In this document: in pieces, positions 1-64,000 of the stretch
Numbering within the stretch: position 1 is the first letter of the stretch
Layout of the letters: every line of letters starts with the position of its first letter
Assembly: GCF_032118995.1 (NCBI RefSeq)
Contig: NC_092651.1
Span: 23,172,349-23,236,348, forward strand
DNA: 64,000 nt
From: Asterias amurensis
Lineage: Eukaryota > Echinodermata > Asteroidea > Forcipulatida > Asteriidae
Direction: 5' to 3'
Notes under the pieces: model-generated
Databases searched by the model: none
Told to the model about the DNA's origin: nothing
The model's input: only the letters and a program-made list of their open reading frames with translations
Translations under genes and position numbers: made by a program

Positions 1-440
1 GTAGCTGCCACAAAATATGATCAGCCGCGTGAATCCCTAATGCAATGCGTTGGACAATGTCAATTGTTTTTGATTTAGGCGGGACAGTTCCACCTTTGAT
101 TGCTTCGTTAAGAATGTTAACAAAATCGGTTTCGTACTTTTTTCGTTCTTCTTTGCCTGCGGCACTGAACTGATATGTCTTAGGCGCAAGGTGAACGTCA
201 TGAAGGGCCGACACAAATTCAATAAAAGAATGAATTTGTTGGTTTTGGATGAATTATTGGGTGAGAGATGTTTGGTCTGGCGTAGGGCGAAAGCATTCGG
301 GATAAGTATTAGCATCTGTCAAGAAGCCCTTGACCTTCATCCATAGTGATAATTAGTTTGGCTAAAGGTTGGAGTTGTGTACTGCCTAAGATTGAGAATG
401 GGATGTTGGGTTGAACTTTTTAATTACACTTTTCTTTTAA
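1..440 (-). pseudogene. DUF3987-like gene fragment, broken (copy 1)
   Basis: Minus-strand translation in pieces gives a segment around a TMDEGQGLLDR motif, followed at lower coordinates by a segment of the type YETDFVNILNEAI...PPKSK. Both match, in the same order, the fragment at 8895-10729, so the two are paralogous remains of one gene. The GLLDRF-type motif recalls DUF3987, a helicase/primase-associated family, but this is a weak assignment from memory. The frame is not continuous and the left part runs off the window edge. I treat it as a dead copy of a repetitive gene, possibly carried by a mobile element. Confidence 0.45.
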
Positions 441-1774
441 ACAAACGCTTAAGGAAGTCACATCACCACATCTAATTCAAGAGAAAGTAAAATCTTTACA
501 CATTTCAATTTAAAGTTTCTTATCCAAATTTCATCACAGAAATGCTCTTTTTCCACGATTTTGTCTGGTTTCTTGCTGAAAAGAATAAGGGAAAAATAAG
601 AGGGGGGGGGTATGTTAACATAAAAAACAATAACAAACAAACAAGTTTCTTCTTCAATATAATAGATTGCTCTGCACCAACGTGTTGTTGTCAACGACTT
701 TCTTATATTTTGGTTTAAGGGTTTTATTTGATTGTTGACGCTGACTGGAGATCTTCTATATCCCAAGTCAGCCATTTTCTTTGCCAGTTTTTTTGTATAC
801 TTTGGTGTTTCTTGTTAATGGGTCTTTCAATTTTGTTGGATTTGCTTATCGGCCCACAGCGTAATCAATGCCTTTACCTTATCCTCCTTCCAGTTTTGTT
901 GGTAAGGTGTAGCCTTGTTTGCCGTCCCTTTCACTTTCACTTCCATTTTTTTCCAGCCGAGGACATCTCTCAACTTCATATTTAAACTTACTGTAGAAAT
1001 ATCTGCGTATATCCAGATGGGATGATTTTCAGCTCCTTTGACCAGTTTTGATCAGCAAAGTTTGGATCGTTGCTTTATATATATCTGCTGACGACTGGGT
1101 TTCCAACACCACCAACATTAAGCTTGTTTTTGTCCTAAACTGACCAACATGACACTTCCTTTTCAAATCAGGCCGCCATCCCCAAAAGATAACTCACTTG
1201 CACTCAGCAAAAGTGGGAGTTGATGTGCGGTTTAGCTGCATTGTTTTTGTTAATACACAGACACAGACATAAATAACATAACAGACATAAATTTCTCATT
1301 TCTCCTTGGAACGCAAGTGTAACGAAGACAAAATAATATAAACCACAAAGACAAAATAAATCGGTTTTAATTGTATTAGTCTGTTGGGGAGGAGGCGGCG
1401 GCGAAGGAACGGGTGATGATATCAGGCCGCCAGTACAGCAAAATCCTTGCCAGATCATTTGCCAGCAAAAAGACAGTCAGAAAGATTGAGATGAAAGGCT
1501 TTTACCTATGCCAGAACTTATCTATTGAACTGTCTAGGCCCTAGTAGTACACTCTAATGACCATTCGGTTTGGCCATTAAAAAAACTGAAACTTTGCATA
1601 CGTCAGTTTTCACACTTGATAACTTGATTTTATATGCATTTCAGATGTACATTTGGTTACAGGACTTACATAAGAAAAAAGAAAATAATCCATACCACCA
1701 TTACAGAATGTACGTGTACCTGTTGTCTTCTGCTGGCAATCGGTTCTGCAGCTGTTGTTGCAGTGGCCTAAACC
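441..1774. other. No gene recognised
   Basis: AT-rich sequence with a poly-G run near 602-610. Short open frames only; I see no conserved protein, RNA or clear repeat ends. Confidence 0.4.
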
Positions 1775-1981
1775 TTACTCTTCCATGAGGCTTATTATAG
1801 GCCCATGAGGGATGGGTGGAGCCTGCTGCATGGTTCCGAGCGAGTTTGGGAGATTCGCCAGTGAGGTGACATTATGCTGAAGTAGGTTAATTCTTCTTTT
1901 CAGTTTAATGTAGCAACAAAACATCATCAATATGGCAGTTATCCCCACAACACCATTACTTAGCTGGATCCAGTACAGCAA
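1775..1981 (-). other. Short ORF with one hydrophobic segment, unrecognised
   Basis: A 68-codon minus frame begins with a stretch of about 22 mostly hydrophobic residues followed by a basic patch (KLKRR) and a proline-rich tail. That is the look of a membrane anchor with a short cytoplasmic tail. No family is recognised, there is no supporting neighbour, and it may be chance or the relic of a repeat. Confidence 0.15.
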
Positions 1982-2226
1982 GTGACACTCTCCTAATCAT
2001 GGTTGTGGTTGCATGTCTGGCAGGTGAGCTACGCCGCTGCTCCAGTTGGAATGATTGTGTAGCGTGCAAACAGTCAATATCTCTGTGCAGTTTTGCATTG
2101 TAAATATTTGCAGATGAAATATCAACTTCTAAATTAGCATAGAATAAAAGCGATTTTAAAATGCTAAAAGGAGCTGTACTTAAAAACATGGCAGCTGTGC
2201 ATACAGTGCCTTCTTTTAAATGTCCC

Positions 2227-2720
2227 CTCTTTTAATTGTCCCCGGATCTCCCTTAATTATTTATTGGCGGCCTTGTTGCTTTCGCCAGTGATGCTGCCAA
2301 TAGCTGCTGGCCCTTCTGGATCTTGGATGATTTCCTGTACGTGCTCTATGATCTTGTGAAGATAGTTAGGCCAGCCAACATAGGTGAAGTTGACCAGCAG
2401 AAGATGCCCCATTTGAACAGCTTCCTCCTTGTAGAGACATACATCTTCTTGGTTTGGATGGGTTGAGCGATATACTTTACGAAGAAAGAAAAAAAAATCA
2501 AAATTTCCTATAACTTCTGTTCCTATCCTCATCAGGAATCAAAGCAAGGAAATTGTCAACCTTGGTCTGATTAAACAGGTCACGAGCAAAGTTGCCTGGC
2601 ATCATTAACTTGGGCACTATTAACCCAATCATCTCCATTAAGTGATTGTTAAACTTCTTCTCTACATCATCAAACATGGGTTTGAGACCTCAATTGATGT
2701 CCCAGCTTTGGAAGAAGGTT
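2227..2720 (-). pseudogene. RAG1-like transposase fossil, C-terminal piece (copy A)
   Basis: Minus-strand frames match the C-terminal catalytic part of RAG1 and RAG1-like (ProtoRAG) transposases. From 2720 downward there is a segment like RAG1 '[20 protein letters not shown]' (here GNFARDLFNQTKVDNFLALI). It is followed by a segment containing YLHKIIEHVQEII, equivalent to the zinc-binding histidines of RAG1 (YFHKTLAHVPEII), and then GESNKAANK, equivalent to the region holding the third acidic catalytic residue (E962 in RAG1, in GNESGNK). The reading frame changes within the piece, so it is not a working gene. It is nearly identical to 3545-4030, so it is a local duplicate. No upstream catalytic part accompanies this copy. 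Confidence 0.75.
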
Positions 2721-3544
2721 GTTGTGGAGGAACGGTGAATTTAGAAAATTGTTGAATATAGTACATTATGACATTATGTTCAATAATGTTCTGGTTCAAA
2801 TTTGTTCATTTAGTGCATCTATGTTTTTAAATGAGTAACAAAAGTTCAGCTTTGAGATAAAATATTAAAAAGGGTTTGATTAAAACAAGTAGCAGGCAGC
2901 AAGTGGTAGAGGTCAAAGTTGCCAATGGATTAGTCAGAATCACCGAGGATCACCACATCTACAATCGTAGGTTGTGCTCAACGAGGTTTCTTGTCTGTGG
3001 TGGAAAAGAATTATGCAGTTCTTACCAAAGAAACTATGACTCTATGTATGTTTTACACAAGATTCCTTTAAAAAGCTGAACAAAAGTAGTGGTGTTTCTA
3101 CATGAAGACCTCACTATTGCGATCATCAACTATGCTGTTCTTTCATGTCAGGTCAACAAGAACATCCTGCTCTCAGTTTGACATTGTAATTTTCTAATGT
3201 ATACATCATTAAACATAACTGTCCCTACCTGCACATTATCAAAATGTCTTTGGACTTAGAAACATTTTCTATCAATCTTTTTCCAGGATAGTGAAAACCT
3301 TTTTAGCTAGATATACCTAGTTAGCTAGATATATCTGGTTGTTTTACAACGCCTAATAAATAGACCTTGCCAACATTTCCATTGAGAATATTTCACGTAC
3401 AAAGCTACATACACTTTGTAATTCACTCACCTTGTACTTAGGCCCACCTTTTGTTGTGGGGACAATGTTTCAGTGTCAAGGAGATCGACTACTCGATCTC
3501 CATGAAACTGGCTGCCGAATGACTTTCTTTGCAAGCTCCTGAAA
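2721..3544. other. Spacer between the two RAG1-like pieces
   Basis: AT-rich sequence without a recognised coding match. It contains a short TAGCTAGATATA-type duplication near 3305-3340. It may be non-coding sequence carried along when the RAG1-like C-terminal part was duplicated. Confidence 0.3.
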
Positions 3545-4800
3545 TATGCACTCTTTTAAATGTCCCCAGAGCTCCCATAATAATTTATTGGCAGCCTTGT
3601 TGCTTTCGCCACTAATGCTCTTGGCCCTTCTGAATCTTGGATGATCTCCTGTACATGCTCTATGATCTTGTGAAGATAGTTAGGCCAGCCAACATAGGTG
3701 AAGTTGACCAGCAGAAGACGCCCCATTTTAACAGCTTCGTCCTTGTAAAGACATACATCTTCTTGGTTTGGATGGGTAGAGCGATATACTTTACGAAGAA
3801 AAAAAAAAAGTTCAAAATTTCCTTTAACTTCTGTTTCTATCCTCATCAGGAATCAAAGCAAGGAAATTGTCAACCTTGGTCTGGTTAAACAGGTCACGAG
3901 CAAAGTTGCCTGGCAACATTAACTTGGGCACTAACCCAATCGTCTCCATTTAGTGATTGTTAAACTTCTTCTCTACATCCTCAAACATGGGTTTGAGGTT
4001 TCGATTGGTGTCCCAGCTTTGGAAGCAGGCAATTCACATATTATGACTTTCTTGAAGAAATTACCCAAATTGATGTCCGCATGGGTTGCATCCAGGAGCT
4101 TGTGTTTGGGGTCAGACCTAAGTACTGGATAAGACTTTACACCCCTGGCATCTTCCGACAGTTCAGCAGCAGAAACATTATTAGGGTTGACCTGGAGGTG
4201 TTGGGCAGTGGCTTTTGTTTCTTCATAGCTTTGTGAAATGCAGAAGCTGCCCAACTTGCTCTTCGCCATCTCCTTCGTTGCGTGGCACAGAGTGCAAACA
4301 AACGTAGACCCACTCCCCTGCAAACCGCCGTCTGCTATATCCAACTTCTCGTCTATCATGCTGTTGAAGAACTTCAGTGAATGTCTCCTCCATACGGAAT
4401 CAACATTCACTCAAAGCTCTCTTCCTCGGAGCACCTCCCGATCATGCTCCATACCTTCGAGCAGAACAACAGCCGACGATCTATTGTTCTGATCCCCTAT
4501 TGCCTAAATGAGGGGCCGAGTGATGAACGTGGATTCAGGTGCATCGGGCTCATACAACATTACTCTCTACCCATCCTTCTCCACCTCGCACTTGATGATC
4601 GCAAAGGCTGCCCAGAAGGCCTTGTCTGGCAATAGAGGATCCCTCGCTGTCTTGATAATGGAAACAACTCCCATTCCATGTGCCCTGTCCTTCACAGTTG
4701 TGAGGATACAGTGATCTTCTTTAGGGTTCAGTCCTGCCTTGTTCATGCACTCAATATTAAGTACACTGGGCTTGGCTGTACAGGATCCACAGGGTAATGG
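3545..4800 (-). pseudogene. RAG1-like (ProtoRAG-type) transposase fossil, catalytic core (copy B)
   Basis: Read on the minus strand from 4800 downward, the pieces follow the order of the RAG1 core. First comes a segment like the RAG1 stretch VVKESCDGMGDVSEKHG (here TTVKDRAHGMGVVS...LLPDKAFWAAFAIIK). Next is an acidic motif AIGDQNN at the place of RAG1 LADESDH (first catalytic Asp). GSGSTFVCTLCHATKE follows, equivalent to SGSVYICTLCDATR with its CxxC zinc ligands. LLDATHADINLGNFFKK is equivalent to DALHCDIGNAAEFYK (second catalytic Asp). Then come GNFARDLFNQ, the HKIIEHVQEII histidines, and the SxGESNKAANK region (third acidic residue). RAG1-type proteins cut DNA next to recombination-signal-like ends. 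This copy has several stops and frame changes, so it is a fossil. No RAG2-like kelch partner or terminal repeats were found. Confidence 0.82.
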
Positions 4801-5100
4801 ATAGTATAGTCAACTCAATTCAATAATTTATTTGTCCATTAAAAGGATAAAAATGGAAAATTTACATGTCGAAACATTGAAAGTATAAGTTAAACTTTTT
4901 TTCGTTAGAGCGGGTGATACTCTTTGAAATACCATTCACTTAAAAAAATATATTTTTATTGTTTGAGGCCAAAAATCTGACATACACGTAGCATCTTTAA
5001 AGCCTCTTTCCAGTCAGTAGGAAATATACCAGAAACTAATGTTGGTAATTACAGGAAGCGAAACATCAAGGCACTATCTTGAAATGAATCTCTGATTTCA
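4801..5100. other. AT-rich spacer upstream of RAG1-like core
   Basis: Non-coding AT-rich sequence with no recognised repeat ends. It may be an intron-like spacer of the RAG1-like fossil, which is inference from position only. Confidence 0.25.
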
Positions 5101-5640
5101 AATACAGCAACTAGGAGTAGTACTCTATTTCCAGCACCTGGCCTACCGTGGTGCCACAGCACATGGCTAAACTTGAATCAAGTTCATCCACTGAAATGCT
5201 TATCGGAGTACTGGTACATAAAGCGAAGGCTTCTTGGAAGACCTCTGGAGTGACTGGTCATCGTAGCACACACTTCGGATTGATACTAACTGTCACTATA
5301 CTAACTTTTATAGCCAGTTTGAACACCGCCCTCAAGTAATCTGCTGACCCAGGATCAGAGAGCAGGGCATTCTTAGTCATGATATTAATCTGAAATGTAA
5401 GACCAAACAATTTTATTTGTTACAAACCTTGGCCTCTGGAATGCACACTTGTGAAAAGTTTACTTGGATGTTCTTCATCCCTTGGAGTTTTTGACTTCAA
5501 AACCGCATTGTTGTATTCAGCAATGGTGTTTTAATGGGCACATCTGCGAAGCATTGCCAAGACATTTTCCTTCATGTTTGCCATTCCATTTTCATGTTTA
5601 CTGACCATCTTATCCAGCTTAACTCCTAATAGAAGTAACA
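5101..5640 (-). other. Possible further remains of the RAG1-like element
   Basis: Minus frames near 5640-5440 and 5340-5150 give two stretches of plausible protein (for example LGVKLDKMVSKHENGMANMK). They lie directly upstream of the RAG1-like core and in the same orientation. I could not align them to a named RAG1 domain, so membership in the element is inferred from position alone. Confidence 0.2.
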
Positions 5641-6110
5641 CACAGATACAATTCACATTCTAAAAACAATCAATCAAGACAGAAACTTTAATCAGTAGTA
5701 AAAAAAGGGTTATGCAGCGAAATAACATTGACTCCAACAAGATCGTGAAACTCAGCTTGTTAAAAAAAACCTTTTCTTTTGTATCTAATCGATTCAAGAA
5801 CTAAATACAACCTGTACATGATAAATCTCCCCGATAAATGTACAAAATCACCCTGATTAAAAAATACTGACAGCACTGGTATATTGCAAAAGGTATGTTA
5901 TGTTGATTAGATGTAGTCAACTGAGTTTGCCTGAATTTATTGAACAAAGGTGGAAATCTTGGTTTGGCTCTCACTGTTCTTGTGAAAATCTTTCAGGTCT
6001 TTAAGTAAGCCATTAAAGTCAAGTTTATGTAGGCCTACAATCACAAAAGTATTTAATTTTTTAAAGTCCTGATTGTTGTCCAGAAATATATAATAATAAT
6101 AATATATATA

Positions 6111-6308
6111 GAAGAGTTTGCGGTAACACCATGTAATAACAATCTCTAAATGAGTTGGGGTGGTTCTGAAAAGAACCGTTGGGTTAACTCAACGGTTCTT
6201 TTCAGAACCACCCCAACTCATTTAGAGATTATTAACTCAACGGTTCTTTTCAGAACCACCCCAACTCATTTAGAGATTGTCATAACATGGTGTTACCGCA
6301 AACTCTTC
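6111..6308. mobile_element. Palindromic MITE with TA target site (mariner-like)
   Basis: The ends GAAGAGTTTGCGGTAACACC and its reverse complement face each other and are flanked by TA. Internally the motif ending in ...TCTGAAAAGAACCGTTGGG appears once forward and twice inverted, so part of one arm is tandemly duplicated. Related ends occur at 45307-45397 and 63566-63720. It is non-coding and presumably was mobilised by a Tc1/mariner transposase. Confidence 0.7.
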
Positions 6309-6829
6309 TATATCTTATCTCCACCATGCAAAGTTTCAAATCCTACTTAATTATAATATAATAATAATAAGACTTGTAATGCGCACATATCCACCCTGCT
6401 GGGTGTTCATATACATGTACATTTTATGCAGGCATGATATTCTTCCTACGTTGGTCTGATTTATAGATTTTGTTATTGCCCATTTTGGAGAGAAAAAAAA
6501 AATGAAACCATAGTGATTAAAAACCCTGACAAATCTGTTTATAAGCCAATCCCATTTATGACATGCAGGTCAAACATTGTCAGATTGTACTTAATAAAAG
6601 GTTCCTACTTTTAACGCCAAATATCATGTCCGTTATGTGAGTGAGTGACCATGCTATTTTGGCTAGATGTAGCCAACTGAGCGTGCCATAACTATTTGAT
6701 GGACACCAAATCTGCACCTGTACCTGTCATTGAGAATATTGTGGGAATTCTAATTTGGCTCCTACCCAACTGAGAATGCCATTCTGAATACATGAACCTT
6801 AGTTAGTAGAGGTAACCAATCCAGCGAGC

Positions 6830-7060
6830 AATCCAAAATATTTAATAGATATTCAATTTGCATCGGGATAAAGAATATGCTTTTTGGTTTTTACCTATAT
6901 ATACACCGATGTCTGTTATAGCTCGATTTTACTTGATTTCTGTGAACAAAACACAGGCATGTTACTTGGGTGGGATTCGAACCCACGACCTTTGCAATTC
7001 TAGAGCAGTGTCATACCAACTAGATCAACAAGATTGCCCGGTAAATCAATCCAAAATGCC
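6830..7060 (-). mobile_element. tRNA-derived SINE
   Basis: On the minus strand a tRNA-like head contains a B box of the form GGGTTCGAATCCCACCC with an upstream A-box-like TCTAGTTGGTATGACACTG. It is followed by a tail including the TTTCACAGAA-like and CACATCGGTGTA-like segments that recur at 16905, 60398 and 41040. The recurrence of the same head plus tail shows a SINE family rather than a functional tRNA gene. Confidence 0.75.
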
Positions 7061-8894
7061 AATAATAAAATGGGACACATCTCTAGTAAGCTATTTTTGC
7101 TAGATGTAGCTAATCAAGTTTACCAGAATTAAGATCCCTGCACCGTTAACGCTGTACTGTAGTGGTAGTTCTAGTTCAGCTAGATGTAGCTGATTGAGAC
7201 TGCCATTGCTTATTTCAGCCACTCCATCTGAACTGGCAGGCCATGGTCTGAATCTGTGGCTCTGGCTTATCATCCTTTAAACAAGGGTTGTGGGATAAGT
7301 TGCCCATAGCAACATCCTAAGCCACAAGATAACCACATCCATCAACTCAGACATGTTCGTACCGTGGCAGGATATGTACACATACACGTAGCATCACAAA
7401 CTTGTGGACGCCACTGTGTTCCCTTCTGCATTGTAGTGGTATACTAGTTTGACCAGTAGTGGCTGAATGAGAATGCCAATAATACATAAAGAAATTGCTT
7501 GCTGGATCATCTGGATGTTTAGTGAAGTATCTATAAATGACATACTAGTTTGGCTAAATGCAGCTGGATGAGCATGTCATTAAAGATAAGGATACCAATG
7601 TCCGATAATTTGCATCATTTAAGATTTAAAGAAGGTACAGGTGCAAAAACAGTCATCACTAAAAAAAAAAAAAAAAAAAAAATCAATTTTTGGACCAGAT
7701 GGAATTGGGTTAGAACTTCTTGTAAGTGAAACATGCCTTGCAGGCAGTTGATTTGCACCATTCTTATCTTTATTTAGGATTTACACAAATTTCATGTGCA
7801 AAATCCTAGTATTGTACATGTGGCCTTTCAAACTGATTTTACTAAAACATGATCATAAATATTTCAAAGAGTCCAATGGGACCGAATCAAGATTTCATGA
7901 GAGCTTGGATGCACCGATTTGAAATACTTTGAAGAAGTTTTGAAATTTTACTGGCTGAGTCAACCCTGTCAGTTCGATATGATTGTGGATTCAGCTGCAA
8001 CTTATTCTTTAATTCAGGGAATAAGTGTCGTTGAATCTCGCTTAAACACCTCAATCAGAATTTATGCTTTCCCTTTTGATTAGTTGGTCTCTTCTACATT
8101 CATCAATATTTCATAAATCCTCTACCACATAAGTTATTTTGACAATCTGTACATCAAATGAATATACTTAAAAATGTCTGCATGACATCACCATGGTAAT
8201 AAGCCTACTAACTTTCATTAAAAACCCGAACACCTAGTGTTTGTAAATTAACAAACACTACATTTCAAGTTGGGGTTTTCCTATTTTTTCTTCACTTTCT
8301 GTATACAAAAAGATAGAAATATTACCTTTTCCTCTTTTTTTCTTGCCTAGCGTGTCACAAAAACCAATCACATGAAAATGCAAGGATAAATTCGCATAGA
8401 CCCTGGGCCTATCACATAAAATGCAAGGATACAAAGATAGCCCAAATAAATGCAACCCAGTTCAAATTTACGATAGTCTATCGTCCACCATCGACAGCAC
8501 CGACAAACAGACTCTTAAAAACTAAACTGGGTAACAAGAAGTCCTTAAACTGTCACTGAACCCTAATCCAAAGACAAATCTCCCAAATACATGTACTCTA
8601 AATAACCATGGTCTCCCTATACAATACATATACAATACACTATACTAGAGAAACACGTCTTGTTCGAGTTCGTCCACTAATCACACTGACCCGCTTGTCG
8701 CTACACACTAGCCGCCTGGTGCCATGCCTCTACACATGCTGTCTAAAATCGCCAACTGCGCACCTGCACCCTGCCAGTCTGGGTCAGCGTTACGCTCTGC
8801 TCACTTGCATCGGCCCAGTCACGCAGCAAATACCTGCATAAAACACAGAGGCTAAAATAGACAGTCACATGTCCGTCACATGCATTTCTGCTAT
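7061..8894. other. No gene recognised
   Basis: AT-rich sequence with a 23-base poly-A tract near 7660. Phrases like 'TTTTGGCTAGATGTAGC' recur loosely at 6658, 7090, 7175 and 7550, suggesting an old degenerate tandem repeat. I see no coding match. Confidence 0.35.
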
Positions 8895-8983
8895 AATATG
8901 TTTAAAATATTGATATATAAAAAGCACAAAGGTCTGACATGGAGGCCAAAGAGGCCAAGGGCAAGTCTTTTTACGGTGTCCAT
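8895..8983 (-). pseudogene. DUF3987-like gene, exon remnant below the minisatellite
   Basis: In minus frame this continues the last repeat unit with KKMDTVKRLALGLFGLHVRP, matching TIDIVQRIALGIHAADHILW of the fragment at 1-440. It therefore marks the original edge of the exon from which the 97-bp repeat grew. Confidence 0.5.
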
Positions 8984-10248
8984 CTTTTTGGACTGAGGGG
9001 GAATGTTGCCGTTTCTGATGGCGTCATTTAGGTTGGTTACAAACTCTGTTTCCATGTGGTTTAACATACGTATGGCAAATTTGTTTGGACTGAGGGGGAA
9101 TGTTGCCGTTTCTGATGGCGTCATTTAGGTTGGTTACAAACTCTGTTTCCATGTGGGTTAACGTACGTATGGCAAATTTGTTTGGACTGAGGGGGAATGT
9201 TGCCGTTTCTGATGGCGTCATTTAGGTTGGTTACAAACTCTGTTTCCATGTGGGTTAACGTACGTATGGCAAATTTGTTTGGACTGAGGGGGAATGTTGC
9301 CGTTTCTGATGGCGTCATTTAGGTTGGTTACAAACTCTGTTTCCATGTGGGTTAACATACGTATTGCAAATTTGTTTAGACTGAGGGGGAATGTTGCCGT
9401 TTCTGATGGCGTCATTTAGGTTGGTTACAAACTCTGTTTCCATGTGGGTTAACATACGTATGGCAAATTTGTTTGGACTGAGGGGGAATGTTGCCGTTTC
9501 TGATGGCGTCATTTAGGTTGGTTACAAACTCTGTTTCCATGTGGTTTAACATACGTATGGCAAATTTGTTTGGACTGAGGGGGAATGTTGCCGTTTCTGA
9601 TGGCGTCATTTAGGTTGGTTACAAACTCTGTTTCCATGTGGGTTAACGTACGTATGGCAAATTTGTTTGGACTGAGGGGGAATGTTGCCGTTTCTGATGG
9701 CGTCATTTAGGTTGGTTACAAACTCTGTTTCCATGTGGGTTAACATACGTATTGCAAATTTGTTTAGACTGAGGGGGAATGTTGCCGTTTCTGATGGCGT
9801 CATTTAGGTTGGTTACAAACTCTGTTTCCATGTGGTTTAACATACGTATTGCAAATTTGTTTGGACTGAGGGGGAATGTTGCCGTTTCTGATGGCGTCAT
9901 TTAGGTTGGTTACAAACTCTGTTTCCATGTGGGTTAACATACGTATGGCAAATTTGTTTGGACTGAGGGGGAATGTTGCCGTTTCTGATGGCGTCATTTA
10001 GGTTGGTTACAAACTCTGTTTCCATGTGGTTTAACATACGTATTGCAAATTTGTTTGGACTGAGGGGGAATGTTGCCGTTTCTGATGGCGTCATTTAGGT
10101 TGGTTACAAACTCTGTTTCCATGTGGGTTAACATACGTATTGCAAATTTGTTTGGACTGAGGGGGAATGTTGCCGTTTCTGATGGCGTCATTTAGGTTGG
10201 TTACAAACTCTGTTTCCATGTGGTTTAACATACGTATGGCAAATTTGT
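8984..10248 (-). repeat. 97-bp minisatellite, 13 units, derived from a coding exon
   Basis: Thirteen near-identical 97-bp units, with GATGGCGTCATTTAGG recurring every 97 bases from about 9018 to 10182. On the minus strand a unit reads METEFVTNLNDAIRNGNIPP plus flanks, the same segment that occurs once in the DUF3987-like fragment at 1-440 and that links 10259-10729 to 8895-8983. Because 97 is not a multiple of three, the frame shifts at every unit and frames close after two units. Variant bases (GTGGTTT/GTGGGTT, ATACG/GTACG, TATGGC/TATTGC) recur in blocks, which suggests multi-unit duplication steps. Confidence 0.93.
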
Positions 10249-10258
10249 CAAATTTATA

Positions 10259-10729
10259 TCAGCTTGGCACTATGTAAAGGTCATAAACTGCCAAAATCAA
10301 GTTGAAAAATGAAGAAACCTTCTGTGTCGCCAGAAAGTCCTGGGCTTCTTGGCGTTCAACGGGAGTAGGCTGGAAACATTGGGAAGTCAAAATAAGGAAA
10401 CGGTCTAACAGCCCTTGGCCTTCATCCATTGTCACCAGCAACTTCGTGAGTGGTTGAACTTGGGTGCTTCTGGATATGGAGAAGGGAGTTCCAGCTGGTA
10501 TTTTCCTAACTGCCTGGGTACCTAGAGTTTGCGAAGCTTCCTCTTCAGAGAAGAGCTCACAGAGCAGTGAGTCTGTATTAGGGCCGTCGTCTGTCTTGAT
10601 CAGTTTGGAAATGACACCATAAATTTCTGGCGACAACAAAAAGCTTTTTTTGTCACTTGATAATTTGTTGAACAGTCCGAAGGGAGTTGCTTTCTCAATG
10701 AAAAATGAAATTAGTTTCTTGTCATCCAT
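10259..10729 (-). pseudogene. DUF3987-like gene fragment (copy 2)
   Basis: A 156-codon open frame beginning MDDKKLISFF contains TMDEGQGLLDRFLIL, matching the first fragment at 1-440 in sequence and order. The frame would continue into the element now expanded as the 97-bp array. The GLLDRF motif resembles DUF3987 proteins, but no Walker motif is visible and the assignment is tentative. The piece itself is open and uninterrupted, but its downstream exon is wrecked by the array, so I treat the locus as non-functional. Confidence 0.5.
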
Positions 10730-10849
10730 CAGTTGGTTCAGTGGTCTTGAGGCACCAATCTTGATGGCTTGGGAAGTCTGAAGCTGGTCCTGAAACTATG
10801 GGATTGTGATACTGTCATGGCTTAGAACTGAAGCCGAATCTTTAATTTC

Positions 10850-12700
10850 CATAATTGTCAGAACAATCCTATGTTGTCCATAATCCAATGAATAACACTC
10901 AGAGAAAATTTCTCGATTTACACTATTAGTTTATTAAATAAAACAATCCTTTATATATACACGACACTTCCAATACAAATTACGTCTCAGGCTTAAGGGT
11001 CAGTATGACTATGTACTAATAATTGCAATTCAAATAATAATTTCACCTGGTCAAAAACTGAGAACTCCTTCTTTGTATAGGAATAGTGATTCAGTAAATT
11101 GTTAAAACATCCTAACTACTTCCCGACGAAAAAACGACAATGAATTGTTATCTGTATTTCTAGGTCCTCGGTTACACTTCAAAACCAAACAAAAATCCAA
11201 CCGAAATCACTCCCCTCAATATTACAATGAACTATAAATATTCAACCACCAACTTTATATACTTTCAACTCTTGAAGATTCACCTCATACACTGTGTTTA
11301 GAGGTTTTACACTATGCTACACTTAGCTTTTTGTTGACTGCCTTGCAGTAATAGTTCAGTTATAGTTCAATATTGTTCCGTCCAACGCTCTTGGTAACGA
11401 ATTCCAGCGTGGATCCTCCTCACTCGAATCCTTTGTACAAACACATCGGTGAACCAGCGGTTCATGGAGGACCTCTTACTTTAGTACCAACTCCACACTT
11501 CAACTGCGGGCCATGATTGTAGGCGTCTATTCTCCAACCTGTCTGTCTTCCTTTCCAAAGCTGGCCAAATTAATAGGCTAAAGCCTACAATAGCTGATAA
11601 AAGTATTGCTTGCAAAAAGCTGACACAGCAGAATTCAGGTTGGTTTTCCAATTATATATACAATGTATCTTGAAAAACTGTGGTCTCAAATGACCAACCA
11701 ACGGCACAGCAAAAACAGGGTGTGTGCATCCAGCACAAATTCTCAGAAGGACCGTGTTCACATCCCACCAAACCCAATTGCTCTACCCCCTATTGCCATC
11801 CCCATTAGCATACACTATATCCCTACACACATCACACCAGCACATGTTTTTTTTTATCATGACAATAAAATATTTTAATCTTAATCTAATTTAATCTTAA
11901 AGTTATTGAAACTTACCTTTTGAATATGCAATGAAGTTACTGGACCCTAAACCTGAGACCGTACAAATCAAGGCGCGGTACTACACAATAGACATGGGTT
12001 ATATACAATCATGGCCACTGGGTTCTGGACAATTTACAATATATACAAGGGGATTAGGTAAAACAGCAAATAAGAAAATGAATTTAATCAAAATACTGTT
12101 TTTTTGTGTGACAATAATCCCTGTCTATCATGTTATCCTGAAGAGAACTGCTACTGTGGCGATTCCAGTACAAAATGTTCACACTGTCAATTCACTTTGT
12201 TTTACGGTTAATATTATTTTTCAGAACAATGACAGCAATACAAATGATGGGTTCAACTCATTGCAATTAGTATTAGAAAACCCTGTTGAAGATTCCAGTG
12301 AATGGCTGCTATAAACATAAAGTACTTGTGTAACACGTCTCTGATTGTCTATTAAACAAAATCAGTATCATAATCATGATCATCCATAGAAGTGCATTTT
12401 TATTTGTGTCGATATACCTGTAGTGTTATTGTCAACAATGGGAAGATTGAACAAAATGATATAATATTGTTCTTTTTGGGGGAAGGGTCAGTTAACTACG
12501 AGTCCAATTTTGGGCTCGCCAGAAATCTGGTTTCTTCTTGCGTGGGCCAGGCAACCTGTGATTTGTAGTACTACATCATGGGGAATAATCAAGTACAACT
12601 GTTATGATAAGTAAGACCTAAAGTCTAACTGCCCTATATATACCTCACGGTATACTAAACCTCAAAGACACAAACCGTTGAGAAAAAGAGTATCACTGTT
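10850..12700. other. Intergenic; one unrecognised 127-codon ORF
   Basis: AT-rich. The plus-strand frame at 11931-12314 has a hydrophobic stretch (IKILFFCVTIIPVYHVIL) but no recognised family and no start context or splice evidence. It is reported only as an open frame. Nothing else was recognised. Confidence 0.3.
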
Positions 12701-12954
12701 CTTAGTGTGCATAGAATGAGTGTGACGACTAGTTATATAAGATCTAGACATTGTACATACTCGGCACGAAAGGAAGAAAAATAAAAAATATACGAAGCTA
12801 AGTTATGGCCATTATGAAAAGTGTTAGGGGGGATAAAGGGGAAATGATTTTAGCTCGCGTAATTTGGCTAACGGCATAAAACCTGACAAACTACACGAAA
12901 CCTGAGGCTCTGAGGGATATTTTAGAAAAGGGAAATAGTTGAAAAGACAATTTA

Positions 12955-13040
12955 TAAAAGGGGGAGGGGGGGGGGGGTTGGGGTGGGTTGGGGTGGGTTA
13001 GGTTATAAAAGGAATTTTGAAAAAAAAAAAAAAAAAAAAG
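12955..13040. repeat. Poly-G, GGGTT and poly-A low-complexity tract
   Basis: A run of about 17 mostly G bases is followed by GGGTTGGGGT-type repeats and an 18-base poly-A. The G-rich strand could fold as a quadruplex, by inference. Confidence 0.7.
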
Positions 13041-13045
13041 TACAT

Positions 13046-13800
13046 GTGTAGTACTACATCAGGGGGAATAATCAAGTACAACTAACTTTACGCCACGGTA
13101 GTTGACATGTTGAAAAGTGAGGCCAACATATCTTGTGTTGGATAATGTCATCATAACTCGGTTTCTGGCAAGATGTCAGTTTCTGGCGAGATGTCAATGT
13201 CTCCACCCAGATCCTTCATTCTCCATGAACGACCGCAGATCCTGCCATGTGCAGTTTATGGATTCAGTCGAAAAAATTGTGGGAGATTAGGAGCGACGTC
13301 AAAGGACAGGTCTCTATAGGTGGAAGAAGTCCTTGTTCTTCAAAATGAGGAAACAGACGGGCGTACTGGCTTGGATTCGGTCCCAGCAGAGCAAATAAAT
13401 ATAAACTTAAAAACAGGACAAAAAGGACTTGCCAAATGTTTCAAAAAGGAAACAAAGTTCATCGTTCTGAAAAATATGGTACTGGTGGTGTACTGATAAG
13501 CGAAGGGAAATGGTGAAATGAGCTAAAAACATAAGAATGATATTGTGATCCATAAGTACAACTCCCTTGAAACTGTGGTAGTTTACATGTTAAAAGTAAT
13601 GCCAACATGTCATGTGTTGGATACTGTCTCATTCAAATTAATGCCATTATAACTCTGTTTCTTGCAAGATGTCGGTGTCTCCGCCCAGCTCCTTGATTTT
13701 CCATGAACGGCTGTAGATCCTGCCATATGGAATTAAGGGATTCAGTTGATTCTCTCGTCAGTAGAAAAAATTGCGGGGATCATAGTAACGTCGAAGTATC
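13046..13800. repeat. Diverged tandem duplication of about 480 bp
   Basis: Segments at 13046-13330 and 13545-13800 share the same ordered phrases: GTAGTTGACATGTT, CATGTGTTGGAT, CAAGATGTC, CTCCATGAACG, GATCCTGCCAT and GATTCAGT. A shorter echo (GTAGTACTACATCATGGGG) lies at 12564. No coding function is seen. Confidence 0.65.
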
Positions 13801-13834
13801 ATTCTCAAAATATGGTACGGATGACATTTGCTTA

Positions 13835-13975
13835 GCATGACATTTTTGCCTTCATAAAAACAGGGTTACCAACCAGATTTCCACGTGATTTTCAGGATAA
13901 GCAAACAACAGCTGACTACATGTAACAAGCAACATGCAACAGATGGAAATTTGGTTGGTAGTCCTGTTTTTACCA
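13835..13975. mobile_element. Truncated palindromic MITE (GGGCCCAATTTCATAGAGC family)
   Basis: It carries the inner arms of the family seen complete at 52571-52811: GGTTACCAACCAGATTTCC facing GGAAATTTGGTTGGTAGTCC, plus GCTAAGCAAA. The outer GGGCCC ends are missing. Confidence 0.65.
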
Positions 13976-14282
13976 AGGAAGAAATTCTACGCTAAGCAAA
14001 TCTTAATAATAAAAATCGGATACAAATTAAAAATTCATTGTAAATATCACATAAAGATGCAAGTTCAACTGATGAGTCATGAATTTGACGAAAGGTCAAT
14101 TAGCAGCATTCAAGAAAACTCAAACATTGTTGGCAATCTTGCCGTATTTAAGAAAGTAAAGATCAACCACTTAATAAAGTGTGTCTGATTTGAAGAAATT
14201 TTAGCAGTCCTCAAAAAAAAAGGGGCTAAACACGCTGCTGATTGGCCTTTTGAACAGTGTATCTGATGTTTGATTAATTTGT

Positions 14283-14799
14283 TTAAAGGAACACGTTGCC
14301 TTGGATCGGTCGAGTTGGTCTTTGAAAAGCGCTTGTAGCCGTTGCTTATAAAATTGATATGGTTAGAAAGATGTTGTAAAAGTAGAATACAATGATCTAC
14401 ACAAATATGCCTCGAAATTGCGTGGTTTTCTTTTTACCCCGTCGACTATGTATAATAATTATTAGCATAAAACCATACTTGGTAATGAGTAGTGACGGGC
14501 TGTTGATAGTATAAAACATTGTGAGAAACGGCTCCCTCTGAAGTAACGTAGTTTCCGAGAAAGAAGTAATTTTCCACGAATTTGATTTTGATGACCTCAG
14601 ATTTAGAATTTGCGGTCTCGAAATCAAGCATCTGAAAGCACACAACTTCGTGTGACAAGGGCGTTTTTTCTTTTCTCGCCATTCCCGACGACCAATTGAG
14701 CTCAAATTTTCACAGGTGTGTTAATTTATGCATATGTTGAGATACAGCAAGTGAGAAGACTGGGCTTTGACAATTACCAATAGTGTCCAGTGTCTTTAA
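14283..14799. mobile_element. Chimera of two TTAA palindromic elements (families A and B)
   Basis: It starts with TTAA and the family A end AGGAACACGTTGCC. After the inner A segment (about 14455) it passes into family B sequence (ATTATTAGCATAAAACC) and ends with the family B terminus AGTGTCCAGTGTCTTTAA. Both outer ends carry TTAA, as if one hybrid unit or two fused insertions. Confidence 0.65.
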
Positions 14800-15012
14800 G
14801 TACATGTAATGATGTAAGCAGCAAGAGCCTGGTCAAGCATTCAATTCCATTAATATTGAAAATAGCCGTAGAAATTCAACTGAAGAACATAAAGAGTGAG
14901 GAAAATGTAATCTTGACATTAAATAGAATGACTGAAATTGAATTAATTCTGTTGACTATTAAATGTTGATGCAACAAAACATTAATTTTCAAAATTATGA
15001 AATCATGTTTAC

Positions 15013-15410
15013 TTAAAGGGTCTAGATGTACTTTTTTTGTAGGACAAAAAACACAATGTCCACAGATTTACATTAAATTTACACACATTAAATTTACACA
15101 GTTTGAAGATAATGATAGTAGAAACATTCCCTGAAAATATTACTTGCTGTGGTGCTGTAGTTTTTGAGAAATGAGTAAAACAATATCATGAAAATAATTT
15201 TCATCTCGGTGGTCATGAGACGAAAATTATTTTAGCATATAAACACATAATTTTATGACATTGTTTTACTCATTTCTTATAAACTACAGCACCTCAGCAA
15301 GTAATATTTTAATGTAAGCTTTCTAGTACCACTATCTTCAAACGGTGTAAGTTTAATGTAAATCTGTGGACAATGTGTTTTTTGTTACAAAAAGTACCCA
15401 AATCCTTTAA
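15013..15410. mobile_element. TTAA palindromic MITE, family C
   Basis: A 398-bp inverted repeat including both TTAA target copies. The arms contain ACACAATGTCCACAGATTTA and GAGTAAAACAATATCATG, each repeated inverted. Half of the same element is found at 39124-39404 and a remnant at 59640-59775. TTAA targets suggest piggyBac- or Kolobok-type mobilisation. Confidence 0.75.
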
Positions 15411-15687
15411 AAAATGAAGCTCAATAGGTACCCCAGTTTGGTTGAATTAGGCAGAAATATGTTTAATGCATTTCAATCAGACTGAAATAACTGTCAATGC
15501 TATTGATCGGGAAAACCTATCGTAATAATTGTATTGTATCAAATTTTATTCCCAAAACGGAACAAACCCCATACCCCGGGGAAGGGTTACAACAATAACA
15601 AAATGTAAACTTCTTATATAACAAAGAATAAATAGAACAAATAATGCTTGTGGAAACAGGCCCTCAAATTGCAATTTTTGTCAGACT

Positions 15688-16035
15688 TTAAAGGCACTGG
15701 AAACTATTGGTAATTACTCAAAATAATTGTTAGTATTTAACAACTTACTTGGTAACAAGACATGGTGAGCTATTGATAGTATAAAGCATTGTAAGAAACA
15801 GCCCCCTCTGAAGTAACATATATTTTAGAAAGATGTAATTTTTTCGCTGAAATATGCAAAGTAAAAGACTTCAGCTGAAGCCTTTTATTGTGCATCTGGA
15901 AGCACATGAAATTGTGCAACAAGGATGTTCTTTTATCAACTTCGATGACCATATGAGTTTAAATTTTCACAGATTTTGTTATTTTATGCATATGTTGGGA
16001 TACACCAAGTGAGAAAACTGGTCCAGTGCCTTTAA
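15688..16035. mobile_element. TTAA palindromic MITE, family B
   Basis: Starts TTAAAGGCACTGG and ends CCAGTGCCTTTAA, with internal TTACTCAAAATAATT and GAAACAGCCCCCTCTGAAG. Other copies are at 17066, 31100, 38170, 40030, 57402 and 61383. Confidence 0.78.
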
Positions 16036-16904
16036 GGGCCTTCAGGAAAGTACAAGCAAGATGAGTTTGACAAACTAAAAAAAAATCACAAAAGTAAGTT
16101 AAACTTCGCACAAGTATTTACACAACAAGGAGTCCTGAGTTAGTGCTTACATTACGGAGTAGAGTTAAATTTAAACGGTACTGAACTGATATACATTATT
16201 ATGTATTGATGGACCTTTTTAGTACTGAACTGCAATAACATCAATAAGGTTATTAGGAATGGTTTGTTTCTTAAAAAAATATTACATTTTGTTCTCCACC
16301 AAAATGAAAAATTGACACGTCTGTTTATCAGTTTACAATAGTTATCATTCCTTTAGAAGGTATAAAACACTTTCTGATTACTTTATAGTTCCACATTACT
16401 ATTGCACTATTTATTTACAAACATGAAATAATGTACTATAGGACCTGTCAATTTTATTAAATAGAATAATATTGAAAATTTCACATTTAAGTTATTGTAA
16501 CTTTTCACCGGGCATTTCTGTAACCGTTCCTTGGACAGAATTTGGTACAAATTCAACCAACATGATCAGGTTGCTTCCCAGGAACGTTTAAAATTCTGGG
16601 TTATTCTGGAATTCTGGAAGTTATTATTAAGGGAATAAAAGGGTAATGACGAGTTCTTTAACAGCCGTTTAAAACCGGCAGGGTTGTTGCCGTGAGATAA
16701 AGGCCCGAGCCGAAGGAGTCACTACTCTTTTATTCCCATTCGAAAGTCCCTTTTTGGTGAAAAGGCGTAATAAGTAAGAAACTCTGTAAAACTTATCTGT
16801 TTCCAACGTGCTTGAGCTCTGTATGTACGACGTTAGTGTGTTGCTTTGTTATGACTAAGACGCCCAGTTTCCGAATCATATCCATTCGTGCGCGTTGTAG
16901 TCAT

Positions 16905-17060
16905 GGTGCAGCTCTAGAATTACAAAGCTCAGGGGTGCGAATCCCACCAGAGTAATATGCCTGTGATTTTTTTTTACAGAACACGCTTAAGAACTGATAG
17001 TACAGTGGTAACAGTAGTAACACACATCGGTGTAAGGGTAAAAAAAAATTGCATTTTTCT
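16905..17060 (+). mobile_element. tRNA-derived SINE
   Basis: A B-box-like GGGTGCGAATCCCACCAGA is followed by the family tail TTTACAGAACACGC...CACACATCGGTGTAAGGGTA. The 3' end abuts a family B element. Confidence 0.65.
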
Positions 17061-17065
17061 AAGCT

Positions 17066-17419
17066 TTAAAGGCAGTGGACAATATTGGTATATTACTCAA
17101 AATAATTATCAGCATAAAACCTCACTTGGTAACGAGTAATAGGGAGAGGTTGATTGTTTAAAACATTGTGAGAAACAGCTCCCTCTGAAGTGACATAGTT
17201 TTCGAGAAAGAAGTAATTTTCCAGAAATTTGATTTCAAGACCTCAAGTTTAGAATTTGAGGTCTCGAAATCAAGGGTGTTTTTTTCTTTCATACTTATCT
17301 TGCAACTCTGACGACCAAACAAGCTCAAACTTTCACAGGTTTGTTATTTTATTATGTTGATATACACCAAGTGAGAAGACTGGTCTTTGACAATTACCAA
17401 TAGTGTCCACTGTCTTTAA
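17066..17419. mobile_element. TTAA palindromic MITE, family B
   Basis: Starts TTAAAGGCAGTGGAC and ends GTCCACTGTCTTTAA. It is internally palindromic around GAGACCTCAGATTTAGA-like arms. Confidence 0.78.
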
Positions 17420-17891
17420 GCCTGGCTCATACTTCCTGCGAATGTGATACAAATGTTGACGCAACATAATTATTTGCAACAAATTGTTCGCGGAAATAGA
17501 GTTGTGACGTCAAATTAACTTTGCGTTTTCGCAGGAAGTGGTAACGGGGCTTAACAAGGGAAATCCTTCACTGAACAGGGTGAAATTTCATGGCTATGCT
17601 TACAGCACATTCAACACTTACAGAGCCTTGATTGAAGAGCACACAGCTCTATGGGTCGAAGATGCAGAAGTTCACACTGAGTAGAGCAAAAGAATTGGTT
17701 CTTTCTTAGACCACGGGGTCTGAGCTGACCTAAAATGTAGTTGAAATATGATTTAAGTAATGCAAAAGCAAAGCAAATTTTCACGAAGCAAATAACTGGC
17801 TTGTAGGGAAAATTTTCCTCACTGTCCCAGTTTGCATGAGGTGTGAACTTAGCTTGAATTGGATGATTATCTTGAGGATTTCTCACAGAGA

Positions 17892-18929
17892 TTACAAACA
17901 AACAGCGTCTTCTTTGTGTAAAGTGTAGTGTTTTTTTAGACTGACTTTCTTTTTAAAAGATTTCCCACATTCCTTGCAATTGAAGCGTTCATCATCTGTG
18001 TGGAACTTGTGGTGATCTTTCAAACTTGTCGCACGGGTGAACGCCGTGCCACAAACCTCACAAACAAATGGCTTTATCTTGGTGTGAACAGTTTGATGCT
18101 GTTTTAGATTGCCCAGTTGTATAAAGCTTCTGCCACACATTTCACAAATGAAAGGCTTTTCATTGGTGTGGACCTTGATATGTTTTTTTAAACTGCTAGT
18201 ATCGGCGAAGGTTTTACTGCAACTATTGCAATGGAATGGTTTTTCCTTGGTGTGTACCCTACGATGCCTTGTAAGAGTACTATTGATGGTGAATGCTTTA
18301 CCGCAAACGTCGCAAACAAATGGTTTCTCATTTGTGTGGACTACACAATGTTGTCTTAGGTTGCTCAGTTGCGTGAAACATTTCCCACACAAATCACAAA
18401 TAAATGGTCTCTCTTTGGTGTGAACTCTAACATGCATGACTAAACTGCTCCTGCGTGAAAAGGCCTTGCCGCAAATATCGCAGATCATAGGTTTACCCCC
18501 AAAGTGGTTCCGATGGTGTTGTCTAAGCCTGGTTTGGTTACGGAAGGATTCACTACACAAATCACACATGAACAATTTCTCCTCGGTGTGGATCTTCAGA
18601 TGCTTGGCGAGGCCTGATTTATCCGAGAAGCTCTTACTGCAAACGTAGCAAACCAATGTGTTTTCGTCGCTATGGACGGCGCGATGCTTTTTCAGATTAC
18701 CATTCTGTGAGAAAGACTTCCCGCAGGTCTCACAACTGTAGGGTTTCTCCAGAGTGTGTGTTCGTATATGCCTCTTTAAACCACAGCTGAATGAGAATCT
18801 CTTATAACACATGGTGCAACTATACGGCTTCTCGTTGGTGTGGACTCGCTGATGAAGTTTCAGACTACTGTTGCGTGTGAACGATCTGTTACAAATGTAA
18901 CACACATTGCGTCTGCTTCTACCTTCCAT
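17892..18929 (-). CDS. C2H2 zinc-finger protein, 12 fingers
   Basis: A 345-residue open frame made almost wholly of twelve tandem C2H2 zinc fingers. Each is C-x2-C-x3-F-x5-L-x2-H-x3-H, joined by seven-residue linkers of HTNEKP(F/Y) and HTKEKPF type. The first finger begins at about residue 10 (CYICNRSFTRNSSLKLHQRVH region) and the last ends about nine residues before the stop. All ligand Cys and His residues appear present in every finger. Such proteins bind DNA in the nucleus and usually act as transcription regulators. No KRAB, BTB or other partner domain is visible. The ATG at 18929 is preceded by a plausible splice acceptor (TTGATTCCAG just upstream), so an extra 5' exon with an N-terminal domain may exist. 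The orthologue cannot be named from fingers alone. Confidence 0.9.
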   Translation of the reverse strand: MEGRSRRNVCYICNRSFTRNSSLKLHQRVHTNEKPYSCTMCYKRFSFSCGLKRHIRTHTLEKPYSCETCGKSFSQNGNLKKHRAVHSDENTLVCYVCSKSFSDKSGLAKHLKIHTEEKLFMCDLCSESFRNQTRLRQHHRNHFGGKPMICDICGKAFSRRSSLVMHVRVHTKERPFICDLCGKCFTQLSNLRQHCVVHTNEKPFVCDVCGKAFTINSTLTRHRRVHTKEKPFHCNSCSKTFADTSSLKKHIKVHTNEKPFICEMCGRSFIQLGNLKQHQTVHTKIKPFVCEVCGTAFTRATSLKDHHKFHTDDERFNCKECGKSFKKKVSLKKHYTLHKEDAVCL

Positions 18930-19319
18930 TGGAAAAGTTGGCTGGAATCAAAAATAAAAGAGAATAATTATTTTGAAACAAAAGTCTTTCATTTAATTTA
19001 TTCTGGTTGTGAAGCCAAGGACTCAGCTACGCTGAGTATGTGTTTGTTTGTTTTATTTCCATTCATACAATCATAATGTACATACAGATCAATAATGAAT
19101 AATGGTCAATACAAAATGTAGATACAGTTACAGACTGTACGGTATGAATGGGGGTGACATCCAGAGAAGGACTGGCCTTCTGTAACGGAGCACCTGAGAC
19201 TGCGGTCAAATAAATCAATTTTGAAAGCAATGAGATCCCAGGTAGAGTACCCACCCAAATAAAGAGATGGTGTGGTTAACTTAAAGTATGTGGAAACTTG
19301 TCTTGTACTGTACGTCCAA

Positions 19320-19435
19320 AAATGTCAAGTTTCTGTTAACAAATAGGGAACAGCGCCCGTTACTGGGTCTAGCCTATATAGTAGGCCCTATAGGTAGACC
19401 TAGCCAGTAACGATGCTGGGGTGCTGCATACTTTA
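19320..19435. mobile_element. Degenerate palindromic element, family D
   Basis: AACAGCGCCCGTTACTGGGT faces an imperfect inverse CAGTAACGATGCTGGGGTGC around CCTATATAGTAGGCCCTATAGG. It is related to the intact copy at 46062-46249. Confidence 0.5.
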
Positions 19436-19504
19436 ATTTTTGGACATTTTCATTTTCATGCTAGAATTTAAACTAAGGTCTGAGTACAACGCCCATGCCA
19501 GTTA

Positions 19505-19568
19505 TAGTTGCGATAACGTAACCCTCCTCCCGACAGCCAGAAGGAGGAGGGTTACGTTATCGCAACTA
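19505..19568. mobile_element. 64-bp perfect hairpin with 9-bp target duplication
   Basis: The arms 19505-19530 and 19543-19568 are exact reverse complements (26 bp, beginning TAGTTGCGATAACGTAACCC) around a 12-base loop. Flanking TGCCAGTTA occurs at 19496-19504 and 19569-19577, a 9-bp direct repeat as made by Mutator-like transposases. It is probably an extremely small, young MITE. Confidence 0.75.
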
Positions 19569-20819
19569 TGCCAGTTACTGCTTCTATCTACTAGCTGTTT
19601 TTATATATTATAGGCACATTGAATCATTGTCACTTGTTGTGGGAATGACAAGGAGGGCCTTTCTTTAATAAAACGAGACCACATGTACTTGCAAAGGTAA
19701 ACTATCACAACAACAGACGATAAAATGTCACACAACTTACAGTTTGTGATCTCAAACTCAAATAGGCCATGATTTATTAGGCCTACTGAATTTTGTTCAC
19801 GATTATATCCTCTGCTTACCAGTTTTCACGCTATTATGCCTTTTTCTTTGAATTGAGAAAAAAATAATGATGCCATATATCAACCAATGCCCTAATTATC
19901 TTCATTTGTTAATATTAAGTATGCAAAAATGTATTAAAACTTATAATAGTATTGATACGAAGGTTACAAAATAAAAATCTCCAAAAATATTAGAAAATTA
20001 TATAAGGCACATGGCTTCTTTAAGCCTCTGTATTTTTTTTCAAGAATGCTCAGCAAAACATTCAGTCACATGATTTTGATCATCATGAATTGTGATTGAA
20101 ATAGCGTTTGATGAAACTTTTTTCAGTGCGCAAATATTGTTTTATTGCCTCAACATTATGACATATTTTTGTTCCTTGTAGAAACGCCTAAAGTACCAAA
20201 CTTTTTGCATTTACAAGTGCAAATGACCAGTGGAGCCTTACGTGTTTCTAAGTTTTGGTCAAGGGAGAGCAGACTCTTTGCTTGGCAAATAAAACCACAA
20301 ATTTTTATCTAGGGACTGTTTACATCACACACAGAGAGGTAAAAGATTTGCCACGATTTTAGGGACACCTCGAAAACAGGACCTCCTACGATACAATGTT
20401 GGTAGTAAACAGTGGAGATATATAACAGAACAGACGTATGAAGCTAAACCACGAACTACAACCATGCACGTTCTATGGTAACTGCCGCTGGTTCCCTGTT
20501 TCGCATTTGGTTTATGAACAATGTGTGTGCTGTTGGAACCAGTGCTTGCTTAGTCTTTTGTCCGTGTCGTTTCCTCTTCATCAGTCAAGATGAGAATCAT
20601 GAATATTTGTTACCTATACTAATTTATTCCGACGACCCGTGGCGTTTTCTCTTCAAGGCGGCTGCGGACGTAAAGAGCAGAGGGGGGGGGGGGGGAGAGA
20701 GAAGATTGCTAAAAACATCACCAAGATAATGGATTGGCATCAGTTTAGTTTCACTCAGTCAGCAAATTATCGAGGTATGTTATTATTATAAAATTATGGT
20801 AAGTTTCCAACTCAAATTA

Positions 20820-21347
20820 ACTACACCACCGTACGCAACTCAATGGGAAACTACACAACCATACACAAGTTAATGGGAAACTACACAACCATACACAAGT
20901 CATAGGGAAACTACACAACCATACACAAGTCAGTATAGGAAACTTTACAACCATACACAAGTCAATGGAAAACTACACAACCATACATAACTCAATGGGA
21001 AACTACACAACCGTACACAAGTCAATGGGAAACTACACAACCATACACAAGTCAATAGGAAACTACACAACCATACACAAGTCAATGGGAAACTACACAA
21101 CCATACACAAGTCAATGGGAAACTACACAACCATACACAAGTCAATGGGACACTTCACAACCATACACATGTCAATGGGAAACTACACAACCATACACAA
21201 GTCAATGGGACACTTCACAACCCAACCATACACAAGTCACTAGGAAACTACACAACCATACACAATGCAATGGGAAACTACACAACCATACACAAGTCAA
21301 TGGGAAACTACACAACCATACACAAGTCAATGGGAAACTACACAACC
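20820..21347. repeat. 30-bp minisatellite, first block (about 17 units)
   Basis: Units of the form ACACAAGTCAATGGGAAACT plus ACACAACCAT, with variants such as GGGACACTTC and ACACAATGCA. The left edge units are the most degenerate. Confidence 0.93.
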
Positions 21348-21885
21348 AGAGATGCCAAGTCCAGAGGCCAGCAATGCGCGAGTTTTTTCAAAGCTCCCCC
21401 CCCCCCCCCCCCGAAAAAAAAATTTGTCAGTTTTAGAAAGCCTTTCGAAATTGCCGCTCAACTTTTTTTCTTTTTTTTTTTATAAAAAAAAAAAACCGGA
21501 AATTTAATTGTGGACAAAGAAGTGTTCCAAAATGCATCAAAAACCTCTTCAGAATAATTAAAACTCACATGAGGTACACAGAAGATCGTTGATGGTTAAT
21601 GTGGAGGTACAATTGTGTCAGATTATTTCCTTCCAAACTAAAACAAAATCGACTAAAAATGTTCAAAATCCTCCGCTCACTTCTTCTGCCTGTTGTATCT
21701 TCGCTAGTGTAGCGCATTTAACAAATTTGCTAAACGAATCGGGCAAAGGCGTGCCCAATCTGCAAATTTGCGCTCTTTTTCCCGGTCTGGCCCCAATGCG
21801 TGAGAAAATGGTTGCTGTGCGTGTGAGCGTGAGACAGAGCCCAAATGCATGAGTCTCACGCCTAATGCGTGAGACTTGGTAGGTA
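21348..21885. mobile_element. hAT-like insertion splitting the minisatellite
   Basis: About 536 bp of unrelated sequence lies between two blocks of the same 30-bp array. It starts (C)AGAGATGCCAAGTC and ends with a loosely complementary GACTTGGTAGGTATG, and it contains poly-C and poly-A runs and a GTCTCACGC-type palindrome near 21850. The CAGNG-TGCCAA-type end suggests a non-autonomous hAT element. An 8-bp duplication cannot be fixed inside a tandem array. Confidence 0.5.
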
Positions 21886-23563
21886 TGCCATACACAAGTC
21901 AACGGGAAACTACACAACCATCACAAGTCAACGGGAAACTACACAACCATACACAAGTCAATGGGACACTTCACAACCATACACAAGTCAATGGGACACT
22001 TCACAACCATACACAAGTCAACGGGAAACTACACAACCATCACAAGTCAATGGGAAACTACACAACCATACACAAGTCAATGGGACACTTCACAACCATA
22101 CACAAGTCAATGGGAAACTACACAACCATACACAAGTCAATGGGAAACTACACAACCATACACAATGCAATGGGAAACTACACAACCATACACAAGTCAA
22201 TGGGAAACTACACAACCATACACAAGTCAATGGGAAACTACACAACCATACACAAGTCAATGGGACACTTCACAACCATACACATGTCAATGGGAAACTA
22301 CACAACCATACACAAGTCAATAGGAAACTACACAACCATACACAATGCAATGGGAAACTACACAACCATACACATGTCAATGGGAAACTACACAACCATA
22401 CACAAGTCAATAGGAAACTACACAACCATACACAAGTCAATGGGACACTTCACAACCATACACATGTCAATGGGAAACTACACAACCATCACAAGTCAAT
22501 GGGAAACTACACAACCATACACAAGTCAATGGGAAACTACACAACCATACACAAGTCAATGGGACACTTCACAACCATACACAAGTCAATGGGAAACTAC
22601 ACAACCATACACAAGTCAATGGGAAACTACACAACCATACACAATGCAATGGGAAACTACACAACCATACACAAGTCAATGGGAAACTACACAACCATAC
22701 ACAAGTCAATGGGAAACTACACAACCATACACATGTCAATGGGAAACTACACAACCATACACAATGCAATGGGAAACTACACAACCATACACAATGCAAT
22801 GGGAAACTACACAACCATACACAAGTCAATGGGAAACTACACAACCATACACAAGTCAACGGGAAACTACACAACCATACACAAGTCAATGGGAAACTAC
22901 ACAACCATCCACAAGTCAACGGGAAACTACACAACCATACACAAGTCAACGGGAAACTACACAACCATACACAAGTCAATGGGAAACTACACAACCATAC
23001 ACAAGTCAATGGGAAACTACACAACCATACACAAGTCAATGGGAAACTACACAACCATACACAAGTCAATGGGAAACTACACAACCATACACAAGTCAAT
23101 GGGAAACTACACAACCATACACAAGTCAACGGGAAACTACACAACCATCACAAGTCAATGGGAAACTACACAACCATACACAAGTCAATGGGACACTTCA
23201 CAACCATACACAAGTCAATGGGAAACTACACAACCATACACAAGTCAATGGGAAACTACACAACCATACACAATGCAATGGGAAACTACACAACCATCCA
23301 CAAGTCAACGGGAAACTACACAACCATACACAAGTCAATGGGAAACTACACAACCATACACAAGTCAATGGGACACTACACAACCATACACAAGTCAATG
23401 GGAAACTACACAACCATACACAAGTCAATGGGAAACTACACAACCATACACAAGTCAATGGAAAACTACACAACCAAACACAAGTCAATGGGAAACTACA
23501 CAACCATACACAAGTCAATGGGAAACTACACAACCATACACAATGCAATGGGACTCGAACTAC
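21886..23563. repeat. 30-bp minisatellite, second block (about 56 units)
   Basis: The same unit as the first block. Variant units (GGGACACTTC, ACACAATGC, ACACATGTC, and 29-bp units lacking TA in CCATCACAAG) recur in ordered runs. The unit has no stop in any plus frame, so long open frames arise automatically. Confidence 0.95.
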
Positions 23564-25894
23564 ACAATTCAATTAAAAACCTGAATACATACATTCATAA
23601 AAAAGTAGGTTTGTATCATAAAATAGCTTAAAAAGAGAATTACAACTATAAACTTTGAGGCAAGTTTACAGACAATGTAAGCCGAAGGAAAGCTTTGGCA
23701 TACCAACAATAATTGTCTAACAGTTGTTTTTGTCGTTATTCAAAATAAACACTAGAGAAATGAATGTGTAGTCTTCTGACATGTACTTGTGTGTTACCCT
23801 GCCTTGAAACAAAACAAATATTTGCCACAGCCACTCATCTCATAATTTCTACATGATTTTATTAATTTCAACTAAGTATGTATTTCCTTTTTGTATTCTT
23901 TCATTGGCCTGTTCCATTGGATACAAACAGATGGGTGTTCAAGATAGAAGGCCAAGTTGCAGAGCAGATGATTTCATCCTTCCAACGCATCAAAGTTCAG
24001 CTTTCATTAATGGCTCAAGACAATTTTGTGTGGTATTATCGTTTCTATTTGTGGAAAAAGGGAACAGTTAAAGAAGCTTGGTTGTTTTTAAAGCAGTTTC
24101 TGTAGTATCATTTACATGAACCTTTATATATTAAAATAATGTGCAATTTCTTCTAGATTATACAAGTTGGACATGGACAATGTTGTACTGCTATGTATTG
24201 TTGTAAAAACGAATTGTACAAATGCATACATTTTCTTCTCATGTTTAGATTAAAGTTCCATACTTTTATGATGTATGTATGTACTTTGAATTGTTGAAAT
24301 AACCTTTGGTGGAAAAAATGCGTCTAGGGAGATTGGTACCACTTTCACTTTTTTTAAACTTCTTTTAACAAATAAAACAACTCGTCATCAAAGATATGTC
24401 AGCAATTAACATTACAGAAATAATAGTTAAAATGGCTGCAACCACAACTTTGAAGAGGGATTGTTTCTTTGCATCATTTTAACCTTTTGTACAACGTATT
24501 TCCAACTGCAAACTAACAATGTTTTTTATAAACAACAATGGAATAATACGGTATTTGCCTATCATTAAAGAAATAAAGATTGTGCGAATAGACGCACCAA
24601 ATGCAATAATAGCTTCCTCTGATTTATTTTCAACTTTGTGTGTGAATCTTCATTTCATTCACATTCTAGAGTTAAGTTTTTGAGGCAAAAGTTATTGTCA
24701 ATGGTGGAGGAAGGGAGACAGTTTGTTACAGTGCTAAAAAGTATTGGTATATTTTGAAATTGCTCGCGCCCGAACACTAAAACAAATTATTTAGACCTAA
24801 AAAGAACACAATTAGAAGGGCGTGGCCGGAACGGACCAAATATTAATAAATGACTTTGTGTCTCGGTTTCTGTTCACAGTATTTGGGCTTATTATTGTTG
24901 CCGTCTTCTGAAAAGAAAAAGGTTTTTAAAAAGGGGGAATTTATATAATTGTTTATGCTTGTTCGTGTTCTGTTTTAGCTCAATTATCTTTGATGGAATA
25001 TATTTTTACAATAGCCAAGAGGTGACGAGAGACGAATAAGCCCCATTAGTTGTCAGGGTGCCACTATAGGCCAAAGTCATGCGCAAAACAGGGTTATCAT
25101 TCCATGCCCTCAAATTCTGTTTAATAATATTGTTTTGGGGTCATGCAATTAATTGTGTTGCTAGGGGCCTATAACAATTTATCACAACCTGGGTGCTATG
25201 TGCTTCAGCTTTTGAGGAGATGTGATAAATGTAGGCTTTGAGGTTGCATGGTCCTATTTGGCTTGGGAAGTGAAAAAGTGATCATACTTGCAGCGGTTTA
25301 GGAAAAAACACATTATTTGTCTGTGTTTTTTTTCCGGGGTATGGCCTAATTAGCAAAAATTCCGAAAAGCTGACCTGCCAAAAATTGAAAAGAAATCAGA
25401 TCTTTTATTAGTTGTACGAAAATATATTTGATTGGTTTTCAAGAGGTTCAGATACTTAAAGCAGTTTTTAAAATAATTTTTGAATATTAATTAGCACAAG
25501 CATTGGTTGCGGCTATGAATCTATGAGCACCTTTTAGAGCTTTTTGGCGCCCTCCCGTGTTAACAAACTGAGATGCAAAACACTGAGTTGAACATCTGCC
25601 TAAATGCATATTCATAAATATGCAAATCACACTGTTTATTTGGGAAATAATGCGAACACAGGGTAAGAAAACCTCCATTCATGATCCAACCAGTAGACAG
25701 TTTACCTAAAGCAGTTACGTTACAAAATATGACGGGGTTGAACTTTAGATGGTTTAATACAGAAAATAGTATTGGCTCAAAAATAAACACAACATTACGA
25801 CTGCAAGAGACTAATCACAACTTGCGCATGCGTATTTTAATCACAACCATCCGTGGTTTAGCTTCATACGACGGCGTCGTGTTGGTTATATACC
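23564..25894. other. No gene recognised
   Basis: AT-rich intergenic sequence with only short open frames. I see no conserved protein match, tRNA or clear transposon ends. Confidence 0.4.
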
Positions 25895-25900
25895 TCAAAC

Positions 25901-26792
25901 TATGGTGGCCCTGAAGGGACATCGCATATCGCAAACGTGTGCGCATACGTATGCAATGTCGTGAAACAATTCGCAAATATGTGCGCACACGAATGCAATG
26001 TCGTGAAACAATTCGCGAATATGTGCGCACACGTATGCAATGTCGTAAAACAATTCGCAAATATGTGCGCACACGTATGCAATGTCGTGAAACAATTCGC
26101 GAATATGTGCGCACACGTATGCAATGTCGTGAAACAATTCGCGAATATGTGCGCACACGTCTGCGAATATTATTTGCGATGTCGTGAATTTTATTGCATA
26201 CCATGTTGCATACCTTTGAATAAAATGTCTAATGATCTGGGGGGTTTCTTTCCAACAGTGAGATAAGCGGTAGTCATTGCAGCAATAGTCTTTGTGAGGC
26301 AAGCGAGGCGTGTGGTCGTCCTTGGCCTGGTGCCAAGTTCCTGGGTATACACATGCTTTACAGAGGGAGCCTGCTGTAGCGCCACAGTACTCCCTAGATC
26401 GGTAACAAATTATCCACAACTATGACATCATCCTAATGGTATGCAACATGGTATGTAATAAAATTCACGACATTGCAAAACAAATCGCACTCGTGTGCGC
26501 ACATATTCACGATTTGGTTCACGAAATTGCATACGTGTGCGCACATATTCACGATTTGGTTCACGAGATTGCATACGTGTGTGCACATATTCGCGATTTG
26601 GTTCACGACATTGCATACGTGTGCGCACATATTCGCGAATTGTTTCACGACATTGCATACGTGTGCGCACATATTCGCGAATTGTTTCTCGATATCGTAT
26701 ACGTGTGCGCATATATTCGCGATTTGTTTCACGACATTGCATACGTGTGCGCACACGTTTGCGTTATGCGATGTCCCTTCGGGGCCACCATA
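25901..26792. mobile_element. Foldback element with 42-bp tandem repeats in both arms
   Basis: The ends TATGGTGGCCCTGAAGGGAC and, inverted, TATGGTGGCCCCGAAGGGAC are flanked by TCAAAC on both sides (25895-25900 and 26793-26798). Each arm then holds tandem 42-bp units (core GCAATGTCGTGAAACAATTC, then GCGAATATGTGCGCACACGT), about six left and eight right, in opposite orientation. The arms close with GAATTTTATTGCATACCATG. The central non-inverted 200 bp (26215-26430) has a cysteine-rich minus frame. The structure matches foldback-type DNA transposons. The superfamily is not identified. Confidence 0.8.
26215..26420 (-). other. Cysteine-rich coding-like core of the foldback element
   Basis: A minus frame in the unique centre reads with many cysteines (CYRSREYCG, SLCKACVYPG, HKDYCCNDYRLSHCWKE) and no stop for about 65 codons. 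It could be a captured host exon or part of a lost transposon gene. The family is unknown and there is no splice evidence. Confidence 0.3.
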
Positions 26793-26942
26793 TCAAACAG
26801 TGCAGGGGTTATGCTGTAGGGCTTGTCACACGGGGTTATGGGGGGATTTCGTGTGGTATAAATTTCAATTTTAATGCCCAAACCATGATTCAATGTCCCA
26901 TGACCTTGCTTATTTTATACCACTGAAAAGATAAGTCCTACC

Positions 26943-27057
26943 TAGTCACAGTAACTAGGGCGCTGTACTCCTTTTTTCGAACTTTTGACTACGAATACGA
27001 CCGATAATGTCAAAATTTCGGGGGAAAAGGAGTACAGCGCAGCGACTCCAAAACAAA
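26943..27057. mobile_element. Palindromic element, family D relative
   Basis: CAGTAACTAGGGCGCTGTAC faces GGAGTACAGCGCAGCGACTC. The phrase ATAAGTCCTACCTA occurs on both sides (26929-26943 and 27058-27072), a likely target duplication. The family is intact at 46062-46249. Confidence 0.6.
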
Positions 27058-27535
27058 ATAAGTCCTACCTAAACCGTCGTCGGCGTCACTCGTGAAAAAA
27101 AGTTGAAAATATCATTTATAAAAACAACTCCATCAGAAGGACTGACTCAACAAAGACATCAAAGCATCTCCGGTCCTCATAGATTGCCACACATCCCTCC
27201 CCAATCATGGAGGAATAGTCCTCCATGCCCCAATTAACAACAAGTGCACACACACCTGGTAGTGTTTTGACAGGTTGCATTGTTTTTCACACACAACAGA
27301 ACCATCACTGCAAAATGTTAGGGCCAAGAGCGCCCTCAATCAACAGAAATGTCATATGTGGGATAATATTATTTTTTGCAACAGAAGAAATATATTTTCA
27401 AAGGCTTCTTTTTAAATGATAACAAAAAGTGCCCAATCTGTCACAAACATTTCAGAGGCAACTTTATAAAACTGTCACCAGTGACAGTGATGAGACCAAT
27501 GTTAAAAGCGGAGCCATTAACAGCTCAACAAGGTG

Positions 27536-27765
27536 GGCTAGGATTAGACATGGGTTAAGGTTCTGGGTTAGAGAAAAGGTCACGGTTAGGGACAAGGGTT
27601 AGGGATAAGACATGGGTTAGAGATAAGACATGGGTTAAGGTTCTGGGTTAGAGAAAACACTAGGGTTGGGGATAAGGGTTATGTATAAGACAACGGTAAG
27701 GGTTAAGAATAAAACAAAGGATAGGGTTGAGACAGGGGTTAGAGTATTAAGGAACAAGACAAGTT
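27536..27765 (+). repeat. Degenerate GGGTTA-type repeat
   Basis: Irregular repeats of GGGTTAGAGATAAGACATGG and GGTTAGGGATAAG. They resemble the telomeric TTAGGG motif but are irregular, so this is better viewed as a minisatellite than as interstitial telomere DNA. Confidence 0.6.
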
Positions 27766-28097
27766 TTGGGGTCAATGCCACTTAACTACTTTTGACAAAA
27801 TTATATGACAAGCACAAATATCCTTGTGTTATTTCTGCTGCTCAACAGATGTTTATTTTCCATTCATAATAATATGCCTTGACTTTTAATGTATAAAAAG
27901 TGGTAAATTTAACTAACATTTTCAACAAATAGTTCTTACAGACAGAAACTCCTTGTTAAAAAAAAATACAGAAATTTAAAAGATTACGCCTTTGCCAAAA
28001 AAACATGCAAAGGTATCACAGAAGATCCAGCATATCATAATCCAAGATATTAGAAAAAATGGATAAAAATGAGTGCCAGTCATTAGAAATGAACATT

Positions 28098-28350
28098 GGG
28101 TGCATTCGTTTAGCTTCCCTTGGTCTACCCTGCGGTGCTCACTTGGGTGAGCCCGTGACAAGAGCTAAACGAACGGCCACTCACCGCTCTCATGGTGACG
28201 CCATTTACCTGGGGCCAGCCCCCAAGTGACCCACTCCACAAGCAGGGCACTGGGGGCTGACCTGGGTGAGACCCTGTAATGACGTCAAAAGCTTTTCGAA
28301 CGCGCCGGGGCAGACTGGGGATGACCCAAGGAAGCTAAACGAACGCACCC
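28098..28350. mobile_element. Inverted-repeat element, family E
   Basis: Ends GGGTGCATTCGTTTAGCTTC and, inverted, GGGTGCGTTCGTTTAGCTTC, with a GC-rich interior containing TGACGTC. A second copy is at 32792-33033 and a diverged one at 59098-59352. No clear target duplication. Confidence 0.7.
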
Positions 28351-29030
28351 TTTCAGAATGCTGAGCTAACTGTAGACTGGTCCACTGTCTTTACCCGCAA
28401 GGTTAAAGATGGGTATCTGCCTTTCAGAGCCAGTGATTTTATTGGATACAATAATAACTTCATTGGATAAACGTGCAGTGACGTAAAATTGCCATATCTG
28501 TGTTTTGATTGGTCTGAGGTGATGTGGGTGCAAGACACATTATTTTGGTCGCCTCCTGCATGCAGCGAGCACTGTGTATGTATTATCATGGAGAAAGAAA
28601 TAGTTTCTATTTTCCTTCCTCCGTGGTAATATACAAATACATGTAACTTGCATGTAATGCTGTTGTACATACTGCTTATCTACATGTGAAAAGAATGAAA
28701 TTAAAAACTGCATAATGAATGAAAGTAATAATTAACAGATCTCAGACAAAGTAAACTCACAACCGGCAGAACCAAAATCAAGACTGAATTTCAGCTCAGG
28801 ACAAAGTCTTGATTGGCAACGTTCATTTTGTTTCTGATATCACAACACAAATTTCTGGAGAAGAGATATCTGCATCGCACAAACATTTGATCCAGCTTTA
28901 AAGACTTGCCCAGTCCCTGCGAGTCAGCCCTCCACTGGTGAAACAAAAACGCATTTGAAACCAAGAATACCCAGGACCAAGACCTGAAGGTACATGATGA
29001 TAATATTTGGCTTTGTATCCCATTCAAAGT

Positions 29031-29416
29031 TTAAATGAACACGTTGCCTTGGATTGGACGAGTTGGTCTATGAAAAACGTTTGAAACCATTTGTTATGAA
29101 ATGTATATGGTTAGAAAGATGTTTTAAAAGTGGAATATAATGATCCACACAAGTATCACTCAAAATTGCACGGTTTTCATTTTACGTCGCGAACTAACCA
29201 GTCGGCCATTTATGGGAGTCAAATTTTTGACTCCCATAAATGGCCGACTGTGTTTGTCGACGAGGTGGAACGAAAACCACGCAATTTCTAGGCATTTTTG
29301 TGTAGATCATTGTATTCTACTTTTACATCTTTCTAACCATATCGATTTTATAACAAACGGTTACAGAACGCCTTCCAAAGACCAACTCGACCGATCCAAG
29401 TCAACGTGTTCCTTTC
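29031..29416. mobile_element. TTAA palindromic element, family A
   Basis: A near-perfect palindrome. The ends are ACACGTTGCCTTGGATTGG and its inverse, and the centre is GGGAGTCAAATTTTTGACTC. The whole element can fold into one hairpin of about 190 bp. Confidence 0.8.
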
Positions 29417-30549
29417 CCCAATTGGTATCCTAGTAATATTCCATGAACTAAATCATTTTTTTAACTTTGTAGAACTGTATCTTTCAATAAAGAGCCCCCC
29501 CCCCCCTCAAAAAAAACGTATTAAGAGTAATAAAGGTTTTGAATATACATCGTTTGAAGAGAAAAATATCCTGCAACTTCCCCAGGAAGTACGATGTAAA
29601 GTTTATTTAATAGGTAAGTAGTAAATATATAGATAATAATTATAATAATATGGTTTTTAAATAGCGCATAATAACTTTAGACTTGAGCAAAACACAAAAG
29701 GAAAAACAGGTTTTGCCTCGGTTTCAAGCCTTCGTCAAGTGAGCAAGATTCAAAGCCTAAACCCAGTTCATGCTTCATAAACTCAATTTCCCTGCTTCAC
29801 AAATTGGGAAACTGTGCATACAAGATCGTTTGTGTCACGCAATTCGTTTTGCACTTGCTTTCACGTGAGATATGAAGCAGGCTCATTTAAATAAAACCCG
29901 CAGAATGCTGAGCTTGATCGCCCCGTGACACGCTTGACACCACAACTGTTTGTCAAAATGATCATCACCCGAGTGCACGTAGACCGTATATAAGTGTTTT
30001 CATTGGTCAATGCTCATGATGTCTATACTGTATGGCAAAAAAAAAAGGCGTACGCGCATCGATAAAAGTTGTCACAATAAACAAAAACTCACGCATGTCA
30101 CTCTCAGCATTCTCAGGTTCTATTTCCATGAGTAGGCTTGACAGTACACACTGTATACTATGGAGAGTACATCATAGATAATATAACGAACAAAGTAGTA
30201 CAACACAATGGCAGTGATACATGTGAATGTAAACAACAATTATATAAAACAAGGTGAAACAACAGTGTAAACAGTCTTAGAAAAAGAGTAGAAAATAGAT
30301 TAAAAATTAAACAAACTCACTTCTTCAGAACAAAGGAAAAAGTTTAAACGGGGGTTATTTAAACATGATTTAGACAGAATGCCGTATGTAGAATGGAATG
30401 GTCCAAAAAGAAGAAAAACCACCTGAATAGAACTAAGCAAGTAAAAATGTTGTGGGGTCTTACGGTCACAGAGATGGGAGTACCTGTTCATTAAACAGAT
30501 TTCTTGGCTCCACAACCTCACTTAACTGGGCCCAGTTTCTCTGAGCGAC
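29417..30549. other. No gene recognised
   Basis: AT-rich intergenic stretch with a poly-C run near 29495. Only short open frames; no conserved match seen. Confidence 0.35.
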
Positions 30550-30888
30550 CTAAGGAACACGTTGCCTTGGATCGGTCGAGTTGGTCTATAAAAAGCATTT
30601 GTAACCGTTTGTTATAAAATGCATATGATTAGAAAGATATTTTAAAAGTAAAATACAATGATCCACACAAACATGTCTCGAAAATGCACGGTTTTCTTTT
30701 TACCTCCTTGACTAACACAACCGTGTTAGTTTGCAGAGTAAAAGGAAAACCACACAATTTCAAAGCAAATTTTTGTGGATCATTGTTTTCTACTTTGAAA
30801 ACATCTTTCACCCATATGCATTTTATAACAAATGGTTACAAAACGCTTTTTATAGACCAACTCGTCCGATCCAAGGCAATGTGTTCCT
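30550..30888. mobile_element. TTAA palindromic element, family A
   Basis: Starts TAAGGAACACGTTGCC and ends GGCAATGTGTTCC. The centre has lost the GGGAGTC hairpin tip. Arms are otherwise as at 29031 and 63136. Confidence 0.75.
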
Positions 30889-31099
30889 CTCACACAAAAA
30901 GTAGCTCAGCAAAAATGAACTTTTCTCACCACATTAAGGTTACCAGCCAAAATACCAAACAACATCTATCGCTCAGACTGGTTTCCTGCTTATGCTCTGT
31001 GTGGCAGATGATTGTTCAGGAAATATTTCTGCTAAGCAGCTCTTTGATATTCAGTTCTGTTTCGACTTGAACTATACTACAGCAATCCCTCACACTGTT

Positions 31100-31419
31100 T
31101 GAAGGACACAGGACACCTGTGGTAATTGTCAAAGACCAGTCTTCTCACTTGGTGTATCTCCACATATGTCATCAAAGTTGCAAGATAAAAATGGAAGAAA
31201 AAACACCCTTGTCAAGTTGTGTGCTTTCAGATACTTAATTCTGAGGTCTCGAAATCAAATTCAAATATTCCAGTGGAAAATTACTTCTTTCTGGAAAATT
31301 ACAATATTTTCAGATGGAGCCGTTTCTCATGTTTTATAGCATCAGCAGCACTCCATTCCTTGTAAGTTTTTACGATACAATTATTTTGAGTAATTACCAC
31401 TAGTGTCCCTTGCCTTTAA
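31100..31419. mobile_element. Palindromic element, family B (diverged)
   Basis: Contains GGTAATTGTCAAAGACCAG, GGAGCCGTTTCTCA and a TAGTGTCCCTTGCCTTTAA end, in reverse orientation to the 17066 copy. Confidence 0.65.
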
Positions 31420-31958
31420 TGCGTGATCAGCTTTCATACTTATTATGCTGTTTCACTTGGTCTGTTTAATAGGTAAAATTGTTGCTAATAAAGTGGAATG
31501 CATGCAGAGGTTTTGTGACTAACAAACATATTTGACCAGGGTTCGATTTCACAAAGAAAGATTCAAATTAAGATGAGTTGTCAATATCACCATAAATGAT
31601 TTGTAATGCGACACCAAACTTTGCTAAGCAATTAAGATTGTTTTACCTCGGTAACAAATTCTGAAGTTTGATTGGTCGAGAGCCAATCACGTGCCGCGCA
31701 ACAAAACGCATGTTACATGACTCTAAGGCCTGGGTAACATGAAAAGTGATGTACACTGGTGTACATCACCTTGATCGTTCCCAGTGTTGGACGATTTCCA
31801 GTGCTGTGTACGAAACACCTGCGGGTTCGAGGGAACAGTAAGGAATTGTTTCTTGTTCGTCTGTTTATTAAACAGTGAGTACTCCGACGTAATAATGTTT
31901 AAAGATAACAACAGAAATTCGAGAAGAGGAATATCAATGTTACCAAGGTATAACAAAA

Positions 31959-32098
31959 CAATTGTTGCATGTTGTGATTGGGGTCCATGGGTTTTGTACA
32001 CCCTCGGGGGAAAATGGCACCCTCAGCTTCGCCTCGGTGCCACTTTTCCCCTCGGGTGTACAAAACACCATGGACCCCGTCACAGCGTGCAACAATTG
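31959..32098. mobile_element. 140-bp palindrome
   Basis: CAATTGTTGCATGTTGTGAT and GGGTTTTGTACACCCTCGGG repeat inverted up to 32098, around GCACC(CTCAGCTTCGCCTC)GGTGC. MITE-like; no clear target duplication. Confidence 0.65.
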
Positions 32099-32791
32099 TA
32101 TATTGATGCACAGTTGAAAACAATCTTGGTTCTTTGTGAAAGGGGTCCAAGGCCAGAAGCTTCATTCTTGTAATGGCAAAGCAGTTCCCCCCTAAAAACT
32201 AGGGACCATGGATGCAATTGCCTCTGTGTGCAGACCCCCCCCCCCAAAAAAAAGGGGGGGAGGGAAACAAAAAGGAACTGTCGGAATATACAAGAATCAA
32301 CCTATACATGATGAACGTTTTGTTTGTTTTCTTTCTCAAAGGCCGTTTGTAATAATCTTTCTGACTTTCCACGGGAAACAAAGTTGGAAATCAGATTTTA
32401 AAAGGAGGAATATAATTGCATCAATTACATGAATTGCAAGCCTGTACCATGTACGATAAGATAGCTTCATAACAAATGCTTCTTCGTTCTGGAAAAAAAG
32501 TTCATGAAATGGTCATCTTTGGTAGCCACCAACAGGGTGGAATCAGCTGGCAATAAGATATTGTTTTTATCCTCTCAAATACAAAGCAAATAACAATTGT
32601 GTTGTTTTCCTTTTTTGTAATTGATAAACTACTCTGTGAAAAAAACTCTCACTCTTAGAGCACTAGATGGTTGGAATACATGCATCCTTTCCACAAAAAA
32701 CAATGTTGTCACTTCCATGAAACCTGGACCCAAGTTTAGGCTAGAACCATTCCTCCATTCCACACAACTCCCCCACTTTATCTTCATCGTT

Positions 32792-33033
32792 GGGTGCGTT
32801 TGATAAGCTTCCCCAGGCCGACCCCCGTACGTTTGAATAGCTTTGACGTCATTCCAGGGGCTCACCGAGGTCAGCCCCCCGTGCCTCGCTTGTGGAACGG
32901 GTCACTTGGGTCTGGCCCAAGGTGCATGACGTCACCACAAGAGGGCAAGTGTGAACGTTCGATTAGCTCTTATCGGGGGCTCACCTGAACGAGCACCACG
33001 GGGTCGACACGGGGAAGCTAATCAAACCCACCC
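32792..33033. mobile_element. Inverted-repeat element, family E
   Basis: Ends GGGTGCGTTTGATAAGCTTC and, inverted, GGGTGGGTTTGATTAGCTTC, with an interior rich in GGTCAGCCCC, CACTTGGGTC and TGACGTC. It lies downstream of FBXW7. Confidence 0.7.
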
Positions 33034-33764
33034 TATACTTGAAATCTTCAAATGGACCTTATGCATTGATGTCAATATGAAACCACCCAAGAGGTCAAAT
33101 GATGATGAAACAATGGAAACATAAGTCTTGTACGCGCGGTGCAGAGAGTGAGCAAGTGAGCAACATTTTTTTTACCTCTGTCGAGGACGCCCTACCCATT
33201 GTGCATAAAGTCTCTGTGGAGAGGGAGGGATGTAGTGCCCGTTAAACAGTAGTAAGGATTGACAAAATGCAGCACTCTAGTCTCAGGGTAGTCTCACACA
33301 ATCCAAGACAGAAACATCTCCATCGTTGATGAACACAGTGCAGCATTTATGTAACACACACCATTGCATTGAGAGACTCTCAGTCATCAGAATAATGCTG
33401 CCGTTTCATCCATTCAATAAGTTTAGCAGAAGATAACCAATAAAAATGCTGAGATCTTTGGCAATTTCCATTTCACTATTGCAATTTTGCTTGCTTTGAC
33501 AGAAACTTGCGTGTACAACCATTCATAGGCTGACCATCCAACTGCCGTCAAAACAGCCACAGCATGAAAAAACTAATGCAATAGTTTGGTGGATTTTAAA
33601 ACAGTGCCTTCATGTTCAAAGTTACAACTTTGTCTGCAACAAGGAGTTCATAACCCTGACCACGTCCACTCTGCTCTAAACGCAAGCTCAGTAATTTCTA
33701 TAATAGTTTTTGGAATAAGTTGCAGGCTATCAAAGAAGTTCTAGAGTTAGCAGTGAATGTCCTG

Positions 33765-34039
33765 TCAAAGCCGCTGTGTATCCACATCAAAATCAAGCAC
33801 AAGCAGTTTAGTGTCCTCCGTGCCGTTACGGCTACCCACAGCACACACTAGTTTGGTCTGGTTAGCTCGAACCCGCCATACAACACCACCACTTCCTCCA
33901 CTCTCCAGGGTGACAAGATTGCGGATGAACTCCCCTGTATGCAAGTCCCACAGCTTGACTGTACCGTCGTCTGAGCTGGTGATGACAAATTTTTTACTAA
34001 ATTGAAGGCAGGTTACCGCACTCTGGTGCTTGTTTGGTC
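33765..34039 (-). CDS. FBXW7: FBXW7 coding exon 11 (last)
   Basis: Acceptor TTTTCCAG at 34040. Encodes the final WD40 blades from [14 protein letters not shown] to the C terminus [12 protein letters not shown] and a TGA stop. The segment [12 protein letters not shown] and [11 protein letters not shown] match human FBXW7 almost residue for residue. No polyadenylation signal was found in the next few hundred bases. Confidence 0.95.
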
Positions 34040-37000
34040 CTGGAAAAGAATAAAACATAATTTATTGAGTTTTTACAGATTGATTGGGAGAGGCATGTCA
34101 CAAACCTGGAACTCTACGGTGGACTACCGAGAGTTAGCACCAAGATTAGGACAAGAAGGCTGAGATTAGCAGGACATACTGAGCTGGCAGTTACCAGGCT
34201 GGTGCTATGGGCCTCTACTCAGGGTCAGTGTTCCCCCCGTAACACACCACAAACCACCTCGATGTGGACACCTTGAGCTGGGACTCTGGCCTGAGACGGG
34301 AGGAGCTGAGTATAGCAATGGAGGACCAACGTGTTTTGAGGGACATCATCTGATGCTTCGCATCGACTGAATGAATTGTGCTCTCTCGAAGAGAAGCCTT
34401 TTCATGGGCATATTAATATTTCAGTTAAAATCTATGCCAAGACAAGTATTCATTTGTGATAAAAACAACAGTTTGAAAGTTTTGCTGATTTCCTTTTGTT
34501 CTTATGGTGTATTGGGTATTGTGTTACAATTAGCAGTAAAACATAGTAACTCATTTTGTCCTGGGCCCCTGATCAATGTTGACTCTTGTTGCTCGGTCTG
34601 TGCTCCAGCTGGTGTGGTTACTATTACTATGATATGATTTATTCAGCCAATATTTCAACTAACTAGCAACTATGCAATAAATTAATATTTTTTACTTGTC
34701 CGTCACTATTATGATGTGGTGGAACAGAAACAGAAAGGCGAAAACTATTTGAATCAGATGACAGGGCAAACTGATTATAAAATGACCAGGGGTGGATTTC
34801 ACAAAGAGTTAAGACTAGTCTTATCTCGAGAGACTAGTCTTATCTCGAGTGAGAATGAGTTAATTATCCAAGGACTAGCCTCAAGTTTTTAATATCTCCT
34901 TGTGAAATCAACCCCTGGATTAATAAAAGTGAAGCAAACCACTGTGGTTAAAACACCAAATGCAAGGGAATAAATCTAAAATGATAACATCGAGCTTTAC
35001 CTTGTAGCGTCTGCAGACACTGTCCGCTAGTGATGTCCCAGATCTTGACAGTAGAGTCAGCATTACCGGATACCAGGATGTTATCTTTAAGTTCCATACC
35101 GCTGGTCAATGATTGATGACCCATCAGGGTATGTTTACATATCTTTAAGTTCCATACCGCTGGTCAATGATTGATGACCCATCAGGGTATGTTTACACTC
35201 CCCTGTCTCTGCATCCCAGACCCGGATAGAGGTGTCTAGAGAACCGCTCACAATATGTACACCATCAAACTACAATGGAATGAAAATATTCAGGCTTCAA
35301 AGGTTACTGACGAAATGGAATGCTATTGGGATCTTGTAACTGGTTTAGCTAACCCCAGTATTTTCAAAAAATGTGCGGCATTCTGGAGTAAAATTTTCAA
35401 AGTTTGCACACCATCAAACTACGATAGAAAGGAACTATTTGAGCTTCAAATGATAGTGAATGCTGAACATAGGATCCTGTCTCAGTAACTGGTTAAGCTA
35501 CTCAGGGGTTTGTCCCAAAGAATTTTCTAAATTTGTGGGGTATTCTGGTACAAACCCTCCGACAGAGCAACGTTGTACTTTAGCCTGGGGATTCACTGTG
35601 CACTGTGCAAGTTTTCTTTTCTGATGATGTTCCTATCCAGGCAACTTGGCAAACTCCCACAGGTGGATACGAACACCAAGCTTGCAACAGCCAATCTCTC
35701 TCATACAAACATTGGTCTAACGGATATGATTATGAATTGCACAAATCAAGAAATTGTGATTCAGTAACTAAATGGCAACTGAGGTTGGACTGATCTACAA
35801 GAACACAGTTCCGTCAATGCATCATGAGCCATCAAACCTTACCTGTAATGAGTACACCCTATTAGTGTGCCCCTGCAGAGTATGTAGACATTCCTCATTA
35901 TCAGGATTCCATACTTTCACTGTGTAATCGTAAGCTCCACTGACTACCCGTCTACCATCGTACTGAACACAGCGTACAGCTGCAACATGACCCATAAGTA
36001 CGTGCAGACATTGACCGGTTTCAATATCCCATACTCTCAGTGTGGCATCTCTAGAGCCGCTAACCACCCTGGGTTTGGTGATAGAAAAAAAAAATGGTTA
36101 ATTCAAAACTGTTCACTGTTATTTACTTCTACTACTACTACTATCAATTTATATTCAGTTTTGGAAAACACCCTGTGTGTATGTAAAAGTTTACCCAGTT
36201 GTTTTCCTTGTGGTTTATTATTTGATACCATGTGTGTATATATACTTTGCTGTGTAGGTTTGTTCTTTGAGAACTTGTTTTGCTATTTATTCTACTACCA
36301 ATCAGAGCAGTGCCGGCTCGTCACTGAAACCTCTGAATCCCTATGGAGAGACCGGGATCTCAAACACTTGTCTGTCTCCTGATAATGACTAGAACAGGCT
36401 TGTTAAAACATTGAGACCAATTTGAAAAGTCCTCTCAATCCACTACAGCAAAAGTAGTGGTCAATTTCTTTGCTAAGCAAAAATTGAGTGGGGCACCAGT
36501 TGCAGCAATGTAAACTTTATGGAATTTCAGCTGGTACCCAGTTTGTGCCAAGCCTTGTTTTTCTGTGCTGAGCACATTTTTGTGCTTACAGGGTTGGTGA
36601 AATTGGGTCCTGCACCCCAGTCATTCTTAAGATCCTACAAAGACCGGATATCACACTTACTTGCTTCCATGTAGATGCATACATCTGACAGTTGATGTAT
36701 GGCCATATAGCGTGTGTATACACTGACCAGTGTCTGCATTCCACACTTTGAGAGTACGGTCTGTTGAGCCACTAATGATGATGTTATTGGACATCTGGGA
36801 TGACCACACACCCCCTGTATGACCTACGAGTGTTCGAAGACACTGTGGAGAAACAGCAGAAAAAAGTAGAAGTATATTGATATCTTGTGGTTTATATTGA
36901 AATCTGAAACAAAATGTCGCATCCCCTTAAGGTGATCCCCTAGCTGCCGCTTCCCAGGTTGTATCGTAATTTGGGTGTGTTACCTGGCTACACGGCAGTT

Positions 37001-40000
37001 AACGGTTGTATGGCTTCTGACTGGCACCCCCGAACAAAGATATTGACAAAAAAGGAACACCGGGCTAGATAGCTCAGTTGGTAGAGCGCCAGCACGTTAA
37101 TCCGGAGGTCGTTGGTTCGAGTCCCACTCCAGTCAATTCTTTGTTCAACCCCCAATATCAGTAAAAAAAAGAGCGAAAGTAACATAAATCAACATCTTTC
37201 AAAAATAGTTAAAAAATTAACATGAGAATTGATGATTGGTGGATTATCTCAAGGATCAAAGTTAAATATCACAAAATAAATATCAAAAGAAAATATTCAA
37301 CATAAGTTTACTAAAATACAAACTTTTAACAAACTATGTTTCAGCAGTATGACACCCTAAGCATTTCAATAACCACAAATCTAGAGAAAAAAATATTAGT
37401 ATTAAAAATATTTTCAAAGTCCTGCTCCCCTAGCCTGTTTTCTCTCCAGAACCCTTAGTTGAAAAAATTAACCTGTTAGTTTCAAAACTTGTACAAACTA
37501 CAGGTTTCAAAAGTTTGATGAAGGGATTTCATTACATTATTCAGTGAAAATTTTCTCAAACCTACCAAAAAGTCCGGTGACCCCCCCCCCTCCTTGGCTG
37601 TAAAATTAATGTATTTAATCCATATTCCTTCAAAGGACCTTAAAAAGTTACATACCTTGCCAGTCGTTGCAGACCAGACTTTGAGTGTGTTGTCGTCAGA
37701 ACCACTGACAATGCGCTGACCGTTGAATTGCAAGCAAGTGATCACATGATCATCATGTCCCTTCAATACCTGAAGAATGAAGGAAAACAGATTAAAACCA
37801 TAAATACTTTATTTATGCAAAACAGCTTCAAAACTAATAGTAGTACTCTAAGATAATTGGGAATGAACACGTATGTGCAACAACCTTGTTCTATAAGTCA
37901 GAACCTTAAAATTTCTAACAAAATTTAACGTTAAAACAAAGCACAATCCCTCAAGTGCAAATGAGATAATTTTGCCACTTTCACCTTAAGGAAGTAGAGG
38001 ATCAACTCAGAATTCTTATGCAGGCCTTGAAATATCCTAAAGAAATTGCCGGGCATCCGGGGTTCCAATACAAATTTACACTTTCCTCAAAGAAAGGCCC
38101 CTTATAAGAGAGAAATTGCTCTGCCGCTTCAAGAATGAAATTCACGGCCTGCTTATAAATATATCTCACATAAAGGCAGCGGACACTACTGGTAATTGTC
38201 AAAGACTAGCCTTCACAGTTGGTGTATCTCAACATATGCATAAAATAACAAACCTGTGAAAATTTTAGCTCAATCGATCATCGAACTTGGGAGATAATGA
38301 AAGAAAAAAACACCAATGTCAGACGTAGTTGTGTGTATTTATATGGTTGATTTTGAGACCTCAAATGTGAGGTCTCGTGAGGTCTCGAAATCAAATTCAT
38401 GGAAAATTACTTCTTTCCGAAAACTATGGCACTTCAGATGGAGCCATTACTCTCCCCATTACTCGTCACCAAGAAAGATTTTATGCTAAAAATTATTTTG
38501 AGTAATTACCAAGTGTCCACTGCCTTTAACTGGTTGGAGACTGTTCTGTTTTTATTCCCCAACTTACCTTTGGTTGTTTGATATCTGCAAACCTCCAGTT
38601 GTATTCAATCTGATGCTGTCTGAGGTACATACTCTTCCACGGGCTGCGCGGCACACCGGAATTAGAACGTCTCCTTGTCTGTTTACCATTGACTTCATCA
38701 ATACCGGCCTCTCGGCACTTCTCTTTCCAGAGGAGGTTGTCCTCACAGAGGATTCTCCAGTAGTGGCAAGTTTGGGCCGCGCGAAGGAGATCACGAGGCT
38801 CCAGGAAGGACAGCACATAAAGAGCAAGCTGTTAGGAAGGAAGAGTTGGGAATCATAAGAAGGAGTGTTGAGAATTTTGTGGGTTTGAATCCCACCCGCG
38901 TCATATGCGTTTGATTTCTTTTCACAGAACTCGGGAAAGTACTGAGTATACAGCACATATAGAGCAAGGACGACATAGGAAATATATGGATATGTGTTGA
39001 AAGTGTCTTAGGTTTGAATCCCACCCAAGTAATGTACCTGTGTTTTTTCTCACAGAGAGCAAGCTGTTGGGAATTGAAGAGTTGGGAACCATAAGAAGGA
39101 GTGTTAAGAATTTCGTGGGTTAGGGTGCTGTAGTTTTTGAGAAATGAGTAAAACAATGTCATGAAAATACGTTTTTACATGCTGAAGTAATTTTTCGTCT
39201 CATGATCACTGAGACAAAGATTATTTTCATGACATTGTTTTACTAATTTCTCAAAAACTAAGCACCCTAACCCACGAACTATTTTCCGGGAAGCTTTCTA
39301 CTATCATTATCTTAACAAACTGCGCCAGTTTAATGTTTATCTGTGGACATTGTGTTTTTGTCAAAAGAAATTTTTAAAAAAATACATACATGTAGACCCT
39401 TTAAGCACTTCTATGAGATGGGGCTCAGGTCTTATACTACAAAATGGGACATCACACATTCTGTGTCTACAATCATGAAGTTGTTTTACCTCTCGAGGTA
39501 ACAGTGATATGAAGTCTCTCTGGAACTGTGGTTCAATGATGGACATAACATGTCTGACCAGCGTGGGTTCACAATGGTTGATTAACTCATCCAGGGCCAG
39601 TCTTTGCTCAGGTACATTCCAGTTCTGCTGAATAGAACACGATGGAACAAGAATTTTGTATTCAGGCACCTAAGATATACTTCAAGGCATGGTATATATA
39701 ATGAGTAGGGTCGATGGCCTTAGCTTTCGTTCCATACGGGACCTATTTCAGAGGCATAAACAAGTACAAACAAAACTTCAAGGCATGGTATGTTATGCTC
39801 TTTTGAGAAATAACTCATTAGAAACACCTACAATAATACTATTAAAACTTCAATGAAAAACATGCCAAGCCCAATTTCGTAAGCCTTTTTGAGGTATGGT
39901 GGACACTATAGGAGTGCACTGTTTTGGGGGTCTACAGAAAAATTTACCAAAACCAGATAGTGTCATGCAGTATTGTGTCCACCATTCCTCAAAATGGCTT

Positions 40001-43000
40001 ATGGCCCTGTTTACTACAGAATTCTGCGCTTAAAGACAGTGGACACTATTGGTAATTACTCAAAATAATTATTAGCATAAAGCCTTTCTTGGTAACCAAT
40101 AATGGGGGAGAGGTTGATAGTATAAAACATTGTGAGAAACGGCTCCCTCTGAAGTAACGTAGTTTTCGAGAAAGAAGCAATTTTCCACGAATTTGATTTC
40201 GAGACCTCAGATTTAGAATTGAGGTCTCAAAATCAATGAACTGAAAGCGCACAACTTCGTGTGACAAGGGTGTTTTTTCTTTCATTAATATCTCGCAACT
40301 TCGATGACCGATTGAGCTCAAATTTTCACAGGTTTGTTATTTATGCACATGTTAAGATACACCAAGTGAGGAGATTGGTCTTTGACAATTACCAATAAAG
40401 TCCAGTGTCTTTAAAGACCCTTAAAAAGCATCACACTACAGGCCATAAGCACAAAATTCTGTGGTCAAATGTCTTCTTTAAGGCTTTATTAAATCTGTCC
40501 TTCACTTATTGAATCCCTGTAAGTCAATACTTAAGTCCAACCTGTTCATCACTAGAACATATCGAACTACAAACAGACTACAAAAGAGAGACCTTGTAAT
40601 GCATTTTTACCTGGAATGTTTTGAGCCATTCGTTGAGGTTGGGAGGTATTTGAAGCCTTGAGGACAGACGTCTTCTGGGTGTCTCGATGTTGTCTTGTTG
40701 GTATTGGGCAACTCGGGACGAGTTGAATTTCAGTGGGCTATTGCTACCCGGCAGGATTGATGTAGAGGTGGGTGGTAAGTGCCTGAAAGGAAAAAAACAA
40801 AATGAGTAAATCAAGAACACATTTTACTTTAGTTTTTTACCACATTAGGGCACAGCTTTCAACAGCAAATTTCATTGTGTCACAATCAGTGTTATGTAAT
40901 TGGGACTGCCTGTATGCTATTTTCATGCATATTTGGTCCTTTGAAAATAGTAGGAGAATTGTATTTAGTAACAAGATCTGTTTTTTTATAAGACTTTTCA
41001 ATCTATTTATCACAGATTTTCAGATTTTTTCAAGGGCAAAAAAATCCCCAGAAATTAGATTTAAGCATGAGGAATATTTATCTTGGTTTTTACCCTTACA
41101 TAAATGTATAAGGATTTATCTATCTATTAGTACTTTCCTCAAGTTCTGTGAAAAAAATCAAAGGCATATTACTGGGATGGGATTTGAACCCATGACCTTT
41201 GCAATTCTTACCAACTAGACCGCTGAGATTGCCCTGTATAGCTAGAGGCAGTTCAATTCAAATCCTACATTATTTTTTAGCAGCATGTACCACAATGTTT
41301 CCAACTGCCTCTAGCTAACAGGCAATCTCGGTGGTCTAGTGATACATGAAATATAAAATATCTCTTTACATGTATGTAATTATCTCTTACATAAAATACC
41401 TCTTCACACTTTCAACCAGTTTTTAGGCTAAATAGCTTATCTGTGTACTTGCTTTTCTCAAAATGTAATGTAACTGTTTTACAATGTAAGGGCCGTACAG
41501 CTCTGTGTATCAATAAAGGCTTTTCATGAAACTCTGAACTTCCAGCCTACCTAAGATTGAGACTATCATGAGGTCTGCAGAGTCTCTTGGTGGGTGAACT
41601 CCCCTTCTGGGTCCTTTCCTCCGCTGGCTCAGATGGCTTCCGCTTGATGCACTGTGGAGCGAGAGAACAACAAATGTCAGGAGTCAAATTTTCACAAAAT
41701 GCAGGGCTCGAACTCTTCAATGTTCTACTGGTCTGAGGCAAGTGATTTCAGTGTTGGACTAGTAAGCTCAATACAGGACAAGTCCAGTAGACTTCAAAAA
41801 CAAAAAAATTATTAAACATTTTTTTCTGAAAGAATGATGTCCAATGAGTTTGTGTCTCACAAATACTTTCAAAGCTGCTTAGTTTCACCCATAAAACAGA
41901 AGAATTTTTATTTTTTTACTTTAGTGTTTTATTCAAATGAAACAGCTTAGATGATAAAACTGAGTTCCCATTTTGAATCTAGTCTCTTTTCATGTTGATC
42001 CTGGTCTTGTAAATAAAATCCAGGTCCAGATTCTGAGCTGAAAGTCCTCCGGTCTTTTCCCAAAAAATTTGAGCTCTGTATGCCATAATCACAACATGAG
42101 GCAGCTGATCCGCAATAAAGCCACAGAAGAATCCACAATACTTTCCTTAATATTATGGTTTGATTGGCAGCATATTGCGTCACAGCACCTTGTAAACCAT
42201 TACATGGTGCTATGTATAAAAGGAGTAGATCTCATAATTCAAACATAGTCTAACACAGAGACATATGTGTTTAGCGCCTAATAAATGTTGTGTATTATTA
42301 GTACTACTTACAGATTTATTTAAGGTACTTGATGACGTTGCCGACGATGATGCAGTTGATGAACTAGATGCCCTATTGCTATCACGTAACGATACTCCCG
42401 GACCAGGGGAGCATGAGTCCTCAGTATCTATCGACACTTTGTTTCTCCTCGTTGCCCTACCACTGTATGGTGGGGTTGAAAACTTATGAAGTATAGCAGC
42501 AGAACATCCTTGTCGTCTGCTGGCTTTACCATGTCTACCCTGAGATCCGATAGAGCTTGCCTTAGCTGCATTTAAGATCGACTTTAGGGCACTAGTTCTG
42601 GCCCTGACCGGGCTAGCATTTGACCGCCTGGCACTGGCACTAAAAGAAGTTGTTGGGGTTCTCGCAGTGGGTTTGATTCCACTAGGGCCAGCACTCATGC
42701 TGTGCTTTGGTCCGCTGGTGCCTGTCCTGAGGCTGCTGGAGCTCGCTTTGGATCCAATGGTTGGGCAGGAGCTGGACCCGGCAGCATGCCTGTTTGAATG
42801 TAGCGAAGGGGTAGTGGACGAAGCATGACTGGTGTACGTGCCACAAGAAAGCACATTGCTGTTTTGATCGATGACACTGTTGCCTATCCCGGGTACTGAT
42901 GTCAGATCTTGTACACTGCTGAATCCATTAATACTCTTCAAATAAAATGAAACAAAAGAATGATGACATGCTGGTGGGTAGTAATAGTATACATAGTTTT

Positions 43001-44258
43001 ACAAACAACTTTTCACAAACGCCTTAAAAATACAAATTATTAGGTCTTTATGCTTCTGAATGAGGACAAAAGAAATGGATTTTACACTTTAGGAGAGGGA
43101 TACAGCTTTTTCATGAGAAACCACTCAATCATGAGGCCACTCAATCATTCCATCAATCAATCACATAATATGTTATATCTTGACAAGATTTTACAAAAAT
43201 ACTGGTTAGATTTCAAAGAGCCATTCACATTTCCTACGGGACGACTAAATCAAAATTGTTTACATGTAAGAATTTAAGAACAAAAACAATATACAAATAT
43301 TGAGTGTCTCAGAGTGGAATGGGAGGAATATTATCGCAAGGTAAAATTTGGACTGTTCTATTTCACGAGGCGAAATGGAACAGTCCAAACTTTACCAAGC
43401 GATAATGTTCCTTCCATTCCACGAATTAAAGCCACTCAATGTTTGTTTTATATAACTGACATATAGATCCATGTCATTTGATGTATTTTAAAAGTATAAC
43501 ATGAAAAATCACACAAAAATTAATTACTGACAACCAAAAATCATATAGCGCCGCGTAGCGGCAACAACGCACAAATCGGATCACAACCTTTTGCACAGGT
43601 GCTCCTTTGTTTTAGCAGTGGCGCGGCGGCGCTGTACTGCTCAAAAACATTGGGAAAAAGGATGATCCAAACTGTTGAATGGGAAATGCTATTCCCCATG
43701 GGCGAATAGGTCTTTTTGATCGCCGATGCGGATGGGAGTAATAGTGAATGTCACTTGAAGTAAGTTACACCAATCAAATGACAAGGATCTGTATGTCAGT
43801 TATATAATAAAATTTATGCTATGTTCAATGCCAATATTTGTCATCAATAAATGAATGCAAAGCTTTAGTACTCAAAATGTTCTGGGCCAAATATCATAGA
43901 GCTGCTTAAGCACACAATTTACTAAGCATCAAACAATTTTGCCTACTGGAAGACAGTTTATTACCAGCTCAATTTTATGTGCAGTTTGTGACTGGTTACC
44001 TGCTTAACTTTGCTAAGCAGAAATTGTTTTAAAGCAATAGTTTTCGTCTAAGCAGCTCTATGAAATTGGGCCCAGTTTGGTACAATGTAGCGCATTACAG
44101 GGTGAATATGTGCTCATTACAAGTCTTATTATTATTATTTATTATTAGCTCACCTGACGCCTCTCTACGATGGCTTCGGCCCGGGCTTTCCCTACGCCCA
44201 ACAAGGTGGCCAACTCATCCACTTTGGCCGAGTTGATGTCCACCCTACGGCCAGACAT
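33765..44258 (-). CDS. FBXW7: F-box/WD repeat-containing protein 7 (eleven coding exons)
   Basis: FBXW7 is the substrate receptor of an SCF ubiquitin ligase. In other animals its WD40 propeller binds phosphodegrons of cyclin E, Myc and Notch, while the F-box binds SKP1. Coding exons, 5' to 3' on the minus strand: 44154-44258, 42312-42935, 41551-41651, 40611-40782, 39490-39624, 38568-38828, 37656-37769, 36661-36842, 35843-36068, 35001-35269, 33765-34039. All junctions are GT-AG and keep phase. Without a 58-bp duplication in the tenth exon they give 801 residues: helix-hairpin-helix about 6-55, Ser-rich 56-243, basic stretch 244-275, dimerization 335-373, F-box about 374-420, WD40 repeats 467-801. 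The arginines that bind phosphodegrons in human FBXW7 ([21 protein letters not shown] contexts) are conserved. The helix-hairpin-helix head is not known to me in vertebrate FBXW7. As assembled the duplication breaks the frame. Confidence 0.95.
34085..34370 (+). mobile_element. LINE reverse-transcriptase tail (fragment)
   Basis: The plus frame reads [21 protein letters not shown] then RLVLWAS, matching the C-terminal tail of L2/RTE-type LINE proteins (pattern LP..S.KIR.RRLR.AGH...LVLWEP.HG). It lies in the last FBXW7 intron, antisense to the gene, and is broken. Confidence 0.65.
34786..34918. mobile_element. 133-bp inverted-repeat MITE
   Basis: CCAGGGGTGGATTTCACAAAG faces CTTGTGAAATCAACCCCTGG. 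The arm-proximal phrase AGACTAGTCTTATCTCGAG is duplicated in tandem. In an FBXW7 intron. Confidence 0.7.
35001..35269 (-). CDS. FBXW7: FBXW7 coding exon 10, with frame-breaking duplication
   Basis: Acceptor CATTGTAG at 35270 and donor CAAG|GTAAAG at 35000. Reads [19 protein letters not shown], then [20 protein letters not shown], then [16 protein letters not shown], as in human FBXW7. The middle 58 bases (35083-35140 and 35141-35198) are present twice. One copy gives 211 coding bases and a perfect phase match with the next exon. Two copies shift the frame and give a stop right after the first copy. This is either an assembly error, an allele, or a real lesion. Confidence 0.9.
35083..35198. 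repeat. 58-bp tandem duplication inside FBXW7 exon 10
   Basis: Two copies of a 58-bp segment starting ATCTTTAAGTTCCATACCGC differ at one base only. Near identity shows it is recent or artefactual. Confidence 0.95.
35256..35540. repeat. Diverged tandem repeat at an FBXW7 exon edge
   Basis: CACCATCAAACTAC plus following sequence at the exon 10 acceptor (35260 on) recurs at about 35408 with similar downstream phrases (CTTCAAA, CTGTCTCAGTAACTGGTT versus ATCTTGTAACTGGTT). A stretch spanning the splice site was copied into the intron. Confidence 0.5.
35843..36068 (-). CDS. FBXW7: FBXW7 coding exon 9
   Basis: Acceptor AAACCCAG and donor TTACAG|GTAAGG. Encodes [40 protein letters not shown] and [20 protein letters not shown], then [16 protein letters not shown]40 blades nearly identical to human, including the Arg in AAVRC. 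Begins with one base completing the Lys codon from exon 8. Confidence 0.96.
36661..36842 (-). CDS. FBXW7: FBXW7 coding exon 8
   Basis: Acceptor TTCTCCACAG and donor GCAA|GTAAGT. Encodes [33 protein letters not shown] and [19 protein letters not shown]: the WD40 blade with the Arg in STVRC that contacts phosphodegrons in human FBXW7. Ends two bases into a codon. Confidence 0.96.
37062..37134 (+). mobile_element. tRNA-like sequence (tRNA-Asn-like head, probably SINE)
   Basis: Has an A box (TAGCTCAGTTGGTAGAGCG), a B box (GGTTCGAGTCCCACTCC), an acceptor stem pairing 6 of 7 bases and GTT at the anticodon position, but the anticodon stem pairs poorly. The flanks GAACAAAGATATTGAC and TCAATTCTTTGTTC are inverted, and the copy lies antisense in an FBXW7 intron. 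More likely a SINE or tRNA pseudogene than a working tRNA. Confidence 0.55.
37656..37769 (-). CDS. FBXW7: FBXW7 coding exon 7
   Basis: Acceptor TTCTTCAG and donor GCAAG|GTATGT. Encodes [19 protein letters not shown] and [19 protein letters not shown], the first WD40 blade, matching human FBXW7. Confidence 0.96.
38170..38529. mobile_element. TTAA palindromic element, family B
   Basis: Starts TAAAGGCAGCGGACACTAC and ends GTGTCCACTGCCTTTAA. It lies in the FBXW7 intron about 40 bases from the exon 6 donor. Confidence 0.75.
38568..38828 (-). CDS. FBXW7: FBXW7 coding exon 6 (F-box)
   Basis: Acceptor CTAACAG and donor CCAAAG|GTAAGT. Encodes most of the F-box, [20 protein letters not shown] then [18 protein letters not shown], followed by the linker [19 protein letters not shown] leading to the propeller. 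The F-box residues that dock SKP1 in human FBXW7 are conserved in type. Confidence 0.96.
38821..39122. repeat. Tandem duplication copying an exon edge into the intron, with SINE pieces
   Basis: AGAGCAAGCTGTTAGGAAGG at the exon 6 acceptor recurs as AGAGCAAGCTGTTGGGAATT at 39057, both followed by AAGAAGGAGTGTT. Between them are SINE B-box phrases GGGTTTGAATCCCACCC at 38880 and a similar one at 39010. The unit is about 236 bp. Confidence 0.6.
39124..39404. mobile_element. TTAA palindromic element, family C, partial
   Basis: GGTGCTGTAGTTTTTGAGAA, its inverse, then AAACTGCGCCAGTTTAATG and an end GACCCTTTAA. It lacks the left terminal arm present at 15013-15410. Confidence 0.65.
39490..39624 (-). 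CDS. FBXW7: FBXW7 coding exon 5 (dimerization region)
   Basis: Acceptor CAGCAG and donor CGAGAG|GTAAAA. Encodes [20 protein letters not shown] and [16 protein letters not shown], the region that mediates dimerization in human FBXW7 and runs into the F-box. Confidence 0.95.
40030..40414. mobile_element. TTAA palindromic element, family B
   Basis: TTAAAGACAGTGGACACTATT to AAAGTCCAGTGTCTTTAA, with an internal GAGACCTCAGATTTAGAATT palindrome. In an FBXW7 intron. Confidence 0.78.
40611..40782 (-). CDS. FBXW7: FBXW7 coding exon 4
   Basis: Acceptor CCTTTCAG and donor TTTCAG|GTAAAA. Encodes [12 protein letters not shown] through NETPRRRL-like basic residues to [13 protein letters not shown], which aligns with human RRRITSVQPPTGLQEWLKMFQ just before the dimerization region. 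Confidence 0.93.
41040..41260 (-). mobile_element. tRNA-derived SINE
   Basis: A minus-strand head with B-box-like GGGTTCAAATCCCATCCCAG and the family tail with TTTCACAGAACTTGAGGAAAG. Its start TAGCTAGAGGCAGTT-type sequence faces an inverted second head fragment (GGCAATCTCGGTGGTCTAG) at about 41320. In an FBXW7 intron, sense to the gene. Confidence 0.7.
41551..41651 (-). CDS. FBXW7: FBXW7 coding exon 3
   Basis: Acceptor GCTCCACAG and donor CTTAG|GTAGGC. Encodes [20 protein letters not shown] and [13 protein letters not shown]. The basic KRK...KR pattern corresponds to the human KMKRKLDH...KKPCK stretch, a likely nuclear localisation region. Confidence 0.88.
42312..42935 (-). CDS. FBXW7: FBXW7 coding exon 2, second HhH half and Ser-rich region
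   Basis: Acceptor TTTATTTGAAG and donor AAATCT|GTAAGT; 208 codons, phase 0 at both ends. Begins [18 protein letters not shown], completing a helix-hairpin-helix begun in exon 1. It continues as a low-complexity Ser/Thr/Ala-rich region with basic clusters (GRATRRNKV) and ends [19 protein letters not shown]. The open frame and in-phase splicing support it as coding. Its join to the downstream FBXW7 exons needs transcript evidence. Confidence 0.82.
43298..43440. mobile_element. Palindromic element
   Basis: GAGTGGAATGGGAGGAATAT and GGACTGTTCTATTTC repeat inverted around CGAGG. It is directly followed by another inverted-repeat element. Confidence 0.6.
43447..43809. mobile_element. Inverted-repeat element with GC-rich interior
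   Basis: Ends TTATATAACTGACATATAGA and, inverted, TTATATAACTGACATACAGA, then CATGTCATTTGAT. The interior contains GCGCCGCGTAGCGGC and GGCGCGGCGGCGC. No transposase. In an FBXW7 intron. Confidence 0.65.
43882..44074. mobile_element. MITE of the GGGCCCAATTTCATAGAGC family
   Basis: CTGGGCCAAATATCATAGAG faces CTCTATGAAATTGGGCCCAG, with GCTTAAGCAC and GTCTAAGCAG arms. A longer copy is at 52571-52811. Confidence 0.7.
44154..44258 (-). CDS. FBXW7: FBXW7 coding exon 1, N-terminal helix-hairpin-helix
   Basis: ATG at 44258 and donor CGTCAG|GTGAGC. Encodes [20 protein letters not shown] then [15 protein letters not shown]: the pattern [27 protein letters not shown] is typical of ComEA/EEPD1-type helix-hairpin-helix domains. 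These bind DNA non-specifically through the GxG hairpins. The second hairpin ([15 protein letters not shown]) follows directly across the splice. The start was chosen because the leader upstream carries a stop in frame. Confidence 0.82.
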
Positions 44259-44390
44259 CTTACACACAACACGTTATGTCAATCCTGAACTGTTGTACAT
44301 ACTGCCTGATGGGTTTACACTGTGAAGTGGTTACACACGCTCACACATGGACGGTCTAGTGAACTGTACAATGGGTTCAGACATCCTCAT
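44259..44390 (-). promoter_or_regulatory. FBXW7 leader with upstream ORF
   Basis: An acceptor (CTTTTACAG) at 44391 opens this exon. An upstream ORF starts at its first base (44390) and ends with TAA at 44331, 19 codons, in the same frame as the main ATG but closed before it. It could lower translation of the main frame, which is inference. Confidence 0.5.
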
Positions 44391-44399
44391 CTGTAAAAG

Positions 44400-45300
44400 A
44401 AGTGAAAAAAATACATATAAAATACAATTCAAATTTGTCTCTTTTTCCTTGTAGCCTGAATTTGAAATCTTACCATGTTCTGGTAAAGGGGTTTTCCCAC
44501 CAAACTCCTACAATCTACTCTGGCACAGAATGACAATAGTGAAACTCAACCTCTAGGCCTTGCCAAATACCCATTGGAAATTGTTACATGTAAATGTTAT
44601 CTTTTTAAAAACTTATTTACAATCACATACATTTCTAGTAGATGTTAAGTTGTACACTTCCTGGTTGTTACTCATTGGTTAGAACATGAATACAGAAAAC
44701 GACCAGAATACTACCCAATTCAATTGATAACCATTTTTCGCATTTATTCCGTAAGTTATTTTGGTTGGTCCGCAGTTTGCAACAGCTCATTACATGTATA
44801 TTTTCTCAATTGGTAAACGCTTATGTTTTGGAACATGGTATAAACAGGGACTGAAAAGCCTGATGTGTTCCCCTTTGAGCATGTAGGGAATCCCAAAGTC
44901 AATCTTACTTGACTTTGGCAACAGTTATGCAGTAACTTTGTTCTGATAGTTAGTTATTATAAATAATAGGTTGTCATTTTTTTACAGTAGAAAAAAAACA
45001 CCCAAAAGCACACATAAAATAGCAAATACATGTAATATTAATACATGTTTTAATACAATCTTGAAAATTGATTAAATTGAAGGATATGAAGTGTGAAGGA
45101 AACAGAATTATGTACTTTCCGGCTCGGATATTGTCCAGTGTATGCAAAACCATTTCCTGGTTTTTGTTTAATTAACCATAATGGCCCTTTCTAAAAAAAA
45201 AAAAACACTTCACAAAGGAAAGTCACAGGATTGTGTGAAAATCTAAACATGTCAACTTGTTTTATCCAGTAGGATTTGAAACTTTGCATGGTGGAAATAC
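44400..45300. other. FBXW7 first intron, no feature recognised
   Basis: AT-rich intron sequence without conserved coding matches or clear transposon ends. Confidence 0.35.
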
Positions 45301-45306
45301 GATATA

Positions 45307-45397
45307 AAAAGGTTTGCGGTAACACCATGTAATGACTATCCCCTAGGCCTACTCATTAGAGATAGTTATTACATGGTGTTACCGCAAACCTTTCTAT
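45307..45397. mobile_element. Short MITE, mariner-like family of 6111
   Basis: AGGTTTGCGGTAACACCATG faces its inverse about 90 bp away, with AT-rich TA flanks. It is a deletion derivative of the element at 6111-6308. Confidence 0.7.
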
Positions 45398-46061
45398 ATT
45401 GTTTTATCCACCCACAAAATATAATCAATTTACTTTTAACTATATAACAAAATCAACAAAATATTTGTGACAATTATGTTGATAGCCCCCCCCCCCTTTA
45501 AAAGTTTAGGTCATTTGTAATTGTGCCACAGACCTCTGACTATTTGACTTATGGGTCATTTAGTGACTTGATATCCAATCAAAATACAATTCTCTTGAAT
45601 GAATTGTACATTTGTTGAGACTATTGAGTTAAGATGAAGGGTACAATTTGAAACAAACCTTCGTTTTTTTTAGACCAAAGTTGGGGATTCGTTTTTTGTT
45701 ATCAGCACTGATATCAGTAAATAAAACTTTTTAGGAGAGTTAAAAAAAAAATATAAAAAAAAAAAGTAATTTACAGAAGAAAAGCTCATGAAAAATACTA
45801 TAATGCGCGCCATTCTCCGTCGTACAAGTCAAAAATGGAGCCCATGGCTCCATGAGTTTTGACGCGATTTTCTCATGGATTAATAATCTTCACTTTGACT
45901 CAAAGGGAAGAACATTAATTCACCGATAATAATAATAACTGGACACTTTTTTTTACAAAGGTTAGTGAAGAACATTTAATTACCGTGAAATATAATCAGT
46001 GTCGACAAGATCGACAACAAGGATTAAAAAAAGGAACCAAGCTAGCCGCTAGCCACTAGAT

Positions 46062-46249
46062 TAGACCCAGTAACTGGGGCGCTGTATTCCTTTTTAGAAA
46101 TTTTGACATTTTCTGTCACAGTAAAAATCTAAAATGACAGAAAATGTCAAAATTTTGAATATTCCTTTTTCAAATATTGACATTTTCTGTGATAGTAAAA
46201 TAACAGAATATTTCGAAAAAGGAATACAGCGCCCCAGTTACTGGGTCTA
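46062..46249. mobile_element. Mutator-like MITE with 9-bp target duplication (family D)
   Basis: Ends TAGACCCAGTAACTGGGGCG and its exact inverse. The flanks CCACTAGAT at 46053-46061 and 46250-46258 are a 9-bp direct repeat, the hallmark of Mutator-like insertion. The interior repeats GACATTTTCTGT in both orientations. Related degenerate copies are at 19320 and 26943. Confidence 0.8.
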
Positions 46250-46780
46250 CCACTAGATAGGATTATTGTAATTTTTACTAAAAATTGTCATGATTGTTGT
46301 AGGAAAACACAAACCCCCAAAAAACCAATTCCCAAAAAACCAAACCAAACAAAAGTTATTTAAAAAAACGTAGGCCTAATATAATTAATTATTTATCAAA
46401 TGGAACAAGGAAATGGGGAACACAAATTCACATGCAAGAATCCAGCCCGTACAGGATCCACGGCACAGACAGGTGTGAAAATATGATACAATACAATTTG
46501 TCATAAAACGAGACAATTCACGACCGGTGACTGCGCGTACACACGGATGTTGTGAATGGATGTTGAATCGTCGTTGAATCCACGATCACGAAGCAGCAGA
46601 GTAACTGAACACGCTGAAAATCACTTTATTTGTACCGCAAAAACATAATATTCAGATTAATTGTAAGAATTACTTGAATACTGATATTCCCGTTTTGTTA
46701 ACAAATACAAATCACGATCATACAGTATTTAAGAAAGACATAATACGAATGAAAGAGTGAGTAGCTACCGTACAAACTGA

Positions 46781-46835
46781 GAAGTTAAAGCTCGTTTCTC
46801 CGTCCATCAGACAAGCAGGTCGCCATTTTTAATGG
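46781..46835 (-). promoter_or_regulatory. Candidate FBXW7 promoter and 5' non-coding exon
   Basis: On the minus strand, AAAAATGGCGACCTGC at 46815-46830 matches a YY1-type element often found just at TATA-less starts. A possible donor (ACG|GTAGCT) follows near 46770. Position and direction suit the FBXW7 leader. This is inference without transcript data. Confidence 0.4.
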
Positions 46836-47089
46836 GAGTTTACGTCACGTCTTAACCTCGTTCAAACTCTTTTTTCTATTGATAAATTATACATTCGTAA
46901 AGACATAATATTTCAAAATTTAAGTTAATTAATTATAATTGTAGTAAACAAGTATATTTAATTTGATTAGATATGCAAACATATTTTAACTTATAATAAC
47001 TATAGCTTTGAGCTAATTTGAAGTCTTATGAAAATACACTTAATATATTTAGGTATATATACAACAATTTTCCTCATTTATTCATCGAA

Positions 47090-47161
47090 GGGGTTGTAGC
47101 TCAGTGGTAGAGCGCGCGCTTTGCATGCGCGAGGCCCCGGGTTCAATCCCCGGCAGCTCCA
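47090..47161 (+). tRNA. tRNA-Ala (anticodon TGC)
   Basis: A 72-base cloverleaf. The acceptor GGGGTTG pairs with CAGCTCC, then A. The D arm has A box TAGCTCAGTGGTAGAGCG. The anticodon stem CGCGC/GCGCG holds the loop TTTGCAT, and the B box is GGTTCAATCCC. A T-run terminator follows at 47168. All stems pair well and there is no SINE tail, so it looks like a working gene. Confidence 0.95.
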
Positions 47162-47167
47162 GTGATA

Positions 47168-47174
47168 GTTTTTT
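47168..47174 (+). terminator. Pol III terminator of tRNA-Ala
   Basis: A run of seven T bases six bases after the tRNA end. Confidence 0.7.
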
Positions 47175-47411
47175 TAATCTATTACTTTTTTACCTGAAAA
47201 CAAATTACACAGACAGGAAATTTCGAATACAGTACAACTCAAAATGTTATCTTGGTCTTTTTATTATAAAAGCATTTTGTCTTCCCCACAGCAGAATTGT
47301 AATTGATGTGATTTGTTGTCATTTTAGCCTTATATTACTGCTACAGTCAAGAGGTCAGTTGATATATATAAAGCTATTCAGCAGTACAATTCACTGAATT
47401 TGTTTCTAATT

Positions 47412-47667
47412 AAAGGAACACGTTGCCTTGGATCGGACGAGTTGGTCAAAACAAAAGCGTTTGTAACCGTTTTTTATAAAATGCATATGGTTGGAAAGAT
47501 GTTTTAAAAGTAGAATACAATGATCCACACAAGTTTGCCTCGAAATTGTGTGGTTTTCCTTCTACTGTGCGAACTAACATGGTCGGCCATTTATGGGAGT
47601 CAAAATTTTGACCCCCATAAATGGCTGACGTGTTAGTCGACGAGGTAGAAGGAAAACCACGCAACAA
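47412..47667. mobile_element. TTAA element, family A, right arm truncated
   Basis: AATTAAAGGAACACGTTGCC start and palindromic GGGAGTCAAAATTTTGACCC centre, then breaks off after AAAACCACGCAA. The other end is missing. Confidence 0.7.
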
Positions 47668-47669
47668 TG

Positions 47670-48605
47670 TTTTTTATCCTATAATCCTGTCAACACACTT
47701 TACACAAAGAAAACATTTAATTAGCACACCCTGTCTCACAGTGTCCATCAAAAAAGACAACCAACTTAAAATCTTATCACATACAGAAGGGATCCCCACA
47801 TTCTTTCCACATATTAATCACATATTATAGCCAAATGTTAAAACCATGCAGCTTCCACTAATGCCAGGGGTGTTAGCTAAAGATTGTCTTCAATTCTAAG
47901 TCATAGTCGAGTTCTTGGATTTAGAGTACCTTAGCCAATAGTCACCAATTTGGACACGGCTTTTAGAGTAACCCATACTCTGATGCATTTCTTCAGCCAT
48001 ATAAAATTTTGGGAAGTACATCCCCCAATTTATCAGAATGATTTAAGGAATGATTTAGATACCCCTGACATCATGCTCTTGTCAGGGGTAATAATGTTGG
48101 AAGCGCAATGAGATGCTTTGATAAAGTGCTATATAAACAAAATTCATTGTTAAAAAAATACAATTTAATAAACTAAAAGTCAGTTTACAGAAATGACCCC
48201 TTGTTGGTTTAAACTTGTTCAAATTAGTTCTAGTGAATGAGATACTTGTTGAAATTTTACATATTGTGGTTAGTAGAGGTAAACTTTTTGAAGCAAAAAA
48301 ACCCACATCACCTCCATTGACCTTATTGCCAATATGCATGGCTGGTTACATGTGTTGAATTGCCAATATGCATTGTGGGATGGAAAGGGGCCATTGAGGG
48401 ATGGAAAAAGCCCCCCACCCATCTTTTTTTCCCCACACCACAGTGTCTTTGGGCAAATCAGTATCACTCAGGCGGGAATAGTGACAAGGTTTATTGCAAT
48501 TTCTGTCACAGTGGAAAATATTGTATCTAAAAAATACTCCAAAGCATCATCATATAATCAGTGTACTGTAACTTGTGTTTCTCAATTGTACATGAAATTG
48601 AAAAC
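47670..48605. other. No gene recognised
   Basis: AT-rich intergenic sequence with duplicated phrase TTGCCAATATGCATGG / TTGCCAATATGCATTG at 48328 and 48360. No coding match. Confidence 0.35.
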
Positions 48606-48609
48606 ATAA

Positions 48610-48870
48610 TGGGCTTAGAATAGAACTTATGAGAAAGTAAAATGACAGACAGCATAAATCCCAAGGGGCCAAGCGCTCTGTCAAGAATAACTTTCGCCTG
48701 CTTGGCAGGCAGACAAGCAATTTTGTCCGATGAAGATGTATCAATTCAAAGGTAGTCAAACATGGGCGCTTCAGTCATGTCATTCAGAGAGTGCCTATCA
48801 CTTGCTATGTTTTGACTTCTTTTGTGATGTATCAACTGGCAATCCAACCTCCAGCTTTTTTACTTGCACC
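48610..48870 (-). pseudogene. Unrecognised CxxC gene, copy A: downstream piece
   Basis: Minus frames give LSAKQAKVILDRALG and LSVILLSHK, matching SAKQAKVILDRRLG and LSVILFSHK in copy B (53654-54055). The flanking text (TCAAAGGTAGTCAAACATGG) also matches copy B near 54185. The part between these in copy B (about 54065-54180) is missing here. It shows that the downstream end of copy A is decayed. Confidence 0.55.
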
Positions 48871-49167
48871 TGCACGTAATTGTATCTGCACCTGACACAA
48901 ATACCCGTTGCCTAAAAGTCAACCCATGCGCTCACACGTACTACGTACATCTTTAATCATTTGAATCTGCACTTTACAAGGAAGAAGAAGAAGTCTACTT
49001 CTAGAAACTATGGCTCCCCTCACAGCTTGAGGGAACCTTAGGACTCGTAGCCGGGCAAAGTCTGATTTTGATTTTGAAATTGAAAGAAACGTAATGACAC
49101 TTAATTCTTGTTTTAATTTTATATAGTTTTATAGGCCTAGGCTTAGAGTCTTCGCCAGTGTTTCTCC

Positions 49168-50682
49168 TAACGTCCGTCGATATATCGAAAATACTCAAAA
49201 ACTCGATATTTTTTTGACATCGAAATCGCCGATGTCACTTTTATAATCATATCGTAATATCGGATTTTCGATATATCGAAAATAATTTCGATGTTTTGAA
49301 AATTTCGATGTTCCTAAATGATATCGAAAATACCAAAAGAGTGTCCGATTATTTAAAAGAAATCTGTGTTTGAGTATTAGAAAAGCCGTCGTCGTTATGT
49401 AGTTTCATAATTTTGAGTTGCCCTATTAAATAAAATACGTTTTACAACCAAGTATGTCTGCTTGTTCTTTGTGTTTTCGCCATCAGCCGCCGGCCCCGCA
49501 GAAGTTCACGACCCCGCGGCGAGCGCTCGGTAAAACCTCAAAAGAAACCGCCGCTGCTGCCCCATAGGCTGTTTAAGATGCAACTTCCCATTGCGCATGT
49601 GATCAAAATCAATGCGTCTTCACCCCGCAAAAACTTCCCCGAATCAATAAGACAAAACAAAACAAGGAAGAAAACAATCTTACGTTATACAGTAAAATAA
49701 TCTTTCTAACAATCCAAGGTATCGTAATGGCGTCATTTTGGTCAAATAAAGCCTACACGTTGTGTTGTTTTCGGTAAACAAGCTAACATTTCCGAGGAAC
49801 TTTATGCTTCGCAGCACAGACCACGCTGTCGGCGGCTATTGCGTGCGTACCAGCGAAGACTATGCTTTTGTACGGTTTAAGCGTGCACACCAGCGTGTAT
49901 GGTTATTGCAATTCGGGGGGGGGGGGGAAACCCGTTTGCCCAAGCACGCACAGACACGTGCAGTCTTTGGTCAAGGCGGGTAACGCGTGATGCACTGCGT
50001 TATTTCGACAATAGAGGGCGTTCTAGCATTCAATGTTTCTTGCCTTTGTTATAGAATGCAAAGTAAAAAGACTACGAGCCTTTATTGAGACTATGTGACT
50101 GCATGCTGCGTGCGTTGTATATTGTGATCGCGGAGTGGTAGGTCTGTGTTTTGCGGGACTTTCTAGTGATTTTTTTTCGATGATTATCTCAACCATTTTC
50201 AACCGTAAATGTAGTCCGGGCGCCCGTCGGACAACTTGATTGACACTTCTACATCAATGCATCGGCAACTGACACCTTAATGTCGGCGAGTCACGCAACT
50301 CACAAAGGCTCTGTGTCATTTTGAGACGGCCAATCATGGCCAATCACGAATCGAGAATTGTGGTGAGCGTTCACCAAATGGCCAAGCCAGCGGTAGCGGC
50401 GATCATACTTTGTTGTAAAACCAGAAATAATCGGGGCGGGACTACGCAATTTGAAATTGTTTGAACTACAAACAAGTTCGGGGGATCAGACAAAAACAAG
50501 TTGAAATGTAACCCTATTAAACTGTCAGTCTACGGTATATATCTTTCTACCTCCATGAGTATACCAAGTGCTGTTTTTAGGCTTCCATCTTGCGCGCGGG
50601 AAATACTCGATATATCGAGTATACTCGATATTAAATTTTCGATATATCGGTTATGGGAAAAAACCGACATCGACGGACGTTA
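49168..50682. mobile_element. hAT-type element, 1.5 kb, inserted in CxxC gene copy A
   Basis: Ends TAACGTCCGTCGATATATCG and, inverted, TAACGTCCGTCGATGTCGG. The flanks GTTTCTCC at 49160-49167 and 50683-50690 are an 8-bp direct repeat. The TAACG end fits the hAT consensus YARNG. The subterminal regions are rich in CGATATATCGA. No transposase frame is visible, so it is non-autonomous. It contains a run of ten G near 49916. Confidence 0.82.
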
Positions 50683-50690
50683 GTTTCTCC

Positions 50691-51370
50691 TCGATGGCAT
50701 GAAATCCTGCTGGTGCCAACTGCCAAGGCTCTGTTGTTACTGTTAGAATTTTGTCTTTTTCGACTTTTTTGTTTTGTGCATCTTTCTCGTTGAAACTGTT
50801 TTTGTAATTTTCTTGTATACTCCTGTACCTTTGCATCTCTTGATTTGTAGTCGCTTCAGGACTTCAGGCAGGCAACTGCGGCACAAGAATCCTTCCTTTC
50901 CGTCAAAGATGTCACGGAAAGGCCGCAGGCACGCTTGCTGCATCTATTGTACCTTTACCTACACGTTTAAATTCACAATGGCAATTCAAACATCGGCCAT
51001 GTGGACTCTGCTGAGAATCACTGCTTGCCTTCTTTGCCTTGTTCAGTTCAACATCGTGAAAGCAGTAGGCGCACAGAAACCCCGTTCTCGCGGGCACATC
51101 ATCGACTTCTGAGCTTAGAAATTTCCATCGTTTCTCCCCCTTCCTCAGTGAAACATTGCACTTCGAGCACGACTTCATTTTTTGTTTCGCTACACATTCC
51201 ATGACGTCCAAGCTAATGTCACACACTGCACACTGCACCCCAGCTACAGATTTCTTAATTCTACCATTGCTCCATGAAAAAAAAGAACCACAAAACACTC
51301 GTATGCTCTGTGGCTCTTTCCGAAACCACGGCTTCAGTTTTGGACTCGGCTCAGGCGAGCTTGGCCCCAT
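50691..51370 (-). CDS. Unrecognised cysteine-rich (CxxC) protein gene, copy A, 5' part
   Basis: From an ATG at 51370 the minus strand reads MGPSSPEPSPKLKPWFRKEP, then CAVC, a KMKSCSKCNVSLRKGEKRWK segment, DVPARTGFLCAYCFHDVE, and RCLNCHCEF. A frame change near 50930, which could be a short intron or a lesion, leads to FDGKEGFLCRSC and a basic tail ending about 50691. Pairs of CxxC spaced by about 30-40 residues suggest two zinc ribbons. No named family is recognised. The sequence is about half identical to copy B at 53654-56327. The gene is cut at its lower end by a hAT element, with decayed remains beyond it at 48610. Function unknown; nucleic acid or protein binding is inference from the zinc-ribbon look. 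Confidence 0.5.
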
Positions 51371-51424
51371 AATATTGCACGCGCGCGCTTTGCTTCCGCA
51401 CTACCTAGGGCTTCAGTAGACGAG

Positions 51425-52570
51425 GACGGAGCCTGAAGTCGAATTCAAAGTCGTTGTTTCGAAAGAGGCCGTACATCCGCGTGGTGTGTAATCGCTCATC
51501 TAACAACCTCGTTCACAGGGCCAGGTGAGCGCTCTCGATTAATTTCGCCGCGTTGATGACACCCTCATCTCCACCACGTGGGATCGAGTGCGTTTTTGCG
51601 ACATCCAACCTCCATCCTATATTATTATATAGGGCGACAACATTGCTACACAAAACAACTCACTGTCTGTAAAGGTTTAGGTAAGCTTGTGTATTGTACG
51701 TGTACACCAAAACCAAAGGCTTTTAACAGTTTTTGGAGCAGAATAACAGTTCAACTGTGTTAAATTTGCCCAATCAGTTTCCCTTAGGTTTATTACCGTT
51801 AAAAAAAACTTAAAACATAAATGCTCACAAGTCACAACTAAAAATGACGAGATTATTATTCATACCAGTCATAGACGTCATTTTATTCTTACTTAGCTGG
51901 TGATCTGCTAAACAATATTTTCTGTGCTAAACAAATATGTGTGTCTAACAGCTTTTTAAAATAAGCCAATCACTGCTGGTTGGTAAACAGTTTGCAATAA
52001 AAAATTCCCTTGTCCTTCAAAAATTAAGTGTTCATTCTTTACCACAAATTTGCACATACAATCCAACCCCATAACAAAAACAACCTTTTTTTTGTCAGGG
52101 TAGAGTTCATTGGTTGCTATGGGTTATATATTGGTTGCTATGGGTATAGTTAGCTAAGTATGATCATGAATTATGATTATAGATACATTTACAAAAACAA
52201 CTCAGAAATGAGGACACAGGTATGGTAACACATCCCTTTGATTCATGTAGGAAAAGCATGAATTGCTGGAATTATCCAACAACTTAGGGCCTTCAGTAAT
52301 AGCAGTGAATGTTAAATAACTGCGTGCAAAAAAGGCGATTAAAATGTATGTTTCAAGTTCTAACTCCTATAACCTCCCCCCCCCCCCCCCCTCCACCACT
52401 GTCACTGTCATACCATCTAGACCACCGAGATTGCCTGGTGGCTAGAGGTTGTTTGAATCTTATGTTTAGCAGCAGGTACTGCAAACGATTTGATGGATGT
52501 TTAATTAAATATTTTAGGTTATAAAAATATTTCTAGTCCAGTGACAGTGTTGAGCCCGTGTTCAAGACCA
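51425..52570. other. Intergenic; one SINE head
   Basis: No gene recognised. A poly-C run near 52376-52391 is followed by a minus-strand tRNA-SINE head fragment (52395-52460, with CAGGCAATCTCGGTGGTCTA on the minus strand). Confidence 0.4.
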
Positions 52571-52811
52571 GGGCCCAATTTAATAGAGCTGCTAAGCATA
52601 AAAATCTGCTAAGCATGGAATTTCTTTCTTGATAAAAACAGGATTACCAACCAAATTTCCAATTGTTACATATTGCTTGTTACTGGTACTCAGCTGTTGT
52701 TTGCTTATCTGAAAATCATGTGGAAATTTGGTTGGTAATCCTGTTTTTATCAAAGAAGAAATGTCATGCTAAGCAAATTTTTATGCTAAGCAGCTCTATG
52801 AAATTGGGCCC
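52571..52811. mobile_element. Complete palindromic MITE (GGGCCCAATTTCATAGAGC family)
   Basis: A 241-bp near-perfect palindrome: GGGCCCAATTTAATAGAGCT to AGCTCTATGAAATTGGGCCC, with inner arms AAAAACAGGATTACCAACCA and GGTTGGTAATCCTGTTTTTA. Other copies are at 43882 and 13835. Confidence 0.8.
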
Positions 52812-53650
52812 TTTTGTCTGGTAGAAAATTTCTCGGCATTGAGGCCTGTGACAATGTTTTGCCCCAAATTGACCATCGTCCCAATTACAGTGGGTTGGGA
52901 TTGGTCCCATCGTGAGTGTTAAGCATCCCAAGTATAGTTGGGATCACCCATAGAGCTCAACAGGATGTGTGATTGATCCAACTGTGTGGATTGAAGTGAC
53001 ATAGTTAGGCCTATACTCCTAACTATGAGGCTCACTCCGCTATTGATTGTAGAGACGATAGCAGAACAAACCTCGTCGTTCTAGGTGTAACCAACAGTGT
53101 ACTTATTTCGGAAAAAAGAAGGGGAAACTAAGGTCTCCAGGGGCGATGGTTATCAACTGTTCAACGCGTACACTTCAATACTTCAACAAATAAAATGTAA
53201 ACATCAAGTCAGATTAATCAAGTCCATCATGGGATACGTACCCGTTAGCATGCATTGAAGGAGTTTGGAGATTGGAGCAAAATTCCTTGTAGAGTAACTT
53301 AAATTAAAGATTTGCAAAAAGATGATGAACAAATTGTTGGCCTGTCATCAATAACTTTTGCACTGGAATGATGATGACACCTAAGAATTCTCTTTTTCTC
53401 TTAGCGAACGAGTACTACTTAGAAAAACCACTGTTGCTGATGTAGCCAGTGTAGTTTCTCAACAGCATTTCTAACATTGCTACGTAGTTCTTAGAATCTT
53501 CCAATCCCTCTGAGAAGAACGAATACGTAGGTTATGATTTAAGACACTAGTATTGTAAGACAATTTGTAACTCAGTGTTGAAAAAAGGGGAGGGGCCCAT
53601 TCTTCTGCTGTGATCTGCTGAATTCAATTTAGAACTCCATACTTCTGGTG
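52812..53650. other. No gene recognised
   Basis: Intergenic sequence with no conserved protein match or clear repeat ends. Confidence 0.35.
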
Positions 53651-53653
53651 ACC

Positions 53654-54055
53654 TCAAATCAGTTTATTGACCCACTCAATATCTTCATCATATTCTAGTT
53701 GTACTTCATCTGACCCATCTTGAAGAAAGGTTACAGATTGAGGGTCCACAGCACTTGAGCATGAAGCTTCCTCCGAACCACCCTGATCTGTTTTTTCGGC
53801 GGATGTGATCTTCGAGCTTTCTTTCTGTCTTTTTAGAGCTTCAATTAGATTGAGAGTAGCATGCAGACCTTTGGCGACACCAAAACCATTCAAACACTGC
53901 AGGAGGATAACCCCACAATGGTATTGTCGTCTGAGCTGTAGCGAAACACAGCCCTGGATGAAAGAGTACATGTTTGGCTTATGAGAAAATAAAATGACGG
54001 ACAGAATAAATCCCAAGCGCCTGTCTAGAATAACTTTGGCTTGTTTGGCAGACAA
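53654..54055 (-). pseudogene. Unrecognised CxxC gene, copy B: C-terminal part
   Basis: A 133-codon minus frame: SAKQAKVILDRRLGFILSVI, YSFIQGCVSLQLRRQYHCGV, LLQCLNGFGVAKGLHATLNL, then an acidic tail ending DEDIEWVNKLI and a stop. The helical L-rich body and acidic end look like real protein. No family is named with confidence. Upstream pieces of the same gene lie at 54065-54190 (SSSMPFLVHVLKAALPNPAN), 54259-54504, 54553-54909 and 56196-56327. Confidence 0.5.
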
Positions 54056-54064
54056 ACATTTTTG

Positions 54065-54504
54065 TCCGAGAAGTTTCTCCCTGTGGCAAGTAGTTCTCTT
54101 CCATTAGCAGGGTTCGGAAGTGCTGCCTTCAAAACATGAACGAGAAACGGCATGGATGATGAAGCCTCGTCAACGATATCACTCCAGGTATCAATTTAAG
54201 GTAGTCAAACATTGGAGTTTTAGAAAGTATGCTAAGCTTAGGATACGCTTTGATTTCTTTAGTGATATATTGACTCGCACATTATAAAACACTTTTCTTG
54301 CTCGGTTGCTATTTCCAAGAAGTGTTTCAAATGCTCGATTATAGTTGCCCTCATTGATTTCTTGTATGGCCTTCTTTTAAAACGCTTATTCTTAAGCCTC
54401 GACTTGGATTCCAAGTTGGAATGGTGCATGTTTTTTGGGACACTTATAACTTTATAATGTTTATTCCTGGTCTTCATAGAAAAATACTCGGCCGCGAAGT
54501 ACAT
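54065..54504 (-). pseudogene. Unrecognised CxxC gene, copy B: middle part
   Basis: A minus frame at 54504-54259 reads a basic region (RLKNKRFKRRPYKKSMRATI) followed by HLKHFLEIATEQEKCFIMC. Then 54180-54065 reads WSDIVDEASSSMPFLVHVLK. These lie in order between the CxxC part and the C-terminal part. Frame changes between them may be introns or lesions. Confidence 0.4.
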
Positions 54505-54552
54505 GTACTTGGCGGGGATGGTTTTTTTACATCCAGTTGTAGTGCTTTTTAA

Positions 54553-54909
54553 CTACAGGTATGCATTTGTAGCACAGATATCCGTCTTTGCCATCGAATG
54601 CTTCAGGGGGAACACCGCATGCATGCTTGCTTCTTCTCCTGTACCCCTTTGATCTACAGTACGTCCAGGTTTACACTTCACAAATAAAGTTGGGCAATTT
54701 AAACATCTTTCTGCATTGGCCAATTCAGCAGCACGGACACACTTAAGACACAGCAGGTCCATCTCGGGAAGTTTCGTATTTTTAGCACGTTGAAAAATTC
54801 AGCTTGCAATTTGAACATATCTCGTGCGTCTCGGTGGTCTCTGAGACCTGTTGCTTGTCGTTTACCTTTCCTTGGCCTTCTTTTTGTCAACATCATGGTA
54901 GCACTTGGA
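54553..54909 (-). pseudogene. Unrecognised CxxC gene, copy B: second zinc-ribbon part
   Basis: The minus strand continues CYHDVDKKKAKE directly after the hAT insertion. It goes on to AELANAERCLNCPTLFVKC and, in another frame, FDGKDGYLCYKCIPVVKK, matching RCLNCHCEF and FDGKEGFLCRSC of copy A in the same order. Confidence 0.5.
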
Positions 54910-56187
54910 CAGCGGCGTAACTAGACATTTCATTTGGTGGGGCAAGTGGGGGCAAAGATTAATTTGGGGGGGGGGGCCAAAGAAATGCAAGATTATAGTA
55001 AATATGTTAACTGATATATAGTTGATACACCCCAATGCAGTTCTAAAAAAGTCTACATAGACAGCAGGTAACAAAAGATTGGGAAAACAACAAACTTGAA
55101 CTTGTCATTTTGTATAAGATAAAACTTTTCGACTGTATAAAAGGATTACATTACCAACTGTGATCACCAAGTACCAATTTAGAGTTGTACACGGCATTCT
55201 CAAATAGGCTCTGTGGGTGTGTAAATACCCAAAACATAATAATATTAGGCCAAGTAAAAATAGAAAAATAGAAATGTTTAGCGTCCCCGCCTGCTTCCTT
55301 TTTACAGGACAGCTCCTTTTTTTCTTCGGTTTTTTTTATGTACATTTTTTTTTTTTTTTTTTTTGAAAAAGGGTTATTTTAAATGATCTCAGCAAAAAAA
55401 AAATCTGAATGTCTTGTCTGAATGCCTTGACCAAACTGTTTCATTAATGTTTTGTGTATTTCAGCAGCAGAAAAAAACAATTGATATTTGACATTCATGG
55501 CGGCCATCTTGAAATAGAAAATAAAAAGCCCCTCCTCCTTCCTTTTTTTGAGAAACCCAGACACTAAACATGTTTCTTTTTTTTACTCGGCCTTATTGTA
55601 ACTAGTGTAAGCCATAAAAACAAATACAGGATTGAAAATGTGGGTGTTTAATAATCACATTTTAGTTATGAAATGGATATTTAAAATAGGCCTACCTCTC
55701 AATTGCACCGCTTGCCTCAAAGGAGAAGAAATGGTCTAAGCAACCTTTTTCGCTGGCCATTTTGCTGTAGTAAATTTCTCTGTAGTGCATCTGACCATGG
55801 AGGTAGAAATTTCTACCTCCATGAGCTGACTAAGTTGTGTTAACGGAGCTATTGGTCTGCGTTCAGACCACCACGTATTTAACAGAACTTTGTCACACCC
55901 TGCAATCTCTGAAACCGCAAAACCACAACAAACATTTACCGCCAATACGATCGCGCGCGCGTTTCCATGCATTTTTCATGTTATAGTCCACATAGGGCCT
56001 ACTGATAATAATATGAATAAAAGTTTTCCTTTTTACGGCAGCATTTTATGCAGCCTTAAACGATTTATATATTAGGTCTATAAGAATATACTTTTCTCTG
56101 ATTTCATATGGGGGGGCAAGAGGGGGGGCAAGGGTTCTGAGCGGGGGGGCGCCGGCCCCCCCTGCCCCCCCTCTGGTTACGCCACTG
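54910..56187. mobile_element. hAT-type element, 1.28 kb, inserted in CxxC gene copy B
   Basis: Ends CAGCGGCGTAACTAGA and, inverted, CAGTGGCGTAACCAGA. The flanks CACTTGGA at 54902-54909 and 56188-56195 are an 8-bp direct repeat. CAGNG ends and 8-bp duplications are hAT hallmarks. G-rich tracts lie inside both ends. No transposase frame is recognised; it contains a GGTAGAAATTTCTACC palindrome near 55800. It cuts the coding sequence exactly between LCSKC and YHDVDKK. Confidence 0.87.
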
Positions 56188-56195
56188 CACTTGGA

Positions 56196-56327
56196 GCATA
56201 GATAGCCCGTCTTCGCAGGAACATCACCGACTTCCGCACTTTGAAATTTCCATTTCTTGTCCCCCTTCTCCAGTGAGACATGGCACTTTAAGCACGACTT
56301 CATTTTTGCACACCTTCTCACAATCAC
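56196..56327 (-). pseudogene. Unrecognised CxxC gene, copy B: first zinc-ribbon part
   Basis: A minus frame reads KMKSCLKCHVSLEKGDKKWK, then VGDVPAKTGYLCSKC, 70-80 percent identical to copy A over this stretch. It is cut by the hAT element after the last Cys. The upstream first exon seen in copy A (MGPSSPEP type) was not found here. Confidence 0.6.
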
Positions 56328-56329
56328 AA

Positions 56330-57400
56330 GGGAAATACATGTACAAATTATTTGTACACAAGAAACACCAGCTCAGATATAATTCGCACTGAAACCTACG
56401 CGGCGCTATACGATCTTTGACTGAAACTGCCAGGTCGCACGTCGAGTTCGATCGAGCGCGAGAGCGAGAGAGTTCGCGGCCAGCCTGAAAAACGCCCTCT
56501 TGTGGTGATAGCCGACAGCCACCTTCCGCAAGTTATTTTCACTTGCGCGCTTTTATAGTGGTGGTGAAAGCGAAATATTTGAGGTAGAAATGCGGGTAAA
56601 AGCAAAGCAGATGTAAAGAAGTACTCTCACTTGCAAGCCTTTTTCGATTGCAGGGCAATAAGAAGAAAAAGATGACGATAAAAATCATTCCTGAGGTCAA
56701 ACAATGAAAATAAGCTTTTCAAGTTTGTGTTTTTGTTAATCTCAAAACAGTACATCTGAAGTGCAGCTATGAAGTGGAGCCATCAACGACCTAATGCTAC
56801 CTCCTGCCCCCCCCCCCCCCACACACACCCCTTCCCCCCCCCCCCCACACACACCCCTTGAAGTATCTGTCATCTGTCCCAGTCATTCATCCAAAACTGC
56901 CAAACTTGGTGACTTCTTTCATGATCAAAATCATCACTTCACTATGAGCTAAAAAATACAGCACAACTCTAGCTAAATACAAGAAGCAACAACAAATACA
57001 TGTAGTAGTCTATTTCCACACACAGTGGGCAAGTTAGCGTAAATGTATCCGGCAGGATATTTTGCTGACTGAACCAATGGGGATGGAGAAAGATCTACCC
57101 CATTGTTAGGTTTCTAACGCGGGTTTGAACCAAATCCTGTAGATCTAAGTCGCGGCTCGATGTCCCCGTGGCACACAAGTTTACTAGTTAATCGTTTCTG
57201 CCTGGGAATTTAATTGGTTCTCAAGAACTGAGTTTAGAAGATAATTATTATGTACAAGAATGAATATCATATTTATTTCCCATTTATTTAGCCAATTATG
57301 AGAAATGTCACTATTGTGGAAAGACTCCATATTATTTTATACATTTTATCCAGAGAGAAGCTGCTATTCAATTTTGACAAAATATTATTTTTTTATCAAT
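56330..57400. other. No gene recognised
   Basis: Contains two tandem CCCCCACACACACCCC blocks at about 56807-56859 (simple repeat). Otherwise no coding match. Confidence 0.4.
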
Positions 57401-57401
57401 A

Positions 57402-57757
57402 CAGTAGCACTGGACATTATTGGGAATTACTCAAAATAATTGATAGAATAAAAACTTACAATGTAAAGGAGAGCTGTTGATAGTAAAAAATATAAAAAAA
57501 AACATTGTGAGAAACGGCTCCCATTGAAGTTACATAGTTTTTGAGAAAGAGGTAATTTCTCACTCAAATAATAAAAGACTTCCGACTCGAAACCTTTTGT
57601 TAGGCATCTGAAAGCACACAAATTTGTGCACCAATGGTGTTTTTTTCTTTTATTTTCTTGGGACTATGACCAATTGAGAACATATTTTCATAAGTTAGTT
57701 GTTTTATAAACATGTTGGGATACACCAAGTATGATTACTGGTCTTAAATTACCAAAT
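57402..57757. mobile_element. Diverged palindromic element, family B
   Basis: AGTAGCACTGGACATTATTG start, ACATTGTGAGAAACGGCTCC centre, GATACACCAAGTATGATTAC near the end. The termini are decayed. Confidence 0.6.
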
Positions 57758-58003
57758 AAAAGAAAATAACCAGTACAGTTTCAAAAAACCTTTTTAACAA
57801 CCGGAACAGCACTTTTGGAATAGTAAATGAAGACATCTGAATACATATAATATATGCATCTTTATTGTTATAAATAAATTAGCCTACATTAAAAAAGTTG
57901 TTAATGGCGACCTTTCACCTTTGTGTATTGAATCTCACAACTTTTTTTCATTACTCTACAGTCTTTCTGTATGGTTTATAAAATCACTTTTTGAGTTATT
58001 CGT

Positions 58004-58225
58004 TTAAGAGTCCCTGCCTGTAAGAATGTACCAAATTAGGGGGGGGGGGGGGGTGTGATTCATGGGTTCGCAGATCTTCTTCCGAAAAATTAGAGTGATA
58101 CACCATCATACCAAACGAATAAATCCAAAATTTTAGTTTGCCGACGCTTTCGGTTTTGGAGTTACCAGTTATCTGAGAACCCATGAATCACCACTTGGTA
58201 CACTCTTACAGGCAGGGGCTCTTAA
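58004..58225. mobile_element. TTAA inverted-repeat MITE
   Basis: TTAAGAGTCCCTGCCTGTAA faces TTACAGGCAGGGGCTCTTAA, and ATTCATGGGTTC is also inverted. It has a 14-base poly-G in one arm. Both TTAA copies are present. Confidence 0.75.
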
Positions 58226-59095
58226 AGGGAAGGTTTATGTTTAGTAATCATTCTTAAACTAATGGCAATAAAAACTTTTGGTTAGAAGAACAGCAGCTTT
58301 CAAAAGTATTTTAAGAAGCATTTAGTAACACATTTCTCAAATTGTGTATTCCTATTTGGGATTGTTTTTCCTGCGTTAACATATTCTCTCTGGATTTTCA
58401 ACGACCTAATAATTTGTTCAAATGTTAGATTTATTGAATACAAATGATTAAAACCAATGGGGTCATTCATTCATTCCTTAAAACATCTCAGCTCCCTGGG
58501 GAGTATACAGCCTGTTCAACAAATATAAGCTACTCGACTAAACCAATCACAAGAACCATCTCTGCCCTCACAGGTACCCATTTACTCCTGGGTGGAGAGA
58601 AGTGTCTTGTTCAGGGACCGGTACTCAAACACAAATTCTGCAGAACAAAAGCACCTGAGTTTGAGTTTGGTGCTCTCATCCACAACACCCTACAATAAAG
58701 CTTTTTTCTACTTGTTTACTTACAAATAGTGCCTTTTGTTATTCCAGGTCATTTCATGGCAGGCAAGATAATACAATAGTCATATGACAATTACCTTTCT
58801 ATTATATCATAAAATCTATGGTTTCTCCACATTATTGACTAGATATACAAATTTAAAACAAAAACATAGCTTCAAGGCAAATGCTTATAAAGGTAACTTC
58901 TTAAAAAGCCTTCTCCAAAATCCATTTCCATGGTTGTTGCATTCAGCATAGTGAGGCAGCATTCAGAGAGGTTCTCCAACCAAACACTAAGTAAAACACA
59001 TGAGGATTGCGAAAGAAAATGCTGATTTACTAGTTGAATGAAAAGCTAACTAGTCCTGCTGGCTACTAGTCGCTGAAAACAAAAGTAGAATGCTT
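58226..59095. other. No gene recognised
   Basis: AT-rich sequence below the last TBCK exon. No coding match or clear repeat ends. Confidence 0.35.
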
Positions 59096-59097
59096 CC

Positions 59098-59352
59098 TTG
59101 ATGGAAGCATTCCATTAGCTTGCCCAGGTCAACCTTAGTGTTGTAACGCTACATATGAAGTACAGACTTGGACACCAAAAGAAGGCCACATATTATGTAG
59201 TGACTTGAAACACTAGGTGGACTAGGTGGACACATCCACACAGTGTTATTTACAATGTGATCAGGGAGAGCCACTTGTTCCATGCTGTCAAAGATACTCG
59301 ATTGTACTGGGTCAGACATGGGTTGATCAAGGGAAGCTAATCCAATGTACCC
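59098..59352. mobile_element. Diverged inverted-repeat element, family E
   Basis: GAAGCATTCCATTAGCTTGC near the left and AAGGGAAGCTAATCCAATGT near the right are loosely inverted and match the AGCTAATC...CCC ends at 28098 and 32792. Confidence 0.45.
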
Positions 59353-59639
59353 AATTTTTCTGTAACATCAATTGGCAAAGATCTTTGTTTAAAGGAATAT
59401 TACAGAATTGGTTTTGCTAACAACGAAAAATGCTTGCAGTGTAAGTACTTTATGTTATCCACCATATACATAAACTGACAAACCTGTAGAAGTTCGAGAT
59501 CGATCGGCCATCTGGGTCACGAGAGAATAGTGAAAAACCATTACAAATTTTGCATTGCATCGATGCCAAAACAAAAATGAATAAAAACGCTCACTGAGCG
59601 ATAAACTCCAAACGCGATATTAGATTATATATTTCTCAT

Positions 59640-59775
59640 CAAACATGAAATTTCAGAGAGAAATATTTCAAGGGATGTTTTCTACTACCATCATCATTAG
59701 ACCGTGTAAGTTTTATGTAAATCTGTGATCTTCACGATTTTTGTTTCTTACCAACTCTGTATCGTTCCTTTAAGC
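59640..59775. mobile_element. Remnant of TTAA element, family C
   Basis: TTTTCTACTACCATCATCAT, GTGTAAGTTTTATGTAAATC and a CCTTTAA end match one arm of the 15013 copy. Confidence 0.45.
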
Positions 59776-60083
59776 TAATGAATCGTGTATGGTGGTCCCC
59801 TTGGTGCAGTTTCATTTTTCCTTACCTTCCACCTCTAGGACCATGGTTTGAATCCCTCGGCACTATGTGGATTAGGTTTTCAATCCCTACCTGACTGCGT
59901 GGGTTTTCCCTGGACTCAAACTCTGGGGTTTTCCTTCCACATCTAAAACTTAAACTTCTTTCATTGTCTTCTCCTGTTCTTTGCTGTACAGTAATTAAAG
60001 TTCACTTTTTTGAGAGTCTTTGGCTTCACAACCTGAGCAATTTTCATGAAATGAAATGTAGATGCTTCAGTGTCAATGATGAA

Positions 60084-60197
60084 TCATACAAGCTCTGGTG
60101 ACGAGATGGCAAGGATACCGGTTGGTCGTATACATTCAATCCCACCATGCATCACACACACCTTAGGGAATCCTAGACGAACCAGCTGGGTGGCAAA
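60084..60197 (-). CDS. TBCK: TBCK last coding exon
   Basis: Acceptor CTCTTGCAG. Encodes [19 protein letters not shown] then [18 protein letters not shown] and TGA; 38 codons including the stop, phase 0. Matches the human end [20 protein letters not shown]. Confidence 0.93.
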   Translation of the reverse strand, partial: FATQLVRLGFPKVCVMHGGIECIRPTGILAISSPELV

Positions 60198-63031
60198 CTG
60201 CAAGAGAAACAGACAAAGCAAACATGATCAACAACGAATGAGACAGTTGAGTGGCAGAACTCTAAATGCAGGCTATGATAAAATATCATTTTGATTAATT
60301 TTCACAGGTTGATTGACTGCTGTGTTGTTTGAGGAGAGTCTTAAAAGTCAAGCTCATTCTCGACTGTCTAGAATGAGTTCAACTTTTAAGACACAAAAAT
60401 TTGGTAGTCTAGTTGGTATGACACTGCTCTGTACTTGCAAGGGTCGTGGCCGGGTTCGAATCCTACTCGAAACATATGCCTTTAATACTTTTTCATAGGA
60501 CTAGGGAAAGTACTGCGTAGACAGTGCTAACACACATCGGTGTACGGGTAGAAAACAAAACTAATATTCGTGTCCCCGATGCAAACTTAACATCTATTAA
60601 TCCTACATGAGTGAAAACGCCAATTCATTTGAATGTTCCAATGCAGCATTCCGGCAGACCTGAAAAGTTATCTGATCCACTAAGAACAATCCTATCTTTT
60701 CAAACTGAATGAACTCAAAAAGTTACAATCCTGCACTCGGTTCTAGTCAGTCCAAGGTGTAGTCTTTAAAACATTGAAAGTATTGCTTAATGATAGGAGT
60801 ATGGAAGGACAGGGTGACAATAAGGACCTTAGAAAGAAATCGAGTGCAGGATATCATTAAAAGACCATTAAGTCAAAGAAATGGAGATGGACAGGTCACC
60901 TCACAAAGAGGTATGACAACAGGTGGGCATGCAAAACAGCAAACTGGACTCCACGAAACCGGACAAGAAAAAGAGGGAGACAAAACAGAAGATGGAGAGA
61001 TGAACTAAGTAAATATAGGGGCATTGCTTTGCAACGCAATGATCAAGTGGAACGTTGATTCCTTCGTGCAATAAAATAGGGATCCTCATGGGTTTTAATT
61101 TTTTTATATAGTAGATTTTCTGTATTATTTTTGTAAAATCAATCTTTTGTAATTCAGCTTTTCATGTAATATATATATTTTTTTTTATAGACTTTTGTGG
61201 CTTGAAGTGATTTTTGTCTGTTTTATGGAAATTTTGTAAATTTGTTGTATAAAAGGCCGAAATAAATTTCCCATCGTGGATAATAAAGTGAATTGAACAG
61301 ACAGCAGGATAGAGTGAAATGGAGAATTGGTGAAAAGGTTTTCCTCCTGCAGTGGTGTGAATTGGCTAGACAGATAGTATTGTTAAAGGCAGTGTACACT
61401 ATTGGTAATTACTCAAAATAATTATCAGCATAAAACCTTATTTGTTAACGAGTAATGGAGAGCTGTTGATAGTATAAAACATTGTGAGAAACGACTCAAG
61501 GGTGTTTTTTTTCCTCTCATAGTTATCTCGCAACTTTGACAACCAAATGAGCTTAAAGGGAAGGTACACGTTTGGTAATTGTCAAAGACCAGTCTTCTCA
61601 CTTGGTGTATCCCATCATAACCATAAAATAACAAGCCTGTGAAAATTTGGGGCCAATCCGTCATCAAAGTTGCGAGAAAATTATAAAAGAAAAAACACCC
61701 TTGTTGGACGAATTTGTGTGCTTTCAGATAAGAATAAAAGACTTCTAGCTAGAAGTATTTTATTATTTTAGTGAAAAATTACCTCTTTCTCAAAAACTAC
61801 GTTACTTCAGAGGGAGTCGTTTCCCACAATGTTTTATTCTATCAACAGCTCTCCAATACTCATTACCAAGTCAGTTTTTAAGTTAATATTTGTTTTGATT
61901 AATTACCAAATGTGTACCTTCCCTTTAAATTTTCACCGGTTTTTATTTTTATGCATATGTTTAGATACACCAAGTGAGGAGACTGGTCTTTGACAATTAC
62001 CAATAGTGTCCAGAGTCTTTAACCTGATCCTGTACTCACATTAGCAGCATTTTTCCCTCTGTTGCCAACAACGACCACAACCCTTCCCTTGTGGTTGAAG
62101 ATTAGAGTGACTGCCTTGCATGGTACCAAGTCTCCCTCAGGGGAGAACGCCTGGTTGAAGGGAATATTCAGACTGCCTGGAATGTTACCACGCACAAACC
62201 TGTTAGTTTTTTTGTTAAGGAACTGCAAAAATAATTAGTCAGCTGGCATTTAACTGAGGTTTTGTTTCCAGTAAGCAGTAGTCTTGTGCTTATAACAAAG
62301 GAAAATCCAGCAAAGAGTAAGTATTTATTATGCACACGTACAACTCAATATGGTTTGAACCAACAAGGAGATACCAAACTGTTAACAGGTTTAACAGTCA
62401 ATTTCTCTCATACAAACATTAGTTTAACGCATATGATTAAAAAGTGCACAAATTTTTCTCTGAAATGGATTGCATATTATTGTTCTTTCCTGAGCATACA
62501 TTGTTCCTTTACTAATTTGTTTGGGTTTAATGTCTTAATGTTTTGCAATTTTTACTCTACTTGTATTTTCATTTGTTTGGTTGCTGTATATTTTCCTATT
62601 GTAAAATTTTTAATATTTTTATGATTATTTTGTTTTGCGCTTTTGCACATTTTATGTAATGGGCGCAATATAAATGAATAAATTATTATTATTATTATTA
62701 AATCAATAAATTGTGATTCAGTAACAAGACGATAAGATTTGTTATAGTCATTGTGACCATCCACATGTGATACATCCACATGGTCACAGTAACAGCATCA
62801 ATTTCTTCAGATAATTGTATTTGTAAAGCTAGCCATAAGAAAAGGATACTCTTCAGAGCTTCGTACATCAACACACATTATGACTGGACGGCTGCTTTTT
62901 GTCTTCTTGGTTGGAGATCGAGAACCAGGAACTGCCCCGGGCTTCAAGTCACAAAGTTCCAGGAGATCTTCTGCCGAGATTCTTGGACTCACTTCGGACT
63001 TGAGTTCCTCCAGACTCAGTGGCTCTCTAGA
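60084..63031 (-). CDS. TBCK: TBC domain-containing protein kinase-like, last three coding exons (partial)
   Basis: TBCK is a pseudokinase with TBC (Rab GTPase-activating) and rhodanese-like domains. It acts in endosomal transport as part of the FERRY complex and influences mTOR signalling. Three minus-strand exons, 62850-63031, 62040-62199 and 60084-60197, join in phase through GT-AG sites. They encode [56 protein letters not shown] and [20 protein letters not shown] to a TGA stop. This aligns with the C-terminal rhodanese-like domain of human TBCK ([52 protein letters not shown]). No active-site Cys is present in the VGNRGKN loop, as expected for a non-catalytic rhodanese. The kinase-like and TBC parts lie beyond the right edge of the window. 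Confidence 0.94.
60398..60600 (+). mobile_element. tRNA-derived SINE, fullest copy
   Basis: The head has TAGTCTAGTTGGTATGACAC (A-box side) and GGCCGGGTTCGAATCCTACT (B box). The tail has CTAGGGAAAGTACTGCGTAG and CACATCGGTGTACGGGTAGA and ends in AACATCTATTAATC. It is the best reference for the family in this window. In a TBCK intron, antisense to the gene. Confidence 0.75.
60835..61060 (+). mobile_element. LINE reverse-transcriptase tail (fragment)
   Basis: The plus frame reads [20 protein letters not shown], then [20 protein letters not shown], the C-terminal tail pattern (W.GH..R..D.RW....W.PR..KR.RGR...RW.D) of CR1/L2/RTE-type LINE proteins. Only the 3' end is present; the piece is dead. 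Confidence 0.7.
61383..62022. mobile_element. Family B element interrupted by a younger TTAA element
   Basis: The outer ends are TTAAAGGCAGTGTACACTAT and AGTGTCCAGAGTCTTTAA. Inside, at a TTAA, sits the 61553-61928 element. Removing that insert rejoins AATGAGCTTAA with ATTTTCACCGG, the normal family B order. Confidence 0.78.
61553..61928. mobile_element. TTAA palindromic element nested in family B
   Basis: TTAAAGGGAAGGTACACGTTTGG faces CCAAATGTGTACCTTCCCTTTAA. The interior shares GGTAATTGTCAAAGACCAG and GAGAAATGG-like arms with family B, so it is a sister subfamily. Both TTAA copies are visible. Confidence 0.8.
62040..62199 (-). CDS. TBCK: TBCK penultimate coding exon
   Basis: Acceptor AACTAACAG and donor GCTAAT|GTGAGT. 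Encodes [19 protein letters not shown] then [18 protein letters not shown], the core of the rhodanese-like domain. Starts with the last base of a Glu codon. Confidence 0.94.
62850..63031 (-). CDS. TBCK: TBCK third-from-last coding exon
   Basis: Acceptor GTCTTGCAG and donor GAAGA|GTATCC. Encodes [32 protein letters not shown] and [12 protein letters not shown], then MCVDVRSSE, leading into the rhodanese-like domain. It matches human TBCK closely, including the SKKTKSSKP-type linker. Confidence 0.94.
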
Positions 63032-63135
63032 CTGCAAGACATCAGATAAAATTTATTTTACAAAAAACCTCATATTACTGCTTAGCACACAAATTTGCTG
63101 AGCACTGAAAAATTCTGCTTACACAGGACTTGATG

Positions 63136-63524
63136 TTAAAGGAACACGTTGCCTTGGATCAGACGAGTTGGTCTATTAAAAGCGTTTGAAACCGTTTGTT
63201 ATGAAATGCATATGGTTAGAAAGATGTTTTAAAAGTAGAATATAATGATCCACCAAGTATCACTCGAAATTGCACGGTTTTCCTTTTACGTCGCGAACTA
63301 TCACGGTTGGCCATTTATGGGAGTCAAAATTTTGACTCCCATAAATGGCCGACCGTGTTAGTCAACAGGGTAAAAGGAAAACCGTGCAATTTCGAGGCAT
63401 GTTTGTGTGGATCATTGTATTCTACTTTTACAACATCTTTCTACCCATATGCATTTTATAATAAACGGTTAAAAACGCTTGTCAAAGACCAACTCGACCG
63501 ATCCAAGGCAACGTGTTCCTTTAA
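63136..63524. mobile_element. Intact TTAA palindromic element, family A
   Basis: TTAAAGGAACACGTTGCC to GGCAACGTGTTCCTTTAA. The 389 bp form an almost perfect inverted repeat with centre GGGAGTCAAAATTTTGACTCCC. It is the cleanest copy of the family, in a TBCK intron. Confidence 0.85.
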
Positions 63525-63565
63525 GTAGAATTTGAAACTGTGCATGGGAGAAGTCTTATTAGGTG

Positions 63566-63720
63566 AGGTTTGCGGTAACACCATGTGAAAATCTCTGTTG
63601 AGTGGTGTTGGGTGTAAAAAGAACCAGTGGGTGACGACTCAACGTTTCAATCAGTATATTCTAGACTTTATATTGTTTGGAACTGATTTCATGCTAATTT
63701 TTTGCTCAACATTGTTATTG
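63566..63720. mobile_element. Fragment of the 6111-type mariner-like MITE
   Basis: AGGTTTGCGGTAACACCATG start, then GTGTAAAAAGAACCAGTGGG in the position of the AAAAGAACCGTTGGG phrase. The second end is not seen. Confidence 0.5.
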
Positions 63721-64000
63721 GTTAAGGTACTTTGTGCGAAAGATGAGCGTCAAAAAGCAGCACCGTTATTTCAAAACCACTGCTTACCAGAAGCAAAGCA
63801 AAAGGCATATGCTAACTTGCAAGCTAATTTGTAAGTGGCGGAGTGAATACCAAATACCAACTGCTTGAACCAGAAGCCAATAAACCACTTGAACAAGATG
63901 TCTCATGTTTAAACAGCGCCCACAATGAGGTCCAAAGAAGACCTCCATTAACTGAGAGTCATTCGGGGGCATACACAAATTAATGATCTCATCGTTTGGC
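63721..64000. other. Unrecognised sequence at window edge
   Basis: A 64-codon minus frame (63784-63978) reads NDSQLMEVFFGPHCGRCLNM and onward, but it does not match any part of TBCK I know and has no splice site support. Probably intron or repeat. Confidence 0.25.

Follow-up and report, generated by a model that had tools for sequence, protein, structure and literature searches.

A 64,000-nucleotide stretch of the Asterias amurensis genome (contig NC_092651.1, positions 23,172,349 to 23,236,348; hereafter the window) carries on its minus strand a broken sequence resembling the core of RAG1, which raises the question of what this sequence descends from and whether it still serves any function. 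An initial annotation placed a RAG1-like transposase fossil there, at 3545-4800. Our analysis indicates that the fragment is very probably a dead RAG1L piece derived from a cut-and-paste transposon that pairs RAG1L with RAG2L and belongs to the ProtoRAG/TransibSU kind (probably RAGL_B-like).

A whole-genome profile search with PF12940 (RAG1), spanning 491,506,623 bases in 23 contigs with 13 candidates scored, revealed four matches: two on contig C2, in intact frames (E 2.9e-71 and 1.0e-70), and two broken sequences in the window. The larger of these, copy 1, matched the profile at 3694-4755 on the minus strand (E 4.9e-22, 7 stops inside), in agreement with the annotated family and strand, and showed 88.6% identity by blastn to an intact C2 RAG1L exon (L005:3796-5004) across 1209 columns (1.2 kb). 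The fossil lies within the annotated interval, with the bounds of the DNA match set more narrowly at 3558-4753 (-). It covers approximately residues 153-555 within the 609-residue open frame of the RAG1L core exon, representing an internal part of that exon with both ends gone. A second, shorter copy at 2234-2711 (-), absent from the initial annotation, duplicates the 3′ part of copy 1 and shares its truncation point, exhibiting 86% identity to the intact exon (L005:3796-4272) and 90.4% to copy 1 (blastn); its profile match spans 2242-2496 (-) (E 1.8e-4, 1 stop inside).

With the intact RAG1L core as tblastn query, the window returned 529 bits at 4752-3613, against a maximum of 28.1 bits for shuffled queries (n = 100). 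Judged by sequence, the RAG1L fossil is real, and its signal stands far above chance. In copy 1, the longest piece that stays open (3976-4410, minus strand) spans 145 aa. It encompasses the D708-equivalent, the zinc cysteines and the H795-equivalent region, and was the only one of four open pieces to pass the RAG1 cut-off when each was scanned singly against Pfam (E 3.6e-13). The pieces at 3559-3852 (E 0.00033) and 2501-2689 (E 0.0078) fell below that cut-off, and the piece at 4570-4809 scanned alone gave no Pfam match; given these weak scans, the smaller pieces by themselves are no proof of RAG1 homology. Comparison of the 145-aa piece with PDB identified the amphioxus RAG1L (BbRAG1L, 6b40) as the best match (E 1.4e-27), followed by RAG1 chains at 5.6e-12 or weaker, and all 16 matches at E up to 1 were RAG1L or RAG1.

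The catalytic acids of RAG1 are D600, D708 and E962. We located their equivalents by codon alignment to the intact copy and by mouse numbering from aligned RAG1 chains, namely the full-length chain 6oem, which we take to be mouse RAG1 and in which the match begins at 465, and 5zdz, whose PDB record names mouse RAG1; codon coordinates were taken by hand from the window sequence and the fossil/intact alignment. Both intact C2 copies possess D, D and E at these positions. In copy 1, the D600-equivalent codon (4678-4680, minus strand) now specifies His, the D708-equivalent (4351-4353, minus strand) retains Asp within IDEK, and the E962-equivalent (3596-3598, minus strand; the K of GESNK) now specifies Lys, as does its counterpart in copy 2 (2272-2274, minus strand). 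Two of the three catalytic acids are therefore gone.

The zinc ligands are better preserved, as had been annotated: the CTLC cysteines (4285-4296, minus strand; the first equivalent to mouse C727) are kept in copy 1, copy 2 stopping short of them, and the HKIIEH histidines (3655-3672, minus strand; the first equivalent to mouse H937) are kept in both copies. The annotated order of RAG1 motifs also held. Its catalytic reading fared less well: the regions of the first and third acids are present but the acids themselves are lost, and HADI (4072-4083, minus strand), which is kept and had been proposed to contain the second catalytic Asp, aligns with mouse H795-C-D797, the D708-equivalent being instead the D of IDEK. 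The "recognisable catalytic core" is accordingly a genuine RAG1 core match that lacks two of its three catalytic acids. This loss identifies the fossil as a dead descendant and no working RAG1L member, and as a transposase the fragment does nothing.

Both copies exhibit further lesions: four in-register stops, three 1-base deletions and one 10-base deletion in copy 1, and three in-register stops, two 1-base deletions and one 3-base insertion in copy 2. Two of the 1-base deletions occupy the same alignment columns in both. This correspondence, together with the common truncation point and the common E962 change, indicates that one dead fragment was duplicated locally, after its decay had begun. 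By these lesions, both window copies are dead.

We partitioned 465 columns of the comparison with the intact sequence, of which 389 were unchanged, 43 differed in common, 15 were private to copy 1, 16 were private to copy 2 and 2 differed in both. Codon by codon, the common changes, a set that includes those arisen on the intact lineage, comprised 27 synonymous and 15 nonsynonymous differences, whereas the private changes, counted without the 2 positions at which all three sequences differ, comprised 11 and 20, respectively (Fisher p 0.019). At kappa 2, neutral change would be nonsynonymous in a proportion of 0.76. The common changes contain far too few nonsynonymous differences for this (p 4e-8), while the private changes lie closer to neutrality (p 0.044 with kappa 1, 0.10 with kappa 2 and 0.20 with kappa 4). 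Measured against the intact copy, synonymous divergence is 0.30 in copy 1 and 0.43 in copy 2; the fossil-intact dN/dS is 0.23 over 394 codons. Constrained common changes and much less constrained private ones suggest that the lineage was functional long before the window copy died.

Comparison of the two intact C2 loci with each other revealed the boundaries of two complete-looking elements. Copy A (C2:20531704-20544572; 12,869 bp) is flanked on both sides by the 5-bp duplication CTAGG, and copy B (C2:9150162-9162019; 11,858 bp) by CGCGA, so that a 5-bp target duplication is present in both of the two copies. The element ends are CACAGCGAAAAATC and CACAGCGAAATATC; they are inverted and begin with CAC, reading CACAGCGAAA... 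at either end of both copies, and their first 20 bases agree at 17 positions by hand count. Similarity between A and B runs from the CACAGCG... start to the ...CGCTGTG end, and the sequences directly outside are unlike. A search for inverted repeats inside L005 (the 25 longest of 43 pairs) did not show these ends, which lie outside that stretch. Farther out from the two copies, scattered matches of 158-399 columns represent other repeats.

Over 11,784 aligned positions the two copies show 61 mismatches (~0.5%, gaps not counted). Copy A carries an extra insert of 1,027 bases (~C2:20542630-20543655) upstream of RAG1L exon 1, and 16 smaller gaps separate the pair. Their RAG1L cores are 99% identical, and the core exons have 8 base differences; 5 of these change the protein, and the intact pair thus gives no sign of ongoing constraint. 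Copy A is located in a G-rich repeat array. For copy B, the unoccupied target reconstructed as a 35-base joint of its flanks matched 188 sites (102 + 86) when as many as 3 mismatches were allowed. No match among those listed was exact, and the reversed control gave 0. Copy B is therefore embedded in a dispersed repeat. A search with the end pattern returned 10 matches, of which the 4 without mismatch all mark termini of the C2 pair; the remaining 6, with 2 mismatches each, equal the control count (6) and are taken as chance, and we therefore claim no short non-autonomous copies. Collectively, intact frames, matching ends and target duplications make the C2 copies look like recently mobile ProtoRAG/TransibSU-type transposons.

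Predicted gene models, with GT/AG splice sites placed by hand, give each C2 copy a convergent RAG1L and RAG2L pair of three exons each. The predicted RAG1L proteins measure 860 and 847 aa, and the predicted RAG2L 471 aa in both copies. The N-terminus of RAG1L matches RAG1 importin binding (E 3e-9), and its pre-core region aligns to BbRAG1L across a predicted exon junction (E 8.6e-17). The intact core scored 482.8 bits against BbRAG1L and at most 246.8 against RAG1 chains. Set beside BbRAG1L (RAGL_B) and mouse RAG1, RAG1L is nearer to the former in both score and identity; RAGL_A elements are reportedly the subject of "missing link" work.

RAG2L was recognised by an open frame adjoining RAG1L. 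Its model combines kelch repeats with a PHD finger, and its best PDB match is BbRAG2L (E 1.2e-23). Vertebrate RAG2 has a long acidic hinge; because the kelch match of RAG2L ends at 403 and the PHD starts at 435 of 471 residues (Pfam), the model leaves little room for a hinge of this type. The vertebrate RAG2 profile (PF03089) gave no match anywhere in the genome, a search that accordingly contained no positive control, and a mouse RAG2 query is described as missing amphioxus RAG2L too (PMC7204232, available portion).

These features place the C2 elements and the fossil within a known kind, since RAG1L/RAG2L transposons have been described from the bat star, as has a RAG1L transcript from Asterias forbesi. 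As far as the available portions of the cited texts describe them, amphioxus ProtoRAG elements share the tail-to-tail RAG1L/RAG2L arrangement, the inverted ends beginning CAC and the 5-bp duplications (PMC7204232, PMC8289069), and protostome RAGL duplications are likewise 5 bp, as in most ProtoRAG ones (PMC7204232). Further likeness lies in the core, which is 44% identical to BbRAG1L (PDB 6b40; RAGL_B family), in the Met that both intact copies carry at the site of mouse residue 848, and in a CCHC-like tail at the RAG1L C-terminus. The C2 RAG2L has a PHD finger, in contrast to BbRAG2L, described without one in the same portions (PMC7204232, PMC8289069). Jawed-vertebrate RAG1 shares with C2 RAG1L the core match and the D, D and E at the D600, D708 and E962 positions, but is only 33% identical to it, and the C2 pair is bounded like a transposon.

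Within echinoderms, we likened the C2 elements by published description to the bat star TransibSU-1_PM and the Asterias forbesi AFRAG1L transcript, the relevant passages of PMC4411706 giving starfish RAG1L and RAG2L three exons each, as on C2, together with 13-bp inverted ends and, in a single case, 5-bp duplications. The bat star copies of 2015 are described there as incomplete or pieced from contigs, whereas the two on C2 look complete and lie in long contigs. Sea urchin RAG1L/RAG2L loci also form a convergent pair, with a PHD finger in purple sea urchin RAG2L (PMC9885083, in part); the purple sea urchin locus, however, is reported without inverted ends in the consulted portion of PMC4411706, whereas inverted ends and duplications flank the C2 pair.

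At the fossil itself, neither element blastn of the window plus 10 kb upstream nor the end-pattern search identified inverted ends, a target duplication or remnants of RAG2L, and tblastn of the RAG2L exons against the window at E 1e-4 gave no match. The identification of a transposon copy there consequently rests on descent, and the fragment may have been carried to this site by means other than transposition. Whole-element blastn of the same interval yielded 15 rows, namely the two fossil fragments and 13 others: one at 21355-21776 (71%, 442 columns), where the matching part of the element is a dispersed repeat in its own right; 11 of 47-146 columns, all to a single stretch right after the RAG1L stop; and a last one of 29 columns.

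Several other features were observed elsewhere in the window. These comprise 13 tandem copies of a 97-bp unit, 98% alike, at 8987-10248; arrays of 30-bp units at 20819-21348 and 21888-23553, open in several frames on both strands; a palindrome-like inverted repeat at 6106-6313, with arm copies near 45.3 kb; and a 351-aa open frame at 17892-18947 (-) with many C2H2 zinc fingers by eye, probably an intact gene or exon.

Genome-wide, the RAG1L core exon occupies at least five places: the two intact frames, the two window copies, and a relic on contig C7 (C7:12896381-12898277). The latter retains exons 1 and 2 and the start of exon 3 at 78-87% DNA identity, with no stops within the spans of exons 1 and 2 and no blastn match for its introns. 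Scrambled, partly repeated RAG2L pieces lie at C4:16510547-16511318, with stops in two of four rows. The right end of the element was found in at least two places, its left part in at least 42 matches (40 of 857 candidates scored) and its mid part in at least 104 (38 of 320). Except for the C2 pair and three C7 rows, the left- and mid-part matches listed fall within short internal dispersed repeats of the element, and we do not take them as copies.

Where the fragment came from can be weighed against these observations. Descent from a Transib-type transposase without a RAG2 partner is extremely unlikely. Transib is a related family, and the RAG1L profile does reach 6pqn (recorded as a DNA-mediated transposase, which we take to be the Transib structure) at 42.9 bits, but RAG1L and RAG1 match far better. 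Their chains scored 725-1014 bits, values favoured by construction since BbRAG1L and mouse RAG1 are part of that profile, and the next matches after 6pqn were three talin chains, which at no more than 18.4 bits we attribute to chance; moreover, the 88.6%-identical intact copies carry RAG2L. With PF12940 significant as well, the RAG1-like affinity proposed in the initial annotation is borne out by the profile comparison it had called for. If the fossil were what is left of a host RAG1L gene that had been domesticated, in place of a transposon copy, this would account for the mostly protein-constrained divergence (dN/dS 0.23; 27 synonymous to 15 nonsynonymous common changes), and sea urchins keep immobilised RAG1L genes, as stated in the available part of PMC9885083. 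A constrained transposon lineage would leave the same signal, however, and with no RAG2L found in the window and mobile-looking family copies in the same genome we consider this origin very unlikely.

It is very unlikely that the fragment still serves the host, for instance as an exon or as a small-RNA source against the live element: persistence of 86-89% identity to the live copies and the open 145-aa frame would fit such a role, yet stops and frameshifts interrupt both copies and the private changes, 20 of 31 nonsynonymous, approach neutrality. Under the preferred reading of a dead RAG1L piece from a RAG1L-RAG2L transposon, a RAG1L-RAG2L complex would, by structure and published relatives, bind the inverted ends beginning CAC, excise the element and insert it with a 5-bp staggered joint. 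The RAG1L fragment would subsequently have lost its ends and its RAG2L partner and decayed, after which its 3′ part would have been duplicated ~1.3 kb away.

Earlier starfish evidence consisted of the incomplete bat star element and the transcript (PMC4411706, as available), starfish RAG elements being treated in that source and mentioned in the accessible part of PMC8289069. The open-access literature searched yielded no report of RAG1L/RAG2L in Asterias amurensis, and the accessible portion of the genome paper (PMC10625585) contains no word beginning RAG. The fossil alone is ordinary and adds little; it is valuable for having led to a pair of complete-looking RAG1L-RAG2L transposons in a starfish. 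We regard it as an even chance that A. amurensis harbors a PHD-bearing RAG1L-RAG2L transposon that is mobile now or was very recently, and whose lineage was protein-constrained over a synonymous divergence of ~0.3-0.4. A complete element with a PHD-bearing RAG2L would allow the role of the PHD finger in a transposon predating V(D)J recombination to be tested. If such mobility is real, RAG transposition of the pre-V(D)J type could be studied in a living and accessible starfish, and the window fossil would be one of the family's relics.
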